Assembly (NCBI GenBank): GCA_029251525.1
Contig: JAQXDE010000018.1
Coordinates: 1-54,056 of the forward strand
Direction: 5' to 3'
Source of the DNA: Saprospiraceae bacterium
Lineage (GTDB): Bacteria > Bacteroidota > Bacteroidia > Chitinophagales > Saprospiraceae
DNA length: 54,056 nt
The position numbers were made by a program, and so were the translations under genes. Of this stretch, positions 1 to 54,056 are shown piece after piece. Within the stretch, counting starts at the first letter, position 1, and the number at the start of each line of letters is the position of its first letter. The notes under the pieces were generated by a model. It saw only the letters and a list, made by a program, of their open reading frames with translations, made no database searches and had not been told where the DNA came from.

Positions 1-9
1 TAACGCAAC

Positions 10-83
10 GGTTTGGTAGTTCAGTTGGTTAGAATACCTGCCTGTCACGCAGGGGGTCGCGGGTTCGAGTCCCGTCCAGACCG
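10..83 (+). tRNA. tRNA-Asp (anticodon GTC)
   Basis: A complete cloverleaf of 74 bases is visible. The acceptor arms GGTTTGG (10-16) and CCAGACC (76-82) pair with one G-U, followed by discriminator G83. The anticodon stem CCTGC/GCAGG encloses the loop CTGTCAC with anticodon GTC at 44-46, and the T-arm carries GGTTCGAGTCC. No CCA is encoded. It stands alone at the left edge of the window. Confidence 0.96.
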
Positions 84-130
84 CTAAGTATTTTTAAGTA
101 AATACAATAGTAAATAAGATGTTGTGTTGT

Positions 131-203
131 GATAATCAAATGATTATCCGTGGTTTGTGACAAAACCAGTGAGAAGCTTTCCTGAAAATGGAGGGCTTTT
201 TTT
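131..203 (+). terminator. Hairpins and probable terminator after tRNA-Asp
   Basis: An 8-base inverted repeat GATAATCA/TGATTATC lies at 131-148, and GGTTT/AAACC at 152-167. The GCTTTCC/GGAGGGC stem (176-196, with G-U pairs) follows and is trailed by seven T. The last is a plausible intrinsic terminator for the tRNA transcript. The first two hairpins are unexplained and may belong to the same 3' trailer. Confidence 0.55.
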
Positions 204-328
204 ATATCTAATCATCAAGAATTAGTAAGTCTTCATATGTAACTCTTCCTCAAAACGATAAGCCTTATTGTTGTTATGAGTTTTTATTGTATATTGTTAA
301 ATGTTTAGTGATTAAATTTAAACAATAT

Positions 329-2020
329 ATGTCATCATTAAATCCCTCAACTTCAATTTTAGGGCTTAGAAAAGCCAAACACTTGCTTAGACGCAGTTGT
401 TTCCAATATTCTAAAACTGTTTTAGATCAGTTTGCGGCGCTAACACCAGAACAAGCCTTGGCGCAACTTACTGTAGATCCTACCGTTTTTTGGGAAGATC
501 CTTATGACATGAAAGTAAATCTTCAAACCGGAGTGTCTGATGATTTTTGGATTCATACGCCTAATACAGTGCCTTCAGATTTTCCTTATGGACAATTTCG
601 AAAACGAGGCATACTTTCTGGATGGTGGTGGTACAATGCCTATAAACAAAATAACCTTAAGCATAAGCTTATCTTTTTTCTACACACGACTTTTACGGTG
701 TCAAAGGATAATGGCGTCGGGAAGTCCTCCTATTTTTATGACTATTTAAAGTTATTAGATTTCTATGCTTTTGGAAATATTAAAACACTCGCTAAAAAAA
801 TCACATACGACAATGGAATGTTAAATTATTTGGATAACACAACAAATAACAAAAACAATCCTAATGAGAATTATGCGCGCGAATTCCTTGAGCTTTTTAC
901 AATTCTTAAAGGCCCTCAAATCGGACAAGGAAATTATACGAATTACACAGAGACCGATATTCAAACCACAGCTAAAGTTTTTTCTGGAATAAAAATGAAA
1001 CCGAATAGAGATGTTATCGACCCTGATACAGGAATCCCGATGGGTTACGCATTGGTTAATCAGCATAATACAGATTCCAAAACATTTAGTAGTGCATTTA
1101 ATACTCAAACAATTTCTGGGCAGTCTACTGAGTCAGGTATCAAACAGGAGTTAGACGATTATGTAGAAATGGTGTTTTCGCAAGAAGCAACAGCGAAGGC
1201 TTATGTTAGAAAAATATATAGATATTTTGTAAAAAGTGAATGGGATCAAGAAGTTGAAGATGATATCATTACGCCGCTTTCAACGCAGTTGATTGCATCT
1301 GATTATAACGTATTAGATGTCCTTAAGACGCTTTTGAAATCCGAACATTTCTATGATGAAGATGATTCAGACAGTTCAAATGAAATTATTGGAAGTATAG
1401 TCAAAAACCCAATTCAATTGTTAAGTGAAGCGTTAAGTATATTACAAATCGAATTACCAAACCCCGCTGCAAGCAGTGCAAATCCGCCAACGACTTGGAC
1501 AACAGATCAAGATTATTTCTATAAATTTTATTTTAATTTTTGCTACTTCGGATATTTTGCTGGCGCTGGAATGAGTCCATTTTCTCCTGAAACAGTCGCA
1601 GGATATCCTGGAGATTATCAAACGCCCGATTTTGATCGTAGTTGGTTTTCTTCGAACACCATTATTTCACGGTATAAACTTATAGAATGTTTTATTTCTG
1701 GAAAAAACAAAATTAGCAGTCCAAACACTAGCATTCGGGTGTTGTTTAACAGTGTTGACTATGTTCATAACTCTGGACACTTTTCCTTAGCGAGTGATGC
1801 TCAGACTTTAGTAACCGAAATTTCAGAATTGCTTTACTGCGAATCTATAGATCAAAGCAGAATCGACTATTTTATGACGGTTCTTAATGAAATGGATCCC
1901 TATTATTGGAATTCAGCTTGGAATAGCTATCTCCAATCCGGAGTTGATGTACAGGTCAAAATACGACTTGATGCCCTATTTACTAAAATGATTAATGCTC
2001 CAGAATTTCAATTGATGTAA
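329..2020 (+). CDS. DUF1800 family protein
   Basis: The protein has 563 residues from the ATG at 329. It belongs to the DUF1800 family (PF08811), whose biochemical function is unknown. Seen in the sequence: the N-terminal stretch LGLRKAKHLLRRSCF and the hallmark NYAREFLELFTI near residue 179, both typical of the family. The frame is open upstream to a TTG at 287, but family members start just before the LNP...LRKAxHLLRR segment, so 329 is preferred. The start shows no clear signal peptide. Only 11 bases separate it from the DUF1501 gene, and the two families are a recurrent pair in Bacteroidota and other phyla, so they are inferred to be one operon acting at or outside the cell envelope. The molecular role cannot be deduced. 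Confidence 0.88.
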   Translation: MSSLNPSTSILGLRKAKHLLRRSCFQYSKTVLDQFAALTPEQALAQLTVDPTVFWEDPYDMKVNLQTGVSDDFWIHTPNTVPSDFPYGQFRKRGILSGWWWYNAYKQNNLKHKLIFFLHTTFTVSKDNGVGKSSYFYDYLKLLDFYAFGNIKTLAKKITYDNGMLNYLDNTTNNKNNPNENYAREFLELFTILKGPQIGQGNYTNYTETDIQTTAKVFSGIKMKPNRDVIDPDTGIPMGYALVNQHNTDSKTFSSAFNTQTISGQSTESGIKQELDDYVEMVFSQEATAKAYVRKIYRYFVKSEWDQEVEDDIITPLSTQLIASDYNVLDVLKTLLKSEHFYDEDDSDSSNEIIGSIVKNPIQLLSEALSILQIELPNPAASSANPPTTWTTDQDYFYKFYFNFCYFGYFAGAGMSPFSPETVAGYPGDYQTPDFDRSWFSSNTIISRYKLIECFISGKNKISSPNTSIRVLFNSVDYVHNSGHFSLASDAQTLVTEISELLYCESIDQSRIDYFMTVLNEMDPYYWNSAWNSYLQSGVDVQVKIRLDALFTKMINAPEFQLM

Positions 2021-2031
2021 GACGCAGACGA

Positions 2032-3669
2032 ATGAAAAGAAGACAATTTATAAAACTATCATCAACAGCTTCAGCGATTGGACTTATGCCTTTTCAAGTG
2101 AATGCCTCTTTAAAATTAATGAATTCGTTTTTTAATTGTGATGTCTCAAACAGGAAATTAGTTTTGGTAGAGCTTGCTGGAGGCAATGATGGACTTAATA
2201 CGGTGATTCCTATTAGTGCGTTTACCGATTATCAAACCTTACGTCCAAACATTCATATTCCATCAGCCTTATTCCTTCCGCTTAATCAGATTGACGCTAG
2301 TTTAGCAGGCACAAATCAAGATATTGCGTTACATCCTGCCCTTACAGGGTTGAAAGATTTATATGCAGCAGATCAACTCAGAATTATTCAATCTGTAGGA
2401 TATCCATCCCAAAACAAAAGCCATTTTGCGTCTCAAGATATTTATGCAACCGGTAATGATGGTAGTAATTGGAGTAATGGCAGCGACAGTGGTTGGATTG
2501 GTCGTTATATGGAACAAGCTTATGCGGATTTAATTCCAGCAAACTACCCACTGGGAATTCAAATAGGTTCACAAAATACAAATCTTGGATTTCATGGCAT
2601 CAATGAGCACGGATTGGCCTTAAATATCAATGGTCAAGATTCAGAAAATTTTTATTCTGTTTTAAGTGGTTTGGGAGGCAATCCACCAGAAAACATTCCA
2701 AACTCACATTACGGAACAGAACTTCAGAACATCATAAACGTCGATGTACTTTCTAATCAGTATTCTGAAGTTATTTCTAACTCATTCAGTGCGGGTTCAA
2801 ACAGTGCTGCAACGACTTATCCAGATACTGATCTTGCCGATCAGTTAAAGACGGTCGCAAGATTGATGCGAGGTGGTATTCAGTCTAAAATATTTATGGT
2901 GAAACTAGGAGGGTTTGACACGCATAATAATCAAAATCAAGCTTCCGGAGATGTACAGGGAAAACATTATCAATTAATGTCAGAATTATCTGGAGCTATT
3001 GAAGCCTTTATGTCAGATTTGAATTCTGATAGTTTAGCAGATGATGTTTTGGGGATTACGTTCTCAGAATTTGGAAGAAAGGCCCAAGAAAATGGCAGTT
3101 TAGGAACGGATCATGGCGAAGTTGCGCCTGTTTTTGCTTTTGGAAAACCGGTTAAAAGTGGGGTTTCAGGTGTGAATGTTGATTTGAGTGAAGCAGTTTC
3201 ATCTAATAATTATCAAATACAATCGGTTCAACATGATTATAGGCAAACTTTTGCAACCATTATGCAAGATTTTCTAGGCTCCAACGATGCTGTAGTAGAC
3301 GCTGCCTTTGTAGGAAATATGAACAGTGAAAGCTTTACAGATTTTAAAATCTCAGAGCTGATTAAATCAGAATTTTTGGTTCCTGAAAGTTGCTATGATG
3401 GTAGTTTAAATGCCCCTAACGAAACACTTGCGGAGTGGTCTGTATATCCTAATCCATTTAAAACAGATTTCTTCGTGAAGTCCGAAAATCAACATTTAGA
3501 AACGTCCTATGAGTTAAGAAATTATCTCGGTCAGCGCGTCTTGAGTGGGGATCTTGAATTTGTAAATGGAAATGCAAAAATTCAAACTAATAACTTACAA
3601 AATGGATTGTATATTTTAAACTTAAAAAACAACATAGAATCTTCCGTTTATAAATTAATTAAATATTGA
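2032..3669 (+). CDS. DUF1501 family secreted protein with T9SS sorting tail
   Basis: This 545-residue protein is a DUF1501 member (PF07394, related in fold to sulfatases and alkaline phosphatases). It starts with a twin-arginine-like leader (KRRQFIKLSS followed by a short hydrophobic stretch). Family motifs seen are VELAGGNDGLNTVIP (about residue 45), GGFDTHNNQ (about 293) and FSEFGRK...GTDHGE (about 344-362). The C-terminal 75 residues form a type A T9SS sorting domain (YPNPF near residue 470, then LRNYLGQ and NGLYIL near the end), so the mature protein is probably attached outside the outer membrane. Its partner DUF1800 gene is immediately upstream. The combination of a Tat-like leader and a T9SS tail is notable. 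Enzymatic activity is unproven for the family. Confidence 0.9.
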   Translation: MKRRQFIKLSSTASAIGLMPFQVNASLKLMNSFFNCDVSNRKLVLVELAGGNDGLNTVIPISAFTDYQTLRPNIHIPSALFLPLNQIDASLAGTNQDIALHPALTGLKDLYAADQLRIIQSVGYPSQNKSHFASQDIYATGNDGSNWSNGSDSGWIGRYMEQAYADLIPANYPLGIQIGSQNTNLGFHGINEHGLALNINGQDSENFYSVLSGLGGNPPENIPNSHYGTELQNIINVDVLSNQYSEVISNSFSAGSNSAATTYPDTDLADQLKTVARLMRGGIQSKIFMVKLGGFDTHNNQNQASGDVQGKHYQLMSELSGAIEAFMSDLNSDSLADDVLGITFSEFGRKAQENGSLGTDHGEVAPVFAFGKPVKSGVSGVNVDLSEAVSSNNYQIQSVQHDYRQTFATIMQDFLGSNDAVVDAAFVGNMNSESFTDFKISELIKSEFLVPESCYDGSLNAPNETLAEWSVYPNPFKTDFFVKSENQHLETSYELRNYLGQRVLSGDLEFVNGNAKIQTNNLQNGLYILNLKNNIESSVYKLIKY

Positions 3670-3688
3670 TTTTAAGCGTTTATAAAAT

Positions 3689-3723
3689 AACAAAGGCGAA
3701 CCGATTGGTTCGCCTTTGTTATT
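3689..3723. terminator. Bidirectional intrinsic terminator
   Basis: A perfect 14-base stem AACAAAGGCGAACC/GGTTCGCCTTTGTT with loop GATT sits between the convergent DUF1501 and M1 peptidase genes. It has T-runs on the plus side and A-runs upstream, so it can serve both strands. Confidence 0.9.
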
Positions 3724-3740
3724 TTTAGTGTTTTTAAAAC

Positions 3741-5975
3741 TTATTCTTTCGTTAAATCAAATTCCTGACCTCCGAGATCCAATTTAAAACCCGTTTTTTC
3801 CGCATTAAATTGAATGCTAATTCCAGCTTCTTCCATAGAAAACTCACCACTACCTTCGCTCTCTAGTGGCAATGATGGTTGTCCTTCTGCTTCCAGAACA
3901 AGGGTTCCACTATTTTCAGAAACAGTAATTTTTATTGGAAGTGTAGGCGATGAATAGACCCCTAAGTAATCTGTTAAAATCTCAACACTCTTAGCGCCGT
4001 CAGTTGCTTTCCATTTATTATTACTTGAATCAACATCTGGTAATGCAAAGTCGGGATCAATAACTACTTTTGTCAATTCTTCTGTAGTATCGACCTTAAA
4101 TGTCCAAGTGACATTGCGTTTCCAAATCTCAACTGGCAATGTTTTTCGTGTCACTTTTCCGCTCTTTGTTTTTAGCTCAATAACCACAGGCATCGGCATT
4201 TTCTCTAAATTCTCGATCGTTATGATAGCGCCTTGAGTCGGGTCGTTTTTAACATATTTAACTTCAGTGATTGCTTGATCTAATTTCCAGCTATTAATGA
4301 ACCATCCTCTCCAAAACCACCTCAAGTCTTCGCCAGCTACATTTTCCATGGTTCTAAAGAAATCATCTGGAGTAGGGTGTTTGTAAGCCCAGCGGTCGAT
4401 ATATGCTGTAAAGGCTTCATCAAAACGCTCAGGACCTAAGACTTGCTCACGCAACAATACTAGCCCCATACTGGGCTTGTAGTATGCCAAAACTCCTAAG
4501 TTTCGTTCTTTTAAGTTGTCTGGAGATGTATAGATTGGCTCGAGCCTGTCATTAACAAACATACTGGACATTCGGTGCATGTTTGATTTACGTTCTTTAT
4601 ATTCGCCGTCATTAAATGCGTCGGTACTTAAAGAATTAATAAAGGTATTAAATCCTTCATCCATCCAAGCATGTAATCGTTCGTTAGATCCTACGATCAT
4701 TGGGAACCAAATGTGACCAAATTCATGATCTGTTACACCCCATAAACGCTCTGTTTTGGATTCATAGTTACAAAACACTATACCTGGGTATTCCATACCA
4801 CCTTCGTTTCCAGCGACATTGATTGCTGCTGGATAAGGGTATTCTAGCCATTTTTCGGAGTAATGCTCAATAGAAGCTTTGGTATATTCTGTAGAACGCG
4901 TCCAACCATCTTGCCCTACACTTTCAACAGGGTATGCAGACATGGCAAGTGATTTTTTTCCACTTGGTAAATTGATTCGAGCGGCATCTAAAACAAATGC
5001 TGCAGAAGAAGCCCAAGCCACGTCTCTAGCGTTTTCAATTCTAAATTTCCATGTTAAGGTCGGTGAATTTGTTGGTCGAGAACTTGCTTGCGTAACTTCT
5101 TCTTCCGAACGAATTATTACAGTAGCGTCGCTTGTTTCGGCTTGTTTTAATCTATTTTGTTGATCAGCTGTGTAGACTTCAGAAGGATTTAAAAGTGCTC
5201 CCGAACAGACCACAAGGTGATTAGAAGGGGCTGTGATGTTGACGTCAAAAGTTCCATATTCTAGATAGAACTCTCCTGCGCCAAGGTAGGGAAGGGTGTT
5301 CCACCCACTTACATCGTCATAAACACTCATTCTAGGATACCATTGTGCAAGTGTAAAAATACGCCCGTTTTCGGTTTCCAAAACACCCATTCGATCTGAG
5401 CCATAATCAGGAGATGTAAACGAGAAATTAATTTTTATTCCAACAGTACCGCCATTTGCTTCAAGCGCTTTAGGAAGGTTGATTTTCATGCGGGTGTCTA
5501 CAATTGTATAGGTTGTATTTACTTCTGTAGAACGACGCCCTTTTTTGTAAATAAGTTTGATAGTGTTGATGCCATATCCGCCGTCAAAATCTTGACCCTT
5601 GTCACCATTTCGACTTCCACGTAGAGGAACAATCGCCTTTCCACGAGAATCCAGTTTAAATAAATTTTGATCCAGTTGCATCCATAAAAAGTCTAGTGTA
5701 TCCGGACTATTGTTTGTATATGTAATGGTTTCTGATCCCGAAATTTCTTTTGTAGCTTCATTTAAATTGACATCGATTGTGTAATCGGCGCTATTTTGCC
5801 AATAAGCATATCCGGGTTTTCCGCTAGCAGAACGTGTTTCAGTGCCGTTTTTACTATAAAAATCGTGCCCAAAGGCATCGTTATAATCGTAGTTAGAGGG
5901 CGCTTTTTCTTGTGCCATAAGGCTAGTAGACAAGAAAAATAAACCACAGCATAGAATAGAAATATACTTGTTCAT
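3741..5975 (-). CDS. M1 family metallopeptidase (aminopeptidase-like)
   Basis: The 744-residue protein has an N-terminal signal peptide ([22 protein letters not shown]) and the gluzincin signature of family M1. GGMEYPG near residue 392 is the GxMEN-like exopeptidase motif. HEFGHIWFP near 415 is HExxH. The third zinc ligand is the Glu of WMDEGFN about 19 residues later. It should remove N-terminal residues from peptides in the periplasm or outside the cell. Like many Bacteroidota members it has a diverged C-terminal part ending in a small beta-rich segment. The gene is transcribed alone; DUF456 follows upstream on the same strand after an 85-base gap. Confidence 0.92.
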
Positions 5976-6060
5976 AGATAATAGAGTTTAAAATTAGAGT
6001 GTGAAATTAGTGTAAATTATAAAATATTGATTAAAAATTTTGTTAAAAGCGTTTAAGACG

Positions 6061-6558
6061 TTAAAACACTACAGAGCGCTGGTTCCACAAGATGGAAATG
6101 AATACGCCTAAGTAAATTATAGTCACTACAAATTTAATAAAAGCAGAGGTAAGGAATCCCAATAAACTTCCAAAGGCAGCTTTAAGAGCTGTTTTAGAAT
6201 CCGCTTTATTTATGATTTCTCCTAAAAATGCACCTAAAAAAGGCCCAATAATAATGCCCCCCGGAATCGGGGCAAGTAAGCCAATAATAAGCCCAACCGT
6301 TGTACCAATCATTCCCGCTTTTGTGCCTCCAAATTTTTTGGTTCCCATGGCGGGTATGATGTAATCTAAAATCCATATTAAAATGGCAACGATAAGTGTT
6401 ATAATTAGCGTCACAGTACTAACCTCAATTTCGGGCATTAGATACAGCACCAAAATACCAATCCAACTTGTAATAGGACCTGGTAAAACGGGTAAGAAGC
6501 TTCCAATGATTCCTAAAACCATAAAAGCTGCTGCGATAATAATGAAGAAAATATCCAT
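6061..6558 (-). CDS. DUF456 family membrane protein
   Basis: A 165-residue, very hydrophobic protein of the DUF456 family (PF04306). Four to five membrane segments are visible, with glycine-rich turns in the middle third (TKKFGGTKAG and IPGGIIIGPFLGAFLGE) that are typical of the family. The function is unknown. It precedes the M1 peptidase on the same strand, with an 85-base gap that shows no clear terminator, so co-transcription is possible. Confidence 0.88.
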   Translation of the reverse strand: MDIFFIIIAAAFMVLGIIGSFLPVLPGPITSWIGILVLYLMPEIEVSTVTLIITLIVAILIWILDYIIPAMGTKKFGGTKAGMIGTTVGLIIGLLAPIPGGIIIGPFLGAFLGEIINKADSKTALKAAFGSLLGFLTSAFIKFVVTIIYLGVFISILWNQRSVVF

Positions 6559-6651
6559 ACGTTAAAGAATTAGACTCTAAAGAGGCTTTAATGTTACAAA
6601 ATTTAACAGTTTGTTAAAAGAATTATGAAATCATTTTTGACTACAAAAGCC

Positions 6652-6659
6652 TATTTTTG
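6652..6659 (+). promoter_or_regulatory. -7 element of the thioesterase promoter
   Basis: TATTTTTG matches the Bacteroidota -7 consensus TAnnTTTG. No TTG is found at the expected distance upstream. Transcription would begin near 6666, just before the ATG at 6676, which argues against the in-frame ATG at 6625 as the start. Confidence 0.5.
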
Positions 6660-6675
6660 CACAAAATATAAAATT

Positions 6676-7560
6676 ATGCAATCCCTTTCTGAACTTATTG
6701 AGTTATTAACACTCGAAAAAATTAATGACCATACCTATATCGGTAAAAATTATAAAGCGCCTTGGGGACGTGTTTTTGGTGGTCAAGTGTTAGCACAGTC
6801 ACTTCACGCAGCGTATCAAACGGTTCCTAAAGATCGCTATGCACATTCTATGCATGGCTATTTTATCTTGGGTGGTAGTATTGATGTTCCAATAAAATAT
6901 GAAGTCGATATCATTAGAGATGGTGGTAGTTTTACAACCCGTCGTGTAGTGGCATTCCAAAACGAAAAGGCAATTTTTAACATGTCAGCGTCATTTCAGT
7001 TGAAACAAGAAGGTGTTGATCATCAGATTTCGATGCCCAACGTATTACCTCCAGAAGAATTGATGAATAGTCATAAACAAATTGAACAATTCAAGGCTGT
7101 TATCCCAGATACCTACAAGCGTTATAAGGCTTTTTTACCTAAAATATTCGAATTTAAACCTGTTGATAATATGCTAACTAAGTTAGTGAAAAATAGCCCT
7201 CCTTTTGATAATATTTGGTTTAAAACTACAGAAAAACTAGCATCAAATATTCCGCTTCAGCACCAATTGTTAGCCTATGCTTCGGACTATAATATTCTCC
7301 GTCCAGCATCGATGCCGCATCGCGAATTTTTAAATTCAAAAGAGGTGTTTTATACAAGCTTAGATCATGCGTTATGGTTTCATCGTGATTTTGATATTAG
7401 CGATTGGCTTTTATATGCCATAGATAGTCCTAGTGCTTCAAATTCAAGAGGATTTTCTAGAGGAAGTATTTTCGATTCCAAAGGAAATCTGATTGCATCA
7501 GTTGCTCAAGAAGGGTTGATGCGGATCTTAGATCAAGGATCAAAAGTTGGCACTATTTAG
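6676..7560 (+). CDS. tesB: Acyl-CoA thioesterase II (TesB-like)
   Basis: The protein has 294 residues from the ATG at 6676 and belongs to the double-hotdog acyl-CoA thioesterases. These hydrolyse medium- and long-chain acyl-CoA to free fatty acid and CoA in the cytoplasm. Seen: the N-terminal hotdog with WGRVFGGQVLAQS and MHGYFILGG, and the C-terminal hotdog with SLDHALWFHRDFDISDWLLY and the closing SVAQEGLMR signature. The length is normal for the family. The start was chosen because a -7 promoter element at 6652-6659 would leave the longer form untranslated. The gene stands alone between divergent DUF456 and downstream mfd. Confidence 0.92.
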   Translation: MQSLSELIELLTLEKINDHTYIGKNYKAPWGRVFGGQVLAQSLHAAYQTVPKDRYAHSMHGYFILGGSIDVPIKYEVDIIRDGGSFTTRRVVAFQNEKAIFNMSASFQLKQEGVDHQISMPNVLPPEELMNSHKQIEQFKAVIPDTYKRYKAFLPKIFEFKPVDNMLTKLVKNSPPFDNIWFKTTEKLASNIPLQHQLLAYASDYNILRPASMPHREFLNSKEVFYTSLDHALWFHRDFDISDWLLYAIDSPSASNSRGFSRGSIFDSKGNLIASVAQEGLMRILDQGSKVGTI

Positions 7561-7649
7561 AAGTGTTAACGATCACCGTGGTGTGCATTTAAAACAATTT
7601 CTGAAAAGGATTATCTTTTAATAAAAATCAAATCGAAAGACTATTATTC

Positions 7650-7657
7650 TATCTTTG
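7650..7657 (+). promoter_or_regulatory. -7 element of the mfd promoter
   Basis: TATCTTTG matches TAnnTTTG exactly and lies 15 bases before the TTG start of mfd. No matching TTG element is seen 19-21 bases upstream, so the promoter is only half supported. Confidence 0.45.
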
Positions 7658-7671
7658 TAAAAATTTTTTAG

Positions 7672-10600
7672 TTGAGTAAAACCATTATCTCTAAAGTATT
7701 TCAACAGTCTTTGATTCATCAAAATCTGAGCGTTGCCATATCAAAAATCAAAGAAAAAATACATTTAAAAGGAGTACTAGGATCTTCTTTATCGTTCACT
7801 ATTGCCAATGTATTTAAAACTTCAAATCATCCTTTTTTGTTGATTTTTGACAACAAAGAAGAAGCGGCATATCACTTGAATGATTTGGAAGTCTTATTGG
7901 ACGATAATGAGGTATTGTTTTATCCCGGAAGCTATCGCAGGCCTTATCAAATTGAGGAGACAGACAACGCCAATGTTTTGTTACGAGCGGAAGTTTTAAG
8001 TCGGATTAATTCTCAAAAAAAACCCGCACTTATTGTAACCTACCCTGAAGCACTTTTTGAAAAAGTGTTATCTAGAAAAGCGCTTGAGAAATCAACATTT
8101 AAGGTCGCTGTTGGTGAAACACTTAATTTAGATTTTTTTAATGAGGTTCTTTTTGATTATCAATTTAAGCGAGTTGATTTTGTAACAGAACCCGGCGAGT
8201 TTTCGGTGCGTGGGGGTATTGTAGATGTGTTTTCATTTTCGAATGACGACCCCTACAGAATAGAGTTTTTTGGTGATGAAGTTGATAGTATTCGCACCTT
8301 TGATGTCGAATCACAACTCTCTATAAAACCCATTAAAAAGCTACAAATAATCCCAAATATTGAGCATAAACTTTTAAACGAAACCCGTCAAAGTTTTTTA
8401 GACTATATAGCTTCCAATACGATTGTGTTTTCTAAAAATATCCCTGTATTTTTAGCGGCCACGGATACACTTCAAGAAAAAGCAGTAGAGGCTTATAACG
8501 AACTTTCATCGGCAATCAATCATAGCCGTCCTGAAGATTTATTTTGTACTTCCAATAACTTTAAGTCTCAGTTGTTAAATTTTTCAGTAGTGGAGTTTGG
8601 GAGTACGGCTGTTTTATCACCTGTAAATACGCACCAATTTGAAGTAAACGTAGCTCCTCAACCCTCATTTAATAAGCAGTTTAATCTAATAATAGAAGAT
8701 TTAAATAGCCATCACAAAGATGGTTATCAAAACTATATATGTTGTTCAAATACCCAGCAAGCCCAGCGATTCTATGACATTTTTGAAACTGTCGATGAAG
8801 ATGTGCATTGTCAAATTATTGTATTGTCTTTATATCAAGGATTCATCGATCATGATAAAAAAATAGTGTGTTATACAGATCATCAGATTTTTGAGCGCTA
8901 TCATAAATTTCATCTTAAAAATGGATACGCCAAAAAACAATCTATCACCCTTCAAGAGTTAACAAAACTTGAAATCGGGGATTATATCACTCATATCGAT
9001 CATGGTATTGGAAAGTTTGGAGGTTTACAAAAAATGGATGTAGAAGGTAAAGAACAAGAAGCTATAAAATTATTTTACGGCGAACGCGATATTTTATATT
9101 TGAGTATCCATGCCCTTCATAAAATCACAAAATTTAATGGCAAGGACGGCAAGCCGCCTAAAGTCTATAAACTTGGCAGTAAGGCTTGGAAAGTTCTTAA
9201 ACAGAAAACCAAATCAAGAGTAAAAGAAATTGCATTTAACCTCATAAAACTCTATGCTAAACGTAAGCTAGAAACAGGATTTAGGTACAATCCCGACAGT
9301 TCGATGCAATTGGAGTTAGAAGCCTCATTTGTGTTTGAAGATACGCCAGATCAAATGACAGCTACTGCCGATATTAAATCAGATATGGAAAGCGAACGAC
9401 CAATGGACCGTTTGATTTGTGGCGATGTTGGGTTTGGGAAAACTGAAGTGGCGCTTAGAGCAGCTTTTAAAGCCGTTGATAATGGTAAGCAAGTTGCTGT
9501 TTTAGTGCCAACAACCATACTTGCGTTTCAACATGCGAAAACATTTAAAGCACGTTTAAAAGAGTTCCCTGTAGCAGTAGATTATATCAATCGATTTAAA
9601 ACCACTAAACAACGCAAAGCTACCTTAGAGCAGTTAGAATCGGGAAAATTGGATATCATTATTGGAACCCATCAGTTAGTAAATAAGTCAGTTAAGTTTA
9701 AAGACTTAGGCCTATTAATTGTAGATGAGGAACAAAAATTTGGTGTAGCGGTTAAAGAAAAACTCAAAACTCTTAAGGACAATGTGGATGTACTCACGTT
9801 GACAGCCACACCAATTCCGCGGACGCTTCAGTTTAGTTTGATGGCGGCACGTGATTTATCAGTAATTACAACGCCCCCGCCCAACCGTTTTCCAATAGAA
9901 AGTATTGTTATACGTTTAAATGAGGAAACGATACGTGATGCGATTCAATATGAAATTCAACGTGCGGGGCAAGTCTATTTTATTCATAATCGAATTGAAA
10001 ACATTAAAGAAGTTGCAGGGCTTTTACAACGTCTTGTGCCAGACGCAAAAATTCGAGTTGGTCATGGGCAAATGGAAGGGCGAAAACTAGAACAGCTCAT
10101 GCTTGATTTTATGAATGGAGAATTTGATGTTTTAGTCAGTACGACTATTGTTGAAAGTGGTTTGGATGTCCCCAATGCCAACACCATTTTTATTAATAAT
10201 GCCAATAATTTTGGATTGAGTGATTTACACCAAATGCGGGGCCGTGTAGGACGAAGTAATAAGAAAGCGTTTTGTTATTTTATTACTCCTGATTACCATG
10301 CGATGACCGATGAAGCACGCAAACGCATTTCTGCGTTAGAGCAATACACTGCGCTCGGTAGCGGGTTTAATATTGCCATGAAAGATTTAGAAATTCGTGG
10401 AGCTGGAGATCTTTTAGGAGGTGAACAAAGTGGGTTTATCAATGATATTGGATTTGAAACCTATCAAAAAATCCTGAATGAAGCCATAGAGGAACTCAAA
10501 GAAACAGAATTCAAATCGCTTTATAATGAAGATATAAATACCAAAGAATTTGTAAGAGATGTTACTATTGATACAGATTTTTCGTTACTATTCCCCGATG

Positions 10601-11016
10601 ATTATATAAATAATATTACCGAACGCTTAAGTCTTTATACGGAGTTGAACGCCTTGAAAAACGAAGCAGATTTGCAGCGTTTTGAGCGCGATTTGTTGGA
10701 TCGATTTGGGGCACTTCCTACACAAGTTGTTGATCTACTCGACAGTGTGCGGATCAAGTGGTTGGCAACAACTTTAGGCTTTGAAAAAATAGCCATGAAA
10801 AACCATAAACTCGTAGGTTATTTTATAAGTGATCAAGAAAGTCGTTTTTATCAAAGTATACATTTTTCAAAAGTACTGCAATACGTTCAAGCACATCCTC
10901 AAGCGTGTACAGTGAAAGAAAAACAAATGCGTATGGGTTTACGATTGATAATGAGTTTTTCAAATATTAATTCTGTCCAACAAGGGCTCGATGCTTTAAA
11001 ACCTATTTTGGTATAA
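7672..11016 (+). CDS. mfd: Transcription-repair coupling factor
   Basis: The 1114-residue protein is Mfd, which displaces RNA polymerase stalled at DNA damage and recruits UvrA. Domains in order: an N-terminal UvrB-like region (EPGEFSVRGGIVDVF near 180), an RNA-polymerase-interacting CarD-like domain (YITHIDHGIGKFGG near 436), superfamily 2 helicase motifs (Walker A GDVGFGKTE near 583, DEEQ near 684, TATPIPRTL near 709) and the TRCF C-terminal domain. The start is a TTG codon at 7672, since no ATG precedes the conserved N-terminus. The length is slightly below the E. coli protein, as usual for Bacteroidota. Confidence 0.97.
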   Translation: MSKTIISKVFQQSLIHQNLSVAISKIKEKIHLKGVLGSSLSFTIANVFKTSNHPFLLIFDNKEEAAYHLNDLEVLLDDNEVLFYPGSYRRPYQIEETDNANVLLRAEVLSRINSQKKPALIVTYPEALFEKVLSRKALEKSTFKVAVGETLNLDFFNEVLFDYQFKRVDFVTEPGEFSVRGGIVDVFSFSNDDPYRIEFFGDEVDSIRTFDVESQLSIKPIKKLQIIPNIEHKLLNETRQSFLDYIASNTIVFSKNIPVFLAATDTLQEKAVEAYNELSSAINHSRPEDLFCTSNNFKSQLLNFSVVEFGSTAVLSPVNTHQFEVNVAPQPSFNKQFNLIIEDLNSHHKDGYQNYICCSNTQQAQRFYDIFETVDEDVHCQIIVLSLYQGFIDHDKKIVCYTDHQIFERYHKFHLKNGYAKKQSITLQELTKLEIGDYITHIDHGIGKFGGLQKMDVEGKEQEAIKLFYGERDILYLSIHALHKITKFNGKDGKPPKVYKLGSKAWKVLKQKTKSRVKEIAFNLIKLYAKRKLETGFRYNPDSSMQLELEASFVFEDTPDQMTATADIKSDMESERPMDRLICGDVGFGKTEVALRAAFKAVDNGKQVAVLVPTTILAFQHAKTFKARLKEFPVAVDYINRFKTTKQRKATLEQLESGKLDIIIGTHQLVNKSVKFKDLGLLIVDEEQKFGVAVKEKLKTLKDNVDVLTLTATPIPRTLQFSLMAARDLSVITTPPPNRFPIESIVIRLNEETIRDAIQYEIQRAGQVYFIHNRIENIKEVAGLLQRLVPDAKIRVGHGQMEGRKLEQLMLDFMNGEFDVLVSTTIVESGLDVPNANTIFINNANNFGLSDLHQMRGRVGRSNKKAFCYFITPDYHAMTDEARKRISALEQYTALGSGFNIAMKDLEIRGAGDLLGGEQSGFINDIGFETYQKILNEAIEELKETEFKSLYNEDINTKEFVRDVTIDTDFSLLFPDDYINNITERLSLYTELNALKNEADLQRFERDLLDRFGALPTQVVDLLDSVRIKWLATTLGFEKIAMKNHKLVGYFISDQESRFYQSIHFSKVLQYVQAHPQACTVKEKQMRMGLRLIMSFSNINSVQQGLDALKPILV

Positions 11017-11064
11017 TACCAGTTATTGTTTTACATTAATTACAAATTGTAAATGGCATAGTTA

Positions 11065-11094
11065 TTGGTTTTTAGTTCAAGATGATTATATTTG
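11065..11094 (+). promoter_or_regulatory. Promoter of the TlpA-like gene
   Basis: TTG at 11065-11067, 19 bases, then TATATTTG at 11087-11094. This is a full match to the Bacteroidota promoter and lies 22 bases before the ATG at 11117. Confidence 0.75.
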
Positions 11095-11116
11095 AAACAC
11101 CTAAACTCATAGCCTC

Positions 11117-12442
11117 ATGTTTAAATACCTTCTCTGTTTTTATTTAATTGTTCCGATTTCGGGATTTTCACAACACCAAATCACGGGCAGTTTTTCTCCG
11201 CCCTCTAAATTTAAAGCCACTATGTTATATCACTTATCGGCAGGTGATGCTACCTATACGAGCTATGGGACAGTGGACGAGCAAGGTGCCATGCAAATAG
11301 ATCTTGATGCTGCTGCTCCTACAGGGATGTATAGAGTAGTATATGCACTCCCACAATCCGAACATAACTTTGAATTTATTTATAATGGTAAAGAAGATGT
11401 TGTTTTTAATTTTGATGCCACTCGGGGTATTAAATTTATAAGTTCTAAAGAAAATCAACTGCTTCATTCATATAAGGGGGCCATCGCAACGGCACAAAAT
11501 GAGTTGATGAAACTGTATGCGCAGCCTCCTGTGGATTCAATAAATTATATAGACCATGTCCAAAAAATTGACAGCCTACAAAACGCCTATGAAACCCTTT
11601 CAAAAGGAACAATTGCAGCCCATTTCATAGCAGCAAGCAAACCCTATATTCCTAGTAAATTAGAACCCGCAGAAACGTATGTCGCACATGCAAAAGCACA
11701 TTTTTTTAAAGCTGTTAACTTTCAAAATAAGACCCTTCAAAGTTCAAACTTTATTATTGATAAATGTATCGATTATATTTTTGAAATGCATACGTCTCAA
11801 ACACCATCGTTTCAAGATTTCACCTCCAATATTGATACGGTTTATCAGTCTTTTTTGGAAACAGAACTTCTGTACCAACTCACAAGCTTGAATATTCTGA
11901 ATGAAATTTTGATTGATTTAAAACAAGAAGCGTTAGCGGTCTACCTTACGCAAACCTATGTATTGCCATTGGCGAGCCAATTGAATGCGATAGAATTAAT
12001 AGTTTCTATGGAATCGTTCTTGCGTGTTGCTGTTGGTGCCAAAGCTCCTAATTTTGAAATTAAAAACCCGAAAAATGAGCTAAAAATCTCACTTTATGAT
12101 TTGAAAGGTAATTCCAATTATATATTAATTTTTTGGAGTAGCGATTGTGGACACTGTATGAATGAACTTCCAGAAATTCATGCGTATATTTCAAAGCATC
12201 CCGAAAAAGATATAAAAGTAATCGCTATTGGATTAGAAAATAACCTACAACCGTGGGACCAAGCTATACAACTGTGGCCTAAATTTACGCATGCTATTGC
12301 AGAAGGCAAATGGGAAAATAACATTCCTATACATTATGATATCACGGCAACGCCAAGTTACTTTGTGTTGGATGCTTCCAAAACAATAACATCTAAGCCG
12401 TATTTATTAAAAGATTTGAAAGCAGTTTTAGATCAGAAGTGA
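11117..12442 (+). CDS. TlpA-like thioredoxin-fold protein, secreted
   Basis: A 441-residue protein with a signal peptide (MFKYLLCFYLIVPISGFSQ), a beta-rich N-terminal half resembling the DUF4369-type region found before such domains, and a C-terminal TlpA/AhpC-type thioredoxin domain. The active-site motif CGHC is at about residue 344 in FWSSDCGHCMNELPEI. It is probably a periplasmic thiol-disulfide oxidoreductase; the substrate is unknown. A full Bacteroidota promoter lies directly upstream. Its 3' end overlaps the convergent yraN gene by 10 bases. Confidence 0.87.
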   Translation: MFKYLLCFYLIVPISGFSQHQITGSFSPPSKFKATMLYHLSAGDATYTSYGTVDEQGAMQIDLDAAAPTGMYRVVYALPQSEHNFEFIYNGKEDVVFNFDATRGIKFISSKENQLLHSYKGAIATAQNELMKLYAQPPVDSINYIDHVQKIDSLQNAYETLSKGTIAAHFIAASKPYIPSKLEPAETYVAHAKAHFFKAVNFQNKTLQSSNFIIDKCIDYIFEMHTSQTPSFQDFTSNIDTVYQSFLETELLYQLTSLNILNEILIDLKQEALAVYLTQTYVLPLASQLNAIELIVSMESFLRVAVGAKAPNFEIKNPKNELKISLYDLKGNSNYILIFWSSDCGHCMNELPEIHAYISKHPEKDIKVIAIGLENNLQPWDQAIQLWPKFTHAIAEGKWENNIPIHYDITATPSYFVLDASKTITSKPYLLKDLKAVLDQK

Positions 12443-12792
12443 TAAAATGCATTTTCAATATGTTCTATATCAGGTTTTTTTGTTGAGAGCACAATAGCGA
12501 TGATGTCAAAACGGACTTCAACGTCTAGGCCTTTGGATGTCACAAAATAATCCACCGCTTTGATAATACGTTGTATTTGGGCAGGTTTCAAAAATTCTTC
12601 GGGTGCACCAAACGCCGTAGAAGATCGGGTTTTTACTTCCACCGCCGCCAAACACTTGTTTTTTTGAGCAATAATATCGACTTCGGCTTTTAGATAGCGA
12701 AAGTTTTGGGCGAGAATATCATACCCTTTAGAAATCAAGTAATCTACCGCCAAGCGTTCTCCAGAAATTCCACGATTATTATGCTCAGCCAT
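12433..12792 (-). CDS. yraN: YraN/UPF0102 family nuclease-like protein
   Basis: The 119-residue protein belongs to UPF0102, a predicted PD-(D/E)xK-fold endonuclease family. Seen: GERLAVDYLISKGYDIL, the acidic residue in KAEVDIIA, and the VEVKTRSS motif with its conserved E-x-K. The length is typical. It is the last gene of a three-gene unit (LD-carboxypeptidase, monooxygenase, yraN), starting 6 bases after the monooxygenase stop codon. Biological role is not established in the family. Confidence 0.93.
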   Translation of the reverse strand: MAEHNNRGISGERLAVDYLISKGYDILAQNFRYLKAEVDIIAQKNKCLAAVEVKTRSSTAFGAPEEFLKPAQIQRIIKAVDYFVTSKGLDVEVRFDIIAIVLSTKKPDIEHIENAFYHF

Positions 12793-12798
12793 ATTAAG

Positions 12799-13116
12799 TT
12801 ATGTTGTAAAGGCATAGTCGCGCTCTACTTTAGCAATGCGTACTTTGTAGTGACTATACCAGGTTTTTCGCCCTTTAATTTGTGCGTCTTGATGGTCCAA
12901 ATTCTCTTTCCAACGTTTTATAGATTCCAAATCGCGCCAATATGAAATAGTTACTCCAAGTTCGGACTGTACTGCTTCCATTCCTAAAAAACCATCTTGC
13001 TTGAAAACAAGTTGATTCATTAGGGCGTTTACTTCTGAATATCCTTCGACGTTTTGGCTGCGAATCGAACTGAAAATAACAGCATAATAAGGAGGATGTG
13101 GTGTGTTTGCAATCAT
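12799..13116 (-). CDS. Antibiotic biosynthesis monooxygenase (ABM) family protein
   Basis: A 105-residue single ABM-fold protein (PF03992). Seen: YYAVIFSSIRSQNVEGY at the start, then QDGFLGMEAVQSELGVTISYWRDLESIKRWK, the usual strand-helix order of this dimeric alpha-beta barrel fold. Members include small cofactor-free monooxygenases and haem-degrading enzymes; the residues here do not decide which, or whether it is catalytic. It lies 10 bases downstream of the LD-carboxypeptidase stop and 6 bases before yraN, so it is probably co-transcribed with both. Confidence 0.85.
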   Translation of the reverse strand: MIANTPHPPYYAVIFSSIRSQNVEGYSEVNALMNQLVFKQDGFLGMEAVQSELGVTISYWRDLESIKRWKENLDHQDAQIKGRKTWYSHYKVRIAKVERDYAFTT

Positions 13117-13126
13117 AGTAAAAAAA

Positions 13127-14140
13127 TCAGTCTACAAATGAGATGCGTGTTTTTGATTTGGTCACATTAAGTTGGATAGTACGTCCAAAGTATAAGGCTC
13201 TATTTTCAAGCTCGTGCCCTGCTGGAAACCCAAAAACTACAGCAGCATTCGAGTCTTTTAAAATATTTAATATCAACGCTTCAGTGGACTGTCCCCAAGC
13301 AGGAGTGTTAGTCCTTAGTTTACTCATGTCGCCGATAATTACAGCTGCGCAGTTGTCAAAATAGCCAGCGCGTTTTAAGCTTTGTAATTGTCTATCGATA
13401 TGGTATTTGTGTTCCCCAATTTCTTCAATAAAAACAACTTTACCACTAGTGTCAATACTTGTATTACTTCCTAAGGCAGCGGTCAACAACGATAAATTCC
13501 CTCCCACGAGTTGCCCCGATGCGTTTCCTGTTTTATTATCAGAATGGCTATCAACTTCATAGGTTTTTAGCCGCCCAAAAAGCGCATCTTTTAAGGTTTC
13601 TATTGAAGGTTTTATAGCTTCTGGGTCTTCTGTAAGGTTGATACACATCATGGCGTGTAAACTTTCATAACCTAAATTGTTCAAAGCATTATGAAGAACG
13701 GTCACATCGGAATAACCAATGACCCATTTGGGGTTCTTTTTAAAACCTTCGAAATCTAAATCATCAATAATTCTAAGCGTTCCATATCCGCCACGTGCAC
13801 ACCAAATTGCTTTGATGTTTGGCTGGTCTAAGGCCCATTGTAAGTCGCTCGTTCGTTGGGCATCTGTACCGGCAAAATGATTGGATTTTGTTTCAAGGTG
13901 ATTTCCAAAAACAACGTTTAAGCCCCATAAGTTTAATAATGTTTTTGTTTTTTGAATCACTTCAGCATCTTGTTTTAAAATGCTTGCAGTGGCAACTATA
14001 GCCACTGTGTCTCCTGCTTTTAAATAGGAAGGTCGAATCATTTCAGATAAATTTACAGGAGTATAGCGTTCCATAAGCGTCTTGTTTGGACTTGAGTATA
14101 ACACCATTAAAAGGCACCACATTAAAGTATTGAATATCAT
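13127..14140 (-). CDS. LD-carboxypeptidase, family S66
   Basis: The protein of up to 337 residues belongs to the S66 LD-carboxypeptidases (MccF/LdcA type), which cleave the L-D bond before the terminal D-alanine of muropeptides during cell-wall recycling. The catalytic triad is visible: Ser in GYSDVTVLHN (about residue 143), Glu in FIEEIGEHKYHID (about 240) and His in FPAGHELEN (about 309). The start is unresolved. The ATG at 14140 gives a short hydrophobic leader (MWCLLMVLY), while the ATG at 14041 gives the usual family start MIRPSYLKAGDTVAIV. A TATCTTTA element at 14157-14164 on this strand leaves little leader for the longer form. First gene of the unit with the ABM protein and yraN; divergent from metG. 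Confidence 0.9.
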   Translation of the reverse strand: MIFNTLMWCLLMVLYSSPNKTLMERYTPVNLSEMIRPSYLKAGDTVAIVATASILKQDAEVIQKTKTLLNLWGLNVVFGNHLETKSNHFAGTDAQRTSDLQWALDQPNIKAIWCARGGYGTLRIIDDLDFEGFKKNPKWVIGYSDVTVLHNALNNLGYESLHAMMCINLTEDPEAIKPSIETLKDALFGRLKTYEVDSHSDNKTGNASGQLVGGNLSLLTAALGSNTSIDTSGKVVFIEEIGEHKYHIDRQLQSLKRAGYFDNCAAVIIGDMSKLRTNTPAWGQSTEALILNILKDSNAAVVFGFPAGHELENRALYFGRTIQLNVTKSKTRISFVD

Positions 14141-14208
14141 TTCGAAGGGCTTTTTGTAAAGATAGCAATTTCTCTAAAATTCTGTTTCTAATTGGAGGTA
14201 ATATTATG

Positions 14209-14216
14209 TATTTTTG
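14209..14216 (+). promoter_or_regulatory. -7 element of the metG promoter
   Basis: TATTTTTG fits TAnnTTTG and lies 21 bases before the ATG at 14237. This places transcription start downstream of the alternative upstream ATG at 14192 and supports 14237 as the real start. The -35-like TTG is not clear. Confidence 0.5.
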
Positions 14217-14236
14217 TGCTAACAATTTACAATTCA

Positions 14237-16288
14237 ATGTCAAAACGTTTTACGATTACCGCTGCTTTACCCTACACCAACGGGCCTATTCATATCGGTC
14301 ACTTAGCCGGGGTGTATGTGCCTGCGGATATTTATGCTCGTTACTTACGCTTACAAGGTCATGATGTGGCTTTTATTTGTGGTAGTGATGAACATGGTGT
14401 ACCCATTACTATTAAGGCCAAAAAAGAAGGGGTCACTCCCCAAGATATTGTCGATCATTTTCATGCAAATATCAAAATGTCTTTTGAGGAATTCGGTATT
14501 TCATTTGATAATTATTCTAGAACATCTGCAGAGATTCATCATGAAACGGCATCTGAATTTTTTAAAACTCTTTATCATAAAGGCGATTTTATAGAAGAAA
14601 CAACGGCTCAATTATATGATGCCGAAGCGGGACAGTTTTTAGCCGATCGCTTTGTAGTAGGAACTTGTCCAAAATGTGGAAATGAAGAAAGTTATGGCGA
14701 TCAATGTGAAGCCTGTGGAACGTCTCACAATGCTACAGATTTGATTAATCCAAAATCGGCCATTACAGGTGCCACGCCATCCTTAAAAGAAACTAAGCAC
14801 TGGTTTTTACCACTAGATAAACATGAAGCATTTTTAAAAGAATGGATTTTAGAAGGTCATAAAGCAGACTGGAAACCCAATGTTTATGGGCAATGTAAAT
14901 CATGGATTGATGATGGGTTACGCCCACGTGCCGTGACTCGAGATTTGGATTGGGGTATACCAGTTCCAGTTGAAGGTGGTGACGGAAAAGTGCTCTACGT
15001 GTGGTTTGATGCGCCAATAGGTTATATCTCCTCCACCAAAGAATGGGCCCAACGCGAAGGCAAGGATTGGGAGCCGTATTGGAAAGATAAAAATACGACC
15101 TTAGTACATTTTATTGGAAAAGATAATATTGTGTTTCACTGTATTATTTTTCCAGCAATGCTTAAAGCAGAAGGCAGTTATATCCTTCCTGAAAATGTTC
15201 CCGCAAATGAATTTTTAAATTTAGAAGGTCAAAAATTATCGACTTCGAAGAATTGGGCAGTTTGGTTGCCAGAATATTTAAAAGATTTCCCTGAAAAACA
15301 AGATGTATTACGTTATGTTTTAACAGCGACTGCTCCAGAAACAAAAGACAACGATTTTACATGGAAGGATTTTCAAGCTCGAAATAATAATGAATTGGTT
15401 GCCATTTTTGGGAATTTCATCAACCGAGTATTGGTGTTGACAAACAAATATTACGACGGAATTGTGCCGCGACCTAATGCGTTGTCTGTTATTGATACAG
15501 ATACTTTAGAAAAGGTAAAAGCCTATCCTGGTATTTTATCAAAATCGATTGAGCGCTACCGTTTTAGAGAAGCGAGTCAGGAATTAATGAATCTTGCGCG
15601 TCTTGGAAATAAATATTTAGCTGATGAAGAGCCGTGGAAAGTTGTAAAAACGGATCCTGAACGCGTGCAGACTATTATGTATATAGCGCTTCAGATTTCA
15701 GCAGCTTTAGCTGTGGTGTGTGAACCATTTTTGCCATGGTCGTCAACTAAATTAAAATCCATGCTTCAGTTGCACCCGCACTCATGGGCTGCAGTTGAAA
15801 GAGGTGAAAAGCTCTTAGAACCTGATCATCAAATAGGAAAAGCAGAATTGTTGTTTGCTAAAATTGAAGATTCAGAAATTGAAAAACAACTCGAAAAATT
15901 AGCACAAAGTAAACTAGCAAACACTATTGCTAATGCCGTTGTAGAACCTCAAAAAGAGACGATTTCATTTGAAGATTTTTCAAAATTAGACATTCGTGTA
16001 GGGACAATTATTGCTGCCGAAAAAATGCCGAAAGCCAAAAAGTTATTAGTACTTCAAGTTGATACAGGTATTGATGTTCGTACGATTGTTTCTGGAATTG
16101 CCGAGAGTTTTACCGCAGAAGAAGTTCTGGGGAAACGGGTCACTGTTTTAGTGAATTTAGCACCTCGCGCTTTAAGAGGAGTGGAAAGCCAAGGAATGAT
16201 TTTAATGACTGAAACTCCAGAAGGAAAACTCGTGTTTGTAAATCCCGACGCTGCCCATGAGACTACAAATGGGTTGAAGATTAGTTAA
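14237..16288 (+). CDS. metG: Methionyl-tRNA synthetase
   Basis: The protein has 683 residues from the ATG at 14237 and charges tRNA-Met. Seen: the HIGH signature in PIHIGHLAG (residues 17-25), a zinc knuckle with CPKCG and CEAC near 144-158, the KMSKS-type loop as KLSTSKNW near 332, the anticodon-binding helical domain, and a C-terminal Trbp111/EMAP-like tRNA-binding domain from about 580 ([19 protein letters not shown]). This is the dimer-forming long form. Family members start [19 protein letters not shown], which agrees with the chosen start. It is divergent from the LD-carboxypeptidase unit. Confidence 0.97.
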
Positions 16289-16393
16289 GGGAGTATTAAG
16301 ATATGAGTATTAAGAACCAAGACAAAAGATACGAAATAAGTTAGGTACAGAATCAATACAATAATTGGTTTTAGACAATCTTAGTCTTAAATT

Positions 16394-16423
16394 TTGTTGA
16401 GACTTTTGGTTATAGTACCTTTA
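16394..16423 (+). promoter_or_regulatory. Promoter of the LacI-family gene
   Basis: TTG at 16394-16396, 19 bases, then TACCTTTA at 16416-16423, with one mismatch to TAnnTTTG. It is 24 bases before the ATG at 16448. Confidence 0.5.
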
Positions 16424-16447
16424 GCCTTCATTATTTAAAATGCTTTT

Positions 16448-17446
16448 ATGGCGGGATCAAATATTACATTAAAACAATTGTCATCTATTTTAGGGGTGTC
16501 CATTTCCACCATTTCAAAAGCGTTGAATGATAGCCATGAAATCAGTGATGCGACCAAAAAACGCATTGTTGAGATGGCGAAACTTCACAATTATCAACCC
16601 AATAAAATTGCGGTAGGACTTAAATCGGGAAAAACTAATACCATTGCAGTGGTGATCCCAAGTGTTCAAAATAGTTTTTTTGCACGTGCATTGTATGGCA
16701 TCGAAAGTTTAATTTCGGAAACTAATTTTAATATCATTGTGTGTTTAACAAAAGAATCACATGCTAAGGAGGTGGAAACCTTTAATATGTTATCTAATGG
16801 TGTTGTCGATGGTTTTATAGTTGCCGTTTGCGAAGAAACCCAAAATTTACAAAATTATGATCATTTTACCAATGCGATGGCTAACGGCAAATCGGTGGTA
16901 ATGTTCGATCGAGTGATTGATTCAGTGAATTGTGGTAAAGTAACCACTAATGATTTTTCAGCTTTGTCGGAAGCGACGCAAGCTCTAATTGGTTCAGACC
17001 GAAAACATATTGTCTTGCTGTCAACGATTCACAAGTTGAATGTTGGTAAACTTCGAACTCAAGGGTATATAAAAGCAATGGAAGCTGCAGGGTTTTCACC
17101 AACGATTTTAGAGTCAGATGATCAACATGCGGGAGCAGTAATGACCGAGTATTTAAATACCAACTCTGTTGATGCCATTATAGCTTTAGATACGGATGCT
17201 TCTTTGGCAGCTTTGAAAGCTGTTAAAACAAACAACAAACAAATCCCAAAGGATGTGGCGGTGATTGGTTATGTGAGTGAACGTATGGCGCATAATCTTA
17301 CTCCAGAGTTAACAACGATTAACCAGCATAGTTATACGATAGGGAATGCAGCGGCAAGTATGATTGTTGAGGCAATTAGAACCAAATCTAAAGACATGAA
17401 TCAAGTTGTTATTAGTTCTACGTTATCGGTTCGAGATTCGTCTTAA
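16448..17446 (+). CDS. LacI-family transcriptional regulator
   Basis: The 332-residue protein has an N-terminal LacI helix-turn-helix and hinge (TLKQLSSILGVSISTISKALN, HNYQPNKIAVGLKSGKTNTI) and a periplasmic-binding-protein-like sensor domain (IAVVIPSVQNSFFARALYGIE to the end). It should bind a sugar or related effector and control transcription. No carbohydrate genes flank it, so its targets are elsewhere or it is part of a core regulon; the ligand cannot be inferred. A strong bidirectional terminator separates it from the convergent ssb gene. Confidence 0.93.
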   Translation: MAGSNITLKQLSSILGVSISTISKALNDSHEISDATKKRIVEMAKLHNYQPNKIAVGLKSGKTNTIAVVIPSVQNSFFARALYGIESLISETNFNIIVCLTKESHAKEVETFNMLSNGVVDGFIVAVCEETQNLQNYDHFTNAMANGKSVVMFDRVIDSVNCGKVTTNDFSALSEATQALIGSDRKHIVLLSTIHKLNVGKLRTQGYIKAMEAAGFSPTILESDDQHAGAVMTEYLNTNSVDAIIALDTDASLAALKAVKTNNKQIPKDVAVIGYVSERMAHNLTPELTTINQHSYTIGNAAASMIVEAIRTKSKDMNQVVISSTLSVRDSS

Positions 17447-17450
17447 AAAT

Positions 17451-17477
17451 ACACAAGCTCACGATGTGAGCCTGTGT
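17451..17477. terminator. Bidirectional terminator between lacI-type gene and ssb
   Basis: The stem ACACAAGCTCAC/GTGAGCCTGTGT with loop GAT (one mismatch) lies between convergent stops at 17446 and 17493. A-rich and T-rich flanks fit termination on both strands. Confidence 0.75.
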
Positions 17478-17492
17478 TAAATTTAATTTTGT

Positions 17493-17825
17493 CTATTTCC
17501 CAAACAATACCACTTCATTAACGACCACTTCTGTGGTGTAGCGTTTGTTGCCTTCTTTGTCGTCCCAAGTACGGTTGGTAAGTTTACCTTCAATGGCGAT
17601 TTCTTTGCCTTTGGTGACATAGTTTTCAATGAGTTCTGCTGTTTTATTCCAAGCAACGAGGTTGTGCCACTCTGTTTTGGTTTGTTTCTGTCCATCGGCA
17701 TCTTTGTAGTACTCGTTTGTTGCTAATGAAAATTTTGCTAATTTTTTCCCACTATCTAAAGTGATAATTTCTGGGTCATTACCCAAGTTTCCAATTAACT
17801 GTACTTTGTTTCTAAGTGTGTTCAT
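17493..17825 (-). CDS. ssb: Single-stranded DNA-binding protein, short form
   Basis: The protein has 110 residues from the ATG at 17825 (a second ATG at 17828 is adjacent). It is an OB-fold SSB: NKVQLIGNLGNDPEI, LAKFSLATNE, TEWHNLVAWNKTAE, and KGKEIAIEGKLTNRTWDDKEG. SSB binds single-stranded DNA in replication and repair. The usual disordered linker and acidic DDDIPF-like C-terminal tail are absent; the protein ends at VVLFGK right after the fold. This short form is known as a second ssb in many Flavobacteriia, so the main replicative SSB is probably elsewhere. It may serve recombination or DNA uptake, but that is inference. Confidence 0.92.
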   Translation of the reverse strand: MNTLRNKVQLIGNLGNDPEIITLDSGKKLAKFSLATNEYYKDADGQKQTKTEWHNLVAWNKTAELIENYVTKGKEIAIEGKLTNRTWDDKEGNKRYTTEVVVNEVVLFGK

Positions 17826-17927
17826 CATAATTAATTTTAAGGTTATTACAGTTTTACTATCGAATTTTTCGACAGGACAAAGATGTGACACTCTCCAAAT
17901 TTTAGTCGGTAATTACCTGTTTAATTT

Positions 17928-17980
17928 CGTTTGTAATTACTTGTAGTCGTTTGTAATTGGCTAAATATATTGTATATTTA
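17928..17980 (+). promoter_or_regulatory. Promoter with two direct repeats before the zinc-ribbon gene
   Basis: CGTTTGTAATTAC at 17928 and CGTTTGTAATTGG at 17948 are direct repeats exactly 20 bases apart. The second overlaps the TTG element at 17951-17953, followed by 19 bases and TATATTTA at 17973-17980. The start codon follows 28 bases later. The repeats look like binding sites for a dimeric activator and resemble the CCGTTTATTAC boxes found 450 bases downstream. Confidence 0.6.
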
Positions 17981-18007
17981 ACCGTTATAATCACAAATTA
18001 ATATCAA

Positions 18008-18355
18008 ATGAAAAAGCAATGCCCCGAATGTAATGATCCAATTATTGGTCGAACAGACAAAAAGTTTTGTAGTGATGGTTGTCGAAACAGCTATAATAAC
18101 CGTGTTAATAAGGATCAGAAAAATCTCATTAGAAATATTAATAATCGTTTACGAAAAAACTGGCGTATCCTTGAATCTATTAATCCACACCAAAAAACAA
18201 AAACCACACGGGATAAACTCATTGCAGCTGGTTTTGACTTTAATTACTTTACAAGTATTTATACCACGAAGTCAGGTACGGTCTACTATTTTGTGTATGA
18301 TCAAGGCTATTTGCCTTTAGAAAATCAGTATTATGCGGTTGTGAAAAGAGAATAG
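18008..18355 (+). CDS. Small zinc-ribbon protein of unknown function
   Basis: This 115-residue protein begins with a treble-clef or zinc-ribbon motif: CPECNDPI, then KFCSDGC, giving two CxxC-type pairs about 14 residues apart. A lysine/arginine-rich helical segment follows (NLIRNINNRLRKNWRILESI), and then a C-terminal part rich in Tyr and Phe (TTKSGTVYYFVYDQGYLPLENQYYAVV). It has no signal peptide and is likely cytoplasmic; a nucleic-acid-binding role would fit the basic helix but is not shown. I know of similar proteins in Flavobacteriia without an assigned role. Repeats 20 bases apart before its promoter suggest activator control. Confidence 0.75.
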   Translation: MKKQCPECNDPIIGRTDKKFCSDGCRNSYNNRVNKDQKNLIRNINNRLRKNWRILESINPHQKTKTTRDKLIAAGFDFNYFTSIYTTKSGTVYYFVYDQGYLPLENQYYAVVKRE

Positions 18356-18379
18356 GCCAGTTTTTGAATGTCATTTTCT

Positions 18380-18431
18380 CCGTTTACATAGTATAAACGA
18401 CCGCTTATTACGCAATATGTCCGTTAGTTAC
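18380..18431 (+). repeat. Iterated activator boxes, module A (three boxes)
   Basis: CCGTTTACAT (18380), CCGCTTATTAC (18401) and CCGTTAGTTAC (18421) are spaced 21 and 20 bases, so they fall on one face of the helix. The last box ends 7 bases before the TTG of the promoter at 18439. The third box fits the LytTR site consensus [TA][AC][CA]GTTN[AG][TG]; the others have one mismatch. The same three boxes recur exactly 210 bases downstream. Confidence 0.75.
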
Positions 18432-18438
18432 ACGTTGG

Positions 18439-18469
18439 TTGTAAGTGCTTTATAAGCTGCATATATTTG
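18439..18469 (+). promoter_or_regulatory. Promoter of small RNA candidate A
   Basis: TTG at 18439-18441, 20 bases, then TATATTTG at 18462-18469. This is an exact match to the Bacteroidota promoter, directly downstream of three phased boxes. Confidence 0.8.
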
Positions 18470-18475
18470 AACTAT

Positions 18476-18545
18476 GTAATTTAATATCTTACTTAAAAGT
18501 TAAATTGGTTAATTTTGGAAAACACCACGATAGTGGTGTTTTTTT
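18476..18545 (+). ncRNA. Candidate small RNA A
   Basis: A transcript of about 70 bases is predicted from the promoter at 18439-18469 to the intrinsic terminator at 18521-18545. It holds no ATG. Bases 18492-18516 (CTTAAAAGTTAAATTGGTTA and five more) are identical to a stretch in candidate B. The terminator stem AACACCAC/GTGGTGTT with loop GATA is followed by a T-run. I do not recognise a known RNA family; the start is inferred from the -7 element. Repetition of the whole module (boxes, promoter, core, terminator) while spacers diverge argues for selection. Confidence 0.65.
18521..18545 (+). terminator. Terminator of small RNA candidate A
   Basis: The 8-base stem AACACCAC/GTGGTGTT, loop GATA, is followed by T-residues to 18545. 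It has no protein-coding gene directly upstream. Confidence 0.85.
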
Positions 18546-18589
18546 ATGCTTAAAAATAAAAAACGCAACTTTTTTTTAAAAAGATATTA

Positions 18590-18641
18590 CCGTTTAAACA
18601 TTTAATATTTCCGCTTATTACATTATATGTCCGTTTATTAC
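18590..18641 (+). repeat. Iterated activator boxes, module B (three boxes)
   Basis: CCGTTTAAAC (18590), CCGCTTATTAC (18611) and CCGTTTATTAC (18631) repeat the spacing 21 and 20 of module A, and each is 210 bases from its counterpart. The third box fits the LytTR consensus. The promoter TTG follows 7 bases after the last box, as in module A. Confidence 0.75.
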
Positions 18642-18648
18642 TTAGTTG

Positions 18649-18679
18649 TTGTGGGTACAATAAATCTAATATATATTTG
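18649..18679 (+). promoter_or_regulatory. Promoter of small RNA candidate B
   Basis: TTG at 18649-18651, 20 bases, then TATATTTG at 18672-18679: an exact consensus match with the same geometry as module A, although the spacer sequence has diverged. Confidence 0.8.
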
Positions 18680-18685
18680 TAGTGT

Positions 18686-18759
18686 CAATATTCTCAAATA
18701 TTGCTTAAAAGTTAAATTGGTTAATTTTTGAAAAACACCACACTCGTGGTGTTTTTTTT
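18686..18759 (+). ncRNA. Candidate small RNA B
   Basis: A second transcript of about 74 bases is predicted, from the promoter at 18649-18679 to the terminator ending at 18759. It contains no ATG. Its 5' part differs from candidate A, while bases 18704-18728 are identical to 18492-18516. The terminator stem AAAACACCAC/GTGGTGTTTT has loop ACTC. The conserved part is single-stranded in appearance and lies directly before the terminator, the arrangement expected for a base-pairing small RNA. Function and targets are unknown. Confidence 0.65.
18732..18759 (+). terminator. Terminator of small RNA candidate B
   Basis: The 10-base stem AAAACACCAC/GTGGTGTTTT (18732-18741 and 18746-18755), loop ACTC, runs into a T-tract. 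Confidence 0.85.
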
Positions 18760-18780
18760 GTTTTATAGCGGCTATAAAAC
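18760..18780. repeat. Perfect 10-base palindrome with one central base
   Basis: GTTTTATAGC, G, GCTATAAAAC forms a perfect inverted repeat just before the -7 region of the TPR gene. It could be an operator for a dimeric repressor or a second hairpin of the terminator next to it. No T-run follows, which favours a protein-binding site. Confidence 0.4.
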
Positions 18781-18828
18781 TTATAAAGTTTCAGAAAAAT
18801 CTATTACTTTTGGTTAAAATATAATAAA

Positions 18829-19530
18829 ATGAAAAAAATTAAATACACAGTTCTTTTATCACTTTGTTTTGGAATTCAAGTTCAAGCCCAGAGTCAGTCT
18901 GATTTAGTCTCTCATTACAAGGCCTATTACGCCCAAATGCAAAAACAAGGCGATATCCAAGGTATTATAAACGCAATGACACATTTAGTGCTGTTGGAGC
19001 CAAACGTGAAGCGACAGGATACGCTGTCAGCGCTTTATATGAACGAAGGAAAATATATGCAAGCGTTAAACATTGTTGGAATAGAACTGCTTGAAACAGA
19101 TACTACTTTAGCAACAGAAGTGAAAGCGGTGAGTTTAAAATCATTAAATGAACCAAAACGTGCCATTGAACACTATGAAGTGCTCTACAAACAAAACCCT
19201 TCAGTTTCTATTGCGTATGAACTTGCAGATTTAAAAATTCAAACAGATGATCTTACAGGAGCTTCATTAAATATAACCTACGGAATTGCAAATTCTACAA
19301 CAGATATGATGAAACCTTATTACGAAACGCAAACGCCATATCAAGTGCCATTACTTGCTGGTTTTGTATATTTAAAAGCGATTGCTAAATTCAGAGAGAA
19401 CACTGAAACAAATCATGATGCAGCGATTTTGATTTTAGAAGAAGCACTCCAGCTAGCGCCTAATTTTAATATGGCAAACTTAGCTATGAATGCCATTCGT
19501 AATCAAAAAGAAACTCCAAAAACGGATTAA
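18829..19530 (+). CDS. Exported tetratricopeptide repeat protein
   Basis: The 233-residue protein has a signal peptide (MKKIKYTVLLSLCFGIQVQAQ) and then helical TPR-like repeats, seen as LVLLEPNVKRQDTLSALYMNEGKYMQALNIV, PKRAIEHYEVLYKQNPSVSIAYELADL and ILEEALQLAPNFNMANLAM. It is probably a periplasmic scaffold protein; partners cannot be deduced. TACTTTTG at 18805-18812 fits a -7 element. A perfect palindrome lies 25 bases upstream of it. A strong bidirectional terminator follows, shared with the convergent M13 peptidase gene. Confidence 0.82.
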   Translation: MKKIKYTVLLSLCFGIQVQAQSQSDLVSHYKAYYAQMQKQGDIQGIINAMTHLVLLEPNVKRQDTLSALYMNEGKYMQALNIVGIELLETDTTLATEVKAVSLKSLNEPKRAIEHYEVLYKQNPSVSIAYELADLKIQTDDLTGASLNITYGIANSTTDMMKPYYETQTPYQVPLLAGFVYLKAIAKFRENTETNHDAAILILEEALQLAPNFNMANLAMNAIRNQKETPKTD

Positions 19531-19550
19531 ATTTCTTAAAACAAATTGTA

Positions 19551-19583
19551 ATAAAAAAGCAGCGCCATAGCGCTGCTTTTTTA
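19551..19583. terminator. Bidirectional terminator
   Basis: The perfect stem AAAAAAGCAGCGC/GCGCTGCTTTTTT with loop CATA lies between the convergent TPR and M13 peptidase genes and serves both strands. Confidence 0.92.
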
Positions 19584-19595
19584 TGTTTTATAAAT

Positions 19596-21653
19596 TTACC
19601 AAATCCGAACACGTTGATCTTCAGCAAGGTACATCTTGTCGCCTTCCTTGATGTCGAATGCCTCATAAAAAGCATCAATATTTTTAAGCGGTTGTGTTGC
19701 TCGCTGAATCCCAGGAGAGTGAGGATCAGTTTTTATTTGTCGTCTTAAAGCATCCTCACGCGTCAAAGTTCTCCATACTGTTGCCCAAGACATAAAGAAG
19801 CGTTGTTCTGCTGTAAATCCATCAATGTCTTCCGGTCGACCATTGGTTTCAAAAAAGAGTTGAAGGCCGTCATACGCTCCTAGTACGCCTCCTAAATCTC
19901 CAATGTTTTCTCCTAAAGTAAATTTCCCATTAATATATACACTGTCCATGACTTCAATAGCACTGTACTGTTCTGCTAAGGCATTGCCACGTTTTTCAAA
20001 TTCTGTTAAATCTTTGTCAGTCCACCAATTATTAACATTTCCATCACCGTCAAAACGAGCACCAGAATCATCAAAAGCATGTGAAATTTCATGGCCAATT
20101 ACAGCACCAATACCACCATAATTCACGGCCTCATCAGCGGTATAGTTATAGAAAGGCGGTTGTAATATAGCAGCTGGAAATACAATTTCATTGTTCAAAG
20201 GATTGAAATAGGCATTTACGGTTTGTGGAGGCATGCCCCATTCCGATTTATCAACAGGCTGTCCAATTTCAGAAATGTTTTTATTTAAACTCCAGTTAGC
20301 AACCGCCATCATGTTTTCTGCATAACTATTACCTTCCTTGACTTGCAGTTCAGAATAATCTTCCCACTCGTCAGGGTACGCAATTTTAACAGTAAATTTA
20401 TCTAGTTTTTCAATGGCTTTGACTTTAGTTTCATCACTCATCCAATCCAATACCTGAATTCTATTTTGAAATGCTTTGATCACATTTGCAATCATTTTTT
20501 CTGCTTTTTCTTTGGCTTCTGGTGGAAATTTAGCTTCTACATATAATTTTCCAATAGCTTCTCCAACAGATCCATTTACAGTTCCTAAGGCACGTTCTTC
20601 TGCAGCACGTTGTGCTTTAGATCCGCTAAGGGTTTTGCTATAGAATTCCCAATTCGCAGTTTCAATTTCTGGGCTTAAATAGCCAGCCGCATTGTCCAAT
20701 GTACTCCAAGTCATTAGGGTTTTAATATCTTCAATGGATGTTGTGTTTAGAAAAGTATTCAAAGCTTTCATATAGGTCGGTTGCATCACTAAAACAGTGT
20801 CTAAAGGTTTTGCAACACCCATATCCTTGATAAATTTATTCCAATCAATTTCAGGGGTTATAGCACTCAAATCTTCAACAGAGCGTGGATTGTTAAAGTT
20901 ACGAATATCACGACTTTGTACCTTGTCTAAGCGAGGTTCAGCCAGTTGTGTTTCTAGTGCGAGTACGCGTTGTGCTGCAGATTTAGCTTTGTCGTCATCA
21001 TAATTAATAAATCTAAACATACGTGCAACATGCTCTACATATTGTCCTCTAATTTCCTTTGTTTTTGAATCTTGATCGAGATAGTAATCACGTTGTAATC
21101 CTAAACCACCAGGGAATACCCAAGCGGTGTTCATGCTGCTATCGTTTAAATCTGCTTCGGCTCCAATACCTGCAAAAGGGGCAGAAACCCCTATTGTTTT
21201 TGTATAAACGGTTTGCATATCTGAAATATTTTGAATGCTATTGATGGCTTTCAAAAGCGGAAGAATAGGCGTGATTCCTGCTTCTGTCCGGGCTACAGAA
21301 TCCAGTTCAGACTCAAACATTAGTAATGCTTTTTTTTGATCTGAGCCTTCTTCGTAAGTGCCCAATTCTTTAGATGTTTTTATAATGTCAAGAACATCTT
21401 TTCGTGTTGATTTTCGAAGGACACCAAAACCACCCCATCGCGATTCATCATCTGGAATAGTGTTGGATTTCATCCAATTGCCATTCACATAATCATAAAA
21501 ATTATCATTTGGACTGACATTAAGATCCATGTTTTCCAGAATAATTCCAGGTATTTTTTCAGCGTCAGAAAGCTGACTTTTTGATTCGGTTTTGCAGGCT
21601 TGGAAGCTTAGTAGTCCAAATGCACACAATACGGTAAGCTGTTTTAAGTTCAT
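19596..21653 (-). CDS. M13 family (neprilysin-like) metallopeptidase, lipoprotein
   Basis: The 685-residue protein is an M13 zinc endopeptidase of the PepO/neprilysin type. It has a lipoprotein signal peptide with lipobox LLSFQAC (Cys near residue 20), so it is a membrane-anchored envelope enzyme. Seen: VNAYFNP of the substrate cleft, the zinc motif HEISHAFDDSG near 521, and GENIGDLGG near 580 with the third zinc ligand Glu. Length and order match the family. It probably degrades peptides in the periplasm or at the surface. Monocistronic, bounded by a terminator downstream. Confidence 0.95.
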   Translation of the reverse strand: MNLKQLTVLCAFGLLSFQACKTESKSQLSDAEKIPGIILENMDLNVSPNDNFYDYVNGNWMKSNTIPDDESRWGGFGVLRKSTRKDVLDIIKTSKELGTYEEGSDQKKALLMFESELDSVARTEAGITPILPLLKAINSIQNISDMQTVYTKTIGVSAPFAGIGAEADLNDSSMNTAWVFPGGLGLQRDYYLDQDSKTKEIRGQYVEHVARMFRFINYDDDKAKSAAQRVLALETQLAEPRLDKVQSRDIRNFNNPRSVEDLSAITPEIDWNKFIKDMGVAKPLDTVLVMQPTYMKALNTFLNTTSIEDIKTLMTWSTLDNAAGYLSPEIETANWEFYSKTLSGSKAQRAAEERALGTVNGSVGEAIGKLYVEAKFPPEAKEKAEKMIANVIKAFQNRIQVLDWMSDETKVKAIEKLDKFTVKIAYPDEWEDYSELQVKEGNSYAENMMAVANWSLNKNISEIGQPVDKSEWGMPPQTVNAYFNPLNNEIVFPAAILQPPFYNYTADEAVNYGGIGAVIGHEISHAFDDSGARFDGDGNVNNWWTDKDLTEFEKRGNALAEQYSAIEVMDSVYINGKFTLGENIGDLGGVLGAYDGLQLFFETNGRPEDIDGFTAEQRFFMSWATVWRTLTREDALRRQIKTDPHSPGIQRATQPLKNIDAFYEAFDIKEGDKMYLAEDQRVRIW

Positions 21654-21791
21654 GAGTTTAGTGTTTAGTGAGTATTATATATTAGTAGACGTACAATTAA
21701 CTAAAAATGTTACAGTTATACACAGAATTAACATTATTTATTTCAAATTTAACGCACTAGAAAGACACTAGCTCTTAAATTTTAAAGGAAA

Positions 21792-22328
21792 TTAAATTGG
21801 TTTAGTAATCAATTGTGCCTTTTTTTCAAAGGTTTTATTGATTTGGTATATTAAATTCAACTGGGCTTGTAAGAGCTCAGATTTTGTTTGTGCAAATTCT
21901 TTCGAATCTAGAAGATCAAGGGAATAACTTTCTCTTAATTTATGGGTCAAGGTTTCTATAACGTTCAATCGCGTCAATATACTCGTTTCGTTTAATATGT
22001 CTGGGATTGTTGTTTTGATATCTAAAAACAATTGGTTTAAATCTTCTGCTGGTATACTAAAGAGATTGAGTGCATTGTTTTCAAGGTTTTTTATATCTGT
22101 ATATAAATTGTGGTATTTTGGCCAATCTGAAAATTCTGGAGGGATTGAATAGTTTAAAATAGCCACTTTATTTTTTTCAGGTTCACCTGAAGAAATTGGT
22201 GTTTGTACAAGCGATTGAGATTTATCGGTGGTGTTAGGAGTTTTGTTACAGCTTATAAATCCAAGCAGTACACTAATACTCACAAATGAGTACAAAGAGA
22301 TATATTTTTTGATTTGAAAAGTAATCAC
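21792..22328 (-). CDS. Hypothetical lipoprotein
   Basis: A 178-residue protein with a lipoprotein leader (hydrophobic FVSISVLLGFISC with Cys as lipobox residue) and no domain I recognise. The mature part starts with a Ser/Thr-rich linker, then consists mostly of predicted helices rich in Leu, Asn and Thr (TRLNVIETLTHKLRESYSLDLL, SELLQAQLNLIYQINK). It lies between the M13 peptidase gene and the apparent join at 22.4 kb, and is the last gene of the left-hand part. Codon use agrees with genes to its left. Confidence 0.7.
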   Translation of the reverse strand: MITFQIKKYISLYSFVSISVLLGFISCNKTPNTTDKSQSLVQTPISSGEPEKNKVAILNYSIPPEFSDWPKYHNLYTDIKNLENNALNLFSIPAEDLNQLFLDIKTTIPDILNETSILTRLNVIETLTHKLRESYSLDLLDSKEFAQTKSELLQAQLNLIYQINKTFEKKAQLITKPI

Positions 22329-22449
22329 GAGTCGTTAAAGTTTATAGTCATCCACAAATATCCAACTAATTAATTGAAATTTATACATATATGAATATTT
22401 ATGTGCTTCTTTAGTTTTGAATATTTAAACTTATCATAAAACCATCTAA

Positions 22450-22839
22450 ATTAGAGAGTTATTTTTAGGTTTAGTCTATGTTTTAATTAGAAAAATTGGA
22501 ACTCATGATCATCCAGTTGTTGTTGTACATTATTATATGACAATAGCAACTCTAGTATGTGGTGTTCTCTCGATTGCGAATTGGAGGGCACCACAAGGAT
22601 TAGAATGGATCTTATTGTCAGTTTTGGGTCTATTTGGTTATATTGGACAAGTATACATGACCAAGGCCTTACAAGGAACTCAAACCAGTATTGTTGCACC
22701 TTTAAAATATCTTGAAGTAGTTTTTACAATGATCGTTGGAATTGTATGGTTTGACGATTTATATAATTTTTGGAGTTTACTACGGACTTGTCTGATTATT
22801 ATGGGACTTGTTTTGAATATGAAAAGTAAAACAAATTAA
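22450..22839 (+). pseudogene. EamA (DMT) transporter, C-terminal half only
   Basis: The frame is open from 22450 (after a stop codon at 22447) to 22839, and protein similarity to EamA-type permeases starts abruptly near 22459 (LFLGLVYVLIRKIG). It continues through the last four membrane segments (TIATLVCGVLSI, LLSVLGLFGYIGQVYMTKALQ, VAPLKYLEVVFTMIVGIVWF, LIIMGLVLNMKSK). The first half of the roughly 300-residue protein is missing; upstream DNA shows no trace of it in any frame. An ATG at 22537 is internal to a membrane segment and would not give a working transporter. It is therefore a truncated gene, cut either by a genomic rearrangement or by an assembly join. Confidence 0.8.
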
Positions 22840-22869
22840 TTATTTGAGGATTGATAAGTTATAAAACAA

Positions 22870-22910
22870 AAAACTCACAACTTTCTATAGAATAGATTGT
22901 TATGAGTTTT
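22870..22910. terminator. Probable terminator between EamA fragment and tRNA-Phe
   Basis: AAAACTCA (22870-22877) pairs with TGAGTTTT (22903-22910), with a partly paired interior (ACAAC with GTT). It would end both the plus-strand EamA fragment and the minus-strand tRNA-Phe transcript. Confidence 0.6.
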
Positions 22911-22915
22911 AAAAG

Positions 22916-22988
22916 TGGTGCCTCCAGGAGTCGAACCAGGGACACATGGATTTTCAGTCCATTGCTCTACCAACTGAGCTAAGGCACC
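22916..22988 (-). tRNA. tRNA-Phe (anticodon GAA)
   Basis: On the minus strand the acceptor arms GGTGCCT and AGGCACC pair fully, with discriminator A (T at 22916 on the plus strand). The anticodon stem ATGGA/TCCAT encloses CTGAAAA, giving anticodon GAA. The T-arm carries GGTTCGA. Length 73 bases, no encoded CCA. Confidence 0.96.
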
Positions 22989-23087
22989 TTCCAGCTGTTA
23001 AAAGCGAGTGCAAATATATATTCTTACTTTTTAACTAGCAAGCATTATGAGATTAAAATTTAAAAAAAATAAAATTATTTTTGCGCT

Positions 23088-23960
23088 ATGTTAAGTAAAA
23101 AACTAATGTCCATTTTTGGAGGTATTTCCAGTATCATTCTTTTTGTTACCGCAGTTGTCCTTGATCGAGAAAATAGTTGGGTTTCCCTGTTTATGATTCC
23201 TTTCGTGGTTGCTCTTTTAATGAGTTATGTTTTTGCACCACAGATTGATTGGTGGTCGTTTAAACGAAATCCACCAGACCTACCCAGTCTTTTGGGAAAT
23301 TTATTGTTAACTCATTTCCCCTTTTATCAAAATCTTTCAGCTGCCAACAAAACACGCTTTCGACAAAGGGTAGCGATGTACCTTGAAGCAAGAGGGTTTT
23401 TCGCTCAGCGTGGAGGGGAAGAGGGTGAGGTACCTTTGGATATGAAAACCATGGTTGCAGCAAATGTGGTCATGCTTACTTTTGGGCGAAAGGATTTTAT
23501 TTTGAAAAAATTTGAACGCATATTTATTTACCTCCAAGCATTTCCTTCGCCAAATCATCAATATTTACATGCTTCAGAAATAAATGCAGAAGATGAATGC
23601 CTAGTCTTTTCAGGAGAACATTTGACACTTTCTTTTCGACAGCCTGAAAAGTATTATAATATTCTAATTCATGAATATACTCAGGCTTTCCAATTATCCT
23701 ATCCAAGCTTTGATTACCCTACTTTTGACGACTCCATTTGGGATGTTTGGGAAAAAAAACAAGTGATAAAATTCATGGGGATGCCTGAGGAAAAAATTGA
23801 TCTACTTGGCGTGAGTGTGAATTTCTTTTTTAAGAATCCTGAAAAATTCAAAAAATTAATGCCGAAAGGATTTGAAAAATTTCAAAAAATTTTCAATTTA
23901 AATCCTTTACAAAAAACTAATCCTGTAATCGATAAGATCATTATTGAAGGGATTCCTTAA
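23088..23960 (+). CDS. MtfA/M90-like zinc-peptidase family protein, altered motif
   Basis: The 290-residue protein has two N-terminal membrane segments (ISSIILFVTAVVL, SLFMIPFVVALLMSYVF) followed by a domain like the MtfA (peptidase M90) family: LLTHFPFYQNLSAANKTRFRQRV and the KYYNILIHEYTQAFQLSYP segment. In peptidases of the family the last segment carries HExxH; here it reads HEYTQ, so the second histidine ligand is replaced by Gln and zinc-dependent catalysis is doubtful. The DNA (CAT GAA TAT ACT CAG) confirms the residues. It may be a regulatory, non-catalytic relative. It stands alone between tRNA-Phe and carB. Confidence 0.75.
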   Translation: MLSKKLMSIFGGISSIILFVTAVVLDRENSWVSLFMIPFVVALLMSYVFAPQIDWWSFKRNPPDLPSLLGNLLLTHFPFYQNLSAANKTRFRQRVAMYLEARGFFAQRGGEEGEVPLDMKTMVAANVVMLTFGRKDFILKKFERIFIYLQAFPSPNHQYLHASEINAEDECLVFSGEHLTLSFRQPEKYYNILIHEYTQAFQLSYPSFDYPTFDDSIWDVWEKKQVIKFMGMPEEKIDLLGVSVNFFFKNPEKFKKLMPKGFEKFQKIFNLNPLQKTNPVIDKIIIEGIP

Positions 23961-24251
23961 ATAATTTCGCAACAACTTTAAAAATATAAAAGTCACTTAA
24001 ATTTATTCCAAACAGCATTTTTTAATAAAATAAAATTATCAAATATGCTATTGCAGAAGTCTATTTCCTTTTAATAAAAGTAAAATGGAAGAAAATACCT
24101 CATCATTTGAAACCAGAGGGGAAACTACACTAAAACTATTGCAATCATTAAAATAAAATTGACTTAAAAACATTTCTTTCAATAGCCTTCAAAGACTATA
24201 TTACAGGGGGGGTTTATTATTAAAATACTTTCTTCCTCATCAATAAATTAT
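23961..24251. other. AT-rich intergenic region before carB
   Basis: About 290 bases without a convincing gene. It contains a 23-codon frame (24085-24156) with no support beyond an ATG, and a run of seven G at 24216-24222. No tRNA or repeat is seen. Confidence 0.6.
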
Positions 24252-24259
24252 TACATTTG
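24252..24259 (+). promoter_or_regulatory. -7 element of the carB promoter
   Basis: TACATTTG matches TAnnTTTG. It would start a leader of about 145 bases before the carB ATG at 24410. No TTG sits at the expected distance upstream. Confidence 0.45.
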
Positions 24260-24289
24260 CATTCGAATTATGGATTTATCCGCCTAGCC

Positions 24290-24339
24290 AAACCTAAATG
24301 ACATTTTTTGCCTCAAAAAAATGTCATTTTTTAAGGTTT
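24290..24339 (+). promoter_or_regulatory. Long hairpin in the carB leader, terminator-like
   Basis: AAACCTAAATGACATTTTTT (24290-24309) can pair with the AAAAAATGTCATTT and AGGTTT segments (24315-24339), loop GCCTC. The main stem is followed by T-residues, so it resembles an intrinsic terminator placed between promoter and gene. It could attenuate carB or simply be the terminator of a short leader RNA. No alternative antiterminator was identified with certainty. Confidence 0.5.
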
Positions 24340-24409
24340 AGAGCACTAGTTCACTTATCTGTTACAGTAAAGAAAATTTAATAATCTACCAACAGAACAA
24401 CAAATAGTC

Positions 24410-27226
24410 ATGCCTAAAGACAATTCGATCAAATCAGTCCTTATTATTGGAAGCGGGCCTATTATTATTGGTCAAGCTTGCGAATTCGATTATTCCGGAA
24501 CACAAGCTTCTCATGCTTTGCGTGAAGAAGGAATAGAGGTTTCTTTGATTAATTCTAACCCTGCAACGATCATGACTGATCCTGTTACTGCGGAACATAT
24601 TTATTTAAAACCACTGACCGTTCAAAGTCTTATTGAGATTTTGGAAGAGCGTCAAATTGATGCTGTACTTCCAACAATGGGAGGGCAAACAGCATTGAAT
24701 CTCGCTATCGAAGCAGGTAATGAAGGAGTTTGGGAAAAATACAATGTCAAGCTTATTGGAGTAGATTTAGAAGCAATTGAGTTAGCCGAAAATCGTGAAA
24801 AATTTCGAGAACATGTAGTAAAGTTAGGATTAAGTGTTGCTCCGTCTCATATTGCTAATTCTTTTCTTGAGGGTAAAGAAGCAGCGCAAAAAATTGGCTA
24901 CCCATTGGTAATTCGACCATCATATACTCTTGGTGGATATGGAGGTGGATTTTGTCACTCTGCGGATGAATTTGATGAAGCACTTCGAAGAGGACTGGAC
25001 GCATCTCCAACTCATGAAGTTTTAGTAGAAAAAGCAGTTCTTGGATGGAAAGAATTTGAATTAGAATTACTTCGAGATAGTAATGACAATGTTGTTATTA
25101 TTTGTACTGTTGAGAATCTTGATCCGATGGGAATCCATACTGGAGACAGTATTACAGTTGCTCCAGCAATGACACTTTCGGATACTGCTTATCAACAAAT
25201 GAGAGATGAGTCAATTTTAGCAATGCGATCAATGGGAAACTTTGCTGGAGGTTGCAATATTCAATTTTCTCAAAATCCTGAAACGGAAGAATTAATTGTT
25301 ATCGAGATTAATCCAAGGGTATCTCGTTCTTCTGCCTTAGCGAGTAAAGCAACTGGTTATCCAATTGCAAAAATTGCAGCTAAACTCGCCTTAGGATTTA
25401 CACTTGATGAATTAAAAAATCAAATTACGGGAAATACTTCAGCTTTTTTCGAACCCACCTTAGATTATGTAATTGTAAAAATGCCAAGGTGGAATTTTGA
25501 TAAATTTAAAGGCTCTAGTCATATTTTAGGTTTACAAATGAAATCTGTAGGGGAGGTGATGGCCATCGGAAGAAATTTCCTTGAGGCCCTTCAGAAAGCA
25601 TGTCAATCTCAAGAGAATGGTCGAATGGGATTAGGAGCTGATAAAAAAGAATGGATTAGAACTGCTGATATTTTAGAAAGATTATCGCAAGTAAGTGATG
25701 ATCGAATTTATCGTGTAAAAGATGCTCTGCGATTAGGTGTTCCAGAAAAAACCGTCCACAAACTAACTAAGATTGATCCATGGTTTATCACTCAAATTAA
25801 ACGTTTGGTGGCAATGGAGAATGAAATCATGCGATTTAATGTAGCAGAAGATTTACCTGTGGAATTTTTACGAAGTTTAAAAGAGGTAGGTTACTCTGAT
25901 GCGCAAATCGCTTGGTTGATGAGGATCAATGAGGAAGAAGTTACTCGACACAGAAAAAAATTAAATATCCGCAGAACTTATAAAATGGTGGATACCTGTG
26001 CAGCAGAATTTGAGGCAAAAACACCTTATTTTTACTCTACTTTTGATGGTGAAAACGAAAGTATCCCTAGCGACAAGAAGAAAATTGTTGTTCTTGGTTC
26101 CGGTCCAAATCGAATTGGTCAAGGGATCGAATTTGACTATTGTTGTGTGCATGGATTGATGGCAATTCAAGAAGCAGGGTATGAAGCAATCATGATCAAT
26201 TGCAACCCTGAAACTGTTTCGACAGATTTTAATATGGCTGATAAATTATACTTCGAGCCAATATTCTGGGAACACATTCAGGAGATTTTTGAGTTGGAAA
26301 AACCAGAAGGTGTCATTGTTCAATTAGGTGGTCAGACTGCATTGAAACTGGCGGAGACTTTTGACAAAAAAGGAATCAATATCATCGGTACAAGCTATAA
26401 AGCACTTGACCTTGCCGAAGATCGCGGACGATTCTCAGATTTGCTCAAAGAATTGGATATTCCTTATCCTAAATATGGACAAGCTGATGATGCTCAAGAA
26501 GCAATTGATATTGCTAATCGAGTAACTTATCCTGTTTTAGTTCGCCCATCTTATGTATTGGGTGGACAACGAATGAAGATTGTAATTAATGATGAAGAGT
26601 TGGAAAGACAAGTATTAGAAATTTTCAAACACATGCCTGACAACAAAGTATTGATTGATCAATTTTTAGATCGAGCAAAAGAAGCAGAGGTAGATGCGAT
26701 TTGCGATGGTGACGAAGTTCACATCATGGGAATAATGGAGCATATAGAGCCAGCGGGAATTCACTCGGGTGATAGTTCAGCAGTTTTGCCAACCTACAGT
26801 TTGAGTGATCAAGTCATTGAAAAAATGGTTGAGTACACTAAAAAATTAGCTTTTGCTTTAGAAACAAGAGGGTTAATAAATATTCAATTTGCTATCAAAA
26901 ACGAGCATGTTTATGTAATCGAAGCTAACCCCAGAGCTTCACGTACTACTCCATTCATTGCCAAAGCTTATCAAGTTCCATATCTGAATATTGCAACACA
27001 TGTAATGCTAGGAAATAAGAAATTAAAAGATTTTGAAATCACGAAAAAATTGGAAGGTTACGCAATTAAAGTTCCTGTTTTTTCATTTAATAAATTTCCA
27101 AATGTAGATAAAAACTTGGGACCTGAAATGAAATCAACTGGCGAAGCTATTCGATTTATAGAAGATACAAGCAATCCCTACTTTAGAGAATTAGACAAAA
27201 GACGTTCTATGTATTTATCGATGTAA
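24410..27226 (+). CDS. carB: Carbamoyl-phosphate synthase large subunit
   Basis: The 938-residue protein makes carbamoyl phosphate from bicarbonate, ATP and ammonia for pyrimidine and arginine synthesis, together with the CarA subunit (not in this window). Both ATP-grasp halves are visible. The first begins KSVLIIGSGPIIIGQACEFDYSG and contains RPSYTLGGYGGG. The second begins near residue 563 with VVLGSGPNRIGQGIEFDYCC and contains RPSYVLGGQRM. The protein stops soon after the second ATP-grasp, so the C-terminal MGS-like allosteric domain of the E. coli enzyme is mostly absent. This length is usual in Bacteroidota. Feedback by UMP and ornithine through that domain is therefore unlikely. A terminator-like leader hairpin precedes it and a strong terminator follows. 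Confidence 0.97.
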   Translation: MPKDNSIKSVLIIGSGPIIIGQACEFDYSGTQASHALREEGIEVSLINSNPATIMTDPVTAEHIYLKPLTVQSLIEILEERQIDAVLPTMGGQTALNLAIEAGNEGVWEKYNVKLIGVDLEAIELAENREKFREHVVKLGLSVAPSHIANSFLEGKEAAQKIGYPLVIRPSYTLGGYGGGFCHSADEFDEALRRGLDASPTHEVLVEKAVLGWKEFELELLRDSNDNVVIICTVENLDPMGIHTGDSITVAPAMTLSDTAYQQMRDESILAMRSMGNFAGGCNIQFSQNPETEELIVIEINPRVSRSSALASKATGYPIAKIAAKLALGFTLDELKNQITGNTSAFFEPTLDYVIVKMPRWNFDKFKGSSHILGLQMKSVGEVMAIGRNFLEALQKACQSQENGRMGLGADKKEWIRTADILERLSQVSDDRIYRVKDALRLGVPEKTVHKLTKIDPWFITQIKRLVAMENEIMRFNVAEDLPVEFLRSLKEVGYSDAQIAWLMRINEEEVTRHRKKLNIRRTYKMVDTCAAEFEAKTPYFYSTFDGENESIPSDKKKIVVLGSGPNRIGQGIEFDYCCVHGLMAIQEAGYEAIMINCNPETVSTDFNMADKLYFEPIFWEHIQEIFELEKPEGVIVQLGGQTALKLAETFDKKGINIIGTSYKALDLAEDRGRFSDLLKELDIPYPKYGQADDAQEAIDIANRVTYPVLVRPSYVLGGQRMKIVINDEELERQVLEIFKHMPDNKVLIDQFLDRAKEAEVDAICDGDEVHIMGIMEHIEPAGIHSGDSSAVLPTYSLSDQVIEKMVEYTKKLAFALETRGLINIQFAIKNEHVYVIEANPRASRTTPFIAKAYQVPYLNIATHVMLGNKKLKDFEITKKLEGYAIKVPVFSFNKFPNVDKNLGPEMKSTGEAIRFIEDTSNPYFRELDKRRSMYLSM

Positions 27227-27231
27227 AAAAT

Positions 27232-27268
27232 AAAAAAAAGCGGGTTGTAAATTGCAACTCGCTTTTTT
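27232..27268 (+). terminator. Intrinsic terminator after carB
   Basis: The AAAAAAAGCGGGTTG/CAACTCGCTTTTTTT stem (one G-U) with loop TAAATT ends in a T-run, 6 bases after the carB stop codon. Confidence 0.9.
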
Positions 27269-27294
27269 TATACCTTCAAATGTAAAAAAGTATA

Positions 27295-28068
27295 ATGAAG
27301 ACAAAAAATGATATAGTCAAAGATTGGCTACCCCGCTATACAGGAACTCAATTAGATGAATTTGGAGAATACATCATCCTTGTCAATTTTAGTAAATATG
27401 TAGAAATGTTTGCTGAACAATATGATGTAAAAATCAAAGGAAAGGATCGCTCCATGATTTCCGCAACTGCAGAAAATGTTACGATCATTAATTTTGGAAT
27501 GGGAAGTCCAAATGCAGGAACTATCATTGATTTATTGACTGCCATATCTCCTAAAGCAGCTATTTTTTTAGGAAAATGTGGAGGAATAAAAACCAACAAA
27601 AATAAAGTAGGTGACTTAATTTTACCTATTGCAGCTATTCGAGGAGAAGGAACATCAAATGATTACTTACCTCCTGAAGTACCAGCTCTTCCTGCTTTTG
27701 CCTTGCAAAAAGCCATCTCTACAACCATTCGAGAATATGATAAAGATTACTGGACAGGAACCGTTTATACAACTAACAAACGCGTTTGGGAACATAGAGT
27801 AGATTTCAAAGAATATTTACTTTCACTCCGGCCGATTGCAATTGATATGGAAACTGCTACTATTTTTGTAGCTGCATTTAAAAATCATATCCCAGCGGGG
27901 GCTTTACTTTTAGTTTCTGATATGCCAATGGTTCCTGAAGGTGTAAAAACAGAAAAAAGTGACAAAGCAGTAAGTAAAAATTATATGGATATGCACTTAA
28001 AGATTGGAATAGAATCATTGATGAAGTTGAGCAACAATTCATTGACGATAAAACACTTGAAGTTTTAA
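27295..28068 (+). CDS. amn: AMP nucleosidase, short form
   Basis: The 257-residue protein is the short Bacteroidota type of AMP nucleosidase (AMP to adenine and ribose 5-phosphate), in the purine nucleoside phosphorylase fold. Seen: NFGMGSPNAGTIIDLL near residue 66, FLGKCGGIK near 91 (phosphate/ribose site), the DMETATIFVAAF signature near 190 with the ribose-binding Met-Glu, and the catalytic Asp in LLVSDMPM near 208. The E. coli enzyme is about 480 residues because it has an additional N-terminal regulatory domain, which is missing here. Alone on its strand between carB and the convergent pan genes. Confidence 0.93.
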   Translation: MKTKNDIVKDWLPRYTGTQLDEFGEYIILVNFSKYVEMFAEQYDVKIKGKDRSMISATAENVTIINFGMGSPNAGTIIDLLTAISPKAAIFLGKCGGIKTNKNKVGDLILPIAAIRGEGTSNDYLPPEVPALPAFALQKAISTTIREYDKDYWTGTVYTTNKRVWEHRVDFKEYLLSLRPIAIDMETATIFVAAFKNHIPAGALLLVSDMPMVPEGVKTEKSDKAVSKNYMDMHLKIGIESLMKLSNNSLTIKHLKF

Positions 28069-28171
28069 TTAGAAGACTAAGGATTGATCGATCTGTTATT
28101 TAGACGTAAAGCGAACCTATATTTTAAAGATTCACTTTACAACTAAATAACGGATCTTCTATTCTCCAGAT

Positions 28172-28552
28172 CTACTTTTTCTTAGCCTTGGCTCTTGATT
28201 TTTTTTTAGGTAACCTATTTTTAGAATTAGGGAAAACCGTCGTTGGTTTATATTTTTTAGCAGCTTCCCATTCCATACTTAAATAAGAAATAATAATTAC
28301 AATATCTCCAACAGCAACTCTTCGAGAAGCAGCTCCATTTAAGCAAATTACGCCTGAACCCCTTTCCCCTTTGATAACGTAGGTTTCAAGTCTTGCTCCA
28401 TTATTATTATTTACAATTTGAACTCTTTCCCCTTCAATAATATTAGAGGCTTCCATCAAATCTTCATCAATTGTAATACTCCCCACATAGTTGAGGTCAG
28501 CTTGAGTCACAGTTGCACGGTGTATCTTGGATTTAAAAACTGTTACGAACAT
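28172..28552 (-). CDS. panD: Aspartate 1-decarboxylase
   Basis: The 126-residue proenzyme makes beta-alanine for pantothenate. Self-cleavage occurs at the Gly-Ser of YVGSITID (residues 23-30), producing the pyruvoyl group; the [16 protein letters not shown] start and [12 protein letters not shown] segment are also conserved. A lysine-rich tail ([12 protein letters not shown]) extends beyond the usual end. It lies 150 bases downstream of panC on the same strand, so the two are probably an operon supplying both halves of the pathway. Confidence 0.95.
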
Positions 28553-28702
28553 AGTTTAAAATATAATTTTGTTAAAAAAAAGTTCAGTATTAACAATACC
28601 GAAGCACTTTGCGAAAAGGTCACAAAATGAAATATAAGTAATAATATAAATTTTTATTAAAGAAAAAATGAAAAGAAAGTATATTAATGAAGACACTCAA
28701 AT

Positions 28703-29551
28703 TTACGACTTTAAAATCATATTATCAATTAATCTTACATCACCTGCCCAAACTGCCGTACATGCAACTGCAGAGTTAGTCTTTCCAAAATCTTCAATTA
28801 ATTGTAATGTAATTCCATCAACTATTGAGAAATATTCAGGTCTGAATTTTGGAATATTTAATTCTTGCATTGCCCATTCTTCGATTTCTTTTGGCGTTTT
28901 CTTATCAATAAGATTTTTCGCAGCGGATAATGTTTGAGAAACTTTAACTGCAAGAGCTCGGTTTTCTGGTGTTAGTCGAACATTTCTAGAGCTCATAGCT
29001 AATCCATTGTCTTGTCTCAATATTGGGCACATAACTAGTCTTACTTCAGACCCTAGTTGAATTAACATATTTCGCACAATAGTAATTTGTTGGAAATCTT
29101 TTTGCCCCATGTATAAACTATGTGGTTGAACCATATTAAGAAATCGATTTACAACCTGAGCCATCCCATCAAAATGTCCAGGACGAAACTCTCCTTCCAT
29201 TGTAGTTGCCAATTCCCCAAAATCTAATCCCAAAGTTGTATTCAATTCTTTCGGATAAACTTCTTCAACGGAAGGCATGAATATTATATCAGTACCAATT
29301 GAAGTCAATAGCTCGATATCATTAGCTTCCGTTCTTGGATATTTTTCTAAATCAGCGTCATTATTAAATTGTGTCGGATTGACAAAGACACTACAAACCA
29401 CACAATCATTTTCCTCTTTTGCTTTTCGGATTAATGACAGATGTCCCTCGTGTAATGCCCCCATAGTTGGTATCAAGCCAATACTTTTTTTGTTTAATCT
29501 TAAAGTATTCAGATAATATTGTAATTGATGTTCTTTTTTAAATAAAATCAT
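28703..29551 (-). CDS. panC: Pantothenate synthetase
   Basis: The 282-residue enzyme joins pantoate and beta-alanine with ATP to form pantothenate. Seen: the HxGH nucleotide-binding signature in IPTMGALHEGHLSLIRKA (near 28-44), FVNPTQFN, RPGHFDGMAQVVNRF near 123 and MGQKDFQQ near 149, and the KMSKS-like MSSRNVRLT near 185. Normal length. Divergent from the starch-synthase-like gene with a 187-base interval, and followed by panD. The panC-panD/starch-synthase/DUF4270/glmS order is common in Bacteroidota. Confidence 0.96.
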   Translation of the reverse strand: MILFKKEHQLQYYLNTLRLNKKSIGLIPTMGALHEGHLSLIRKAKEENDCVVCSVFVNPTQFNNDADLEKYPRTEANDIELLTSIGTDIIFMPSVEEVYPKELNTTLGLDFGELATTMEGEFRPGHFDGMAQVVNRFLNMVQPHSLYMGQKDFQQITIVRNMLIQLGSEVRLVMCPILRQDNGLAMSSRNVRLTPENRALAVKVSQTLSAAKNLIDKKTPKEIEEWAMQELNIPKFRPEYFSIVDGITLQLIEDFGKTNSAVACTAVWAGDVRLIDNMILKS

Positions 29552-29672
29552 ATTAAACTATTCTTTTACCTGTTGATTTTTATATTTCAAATGTTTGTCA
29601 ATACACAATCATTTAAGAAGGTCTTAACATATAAGAGTAAGACAAAAATCATAAAAAATGCGGAATATTTTG

Positions 29673-29680
29673 TATTTTTG
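29673..29680 (+). promoter_or_regulatory. -7 element upstream of the starch-synthase-like gene
   Basis: TATTTTTG fits TAnnTTTG and lies 58 bases before the ATG at 29739. No clear TTG element accompanies it. Confidence 0.45.
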
Positions 29681-29738
29681 CGCACCTGTTCATTGAAGGT
29701 ATCATTTTTATTTTTAAAAAAAATGAATTTAGAGTTAT

Positions 29739-30557
29739 ATGGAGAAGAAGAAAGTTTTGATAATAACACAAGAGATGGAGCCATACACGGCACTCTCTGA
29801 AATCTCAAGAATAGCGCGAAAACTGCCACAATATATTCAAGAGAAGGGATTTGAAATCCGAGTTTTAATGCCACGCTTTGGCACTATAAATGAGAGAAGA
29901 CACCGACTACACGAAGTAGTTCGCCTATCAGGAATGAATATTATCGTAGATGATGATGACTTCCCTTTAATTATTAAAGTAGCATCTTTGCCTGGCGCAA
30001 GGTTACAAGTTTACTTTTTAGATAATGATGACTTTTTTAAGAGAAAATCAGTATTTGAAGATGCTAAAGGGAAACCGTTTGATGATAATGCTGACCGGTC
30101 AGTATTTTTCTGTAAAGGTGTCTTAGAAACTGTTAAAAAATTTGGTTGGGCACCTGACATCATTCATTGTCACGGTTGGATGACTAGTCTGGTACCGTTA
30201 TACTTAAAGACCGCCTACAAAAATGAACCTATTTTCCAAAATTCAAAAACGGTTTATTCTCTCTATGATAATTCGTTAGAAAAAACTTTTGGTGATGACT
30301 TTTTTGATAAAGCTTCTATTAATAATTTAGAGCCTGAAGATTTAGATGCTTATAAAAGCGGGAAAAGCATCAATTTACATGCTGGAGCAATTACATTTTC
30401 TGATGCTGTAATCACAGGTAGCGAAAACTTATCTAAAGAAACTATAAACTTAATTGAAGAAACAGATAAACCTGTTTTGGAATATAAAGGCGAAGAAGAA
30501 TACTTAGCCGCTTACCTTGAGTTTTTTAATTCTTTATTGGAACAAGAGGTTGAATAA
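29739..30557 (+). CDS. Half-length glycogen/starch synthase-like protein (GT5 N-terminal domain)
   Basis: The 272-residue protein resembles only the N-terminal Rossmann domain of GT5 glycogen synthases: KKVLIITQEMEPYTALSEISRIA at the start, GFEIRVLMPRFGTINERR, and APDIIHCHGWMTSLVPLYLK near 143. Two things are missing: the KxGGLxDV ADP-glucose-binding motif (here TALSEISR) and the entire C-terminal glycosyltransferase domain. It is thus unlikely to make glycogen by itself. Such short proteins are widespread next to panC and DUF4270 in Bacteroidota, usually annotated as glycogen synthase; that label is probably misleading. A terminator-like hairpin lies between it and DUF4270. Confidence 0.85.
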   Translation: MEKKKVLIITQEMEPYTALSEISRIARKLPQYIQEKGFEIRVLMPRFGTINERRHRLHEVVRLSGMNIIVDDDDFPLIIKVASLPGARLQVYFLDNDDFFKRKSVFEDAKGKPFDDNADRSVFFCKGVLETVKKFGWAPDIIHCHGWMTSLVPLYLKTAYKNEPIFQNSKTVYSLYDNSLEKTFGDDFFDKASINNLEPEDLDAYKSGKSINLHAGAITFSDAVITGSENLSKETINLIEETDKPVLEYKGEEEYLAAYLEFFNSLLEQEVE

Positions 30558-30597
30558 GACCTTTTTACAGACTTCACAAAAAGAATATTCTCATACC

Positions 30598-30654
30598 AAA
30601 ACACCAGCTTCTACCTTTTAACGGGATAAAACCCAACTGGTAAAAGCTGGTTTT
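30598..30654 (+). terminator. Terminator after the starch-synthase-like gene
   Basis: AAAACACCAGCTTCTACC pairs with GGTAAAAGCTGGTTTT (one or two mismatches) across a 20-base loop, about 40 bases after the stop codon. A second hairpin, GGCATTT/AAATGCC, lies at 30692-30712. Confidence 0.6.
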
Positions 30655-30730
30655 GCGTTTATAAGGAGTGATACCCTTTTTTAGAATTTTACCGGCATTT
30701 TTTTTGTAAATGCCTAAAAATAATTAATCA

Positions 30731-32155
30731 TTGAAAAAGACAATATTTCAACAATTCATGTTTGCATCAAGCATTATTTTAATGTTTTTGTTTGCAACCT
30801 CCTCATGTAACGAACCAAGCCTTATTGGTGCTGATGTTATAGATACAGATCGGCCTGACGTATTATCTACAGATACTTTGACACTTTTCTCAAGCTCTGT
30901 AAAAGATGATTCGATTCGAACTTATAATGGCTTAAACTTATTAACAACTTATTTATGTGGAATTTTAGAGGATCCTATTTTTGGGAAAAGCACCTCTGAA
31001 ATCAATGCTCAGTTAAGAGTAGCGGGATCAGCTCCAGATAGTACGATCTATTTCCAAAATATTTCACCTTCAGGTACGCAACTTGATTCAGTTGTTTTCG
31101 TTTTAGAGTATGATCAAGATCAATTTTTTGGACAAGATATTACACAACAAGATGTATCTATTCATGTATTAAATGAAAGTATGGATAATCTTGAAACATA
31201 TTATTCTACAGATAATTTTGAAGCAGGAGACTTGCTAATGTCAGGAACAATTAACCCTAGTCAATTTGACAGCTTAACTGTTATTGGTGATGATACCATC
31301 CGAGTGCCTCACATGAAATTAGTTTTAGATAAAACAGAGGCAGCAGCTAATCCACTTTTTAGTGAATTTTTATTTAAAGACGCTAGCTCATTTATTTATT
31401 ACAAAGATGACGATGCATTATTGGATGTTCTAAAAGGAGTAAAAATAAGAGTTGATAACACTACAATGACTAAAGATTTGATGATGGCATTTAAAATGTC
31501 AAACTCCTCTGTCTCAGGAATGTTTCTTCATTTCCATACAGAAACAGATACATCTTTCTATAGATTTAGATTTACCAGTAATGCGGCACAGATGACATCA
31601 TTTGAGCATGACTACACAGGCTCTACAGTGGAACCTTTCATTGATAACGTTGATGATGAAATTGATGGAGAAGAATATATTTTTATTCAAGGGATGCAAG
31701 GGCTAAATGGAAAAATTAGAATTCCTTTTACTAGTGGACTCAAAAATCCAATAATTAACCAGGCTCAATTAAAATTAACCCTTGCGACAATGGTTCCAAA
31801 TGATGCTACTTTTTATAGTGAATATCCTTTGGAACAACTATTTTTATCTAAAAAGAACGAGGATGGGGAATTAATAATTATTGCGGATTTGAGTACAGCT
31901 ATTGAAGTGGGAAGTTTGTCAGGATTTTTTGGAGGAAATTTAGTTGAAAAAACTGAAGATAATATAGTCATTAGCACCTATACAATGAATATTTCTGAAC
32001 ATCTACAGGACATTATTAATGGAATAGAAACAAGTAACGATCTTTATATATCTACTGTCGCAAAAGCACAATCTGCTAATCGAACTGTAATTTTCGGTAC
32101 TGGACACCCAACACATGCCCCAAAATTAAATATAACTTACACAATCAACCAATAA
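30731..32155 (+). CDS. DUF4270 family lipoprotein
   Basis: The 474-residue protein is a DUF4270 family member. It starts at a TTG (30731), giving KK plus a hydrophobic stretch and the lipobox FATSSC near residue 26; an ATG at 30758 would lose the positive N-region. The mature part begins CNEPSLIGADVI, typical of the family, followed by repeated beta-rich segments (LRVAGSAPDSTIYFQ, LKLTLATMVPNDATF) and a closing HAPKLNITY. The function is unknown; it is an envelope lipoprotein. Its place between the starch-synthase-like gene and glmS is conserved in Bacteroidota. Confidence 0.9.
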   Translation: MKKTIFQQFMFASSIILMFLFATSSCNEPSLIGADVIDTDRPDVLSTDTLTLFSSSVKDDSIRTYNGLNLLTTYLCGILEDPIFGKSTSEINAQLRVAGSAPDSTIYFQNISPSGTQLDSVVFVLEYDQDQFFGQDITQQDVSIHVLNESMDNLETYYSTDNFEAGDLLMSGTINPSQFDSLTVIGDDTIRVPHMKLVLDKTEAAANPLFSEFLFKDASSFIYYKDDDALLDVLKGVKIRVDNTTMTKDLMMAFKMSNSSVSGMFLHFHTETDTSFYRFRFTSNAAQMTSFEHDYTGSTVEPFIDNVDDEIDGEEYIFIQGMQGLNGKIRIPFTSGLKNPIINQAQLKLTLATMVPNDATFYSEYPLEQLFLSKKNEDGELIIIADLSTAIEVGSLSGFFGGNLVEKTEDNIVISTYTMNISEHLQDIINGIETSNDLYISTVAKAQSANRTVIFGTGHPTHAPKLNITYTINQ

Positions 32156-32239
32156 TAATCTTATTTATAAAACCCATGAACATTTCTAAATTTTTGTAAT
32201 AAAGAAAAACTTAGAAATGTTTGTAACCCTATTCTAGTT

Positions 32240-34078
32240 ATGTGTGGAATTGTAGCTTATATCGGAAAAAAAGAAGCCTATCCAATCATTATCAAAGGTC
32301 TCAAGAGATTAGAATATCGTGGATATGATAGTGCTGGCGTTGCATTATTTAATGAGGACTTACGCGTTTACAAAAAGAAAGGGAAAGTCAATGATTTAGT
32401 TTCTTTTGTAAAAGGGAAAAATCTTGAAGGGCACGTTGGAATTGGGCACACTCGATGGGCAACTCACGGGGAACCTAATGATATTAATGCTCACCCACAT
32501 ACATCTGATGATGGTCGACTAACAATCATTCATAATGGTATTATTGAAAATTATGCAACACTTAAAGAGGCCTTAATTAAAGAAGGGCATACTTTTACAA
32601 GTGATACAGATACAGAAGTATTAATTCATTTGATTGGTACACTTCAAGACAAAGATAATTTAAAATTAGAAGAAGCAGTAAGAATTGCATTATCTCAAGT
32701 CGTTGGTGCCTATGCAATAGTTATTTTAGACAAAGACGATCCAACCAAATTAGTAGCTGCTCGAAAAGCAAGTCCACTAGTTTTAGGAATTGGACAAAAT
32801 GAATTTTTTTTAGCTTCTGATGCTACCCCTCTGGTAGGATATACTTCTCAAGTAGTTTATTTGAATGATGAAGAAATTGCTGTAGTAAGTAATGACGGAA
32901 CTTTTGAAATCAAAACTTTTGATAATGAAATTCAAACTCCGTACGTCCAACGTCTCAATATGAATATTGAAAAATTGGAAAAGGGAGATTATGAACATTT
33001 CATGCTTAAAGAAATTTATGAGCAACCAAATACCATTGCTGATTGTATGCGTGGACGGGTAAATGCAGCAGCAGGTTGGCTCAAAATGGGTGGTATTGAA
33101 GTGCAAGAAGAAAGAATTTTTAATGCCAAAAGATTTATCATGGCAGCTTGTGGAACCTCATGGCATGCTGCATTAATTGGTGAATACTTATTTGAAGAGT
33201 TAGCACGAATTCCAGTTGAAGTAGAATATGCATCTGAACTAAGATATAGAAACCCAATAATCAATAAAGACGATGTTGTAATCGCTTTGTCTCAATCTGG
33301 AGAAACTGCCGATACAATGGCAGCGCTTGAATTGGCTAAAGAAAAAGGAGCATTAATTTACGGAATTGTGAATTCAGTAGGTTCTTCTATTTCTAGAATT
33401 ACTGACTCTGGATCCTATATTCATGCTGGTCCTGAAATTGGAGTAGCAAGTACCAAAGCATTTACTGGTCAAGTAACAGCGTTGACGTTAATGGCAATTT
33501 ATATGGGTTACAAAAGAGGAACAATTCCTAAATCTTACTATCACCAGTTGTTAGAAGGTTTAGAAAAAATCCCAGCCAAAGTAAAAGAAGCCTTAGAGTG
33601 TGATAATCAAATAAAAAAATTGGCCACAAAATTTATTAATACCAATCATACCCTTTATCTTGGACGAGGTTACAATTTTCCAGTCGCATTAGAAGGGGCT
33701 TTAAAGCTAAAAGAGATTTCTTACATTCATGCTGAAGGATACCCTGCAGCTGAAATGAAGCATGGTCCAATAGCTTTGATTGATGAAAATATGCCAGTAG
33801 TTGTAATTGCTACCAACAAAAGTGCTTACGAAAAAATTGCAAGCAATATCCAAGAGGTTAAAGCACGAAAAGGGATTGTCATTGCAATAGTAACTAAAGG
33901 CGACACAGAAATTAGCAAAATAGCAGACTACACAATCGAAATTCCTGATACAGAAGAACCATTTACTCCTTTGTTATCAGTAATCCCTTTACAGCTATTA
34001 TCTTATCATATTGCCTTAGCAAGAGGTTGCAATGTAGACCAACCTAGAAATCTAGCTAAGTCCGTAACTGTTGAATAA
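32240..34078 (+). CDS. glmS: Glutamine--fructose-6-phosphate aminotransferase (isomerizing)
   Basis: The 612-residue enzyme makes glucosamine 6-phosphate for peptidoglycan and lipopolysaccharide. Seen: the N-terminal nucleophile Cys right after Met (MCGIVAYIG), the glutaminase site HTRWATHGEPND near 73, and two SIS sugar-isomerase domains (SQSGETADT near 354, STKAFTGQV near 406, EGALKLKEISYIHAEGYPAAEMKHGPIAL near 490-518) ending in NLAKSVTVE. Full length. It follows DUF4270 after 84 bases; the spacing allows co-transcription, though a TTG-19-AATGTTTG element (32191-32220 region) might be its own promoter. No glmS ribozyme is seen. Confidence 0.97.
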   Translation: MCGIVAYIGKKEAYPIIIKGLKRLEYRGYDSAGVALFNEDLRVYKKKGKVNDLVSFVKGKNLEGHVGIGHTRWATHGEPNDINAHPHTSDDGRLTIIHNGIIENYATLKEALIKEGHTFTSDTDTEVLIHLIGTLQDKDNLKLEEAVRIALSQVVGAYAIVILDKDDPTKLVAARKASPLVLGIGQNEFFLASDATPLVGYTSQVVYLNDEEIAVVSNDGTFEIKTFDNEIQTPYVQRLNMNIEKLEKGDYEHFMLKEIYEQPNTIADCMRGRVNAAAGWLKMGGIEVQEERIFNAKRFIMAACGTSWHAALIGEYLFEELARIPVEVEYASELRYRNPIINKDDVVIALSQSGETADTMAALELAKEKGALIYGIVNSVGSSISRITDSGSYIHAGPEIGVASTKAFTGQVTALTLMAIYMGYKRGTIPKSYYHQLLEGLEKIPAKVKEALECDNQIKKLATKFINTNHTLYLGRGYNFPVALEGALKLKEISYIHAEGYPAAEMKHGPIALIDENMPVVVIATNKSAYEKIASNIQEVKARKGIVIAIVTKGDTEISKIADYTIEIPDTEEPFTPLLSVIPLQLLSYHIALARGCNVDQPRNLAKSVTVE

Positions 34079-34147
34079 TTTTTTTACAACCTTTGACAAA
34101 AATGATTTAAAATCAATCGTCAAAAATTCAAAGTCAAAAGTATAAAA

Positions 34148-34861
34148 ATGGGCACACATAGCGCACATAACATGGAGTATAACTCCGAAAAAAGTGATCT
34201 TATCATACCTGAATATGGTCGTAATGTTCAAATGTTAATTCGACATGCGAAAACTATAGAAAGTGATGAAATCAGACAAGCATTTATTGAAAAGGTAATT
34301 GATTTGATGCATCAGATGCATCCTCAGAATAGAAACATCGAAGATTACATGTCTAAATTATGGAAGCATGTATTTCGAATAGCTGAATATGATATCAAAG
34401 TGATGCCTCCAAGTGGAGAAATTCCTACACCTGAAACGGACGTCACTATTCCTGAACCTGTTAGCTATCCTGTTGCAAATGTAAGATATAGACATTATGG
34501 TAATAATGTTCAGATCCTAATTAATAAAGCACTAAAGATGGAAGATGGTCCTAAAAAAGATGGATTTCTTTTAGTGATCGGTGGCTACATGAAAATGGCC
34601 TACAAAACTTGGAATAGAGAACACTTCGTTAGTGATGAAATTATTAAAGGAGATTTACATAAAATGTCTGATGGAAAACTAATTATTGCTAATAATATTT
34701 CTCTAGATGGATTAAGTAATTCTAATCGTCGAAAAAGAAAAGATGATAATGACCGCGGCGGCAGAAATGATCGGCGAAACGATCGCGGTGGTAGAAATGA
34801 TCGGCGAAATGATCGCGGCGGCAGAAATGATCGGCGAAATGATCGAAGAGGAAGACGTTAA
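34148..34861 (+). CDS. DUF4290 family protein with Arg/Gly/Asn-rich repeat tail
   Basis: The 237-residue protein has an N-terminal DUF4290 domain of about 190 residues (EYNSEKSDLIIPEYGRNVQMLI, HPQNRNIEDYMSKLWKH, YGNNVQILINKAL, MKMAYKTWNREHF). This family is specific to Bacteroidota and has no known function. The tail after residue 198 is a disordered basic repeat, NDRGGRNDRR repeated three times, similar to the RGG tails of RNA-binding proteins. The repeat is encoded by a 30-base tandem DNA repeat (34751-34840). No signal peptide, so cytoplasmic. It is followed by a strong terminator. Confidence 0.85.
   Translation: MGTHSAHNMEYNSEKSDLIIPEYGRNVQMLIRHAKTIESDEIRQAFIEKVIDLMHQMHPQNRNIEDYMSKLWKHVFRIAEYDIKVMPPSGEIPTPETDVTIPEPVSYPVANVRYRHYGNNVQILINKALKMEDGPKKDGFLLVIGGYMKMAYKTWNREHFVSDEIIKGDLHKMSDGKLIIANNISLDGLSNSNRRKRKDDNDRGGRNDRRNDRGGRNDRRNDRGGRNDRRNDRRGRR
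34751..34840 (+). repeat. Tandem repeat, three units of 30 bases, inside the DUF4290 gene
   Basis: Units begin at 34751, 34781 and 34811 (GAYCGCGGYGGYAGAAATGA and 10 more), with two or three differences between units and a partial fourth. Each unit encodes 10 residues, so gain or loss keeps the frame. It is markedly richer in GC than its surroundings. Confidence 0.9.
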
Positions 34862-34862
34862 G

Positions 34863-34899
34863 AAAAAGGTGTTCATCATAATTGATGAGCACCTTTTTT
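34863..34899 (+). terminator. Terminator after the DUF4290 gene
   Basis: AAAAAGGTGTTCATC/GATGAGCACCTTTTT with loop ATAATT, followed by T-residues, between convergent DUF4290 and thiL. It can serve both strands. Confidence 0.88.
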
Positions 34900-34912
34900 C
34901 TTGTAATGTCTT

Positions 34913-35962
34913 TTATTCATTTATGCTAAAATGATTCCAACCTTGCGCTTTAATTGGATGTATATTTCCTCCTTTAGTGTGTAATTTTATTCCTTCTGAA
35001 GCTTCCACTATTTCTCCCATTATGTATATACCCGGCAAAAATTTAACCTTTTCAATATCTTCAGGCGAAATCGTAAAAAGTAATTCATAATCCTCGCCTC
35101 CACTCAATGCACAAGTAATTGGATCCATTTGAAACTTCAACGCCATCAATTCTGCATCTGGATGAATCGGCACACCACTCTCCTCAACAAATGCTCCAAC
35201 TCCAGATTCCTTACAGATATGAAATATCTCAGAAGCTAACCCATCCGAAATATCAATCATCGAGGTAGGTACCAATTCTGATTTTGCAAAAGTCTCAATC
35301 ATTTCTCTTCGTGCCTCTGGTTTTAATTGACGACGCACAAGATAAGATTGCTCTTCCAAATCAGGTTGAACTCCTGGGTTAGATAAATAGATCTGTTTTT
35401 CTCTTTCCAAAATTTGAAGACCTAAATAGGCAGCTCCTAAATCGCCAGTTACACACATTAAGTCACCAACTTTAGCCGTATTTCGATAAACTAACTTACC
35501 TTTTTCTCCTTCTCCTATTGCGGTTACGCTAATAATCATCCCTTTAGGAGAAGAGGTTGTATCACCACCAACTAAATCAACATCATACTGCGCACAGGCA
35601 GCTTCAACTCCCTGATAAAATTCTTCCAATGCCTCCACAGAAAATCTATTAGAAAACGCAATTGACATAGTGACTTGTTTTGGAACTGCATTCATGGCAT
35701 ATATGTCAGAGAGATTAACAATGACTGACTTATAACCCAAATGTTTAAGAGGGGTATACATTAAATCAAAATGAATTCCTTCCACCAACATATCAGTAGA
35801 AACAACCGACAACATATTACCGTTATCTATCACAGCTGCATCATCACCTATACCCTTCTTAGAAGATTTATTTTTTAATGGAAACTTTTTGGTCAAATGT
35901 TCGATCAAACCGAACTCTCCCAATTCATTAACATCTGTTCTCTTTTCAGTATTTTCTGCCAT
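34913..35962 (-). CDS. thiL: Thiamine-monophosphate kinase
   Basis: The 349-residue enzyme phosphorylates thiamine monophosphate to the active diphosphate. Seen: the N-terminal GIGDDAAVID (near 41), STDMLVEGIHFD near 56, NLSDIYAMNAVPK, the Mg/ATP motif VGGDTTSS near 134, and SMIDISDGLASE and SGGEDYELLFT in the C-terminal half. Length typical for Bacteroidota. On the minus strand a TACTTTTG -7 element lies at 36014-36021. Flanked by a long non-coding region upstream. Confidence 0.95.
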   Translation of the reverse strand: MAENTEKRTDVNELGEFGLIEHLTKKFPLKNKSSKKGIGDDAAVIDNGNMLSVVSTDMLVEGIHFDLMYTPLKHLGYKSVIVNLSDIYAMNAVPKQVTMSIAFSNRFSVEALEEFYQGVEAACAQYDVDLVGGDTTSSPKGMIISVTAIGEGEKGKLVYRNTAKVGDLMCVTGDLGAAYLGLQILEREKQIYLSNPGVQPDLEEQSYLVRRQLKPEARREMIETFAKSELVPTSMIDISDGLASEIFHICKESGVGAFVEESGVPIHPDAELMALKFQMDPITCALSGGEDYELLFTISPEDIEKVKFLPGIYIMGEIVEASEGIKLHTKGGNIHPIKAQGWNHFSINE

Positions 35963-36013
35963 TGTATTTTTTAATTAAAAATTTACATCGATTTATATTC
36001 ATTCATTCAACCG

Positions 36014-36021
36014 CAAAAGTA
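36014..36021 (-). promoter_or_regulatory. -7 element of the thiL promoter
   Basis: On the minus strand TACTTTTG fits TAnnTTTG and is 51 bases upstream of the thiL start codon. Confidence 0.45.
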
Positions 36022-36750
36022 ATTAATTTTAATCAGCCTAAAAAAATAGTTCCATAGGTACAAAAATTAAAATTTTTAATATATATTTGTGTATTAACTT
36101 TTTACGTACAAAAAGTAAAACCATCCCAACCGATTTTTTTTCCCATTCAACTAACCGTTTTTAAATTAAATGACTTCGAAGTATAGATATCTTCGATATC
36201 AAAAGTAAGTTGTGTTTTTGATTTTATATCAAGAAATGCTGAGGGGCTGTTGCATACTTACTAGTAATTTCTTTTCTATCATACTCCTAAAGAAAACTCA
36301 CCCAAAAGGTTGTTAAAGTGCAACCTCACAAATTTGTAACTATTTTATTTGAATAATAGATTAGCGAAATAGTTGATAAAACAATGCATCCAAAAACAGT
36401 CTTACTAAACCGTGTCTGAGAAATGCAAAGCGATTCAACCTTATGGATACTCGATCACTTCAACAATTGTAATCTCATGATTGATTTGATTTAGAGTTAT
36501 TCACCAAAAGAATGAATCTTTAGCAGACACGTTAATATGACTGCAGGAGAAATTAATTTTCTCCAAACTGTTTTTGGGATGTGAACCCTCTTCACTCACC
36601 TCGTGGAAGAGGGTTCTTTATTTATAGATTTGATTCTCGGTTACTTAAGAATTTGGGTTCTTTGACTTTTGAGCTTCAAGATTTAATTCTTGAAAAAATA
36701 ATTAAACTTATCAATTACAGATCCCTTGCCTTTTAGAAAAAATTCAAAAA
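36022..36750 (+). other. Long intergenic region, possible unannotated transcript
   Basis: No gene of useful size is seen here. On the plus strand a TATATTTG -7 element (36082-36089) has no good TTG partner. At 36309-36327 and 36546-36564 there are small hairpins (AGGTTG/CAACCT and GGAGAAA/TTTCTCC). At 36583-36616 a perfect 11-base stem GAACCCTCTTC/GAAGAGGGTTC precedes T-rich sequence, a terminator with no gene before it on this strand. The stretch 36090-36620 could therefore encode a non-coding RNA of about 500 bases, but this is unproven. Confidence 0.35.
36583..36622 (+). terminator. Orphan terminator-like hairpin
   Basis: Perfect 11-base stem GAACCCTCTTC/GAAGAGGGTTC, loop of 12 bases, followed by TTTATTTA. 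No coding sequence on the plus strand ends within 1.7 kb upstream. Confidence 0.6.
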
Positions 36751-36783
36751 AATAGGAGCGTACTTAACAAGCACGCTCCTATT
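36751..36783 (-). terminator. Terminator after the TonB-domain gene
   Basis: The 11-base stem AATAGGAGCGT/ACGCTCCTATT has an 11-base loop, with A-run and T-run flanks. It lies 23 bases beyond the stop codon of the minus-strand gene. Confidence 0.85.
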
Positions 36784-36805
36784 TTTAACAAGGTGAGAAA
36801 AAATA

Positions 36806-37564
36806 TCACTCTACTAAATCAAACTCTTTCCCCACTTTTATTCTTTTATTCCCATCATTTACAATCACTTCTAAATAAAACTTACCTCCAGCTTTTGCTT
36901 TCTTTATAATTTTCTTTTGCTTTTTATTCAGAATCCCGTTACTCGTAGCTGTCTGAAAATTATTTTTCCGCTTATAAGATAAATTCAACACTCCGAAACT
37001 AACTGGTTCTCCAAATCTATCGCGAACCATAATTATATTATTTAAGTTCACTTTCAACTCACCAATGGTAATTTGATTTCCTTTCAACGCTCCCCAAGTA
37101 ATTTTATAGTCATCAGAATTTAATGGATTACTAACTCCACTTTTTAAATAAAAATGAATCGGTAAATTTAATTTCACTCTGACTGTTTCACCATTATTTT
37201 TCCCAGGTTCCCATTTCGGCATTTTCTTCAAAACATCAATTGCAGCCTTTCCACATCCATATCCTATATCACGGATAATAGATGGCTGAATAACTCTTCC
37301 TCCTTCATCAATAATAAAACTAACATAAACTATTCCTTCCGCTCCTGCAATTTTTGCCTCCTCTGGATACTCAACATTGAATGCTAAAAATGAAATCATC
37401 CGTTCATTAGAACAAGTTCTCTTTTTATCTTTTTTGTATTTATATTTTTCGCACCCTGAAAAGTAGGGCATCTCTTCTGCATGGACTACTGCCATAGACT
37501 GTGCAAAGAAATTTATAGAAAAAAGAAATGAAATTACAATTCCTATTATGTGTTTTTTAATCAT
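36806..37564 (-). CDS. Secreted protein with TonB C-terminal-like domain
   Basis: The protein has 252 residues from the ATG at 37564; the frame is open 10 codons further upstream. A signal peptide (MIKKHIIGIVISFLFSINFFAQS) is followed by a TonB_C-like fold: FLAFNVEYPEEAKIAGAEGIVYVSFIIDEGGRV, RDIGYGCGKAAIDVLKKMPKWEPGKNNG, and VRVKLNLPIHFYL. Such domains with a cleaved signal and no membrane anchor are common in Bacteroidota and need not energise transport. The last 100 residues match nothing I recognise. Monocistronic; a terminator follows and a long AT-rich region precedes. Confidence 0.82.
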   Translation of the reverse strand: MIKKHIIGIVISFLFSINFFAQSMAVVHAEEMPYFSGCEKYKYKKDKKRTCSNERMISFLAFNVEYPEEAKIAGAEGIVYVSFIIDEGGRVIQPSIIRDIGYGCGKAAIDVLKKMPKWEPGKNNGETVRVKLNLPIHFYLKSGVSNPLNSDDYKITWGALKGNQITIGELKVNLNNIIMVRDRFGEPVSFGVLNLSYKRKNNFQTATSNGILNKKQKKIIKKAKAGGKFYLEVIVNDGNKRIKVGKEFDLVE

Positions 37565-37594
37565 AGGCCTTAAATTAATCCTATTTAACCTCAC

Positions 37595-38320
37595 AAAGTT
37601 AAGATTACGAATCTTGTATTGATTAGGATTTAGTTATTTTTTCACTAAATCGAATAATGAATATTTAGCATCTTACAATTTATTCGATTTAGATTCTTGA
37701 TAAAGTAACTGACTTTATTCTTAACAAAATAATATAGTCAACTTTAATTTCATATGCTTTTACGATTTCAGAATTCAATCTACTTGGTGCTAAAATATAA
37801 ATTACTTTCCATATTTAATCCTCCAAGGTCTTTTTCTAATCCTCTTAATCCCTATCTAATGAAGCATATTTAATTATAATATTATTATTCAACTTTAGCC
37901 GAAATACACTTAACCTATCGATTTTATCTATGCAAGGTCTACACCAAAAGTGACCAAAAATTTAAATAAAAAAAATATTCTCTTAAATTCTAAGGCAATT
38001 TTTCTTAATTAAGTAGTATCAATTTCTTTTACAAATTTAGATTTTTTGACTACCCAAAAAATAACCGGATTTAGTTGTCTAGGAAAATAAAGGCACATTA
38101 CAACAAAATAAAGAGAGACATTATTTTCTTATAAAAAAAGTAAAATGACTCATTAAAAATATTTTTTATCCGAAATAGATAAAACCTATTCTCTCTTAAA
38201 ATTAACCCTGCTAAGCAGACATTATTTTATTAAGTAAAAACGAATATTTCATTTTTTTTATTTCAAAAAAAAAAATCTTATATTTAAAAGCATACTTGAA
38301 AATAAAACTGAAAACCATCT
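37595..38320. other. AT-rich intergenic region between TonB-domain gene and recJ
   Basis: About 725 bases between divergent genes with no coding potential. The one clear structure is a perfect 13-base inverted repeat, CTAAATCGAATAA (37645-37657) and TTATTCGATTTAG (37680-37692), about 80 bases upstream of the TonB-domain start codon. It may be a leader hairpin or operator. Poly-A runs before recJ give no clear promoter. Confidence 0.55.
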
Positions 38321-40021
38321 ATGAAAAAACGCTGGACTCTCGAATCTTATAATTCCTCTGTAGCCCAACATTTACAGGAAGTTTTGAACATAAATCCTAT
38401 CTTTTGTCAAATACTTGCCCAACGAGGAATATCTACTTACGATGAGGCTCATCATTTTTTTCGTCCTTCCTTAAATCATTTACACAATCCCTTTTTGATG
38501 AAAGATATGGATTTGGCAGTCAACCGGTTAGCGAGTGCAATTCAAAGCAAAGAAAAAATATTACTTTATGGCGATTACGACGTTGATGGCACTACCTCTG
38601 TTGCGCTTATGTTTTCCTTTTTAAAAAAATATCATGATCATTTAGATTTTTATATTCCTGATCGGTACGCCGAAGGTTATGGTGTTTCTCTCAAAGGAGT
38701 TGATTACGCTGCGCAAAATGAAATTACGCTGATTATAGCGATGGACTGCGGAATCAAAGCAAATGATAAGGTAACATACGCCAAAGAAAAGGGTATCGAC
38801 TTTATTATTTGTGATCACCATTTACCGGAAGGAGAATTACCCAATGCAGTGGCAGTTTTAGATCCGAAAAGAAATGATTGTAAATATCCTTACAAAGAAT
38901 TAAGTGGTTGTGGAGTTGCTTTTAAATTAGCGCAAGGGTTTGTCGAGCAAAATAGTTTAGACATTTCTCAATTGAATGAGTTATTAGATTTTGTGGTCAT
39001 CAGTATTGCTTGCGATATTGTTCCGATGTTAGGTGAAAATAGAACTTTAGCATTTTGGGGAATGGAACAAATAAACACAGTCAAACGTCCTGGTACTTTT
39101 AGCTTGATTGAAGTGAGCCAGCGAAAATTCCCACTCAATGTCAACGATATTGTTTTCGGATTAGGACCCATGATAAATGCAGCAGGTCGCTTAGCTGATG
39201 CTCGACAAGCAGTTCATTTGCTTTTATCCAAAGATGAAACGGAAGCAAAAGTAAATGCTAATCTTTTATATCAAAAAAATAAACTTCGGAAAAAAATTGA
39301 TCTTCAAATTGTCCAAGAAGCAAAATTTATTTTAGAAAAAGAACAAGAGAGGGGGACACTTGAAAGTAAAAAAAGTATCGTCCTTTTTCGATCACATTGG
39401 CATAAAGGTATTGTTGGAATTGCAGCTTCTCGAATCGTTGAGAGTCATCATCGCCCAACTATTATTTTAGCTGAATCAAATGGATTCGCAGTTGGTTCTG
39501 CTCGCTCAGTTAAAGGATTTAATATTCATAACGCAATAAAAAAATGTGAAAAATTATTAATCAACTTTGGAGGTCATAATCATGCGGCAGGTTTAACCTT
39601 GAAAATTCAGGACATAAATATATTTCGTGAAAAATTTGAACAAGCAGTTCGAGAAACGATTGAAGAAGAATCTCTAACTCCAGAAATAAATATTGCTGCT
39701 GCACTTTCTCTAAAAAGTATTACACCCCAGTTTTGGAAGATTCTTAAACAGTTTGCTCCATTCGGTCCAAAAAATCGAAATCCTATTTTTGCCACAAAAA
39801 ATGTAGAGGATACTGGTTCCTCTCGATTATTGAAAGGCAACCATCTAAAACTAAATATCAAAGAAAATGGAGAACCTCATTTTAATGCAATTGCCTTTGG
39901 AATGGGTGATTTTATCCCAGAGGTGAAAAAAGGGGCTTTTCATATTTGCTATAATGTAAATGAAAATAATTGGAATGAAAAGACAGATTTGCAACTAAAT
40001 ATAAAAGATATTAAATTTTAA
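38321..40021 (+). CDS. recJ: Single-stranded-DNA-specific 5'-3' exonuclease RecJ
   Basis: The 566-residue enzyme acts in recombination and mismatch or base-excision repair. Seen: the DHH-family motif I in LLYGDYDVDGTTSVAL near 82-97, motif II/III as MDCGIK near 141 and ICDHHLPEG near 160, a DHHA1 domain with GGHNHAAG near 417, and an OB-fold C-terminal part (FAPFGPKNRNPIF, IKENGEPHFNAIAFGMG). Normal length. It converges on apaG with only 7 bases between the stop codons, and no terminator hairpin is visible there. Confidence 0.96.
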   Translation: MKKRWTLESYNSSVAQHLQEVLNINPIFCQILAQRGISTYDEAHHFFRPSLNHLHNPFLMKDMDLAVNRLASAIQSKEKILLYGDYDVDGTTSVALMFSFLKKYHDHLDFYIPDRYAEGYGVSLKGVDYAAQNEITLIIAMDCGIKANDKVTYAKEKGIDFIICDHHLPEGELPNAVAVLDPKRNDCKYPYKELSGCGVAFKLAQGFVEQNSLDISQLNELLDFVVISIACDIVPMLGENRTLAFWGMEQINTVKRPGTFSLIEVSQRKFPLNVNDIVFGLGPMINAAGRLADARQAVHLLLSKDETEAKVNANLLYQKNKLRKKIDLQIVQEAKFILEKEQERGTLESKKSIVLFRSHWHKGIVGIAASRIVESHHRPTIILAESNGFAVGSARSVKGFNIHNAIKKCEKLLINFGGHNHAAGLTLKIQDINIFREKFEQAVRETIEEESLTPEINIAAALSLKSITPQFWKILKQFAPFGPKNRNPIFATKNVEDTGSSRLLKGNHLKLNIKENGEPHFNAIAFGMGDFIPEVKKGAFHICYNVNENNWNEKTDLQLNIKDIKF

Positions 40022-40028
40022 AAACCTA

Positions 40029-40415
40029 TTAACTCATTCTCGCTGGACAAATTAAATGAAATTCAGGGATATAAACCTTAAACTTTTCATAGTTATCCGA
40101 TCGATGCATCAAAAAAGTTCCATGCATTTTTCCAACTTCTGTATTTAAAGGGCACCAGGATTGATATTTAAATTTTTCTCCTGGTCTCAAAATTGGTTGT
40201 GCACCTACAACACCTTCCCCTTCTACCTCATGTACTGACCCAATTGAATCAAAAATAATCCAATGTCGGCGCAAAAGCTGAACAACATGAGAACTCTTAT
40301 TTTCAATAATGATCTCGTAGGAAAAAACGAACTTGCTATCCTTAGGAGATGATTGCTCTTGTCGGTAGGCTGGTTCCACACTTATTTGAATACCCTTGGT
40401 AATAGACGTCTCCAT
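40029..40415 (-). CDS. apaG: ApaG domain protein
   Basis: The protein has 128 residues from the ATG at 40415; a start at 40430 would overlap gmk. ApaG is a small beta-sandwich protein, once linked to Co2+/Mg2+ efflux, with unknown biochemical role. Seen: TKGIQISVEPAYRQEQS, FSYEIIIENKSSHVVQLLRRHWIIFDS, VVGAQPILRPGEKFKYQSWCPL, and GTFLMH. It lies 4 bases after gmk on the same strand and is the last gene of a yicC-gmk-apaG order. Confidence 0.93.
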   Translation of the reverse strand: METSITKGIQISVEPAYRQEQSSPKDSKFVFSYEIIIENKSSHVVQLLRRHWIIFDSIGSVHEVEGEGVVGAQPILRPGEKFKYQSWCPLNTEVGKMHGTFLMHRSDNYEKFKVYIPEFHLICPARMS

Positions 40416-40419
40416 TGTA

Positions 40420-41004
40420 TTAAACTTCACTAATATTATTATTATTTTTGGTAAAATTAATCACCATTTCTTCTGCTTCCTTTAACGCTATTTTAAGGTC
40501 ATCATTTATTAAAACCTCATCAAATTTTTTTTCGTACTTCAATTCTCTTTTAGACCGAGCAAACCTCTTCTTTAAACTTGCTTCACTTTCAGTTTTACGA
40601 TTTCGTAATCTTGCAAACAATTCATCCACAGAAGGTGGTTTTACAAAAATTGCTAGCGTTTCATTTGGGTACGCTTTTTTAATATCTTTAGCACCTTTTA
40701 CGTCCACATCAAAAATGATATGCTTTCCCTCCCTCCAAATTCGTTCCACTTCACTCCTCAATGTGCCATAAAATTGATTTTCGTATACTTCTTCCCACTC
40801 CAGAAATTTCTTTTGACGTCGCATTTTCTTAAAATCTTCCACAGTCATAAAGTGATAATCTTTACCATCCAATTCATAATTTCGTTTTTCACGAGTAGTA
40901 GCAGAGATTGAAAACCCAAGAAAGTCAAAGGTCTTTACTAAATGCCGAACAATCGTTGTTTTGCCTGCTCCAGAAGGTGCTGTAATAACTATTAATTTTC
41001 CCAA
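40420..41004 (-). CDS. gmk: Guanylate kinase
   Basis: The 194-residue enzyme converts GMP to GDP with ATP. Seen: P-loop APSGAGKTTIVRHL at residues 8-21, the GMP-binding SISATTREKRNYELDGKDYHFM near 33, and FDVDVKGAKDIKKAYPNE near 98. Length is normal. It lies 95 bases downstream of yicC with a terminator-like hairpin in between, and just upstream of apaG. The yicC-gmk pairing is widely conserved. Confidence 0.96.
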   Translation of the reverse strand: MGKLIVITAPSGAGKTTIVRHLVKTFDFLGFSISATTREKRNYELDGKDYHFMTVEDFKKMRRQKKFLEWEEVYENQFYGTLRSEVERIWREGKHIIFDVDVKGAKDIKKAYPNETLAIFVKPPSVDELFARLRNRKTESEASLKKRFARSKRELKYEKKFDEVLINDDLKIALKEAEEMVINFTKNNNNISEV

Positions 41005-41046
41005 AATGAAATTCGAATTTATTAATTGTGCTAAAAAAACTGAAAC

Positions 41047-41073
41047 GGAAATAGCGTTTGAAACGCTATTTCC
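41047..41073 (-). terminator. Hairpin between yicC and gmk
   Basis: A perfect 13-base inverted repeat, GGAAATAGCGTTT/AAACGCTATTTCC with a one-base centre. On the minus strand a T-rich stretch follows at a short distance, so it may end part of the yicC transcript or act as an attenuator before gmk. Confidence 0.6.
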
Positions 41074-41099
41074 ATTTATGAAAAAACAAAAGCAATTAA

Positions 41100-41972
41100 T
41101 TAGACTGCGTTAGCAACTAATTCTTTTATTTTTTCTAACTCATCTTTCATTTGCACGACAAGGTGCTGAATTGAGGATGAACTAGCTTTTGATCCTAAAG
41201 TATTAATTTCTCGACCAATTTCTTGGCTAATAAAATTCAGTTTTCGTCCTTTCTGACCAGCTTTTGTTTCCATCACTTCTAGAAAATATTTGCAATGTTG
41301 TTCTAGTCGCACTTTCTCTTCTGTGATATCCAACTTCTCCAAGTAATATAGAATTTCTTGCTCGAATCGATTCGCATTAATATTATCTTTCCCAACATAC
41401 TCATCCATATTTTTTAACATACGTTCTTTGATAACTCTTATTCGCTCTTCTTCAAATGGATCAATTTTCACCAATGCCTCAGTAATATTATTCACCCGTA
41501 ACTTACAATCGTCACCCATTACATTTCCCTCTTGCAATCTGAATTTATAAAATGCCTCTAATGCTTCATCAAGAATTTCGAGTACAGTCGCCCATTCCTC
41601 TTTTTCTAAATTATTGCTACCCGCAATAATTACATTTTGAATCCGCAAAATAGTTTGAGTTAAATCACCAACAGGCAACATTAATTCCTTTTGCAGCTCG
41701 ATTAATTCTTTGTGATATTTTTTAAACAAAGGTTTATTAAGAGAATATGCATCATCTCCCCCTAGAGATTCTACGTTAATAGTCACATCAATTTTTCCCC
41801 TTTCCGTTTTTTTAGAAATAACACTTCTTAATTCATGCTCTTTTTCTCTATAGTTCTGAGGCATCTTAAATCGCACATCAGAGAATTTACTATTTAGGGA
41901 ACGAAGTTCTATGGAGATTTTTTTTTTACGAAAGCTTCCATTTGCTTGGCCGTAGCCAGTCATTGATAACAT
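41100..41972 (-). CDS. YicC/YloC family endoribonuclease
   Basis: The protein has 290 residues from the second of two adjacent ATG codons (MLSMTGYGQANGSF is the family start). YicC-type proteins are RNases with an N-terminal YicC domain and a C-terminal DUF1732 domain. Seen: IELRSLNSKFSDVRFKMPQ near 22 and the closing GRKLNFISQEIGREINTLGSKA near 240. Normal length. The gene heads the yicC-gmk-apaG cluster. Confidence 0.94.
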   Translation of the reverse strand: MLSMTGYGQANGSFRKKKISIELRSLNSKFSDVRFKMPQNYREKEHELRSVISKKTERGKIDVTINVESLGGDDAYSLNKPLFKKYHKELIELQKELMLPVGDLTQTILRIQNVIIAGSNNLEKEEWATVLEILDEALEAFYKFRLQEGNVMGDDCKLRVNNITEALVKIDPFEEERIRVIKERMLKNMDEYVGKDNINANRFEQEILYYLEKLDITEEKVRLEQHCKYFLEVMETKAGQKGRKLNFISQEIGREINTLGSKASSSSIQHLVVQMKDELEKIKELVANAV

Positions 41973-41975
41973 CAT

Positions 41976-42459
41976 AGATTTAAATTGATTTTATGCAAAT
42001 ATAACTAAAGCATTGAGAATAAAGTTTTGGACAACCGATTTAAATAATAAAAAAAAATAATAAGTCAACTCAAATAAAAACTTCTCTAAAGGTGAGAATT
42101 ATACCCAAAATAACGGTTAAACTTTTAACCAAAAAACGATCAAAACCAAAAACACCAACTATTCGAAATAATCAAAAATCAAAATTATCTTATGATCAAA
42201 ATTATCTTATGTTGCTTAATATTAAAACGATACAAATGTTAAAAATTATAATATTTTTTCTTTTTCGATAAAAAAAAGGATTTATATCTAGTATGAAAAC
42301 AAAAAAAAATCATAAATCGTTGAAAAAAAGCTACTTATGAAATAAAATATAAAAATAAAATACCTTTTTATTTTCAATTGAAAAATAAAAAGACGAAATT
42401 TGCGTCGCTATAAATGAATGCCAAAACACATAATTTATCACAAACCAATAAGATAAACA
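41976..42459. other. AT-rich intergenic region before the HU gene
   Basis: No gene is seen in 484 bases. A 17-base unit ATCAAAATTATCTTATG is tandemly duplicated at 42178-42194 and 42195-42211. The region upstream of the HU gene includes an imperfect CGAAATTTGCG palindrome (42394 area). No consensus promoter is found. Confidence 0.55.
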
Positions 42460-42774
42460 ATGAGAAAAGCTGATTTAGTAACAGCAATATCGGAAAAAAC
42501 GGGTGTCCCTAAAGTTGACGTTTTAGTAACTTTGGAAACCCTTTTTAAGGAAGTAAAAAGCTCATTGGCTGGAGGTGAAAATGTTTACATTCGAGGCTTT
42601 GGTAGTTTTGTAATCAAAAAGAGAAAGAAAAAGATTGGTAGACACATTAAGAAGAACATTGCAATTGAAATTCCTGAACATTTTGTTCCTTCATTCAAAC
42701 CTGCAAAAACTTTTGTAGAAGAAGTAAAAGGTAATGTGTCTCAACTTCCGAGCGATGAAAGTAAAAATATATAA
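42460..42774 (+). CDS. HU/IHF family DNA-binding protein
   Basis: The 104-residue protein is a histone-like DNA-bending protein: MRKADLVTAISEKTGVPKVDVLVTLETLF at the start, GGENVYIRGFGSFVIKKRKKKIGR near 38-61 with the DNA-binding arm, and PSFKPAKTFVEEV near the end. It is slightly longer than E. coli HU (90 residues), with a short polar tail. Five genes in the same direction (HU, TPR protein, basic protein, rng and, further on, radA) follow, an order commonly seen in Bacteroidota. Confidence 0.95.
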   Translation: MRKADLVTAISEKTGVPKVDVLVTLETLFKEVKSSLAGGENVYIRGFGSFVIKKRKKKIGRHIKKNIAIEIPEHFVPSFKPAKTFVEEVKGNVSQLPSDESKNI

Positions 42775-42787
42775 AACTTTCTAAGTA

Positions 42788-43588
42788 ATGTCAAAAAATC
42801 AACTAGCAGTTTTATCTTTTGCGGGAGCTTTATTTTTAGTACTTTATTTTGGTTTTGATACTAGACCAAAAGCACAGAAGAAAATAAATAAAGAACGAAT
42901 TGAAAAAGCAGAATCAACTAGTATTAATTCACTTTTGTTATTTGCAAAAAACAACCTTCAACCAGAAGATGCTAGCGAAATATTATTAGCAGAAGCAAAA
43001 CTTTCAGAAGTTGAAAATGACCTAGACAGCAAAATAGAGGCCTACAAAAGCCTTTCAAGTGCCTGGTATAAAATTGATCGATATGCTATTGCGGGTTATT
43101 ATGCTCAATTAGTAGCTGATCAAGTAGCCACAGCTGAAGCATGGTCTATTGCAGGTGCGACTTATAACCGTGGTATAAAATTAGAAAAAGAAGAAAAAGT
43201 AATTGAGTTTTGTGCTAACCGAGCTTTTCAAGCATTCGAAAATGCAATTTCTTTAGAACCCACTAATGTTACACACAGAGTAAACCTAGCAGTATGTTAC
43301 ACTGATCGTGCCCCTAAAGACAATCCAATGAAAGGGATTTTGATGTTGATCGATTTGAACAAAAAATACCCTGATAACGTTCCAACTCTATCCAGTTTAG
43401 GGAGATTAGGAATACAAACAGGACAATTTAAAAAAGCAGTAGGTCGCTTGGAAAAAGCGATTCAACTTGAACCAAAAAATATCAAGGTAAATTGCCTTTT
43501 AGCTCAAGCTTATGAAGGGCTTGGATTAACTGAAAAGGCAATTACTTTTCAAAATATTTGTCAATCGTTGGCGGAAGCACAACGATAG
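42788..43588 (+). CDS. Membrane-anchored tetratricopeptide repeat protein
   Basis: The 266-residue protein has one N-terminal membrane segment (LAVLSFAGALFLVLYFGF) followed by a charged linker and three to four TPR units (ALSSAWYKIDRYAIAGYYAQ-like segments, RAFQAFENAISLEPTNVTHRVNLAVCYTDRA, and GQFKKAVGRLEKAIQLEPKNIKVNCLLAQAYEGLGLTEKAI). It faces the periplasm by the orientation of charges, but this is uncertain. It begins 13 bases after the HU gene and is likely co-transcribed with it. Function is unknown. Confidence 0.88.
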   Translation: MSKNQLAVLSFAGALFLVLYFGFDTRPKAQKKINKERIEKAESTSINSLLLFAKNNLQPEDASEILLAEAKLSEVENDLDSKIEAYKSLSSAWYKIDRYAIAGYYAQLVADQVATAEAWSIAGATYNRGIKLEKEEKVIEFCANRAFQAFENAISLEPTNVTHRVNLAVCYTDRAPKDNPMKGILMLIDLNKKYPDNVPTLSSLGRLGIQTGQFKKAVGRLEKAIQLEPKNIKVNCLLAQAYEGLGLTEKAITFQNICQSLAEAQR

Positions 43589-43656
43589 AAAATACTTGTT
43601 CCGAGTTTTCGGAGCGTTAGAAATTTAATTTTAATAATTATAAAAAAAAATTAGTT

Positions 43657-43752
43657 ATGCCTTGCGGAAAAAAACGTAAACGTCATAAGATAGCGACACA
43701 CAAACGTAAAAAAAGATTACGTAAAAATCGTCATAAGAAAAAGAACAGATAA
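43657..43752 (+). CDS. 31-residue very basic protein (AURKAIP1/COX24-like)
   Basis: This short frame reads MPCGKKRKRHKIATHKRKKR and continues to KKKNR, with 20 of 31 residues Lys, Arg or His. It resembles the conserved Bacteroidota small protein with an AURKAIP1/COX24 domain, related to mitochondrial ribosomal protein mS38, so a ribosomal or rRNA-binding role is likely. It starts 68 bases after the TPR gene. A short hairpin (AGCC/GGCT with T-run, 43765-43783) follows. In other Bacteroidota the gene likewise stands near HU and rng. The amino-acid pattern, rather than length, supports it as a real gene. Confidence 0.8.
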   Translation: MPCGKKRKRHKIATHKRKKRLRKNRHKKKNR

Positions 43753-43764
43753 TTTGAAATTAAA

Positions 43765-43783
43765 ATAGCCTTTAGGCTTTTTT
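43765..43783 (+). terminator. Short terminator after the basic-protein gene
   Basis: AGCC, TTTA, GGCT and a run of six T. The stem is short but the position, just after the stop codon at 43752, fits. Confidence 0.5.
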
Positions 43784-44277
43784 AAATTAATTAATCTGGC
43801 ATAGGTCAGGGTAGTTTTTAACAATCTGCCTGAACCGAAAATATGATGATTCAAGGGTCATGGGATACAGTTTTTTAACTTGTATTATCCCATGACCCGT
43901 TTCTTGTTTTGACACAGTCAAATAAAATTTTGTAGAGCTGGAAGTATTATTTCCGTGCTTGAAAGATAAGGCGGGTAAGAGTAATAATATTTCTCAAGTT
44001 AATACTTGGTGGTTAATAGAGGTGTTGTGTGCATAGAAGATAATTCTTCTTTTTTTGTACAAAGCGTAAATACATTATTTAATTTTTCATAAATCTACAG
44101 GTGTTTTCAATTCAGGTAAAATAAATGCTTCAATAAGATAAATTCTATGTTTTATTGAAACAGAGATAAATTTTGCTGCCTTGCCTTTCAGAGCTACAAT
44201 GCTCTATTGAATGTTTCAAACTAACTCTTCATTTGAAGTTTGTTTTCAGCATTCTCTAATGCCCACAAATTATAATA
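43784..44277 (+). other. Intergenic region with a strong orphan hairpin
   Basis: No gene is seen between the basic-protein gene and rng. A 13-base perfect stem GGGTCATGGGATA/TATCCCATGACCC (43855-43867 and 43886-43898) stands in the middle, preceded by an imperfect stem GGTCAGG/CCTGAACC (43804-43836). Weaker hairpins, including AGAAG/CTTCT with a T-run, occur near 44035-44057. The set could be a structured leader of rng or a small RNA ending at 43898. Confidence 0.5.
43855..43898 (+). terminator. Strong hairpin, orphan terminator or structured RNA element
   Basis: The 13-base perfect stem GGGTCATGGGATA/TATCCCATGACCC with an 18-base loop rich in T. Followed by GTTTCTTGTTTT, which is a weak T-tract. 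It follows the basic-protein gene by 100 bases and precedes rng by 380. Confidence 0.5.
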
Positions 44278-45834
44278 GTGGAAAAAGAATTAATCATTAA
44301 TTCAACTCCTACGGAAGTTGAAATTGCACTTTTGGAAGATGGGAAGTTAGTCGAGTTGCATAAACAGAAGACTAATACTAATTTTACTGTTGGAGATATT
44401 TTTCTTGGTAAAATTAGAAAATTGATGCCAGGATTGAATGCAGCTTTTGTAGATATTGGCCATAAAAAAGATGCCTTTCTACATTATACGGATTTAGGCC
44501 CCAAACTTCGTACTCTTTTAAAATATACCGACCATTCCATCTCTGGAAAGCAACAATCTTTCAAACTCGGTCAATTCGAATTCGAGGATGAAATAATAAA
44601 AACTGGAAAGATTGATCAAGTTTTAAATAAAAAACAACCTATTTTAGTCCAAATATTAAAAGAACCCATTTCTACCAAGGGGCCTCGTTTAAGTTGCGAG
44701 ATCACAATTCCTGGTAGATATCTAGTCCTATCTCCTTTTTCTAATATTGTAGCTGTTTCTAAAAAAATCGCTAATTCAGATGAAAGAAAGAGACTTCAAA
44801 GATTAGTTGAAAGTATCCGTCCAAAAAATTTTGGCGTAATAGTTCGAACTGCTGCTGAAGGAAAAAAAGTAGCTGATCTGCATGAAGAATTGGACATAAT
44901 GATGTCTAAATGGAAACAAGTGCATAGTCAATTGCACAATACCAATCCTCCTACTAAATTATTAAGTGAATTAGATAAAACTACTAGTATCCTTCGCGAT
45001 ATATTGAGCGACTCTTTTAATAAAATTGTAGTCAACGATGCAGAAATGCATATCAATATCAAATCATTCCTAGGTACCATTGCTCCTAGCCAAGTCAAAA
45101 TTGTTAAACATCATAAATCTGCAAAACCAATTTTTGATGTTCATGGTATATCCAGACAAATTAAATCCTCCTTTGGAAAAACAGCAACAATGCCTAGTGG
45201 TGCATATTTGGTTATTGAAGGTACAGAGGCTATGCATGTTATTGATGTCAATAGTGGCCATAAAGCTGCTAAATCATCTAATCAAGCAGAAGCCGTACTT
45301 GCTGTAAATTTAGAATCGGCGGAAGAAATTGCTAGACAATTGCGCCTTAGAGATATTGGCGGAATCATAATTATTGATTTTATTGATATGCGAGTACCTG
45401 AACACAAAAAACAATTGGTTCAGAAGATGAGAGATCATATGAAAAAAGATCGAGCTCAACATACCATCTTACAATTAAGTAAGTTTGGTTTAATGCAAAT
45501 CACTCGACAAAGAGTAAGACCTGAAGTAAAAATTAATACTGCTGAAGTTTGTCCTTCTTGCAAAGGAACTGGAAAAATTAATCCATCAATCTTATTGACT
45601 GACAACATAGAAAGAGATTTAGAATTTATTCTACAATCTCGACCACAAGCAAAGCTAGAACTACATGCACACCCTTTTGTAAGTGCGTTCTTGAAAAAAG
45701 GACTTCCTAGTAAGCAAATGTCTTGGTTTATACAGTATCATTTTAAGTGGATAAAAATTAAAGAAAATACAGATTTTCAAATGACCCAGTATACCTTTTT
45801 TGATGGAAATGATGATGAAATACGGTTACATTAA
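44278..45834 (+). CDS. rng: Ribonuclease G (RNase E/G family)
   Basis: The 518-residue endoribonuclease takes part in rRNA maturation and mRNA decay. It starts at a GTG (44278). Seen: the N-terminal RNase-H-like part, the S1 domain (GDIFLGKIRKLMPGLNAAFVDIGHKKDAFLHYTDL near 38-73), the 5'-sensor region, the catalytic Asp residues in VIDVNSG near 321 and IIIIDFIDM near 361-369, and the zinc-link CPSC near 425. Normal length for RNase G; no RNase E scaffold tail. A terminator follows 20 bases after the stop codon. Confidence 0.96.
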   Translation: MEKELIINSTPTEVEIALLEDGKLVELHKQKTNTNFTVGDIFLGKIRKLMPGLNAAFVDIGHKKDAFLHYTDLGPKLRTLLKYTDHSISGKQQSFKLGQFEFEDEIIKTGKIDQVLNKKQPILVQILKEPISTKGPRLSCEITIPGRYLVLSPFSNIVAVSKKIANSDERKRLQRLVESIRPKNFGVIVRTAAEGKKVADLHEELDIMMSKWKQVHSQLHNTNPPTKLLSELDKTTSILRDILSDSFNKIVVNDAEMHINIKSFLGTIAPSQVKIVKHHKSAKPIFDVHGISRQIKSSFGKTATMPSGAYLVIEGTEAMHVIDVNSGHKAAKSSNQAEAVLAVNLESAEEIARQLRLRDIGGIIIIDFIDMRVPEHKKQLVQKMRDHMKKDRAQHTILQLSKFGLMQITRQRVRPEVKINTAEVCPSCKGTGKINPSILLTDNIERDLEFILQSRPQAKLELHAHPFVSAFLKKGLPSKQMSWFIQYHFKWIKIKENTDFQMTQYTFFDGNDDEIRLH

Positions 45835-45853
45835 GTTGGCCATTTTCTAATAG

Positions 45854-45890
45854 AAAAGCGGTATGGGATTTAAACCTATATCGCTTTTTT
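45854..45890 (+). terminator. Terminator after rng
   Basis: AAAAGCGGTATGGG/CCTATATCGCTTTT with loop ATTTAAA (wobble pairs inside) and a T-run, 20 bases after the rng stop codon. Confidence 0.85.
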
Positions 45891-46217
45891 ATTTTGCTAA
45901 TTTAGATACGTCAAAATATCTTAACCTAAATGAAAACATTTTTTAATTAATACATTTTAAAAATGATTAGTATTTAATGATATTTCGCCAGTTTTTAATT
46001 CTCTTTTCTTTCCTTTGTTAATCATTTAACATTTATTCCTAAAAACTTATACTTCTAGAACGAACGTTTTCCAAGTAACTGCATTATTAATAAAAACATA
46101 TTTACCTTTAAAAATGAATGAAATCAATTTTATACTCACTTTTTTTGCCAGAATAAAATTTATTAAGACTTTAAGAAAATCATATTAATTATTTAATCCA
46201 AAATAAAACTGTTTCCC
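45891..46217. other. AT-rich intergenic region before radA
   Basis: About 327 bases without a coding sequence, repeat or hairpin that I can support. A TACCTTTA (46103-46110) is a one-mismatch -7 element on the plus strand without a TTG partner. Confidence 0.5.
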
Positions 46218-47597
46218 TTGGCTAAAATTAAAAAGATATACGCTTGTACAAATTGCGGAGCTACTTCTTCGAAATGGGAGGGTAAATGCCCTTCATGCGA
46301 AGAGTGGAACACATTTGTGGAGGAAATTGTTTCTAAACCTACAACTCAGGAAGAAAAAAAATTGGCCTGGAAAGGTGGTGGTGGAAATAATAAAAACCCA
46401 AAACCTATTGCTCTTCCCGATATCGTTGCCAATAATCGACCAAGGTTAGTCACGCCTGATGGAGAACTCAACCGAGTGCTCGGAGGAGGAATTGTAAGCG
46501 GTTCTTTGGTTTTAATTGGAGGGCAACCGGGGATAGGAAAATCAACTTTACTTTTACAAGTTGCATTAAAAATCCCAGCTAAGATTTTATATGTCTCCGG
46601 AGAAGAAAGTGATGGACAAATTAAAATGAGAGCAGAAAGAATAGGAGGGCAAACTTCAAATTGTTTTATTCTCACAGAAACTAACATCACCAAAATATTA
46701 AATCATGGAAAAGAAATGAAACCTGATCTGATGATTATTGATTCCATTCAAACTTTAGCATCACCTTATATCGATTCGACGCCTGGAAGTGTTTCTCAAG
46801 TTCGAGAGTGTGCTGGCGAGTTACAACGGTTTGCGAAAGAAGAGTACATTCCTGTTTTCATCATCGGACATATCACGAAAGAAGGCTCAATTGCTGGTCC
46901 AAAATTATTAGAACATATTGTTGATGCTGTTTTACAATTTGAAGGAGATAGAAATTACACTTATCGAATTTTACGAACTATAAAGAATCGATTCGGATCA
47001 ACTGATGAAATGGGAATCTATGAAATGCAAGCTAATGGTTTGCGCGAAGTTTCTAATCCTTCAGAGATACTACTTTCACAAAAAGATGAAGAACTAAGCG
47101 GAAGTGCTGTTTGTGCTACTATGGAAGGAATGCGACCGATGTTGATTGAAACACAAGCACTTGTAAGTACCGCCGTTTATGGAAACCCTCAACGTTCCGC
47201 AACTGGTTTTGATTTGAGAAGACTGAGTATGCTGTTAGCCGTTCTAGAAAAAAGATGTGGTTTTCAATACGGGCAACAAGATGTATTTTTAAATATTGCA
47301 GGAGGAATAAAAGTAGATGATCCTGCGATTGATTTGGCTATTGTGAGTGCTTTGATTTCTTCCTTGGAAGACATTGCCATTCCTAATGATATTTGCTTTG
47401 CAGGCGAGGTTGGTTTATCTGGAGAAATTCGATCGGTAAATCGAATTGATCAAAGAATTCAAGAAGCAGATCGATTAGGTTTTAAACAAATTTTTATTTC
47501 AAAATACAATACAAAAGGTTTAGACATAGATCGTTACGGAATTGAAATTATTACAATCGGTAAGATAGAAGAACTATATCGAGTCCTTTTTGAATAG
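46218..47597 (+). CDS. radA: DNA repair protein RadA
   Basis: The 459-residue protein is a RecA-like, DnaB-type helicase involved in branch migration. It starts at a TTG (46218). Seen: the zinc finger CTNCG...CPSC (residues 10-28), Walker A GGQPGIGKSTLLLQ near 99, the RadA signature KNRFG near 257, and a C-terminal Lon-protease-like domain (FAGEVGLSGEIRSVNRIDQRIQEADRLGFK near 396-425). Normal length. Followed 33 bases later by a DCC-family gene. Confidence 0.96.
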   Translation: MAKIKKIYACTNCGATSSKWEGKCPSCEEWNTFVEEIVSKPTTQEEKKLAWKGGGGNNKNPKPIALPDIVANNRPRLVTPDGELNRVLGGGIVSGSLVLIGGQPGIGKSTLLLQVALKIPAKILYVSGEESDGQIKMRAERIGGQTSNCFILTETNITKILNHGKEMKPDLMIIDSIQTLASPYIDSTPGSVSQVRECAGELQRFAKEEYIPVFIIGHITKEGSIAGPKLLEHIVDAVLQFEGDRNYTYRILRTIKNRFGSTDEMGIYEMQANGLREVSNPSEILLSQKDEELSGSAVCATMEGMRPMLIETQALVSTAVYGNPQRSATGFDLRRLSMLLAVLEKRCGFQYGQQDVFLNIAGGIKVDDPAIDLAIVSALISSLEDIAIPNDICFAGEVGLSGEIRSVNRIDQRIQEADRLGFKQIFISKYNTKGLDIDRYGIEIITIGKIEELYRVLFE

Positions 47598-47630
47598 AAC
47601 TAATTCTCATTTTTCCTGTTTAAATATTCT

Positions 47631-48050
47631 ATGAAAGAAATTTTAAAACTCTCCAAAACAAATCCAATTCTTCTTTTCGATGGCGTTTGCAACCTTTGCA
47701 ATGGAGCAGTTCAATTTGTTATAAAATATGGTTCAAAAAACACCTTACGTTTTACAGCTTTACAATCTGAAACCGGACAACAAATTTTAGAGCATTTCAA
47801 TTTACCTAAGGAAGAAATCTTCTCAGTTATTTTAGTAGAAAATGAACAAGTTTATGTTCGCTCCAGTGCTGCTCTTCGAATGTATAAAAATATGGGAGGC
47901 TTTTGGAGTTTGATGTATTTTTTCATTATTATCCCTAATCCAATTCGAGATGCTGTTTATAGTTTTATTGCCAAGAACAGGTATAAATGGTTTGGAGAAA
48001 AGGAGAGCTGTATGGTTCCAACACCTGAATTGAAGTCCCGTTTTTTGTAA
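47631..48050 (+). CDS. DCC family thiol-disulfide oxidoreductase-like protein
   Basis: The 139-residue protein belongs to DUF393 (DCC1 family). The hallmark DGVCNLCNGAVQF (near 18-30) has the DxxCxxC pattern, giving a CNLC redox motif as in thioredoxin-like proteins. SFIAKNRYKWFGEKESC near the end is also typical. Proposed role: thiol-disulfide exchange, unproven. It may be co-transcribed with radA. Confidence 0.9.
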   Translation: MKEILKLSKTNPILLFDGVCNLCNGAVQFVIKYGSKNTLRFTALQSETGQQILEHFNLPKEEIFSVILVENEQVYVRSSAALRMYKNMGGFWSLMYFFIIIPNPIRDAVYSFIAKNRYKWFGEKESCMVPTPELKSRFL

Positions 48051-48145
48051 AAATCATTTTCTGATCATCTTTTTTCCTCTCCAAAATGTCTTGTTTTTTA
48101 GAACCGAATTGTAAGATCTTACGTTAAAAGCCGTAATGCAAATAC

Positions 48146-48176
48146 TTGAACTTTACTTTTAATATCAGTATTTTCG
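48146..48176 (+). promoter_or_regulatory. Promoter of asnS
   Basis: TTG at 48146-48148, 20 bases, then TATTTTCG at 48169-48176 (one mismatch to TAnnTTTG), 45 bases before the start codon. Confidence 0.55.
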
Positions 48177-48220
48177 CAATTCTTTTTTATTTCACATATT
48201 TTTAAATTTTTTAATCAAAA

Positions 48221-49675
48221 ATGGAAATGACAGATACTTCCAAAATGAGACGCACCGAGATTGCGGACATTCTAAAAAACCCTTCAATTGGGGAAGAAGT
48301 TTTAGTCAAAGGTTGGGTAAGAGCTTTTCGAAACAATCGATTTGTAGCTTTGAACGATGGCTCTTCTTTTAATAACCTTCAAGTAGTTTTGGACTCTGAC
48401 AATATGAATCAAGAAATTTTGAAATCTGTCAGCTTTCATGCTTGTATCGCAGTTACTGGAAAATTAGTAGAATCAACTGGTTCAGGTCAAACAGTTGAAA
48501 TTCAAGCGGAACAAGTTGAGATTTTAGGAGCGAATAACTTGGATGAATATCCTTTGCAACCCAAGAAACAAACGATGGAATTCCTTCGTGAGAATGCTCA
48601 ATTCAGAATGCGAACAAATACGTTTAGCGCTGTTTTTAGAATTCGACATGCCGTAGCGTTTGCTGTGAATAAATATTTCCACGACAAAGGTTTTTATTAT
48701 ATGCATACACCTATAGTGACTGGAAGTGATGCAGAAGGTGCAGGTGAAATGTTTCGAGTGACAACACTTGATCCTAAAAATGCTCCTACGGATGAAAATG
48801 GTAGTGTTGATTTTAAGGAAGACTTTTTTGGGAAGGCAACGAACTTGACCGTTTCGGGTCAGTTGCAAGCAGAAATTGGAGCATTGTCTATGGGGAAAGT
48901 TTATACGTTCGGGCCTACTTTCCGTGCTGAAAATTCAAATACTTCTCGTCACCTTGCAGAGTTTTGGATGATAGAACCAGAAGTTGCTTTTGCTGATATT
49001 TATGATGACATGGATTTAGCGGAAGACTTTTGTAAATATTTAATTAACTATATTTTGGTTAATTATCCAGACGATTTAGCATTTTTAGACAAGCGAATTC
49101 AAGACTTGGAAAAAAATATGAAAGCTGAACTTCGTCGTCCAATGAGTTTAATTGAAACATTGAAATTTGTGGTAGAAAACGATTTCGAGAGAATCACTTA
49201 TACTGAAGCAATTAATCTTTTGAGAAATTCTAAACCATTCAAGAAAAAGAAATTCAAATTCCCAGTTGAATGGGGGGTTGATCTATCTTCAGAGCATGAA
49301 CGTTGGTTGGTAGAAAAGAAATTTAAAAAACCTGTTATCGTTCACGACTATCCTAAAGATGTCAAATCATTTTATATGCGAATGAATGATGATGATAAAA
49401 CAGTTGCTGCCATGGATGTTTTATTCCCTGGAATTGGTGAAGTAATTGGTGGCTCACAAAGAGAGGAACGTTTGGATTATCTCAAAAAGCGAATGAATGA
49501 GATGAATATTCATGAAGATGAATTGTCTTGGTATTTGGATTTGAGAAAATTTGGAGGAACTCCTCACTCTGGCTTCGGATTAGGATTTGAACGAATGATT
49601 TTGTTTATCACAGGAATGAGCAATATTCGAGATGTAATTCCTTTTCCACGGACTCCAGGGAATGCGGAATTTTAA
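48221..49675 (+). CDS. asnS: Asparaginyl-tRNA synthetase
   Basis: The 484-residue class II synthetase charges tRNA-Asn. Seen: the OB-fold anticodon-binding domain ([25 protein letters not shown] near 24-48), class II motif 2 ([28 protein letters not shown] near 227-254) and motif 3 ([21 protein letters not shown] near 446-466). The SGQLQ segment near 211 is the ligand loop of Asn/Asp enzymes. The distinction from AspRS rests on overall pattern. Length as expected. ATG at 48221 or 48227 is possible. Confidence 0.96.
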
Positions 49676-49756
49676 AAACTAAGATTTCCATTGGAACATC
49701 CGGTGGTAAGTTTTAACCTCCCAACGGAAAGTTTCATCGAAAAAATAAAACACTTT

Positions 49757-49795
49757 CGGGTTTTTGCTGTTCATTTGCAAAAGCCCGTTTTTGTT
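49757..49795 (+). terminator. Terminator after asnS
   Basis: CGGGTTTTTGC/GCAAAAGCCCG, 11 base pairs with one G-U, loop TGTTCATTT, followed by TTTTTGTTTT. Confidence 0.88.
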
Positions 49796-49823
49796 TTCTC
49801 ATTCAAAATTCAAAAATAATTTC

Positions 49824-50483
49824 ATGTTAGAAATAAAAAATTTAACCAAAACATATAATAGCGGAAGTCACTCTTTGACTGTTTTAGATCACGTTAGCTT
49901 TAAAATAGAATCAGGAGAAACCTTTTCCATCGTTGGGCCTTCAGGAAGTGGAAAAACAACTTTGCTTGGACTTTGCGCAGGTTTAGATCGAGCATCTGAA
50001 GGTTCTGTTATTTTGAATGGAATTGCTTTGGATAGTCTGAGTGAAGATGAACGAGCTGCAGTTAGAAATGATCATGTTGGATTCATTTTTCAAAATTTTC
50101 AATTGATTCCAACTTTAACTGCTTTAGAGAATGTGATGATTCCATTGGAACTTCAAGGAAAAAATGGAGCAAAAAAAAGAGCAGAAGATTTATTAGAACG
50201 AGTTGGACTAGGAGATCGAAAAAACCACTACCCGACCCAACTTTCAGGAGGAGAACAACAACGTGTTTCGTTGGCACGTGCTTTTTCCAATAATCCAAAA
50301 ATACTTTTCGCAGATGAGCCAACCGGAAATTTGGATGAAGAAACAAGTGAAAAAGTTGAAGCACTTTTATTTGATTTGAATCGAGATATGGGAACGACTT
50401 TAGTCCTAGTTACCCATGATTTAGAATTGGCTGCAAAGACTCAAAAGATTATAAAATTGAGAGGTGGAAAATTAGATAATTAA
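49824..50483 (+). CDS. ABC transporter ATP-binding protein, LolD/YbbA type
   Basis: The protein has 219 residues from the ATG at 49824 (the frame is open further upstream through the asnS terminator). Seen: Walker A GPSGSGKTTLL (near 38), the Q-loop IFQNFQLIPTLTALENVMIPL, signature LSGGEQQRVSLARAF near 141, Walker B ILFADEPTGNLD near 161, and H-loop VTHD near 196. This is the MacB/LolD-type ATPase subfamily. The matching FtsX-like permease is not adjacent; a terminator follows. It may be YbbA-like, but the name would be a guess. Confidence 0.92.
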   Translation: MLEIKNLTKTYNSGSHSLTVLDHVSFKIESGETFSIVGPSGSGKTTLLGLCAGLDRASEGSVILNGIALDSLSEDERAAVRNDHVGFIFQNFQLIPTLTALENVMIPLELQGKNGAKKRAEDLLERVGLGDRKNHYPTQLSGGEQQRVSLARAFSNNPKILFADEPTGNLDEETSEKVEALLFDLNRDMGTTLVLVTHDLELAAKTQKIIKLRGGKLDN

Positions 50484-50510
50484 CAATTTTGAAGAATAGT
50501 TGTATGTAAG

Positions 50511-50548
50511 ATGCGCCCTTTCGAAAATAATCGGAAGGGCGCATTGCT
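50511..50548 (+). terminator. Terminator after the ABC ATPase gene
   Basis: ATGCGCCCTTTCGA/TCGGAAGGGCGCAT, 14 base pairs with one G-U, loop AAATAA, followed by TGCTTTT. Confidence 0.88.
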
Positions 50549-50936
50549 TTTAATTTACTGTTCCACTTTGTTAAGATCTTTGGGATATGACTCTTTTTTT
50601 CAAACAAAATAATGGCCGTTGAATATTGCTCGATCTGAATTTGGGATGATAAAAAGTGTAGCAATAAAATAAAAAACAAAAGGTTTTTAAGATGGCTCCC
50701 TAAAAAGGAATGCCGAATTTTTGAAAACTGTTTTTGAACGCTTTAAAATACGGATTTGGGATACGTGTACGGTTATTTTAGGATAACTAAAACGGTTGTT
50801 GGGAACTTCGGTTTGGGAAAACGGTTTTTAGGCTAAAAGAAAAATACGATTTCGGGATGTTTTAGAACAACTTCAACGGCCAAGTATCTTGTTGTTTTTG
50901 CCTCACTAAATTTTAAAAAATCTAGTCGACGGTTTT
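50549..50936. repeat. Intergenic region with degenerate CGGTTT-type motif
   Basis: No gene is seen. Between 50750 and 50870 a motif of the form ACGGnTTTnGGGA recurs with variation about six times (CGG at 50751, 50770, 50793, 50809 and 50822; CGATTTCGGG at 50847). Spacing is irregular (13-25 bases). It lies just after the 3' end of the propeller-protein gene on the other strand. Confidence 0.4.
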
Positions 50937-53900
50937 CTATTGAATAATTAATTTGCCGCTTTGAACGACTTGTCCTTTAACAATAATGGTAAATATGTAT
51001 AGCCCTTGTGGCAATTGGTTGCGATAAAATTCTAGTTCGTTATTTTCAAAATTCTCTACTCTTACTTTCTTACCTGACGCATCAAATACATGGAATTCCA
51101 TATCTTTAAATTGCTCGCCAGTCACTTCTACTTTTGCAAAATCCGTAAATGGATTCGGGTAAACATCTAAGTTCACATGTGGAAAATCTGGATTCTCCGT
51201 AGATGTCATTAAGAGGCACAAAAAGTCTGTCAATTTTTCTCCACCTACTTGATGTCTAGAAAATTCAGTATCTGTTGGAACATCATAATCTTGGAAAACA
51301 ATAGCACTATTCTCGATAATAGTGCCCACGGGATTGTTTGGTTTTTGAGAAATTCGGTATTTAACAAACCCGTGGGACAACATTTCGTTGTTCGTACTAT
51401 TAACTTGGCCAAGGTCTGAAAATGTGAATTTCACAAATCCATCTCCATAGGCTTCAAATGTGTAAGGATGGCTACTCGCTCCTGGTCGGATGCTTGTGAT
51501 ATCCAAATTTGATGAGATGGTATCACGAATAACCACTCTATGAGAAGAATCAGCACTCACATTTTGAAAACGAATGTGATACTTCAAGTCGGTTTGGGAT
51601 GTGATTAAATCGGCGTCGGTGTTACAGGTATCTCTGTAGCCTTTGGGATAACCGATAAAATCTATTGGGTCAAATAACAATTGGTTCTCAATAACATCTT
51701 TACTTTGGTAAGGATCTCTGTCCGCCTCTTCTAACTGTGTTACATATCCTAGAGATACTCCCTGATTATCTGGATCGCATGCTTCGACGGAAGCAGTTGC
51801 GAAATAATTTCTTCCTGGGTGATCAGTTGCTTGATCAGCAATTAATCGGTAATGTTTTCCATTAGCTTTGAGAGCGATTCTTTGAGATTCTCCTACTTGT
51901 AGAATCTCAGAAGTTTGTGGTGCTCCGTTGAACATCAAAACTACATCTTCAACCACAATGAATTTTGTTCCTTGCTGCATGTTTTGAGTTCCAATATTTT
52001 CCAAAAAGAAAACTACAGAATCTCCTTCACAGTAACTTGTTACTTGTATTGATGATTCGTCCCAATTTGGATTTGGAGCTAAACAGGTATCGTCTGGAAA
52101 AATTTTAGCCTCTACACAATGTGCTTCTTCTGCAATTGTTGTCGCACAATCTGCTGTAACATTTACTTCAAAAAATCCGCACTCACCTACATCAATATTT
52201 CCTATCGCAAAAGTGTAAAGACTGTCATCGTTAAAAATAAACGGTAATGAACTACTGTTGTAAATTAAATTTTTCTCTAAAATCAAATCTACTGTTGCAG
52301 CAACTGCAATTTGAGTTCCTTGATTGCAAAAATCAACTCTGTATACATTATCCTCACATGGAATAATTCGAGATGTCGAGACATCTACTTCCATAACTGG
52401 ACAATCGATTTCGGTTTGGATGGGATAGTCCAAGTATACCGTATCAAAAGCTTCAACATCTACTGGGAAATTTATCATTTGACAAGTCGTCAAATCCCAG
52501 TACACATTTGGAGCAATAATATTCACTTCATAACTACCAGTATCAGTCAACACATCAAAACTTCCATCGACATCAACTGAACCATAAAAAGTTCGATCAA
52601 CTCCTTTTGCTTCCACAATCCAATTTCTTACACCACCTTCATTTGCTTGAAAAGTACAATCATTATTTGAATCTCTAAATGCATTTCCGATAATGTGGTT
52701 GGTTAGTAAGTCTCCATTTTTATTGGTTCTTACTAAATAGATATCTGGATTAGAAAATGCAGAAAATGCTTTTGAACCTGCAATTGCAAATCCTCCATCG
52801 TATGTAGTAACTATGTCATAACCAAGTTCTGTTCTTTCAGGTTGTCCAATACTTTTTTCCCAAATCAAAGCGCCATTTAGATCAACTTTAATGATAAAGT
52901 AATTAAGGTCAATCGCTGAAACCTCATGATAACCTGCAATTACTAAATTTCCATCACTTGCTATTGCTATACTATTTCCAACTTCAAAGAAATTTGAAAC
53001 ACCAAACGAAAAGAAGTTAAAGTTACCATCAGGAGATAATTTCAAAACTGCAATATTGGATTGATTCCCTGTTCCACCTGTAATAAATACAGTTCCATCA
53101 TTTGCAATCACTAAATCTAATCCTTCATCATACTGGCCTGTTATTCCACTAAAACTATTTTCTGAAATTACTGCACCATCATTATTAACTTCTAAAACGT
53201 AAATATTTTTATCACTTGAAGTAACTTCTGTATAACCTGTTACTACAAAATTTCCATTCGCTCTTTGTTTAACTGCATTTCCTAAATCATCAAAATTACC
53301 ACCATAAGTATTTACCCATTCCTGATCTCCATTTCCATCAACTTTTACTAATAATAAATCTTTTTCTCCCTGCCCATTTTCAGTATACCCTGTAATGATA
53401 TATCCTCCATCTACTGTAGTTGTAATTCCAAATGCCTCATCGTCATTACTCGTTGAAAAATAATTCGTCCAAAGTTTATTCCCTTCATCATCTAATCTAA
53501 AAAAGATAATATCATCTCCTCCATTCACTAAATTTACTCCATTTCCAACTACAACTACTCCATTTTGGTCAGGTGCCACAGTTACATCCAATCCCATTTC
53601 AGGTCCTGAATTTCCAAGTGTATCTGTCCAAAGAACAGTACCATCTACATCTGTACGAATTGTATATATTTGATTTCCTTGTCCAAAGGAATTTGAAGAT
53701 CCAACTAAAACTAAACCTCTGTCTTCCATCTCTACAATACCTTGCGCCTCATCAGGTCCACTTGCCCCACCATATATTTTATCCCATCCATATACATTTT
53801 GAGCCTTCGCTTCAAAAAAACCAGTAAGACCCAAAGCTAGACTAAGTACTGCTACGATACTTAGTTTTTTGAGTCTTACCAGGTTATATATATTAAATGA

Positions 53901-53984
53901 TCTCACGAAAAAATATCTTTTTGGTTGTTGTGTTAACAAGTACATTACAAAAGTGCGCATGTTCCTATGTTTTTTCAAGGACAT
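50937..53984 (-). CDS. Large secreted propeller-repeat protein with T9SS sorting domain
   Basis: The protein has 1015 residues. The N-terminus carries a signal-like segment (KKLSIVAVLSLALGLTGFFEAKAQ near 39-62) after an unusually long N-region; no closer start codon is available. Residues about 66-440 form seven repeats of about 50 residues, each with a GxxxxxDGGxxxxG core and a closing VDxxGxxxW, as in a seven-bladed beta-propeller. A middle beta-sandwich part and a DUF7619-like segment (IGYPKGYRDTC, ASSHPYTFEAYGDGFVKFTFS, SHGFVKYRISQKPNNPVGT) follow. The end is a type A T9SS sorting domain (VYPNPFTDFA, LPQGLYIFTI). The architecture is characteristic of Saprospiraceae. It is exported to the cell surface or medium; binding partner unknown. 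Confidence 0.9.
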   Translation of the reverse strand: MSLKKHRNMRTFVMYLLTQQPKRYFFVRSFNIYNLVRLKKLSIVAVLSLALGLTGFFEAKAQNVYGWDKIYGGASGPDEAQGIVEMEDRGLVLVGSSNSFGQGNQIYTIRTDVDGTVLWTDTLGNSGPEMGLDVTVAPDQNGVVVVGNGVNLVNGGDDIIFFRLDDEGNKLWTNYFSTSNDDEAFGITTTVDGGYIITGYTENGQGEKDLLLVKVDGNGDQEWVNTYGGNFDDLGNAVKQRANGNFVVTGYTEVTSSDKNIYVLEVNNDGAVISENSFSGITGQYDEGLDLVIANDGTVFITGGTGNQSNIAVLKLSPDGNFNFFSFGVSNFFEVGNSIAIASDGNLVIAGYHEVSAIDLNYFIIKVDLNGALIWEKSIGQPERTELGYDIVTTYDGGFAIAGSKAFSAFSNPDIYLVRTNKNGDLLTNHIIGNAFRDSNNDCTFQANEGGVRNWIVEAKGVDRTFYGSVDVDGSFDVLTDTGSYEVNIIAPNVYWDLTTCQMINFPVDVEAFDTVYLDYPIQTEIDCPVMEVDVSTSRIIPCEDNVYRVDFCNQGTQIAVAATVDLILEKNLIYNSSSLPFIFNDDSLYTFAIGNIDVGECGFFEVNVTADCATTIAEEAHCVEAKIFPDDTCLAPNPNWDESSIQVTSYCEGDSVVFFLENIGTQNMQQGTKFIVVEDVVLMFNGAPQTSEILQVGESQRIALKANGKHYRLIADQATDHPGRNYFATASVEACDPDNQGVSLGYVTQLEEADRDPYQSKDVIENQLLFDPIDFIGYPKGYRDTCNTDADLITSQTDLKYHIRFQNVSADSSHRVVIRDTISSNLDITSIRPGASSHPYTFEAYGDGFVKFTFSDLGQVNSTNNEMLSHGFVKYRISQKPNNPVGTIIENSAIVFQDYDVPTDTEFSRHQVGGEKLTDFLCLLMTSTENPDFPHVNLDVYPNPFTDFAKVEVTGEQFKDMEFHVFDASGKKVRVENFENNELEFYRNQLPQGLYIFTIIVKGQVVQSGKLIIQ

Positions 53985-54056
53985 CTAAAGTCATTTGTTG
54001 AACAACTTTATCGTCTTTTTTTTTATTAATTTTTATTAAAAATCCATAAAATACTG

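Follow-up and report, generated by a model that had tools for sequence, protein, structure and literature searches.

Predicted tandem small RNA genes with box-array promoters in Flavobacteriaceae: proposed loop complementarity to mRNA start regions points to an undescribed gene-control circuit

The window, i.e., the whole 54,056-nt stretch of DNA analysed here, contains two tandem copies of a predicted short RNA gene with a box-array promoter, and these belong to a family that recurs in Flavobacteriaceae. Judged by its sequence, this is an undescribed RNA family following the known principle of regulator-driven sibling sRNAs, and the complementarity of its loop to mRNA start regions points to an undescribed gene-control circuit. 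Taking all lines together, we consider it probable, with moderate confidence, that the copies are activator-driven, trans-acting sibling sRNAs which pair with mRNA start regions and take part in a regulon that remodels the surface. Our searches of the open PMC literature brought up no account of this RNA. An earlier sequence-only reading of the window had not recognised the RNA family either, in agreement with our search of Rfam (release 15), in which no family reaches its gathering score and sub-threshold matches are weak and far below the cut-offs.

The locus and its relatives

The coordinates proposed in the sequence-only reading were re-read directly on the forward-strand sequence of the window (Table 1). 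That reading had described two modules, each with boxes spaced 21 and then 20 nt apart, a TTG 7 nt past the last box, a 20-nt spacer followed by TATATTTG, a 25-nt core that does not differ between the two, and a terminator, and all of these were found in place in both modules. Three boxes per module had been claimed; the last two hold, but the distal boxes CCGTTTACATA and CCGTTTAAACA are just partly box-like. The transcripts had also been described as free of ATG, which is incorrect for the first predicted transcript, where an ATG is immediately followed by TAA. In the whole assembly to which the window belongs, a relaxed box-pair pattern matches at the two modules only (reversed-pattern control: 0), and so does the core at up to 3 mismatches. 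Near position 21789 of the window, a third core-like match, without boxes or promoter, was dropped. Reading frames of 29–44 aa cross the modules; those of 34 and 44 aa traverse the cores, share LKVKLVNF and both begin upstream of the predicted RNA start.

Table 1. Features of the two modules and their neighbours in the window.
Feature	Position	Strand	Remark
Module 1 activator boxes	18380-18390 (partial), 18401-18411, 18421-18431	+	last two are the pair conserved among relatives
Module 1 promoter	TTG 18439-18441, 20-nt spacer, TATATTTG 18462-18469	+	direct reading
Module 1 predicted small RNA	18474..18545	+	start approximate, inferred from promoter
Module 1 constant core	18492..18516	+	hairpin 18496-18516, loop AUUGG 18504-18508
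Module 1 proposed seed AAAUUGGUUA	18502-18511	+	antisense words over-represented upstream of ORFs (one relative)
Module 1 intrinsic terminator (hairpin + T-run)	18520..18545	+	direct reading, folding, alignment
Module 2 activator boxes	18590-18600 (partial), 18611-18621, 18631-18641	+	direct reading
Module 2 promoter	TTG 18649-18651, 20-nt spacer, TATATTTG 18672-18679	+	direct reading
Module 2 predicted small RNA, own 5′ hairpin	18684..18759	+	start inferred
Module 2 constant core	18704..18728	+	hairpin 18708-18728; proposed seed 18714-18723
Module 2 intrinsic terminator (hairpin + T-run)	18732..18759	+	direct reading, folding
Upstream neighbour, 115-aa protein	18008..18355	+	no Pfam match; neighbours sRNA locus in relatives too
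Downstream neighbour, 233-aa TPR-type protein	18829..19530	+	signal-peptide-like start; conserved neighbour of sRNA locus

Scanned for exact occurrences of GTTAAATTGGTTAATT with a T-run behind it, the genome collection yielded 44 stretches. We judged 25 of these, from 20 assemblies, to be true homologues; the unit of boxes, promoter, core and terminator recurs in them, and they hold 35 copies besides the window's two (a copy in L078 with an interrupted T-run was left out of the count). The remaining 19 stretches, which have no boxes and lie in other phyla or apparent coding DNA, were judged by eye to be chance matches. Nearly all further copies are labelled Flavobacteriaceae, Formosa or Bacteroidetes, and one locus is mislabelled Rhodobacteraceae. 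Copies stand 1–3 in tandem per locus, mostly between the same genes, with orthologues of the LacI-type regulator, SSB, 115-aa, TPR and M13 genes as flanks in most loci; several genomes have another locus at a different place, where other genes follow (L064, L074, L086, L093, L094). At sequence level, the family has the make-up expected of sibling sRNAs, with homologous, free-standing RNA genes occurring two or more to a genome and each equipped with its own promoter and terminator. We found no dispersed copies, as of a mobile element, and no frame starting on the transcript, as of a protein-coding gene.

Since the first scan demanded a 16-mer exactly, the constancy of the core is partly built in. 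A search for the core with up to 2 mismatches in 397 genomes of the bacterial family gave nine exact matches in four genomes (three in G927 and two in G1111, both g427; two each in G851 and G1064, g351), and inexact matches did not exceed the control (89 versus about 120 in the 397 genomes, counted by eye). Seven one-mismatch matches were read, none of them with boxes or a terminator by eye, and no variant copy appeared among them. With strict filters, an RNA model matched five of 296 genomes of the phylum, one being the assembly of the window; the other four (including L097) show neither core nor boxes by eye and were rejected. Among viral contigs, three stretches matched, none with boxes or promoter.

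The typical promoter consists of two boxes 20 bp apart, 7 nt to TTG and 20 nt to TAnnTTT. Enough upstream sequence is available for 36 of the 37 copies (L072, cut by a contig end, was left out), and the box period of 20, the gap of 7 and the promoter spacer of 20 are kept in 32 of these 36, including the window's own two. Departures from this geometry are seen in L052, L063 and L086 and in one of the copies of L077.

Concerning the organism behind the window, its contig (G000:C22) is probably a flavobacterial contaminant inside another organism's assembly, because this assembly contains a second full-length MetRS on C50, just 57% identical to that of the window, and the latter shares 94% identity with the MetRS of locus L095. 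The MetRS of other genomes reach at most 63% identity over the full length and at most 68% in partial matches, among the matches listed in the 149-genome order search. A contaminant contig would also explain why, when the genus and family to which the window's assembly is assigned were searched, chance matches alone or no relatives of the locus came up; the 115-aa neighbour did have relatives, with no core or strong boxes beside them. L095 (CALSPC010000003.1) is itself labelled Rhodobacteraceae and carries a flavobacterial contig. In G1205, sRNA loci with neighbourhoods of both genera lie on different contigs (G1205:C30 and G1205:C43, i.e., L078 and L232), which suggests a mixed bin.

The copies can be folded as a variable 5′ hairpin, the constant hairpin with its loop AUUGG, and the terminator. 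As the minimum-energy fold of many first-copy RNAs pairs the 5′ part with the core instead, two RNA conformers are possible according to the folding model. In an alignment of 35 of the 37 copies (A1; L063, without boxes, and the truncated L072 were left out), the terminator helix shows changes on both sides in 5 of 10 pairs, with pairing in 96.9% of its cells. The core helix hardly varies and, hence, carries no covariation information, and the 5′ helix is badly aligned (59% paired). In A1, both the number of cells changed on both sides (36 versus 15.1 shuffled) and the covariation score (0.159 versus 0.100) beat all 500 shuffles, but the shuffles were not clearly beaten by the number of pairs changed on both sides (8 versus 6.2) or of pair types (19 versus 19.4). 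The 5′ segments folded alone have z < −1 in 17 of 25 distinct cases, with a mean of −3.2, some z values being inflated by small variance. The proposal of the sequence-only reading that these are sibling small RNAs under selection thus gains support from conserved position, tandem copies, rigid promoter geometry, terminator covariation and 5′ sequences that are dissimilar yet predicted to fold.

Words antisense to the loop upstream of start codons

The motif AACCARTTTAA occurs at most 22 nt from an ATG 204 times in the 21 sRNA genomes, compared to 53 times for the reversed pattern, and exceeds this control in 21 of 21 genomes. In 40 relatives without the RNA, which were hand-chosen and are mostly small, the count is 144 versus 138, above the control in 18 genomes, equal in 4 and below in 18. 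These counts are of matches, so that one motif with two ATGs counts twice, and the excess is small in some sRNA genomes (G1111, 3 versus 2; G1192, 4 versus 3; G1193, 6 versus 5). Because the genomes are related, the Fisher value of 3e-12 is not a true probability.

Words were ranked in an unbiased 400-kb sample of G927 with 307 start regions, a start being defined as the first ATG of an ORF of at least 100 aa. The word ACCAATTT, antisense to the loop, is 3rd of 65,536 8-mers (10 seen, 1.1 expected), and AACCAATT, TAACCAAT and CCAATTTA rank 6th, 7th and seventeenth. Several other top-ranked 8-mers are words of the TAnnTTTG promoter element. Of 24 G927 stretches read at such matches, 18 contain an ORF (at least 40 aa) whose start is no more than 60 nt away; plausible starts were recognised in 17 of the 24, seven being judged not plausible, and the antisense word begins 12–27 nt before the ATG in the plausible targets. 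Sixteen stretches outside G927 were selected because their spacer strings recur, which makes that recurrence in part a product of the selection. By eye, many candidate products resemble lipoproteins or signal-peptide proteins, and one candidate target encodes a sigma-70 factor that comprises regions 1.2 to 4. Among the matches listed, an ATT that would extend the pairing precedes the word in 6 of 25 (P 3e-4), and a pairing C after the word is not clearly enriched (32 of 99 versus 8 of 40, P 0.10). For predicted duplexes between the core and 387 start regions, the mean energy is no different from that of the reversed core (−7.02 versus −7.03), and duplexes at −12 or below number 16 for the core and 8 for the reversed core. 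In the 54-kb window itself, no antisense word precedes an ORF.

The box regulon and candidate activators

The box pair, at up to one mismatch, is present in 18 of the 21 sRNA genomes (absent in G1191, G1196 and G1198) and in 0 of 3 others, with five control matches over all 24. The genomes in this count, as in the antisense count, are related; G927 and G1199, for example, are 99.9% identical over 1,500 nt. The follow-up of box arrays covers part of the sites found at up to one mismatch. Beyond the sRNAs, arrays lie upstream of OmpA-family proteins, T9SS-sorting-tail proteins, adhesin-like genes, an S74-chaperone-domain protein, and proteins that lack a Pfam match but begin like signal peptides. 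Behind other arrays, a hairpin with a T-run or a T-rich end takes the place of a nearby downstream ORF. In four genomes, an apparent non-coding transcript with a hairpin end lies behind an array, opposite a 142-aa gene, and a similar array transcript is found at related neighbours in three more (together L175, L177, L191, L153; L179, L183, L187). L173:2516-3330 represents a putative short transcript with terminator behind arrays, twice in G927 and without the sRNA core, and G1193 has one further such ORF-less array. An Rfam search of 11 regulon and sRNA loci gave no match.

A LytTR-type activator had been proposed for the boxes in the sequence-only reading. According to PMC4847170, LytTR sites consist of two repeats of 9–11 nt with spacers of 11–13 nt and have no common consensus. 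The spacer here is 9–10 nt if the half-site is taken as 11 nt, and 11–12 nt if it is taken as 9 nt. The proposal is plausible insofar as the period would fit this anatomy (PMC4847170) and one LytTR type is encoded beside or near arrays, but this gene is missing or cut down in genomes which have boxes.

Searching with PF04397, LytTR proteins were found in all nine genomes searched (7 with the RNA, 2 without). A 253-aa LytTR response regulator is encoded directly beside sRNA arrays in G1064 and G1193, and about 2–8 kb from arrays in G927 and G1200. Next to it, a LytS-type kinase is encoded divergently (of 604 aa in both G927 and G1064 and of 611 aa in G1200; the open frame in G1193 has just 399 aa), and then come a 934-aa Y_Y_Y protein with a LuxR-like end (LuxR match just under the cut-off) and SusC/SusD genes. 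An array-linked LytTR regulator by a Y_Y_Y/LuxR-like regulator is seen in L222 (G927:C1:1092000-1108000), L223 (G1111:C5) and L224 (G1199:C6), with SusC and SusD genes beside it in L223 and L224. The segment with the 253-aa regulator is missing at the syntenic place in G851 and G1197, and the regulator is cut to 103 aa in G1199; in G851 and G1195, the PF04397 search found no second LytTR protein. All four genomes retain boxes. In L226, a segment with LytTR regulator, kinase and OmpA gene lies between two arrays; it is absent from L225 and L231, where one array is left at the site, and recombination between the arrays is a possible cause of the loss.

An orphan LytTR regulator of 235–238 aa is present in 7 of 7 sRNA genomes searched (L195-L200, L203), its gene lying, in our own reading, between priA- and rpsF-like genes. 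All seven have Glu in the receiver where the 253-aa type has the Asp of the LIFLD motif, which we take to be the phosphorylation site. By eye, the DNA-binding domain of the orphan is better conserved than its receiver, and no box was found upstream of its gene in four genomes read. Either LytTR protein could bind the boxes, with the orphan slightly favoured.

The proposed circuit, its alternatives and its significance

The RNA gene family, the geometry of its promoters, the box regulon and the surplus of antisense words can be read from the sequences; transcription, the binding protein, pairing in the cell and the sign of the effect are what we infer from these patterns. An activator, most likely a LytTR-type response regulator, would bind the tandem boxes, whose period is about two helical turns, and help RNA polymerase at the TTG-N20-TAnnTTTG promoter, giving an RNA of about 70–76 nt which would end at its own terminator. 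Its constant hairpin would expose the AUUGG loop, and AAAUUGGUUA would pair with UAACCAAUUU just upstream of start codons. Perhaps a few percent of mRNAs would be targets, many of them encoding secreted proteins, lipoproteins and surface proteins, and pairing would most likely lower their translation. The same boxes would drive surface-protein genes and other apparent non-coding transcripts; since boxes are common to surface genes and sRNAs, the RNA would act as the post-transcriptional branch of a regulon that remodels the surface. A more specific version, which we offer tentatively and would not yet bet on, is a circuit of marine Flavobacteriaceae in which one LytTR regulator, possibly the orphan with its Glu receiver, which may ignore phosphorylation, activates surface proteins and several different sRNAs, and the loop seed of the sibling RNA silences the start regions of dozens of secreted proteins and lipoproteins and of a primary-type sigma factor.

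It is conceivable that the RNAs are real and box-driven but that their constant hairpin serves as a decoy or a site for protein binding, in which case the word found ahead of start codons would be an unrelated element of these genera. This would suit the invariance of the core hairpin, stem included, in the copies read (given that the scan demanded the 16-mer), as well as a mean duplex energy no different from that of the reversed core. We nevertheless consider it unlikely, as the words in excess cluster around the precise complement of the loop, lie just before the ATG and exceed the control solely in genomes with the RNA. There is a somewhat larger chance, though still a minor one, that the boxes are bound by a regulator outside the LytTR family. 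The direct repeats with a period of 20–21 suit LytTR proteins (PMC4847170), LytTR genes are linked to arrays in several genomes, and the orphan occurs throughout the sRNA genomes searched; on the other hand, the array-linked gene is missing or truncated in genomes retaining the boxes, LytTR domains also occur in both searched genomes without the RNA, and an 11-nt box is at the long end of LytTR half-sites, with a spacer of 9 being short unless the half-site is 9 nt.

As the TPR gene comes next in most loci, the modules could be its leaders or attenuators, but every copy has its own promoter and terminator and the second loci lie before other genes, which makes this reading very improbable. A recent tandem duplication, a mobile repeat or a small protein gene, in each case without RNA function, can hardly be reconciled with the data: two similar copies are adjacent and the 34- and 44-aa frames have LKVKLVNF in common, yet first and second copies have separate counterparts at the same intergenic position in relatives, further copies are lacking in the window's own assembly, the frames start upstream of the predicted RNA, and terminator covariation is ill-suited to coding.

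To our knowledge, regulatory RNAs are little mapped in Flavobacteriaceae. These bacteria are major degraders of algal polysaccharides and largely lack Shine-Dalgarno signals. Elsewhere, AgrA-RNAIII and VirR-VR-RNA are cases in which a LytTR response regulator drives a regulatory RNA via direct repeats, but they belong to Firmicutes and involve single long RNAs rather than short siblings. Yfr1 of cyanobacteria resembles the present RNA in being very short, with a highly conserved core and envelope-related targets; its sequence is unrelated, and we know of no box-array promoter for it. OmrA/OmrB of enterobacteria are tandem siblings as well, of comparable size (88 and 82 nt); a response regulator activates them, and they repress outer-membrane genes and their own regulator (PMC4211561). 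They differ in depending on OmpR rather than a putative LytTR protein, in having conserved ends instead of a conserved central hairpin, and in sequence and phylum. The CiaR-dependent csRNAs of streptococci likewise comprise several siblings per genome, some in tandem, under one response regulator (PMC4211561), but regulator family and RNA are different, what the siblings share here being a hairpin whose loop is AUUGG. Among flavobacterial sRNAs in the literature searched, the nearest is Rfp18 of Flavobacterium psychrophilum, a conserved Flavobacteriaceae sRNA affecting genes of secreted proteins (metalloproteases) (PMC9723704). It is described as strongly structured, pairing via a third stem-loop and widely conserved in Flavobacterium (PMC9723704), and by this description it would differ from the present RNA.

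What emerges is a compact, testable system: it offers an RNA family together with its promoter code, two regulator candidates and a list of predicted targets, and G927, a relative in a single contig, is at hand. It bears on the role of LytTR regulators in Bacteroidota and on how antisense RNAs may control start regions which have no Shine-Dalgarno signals.
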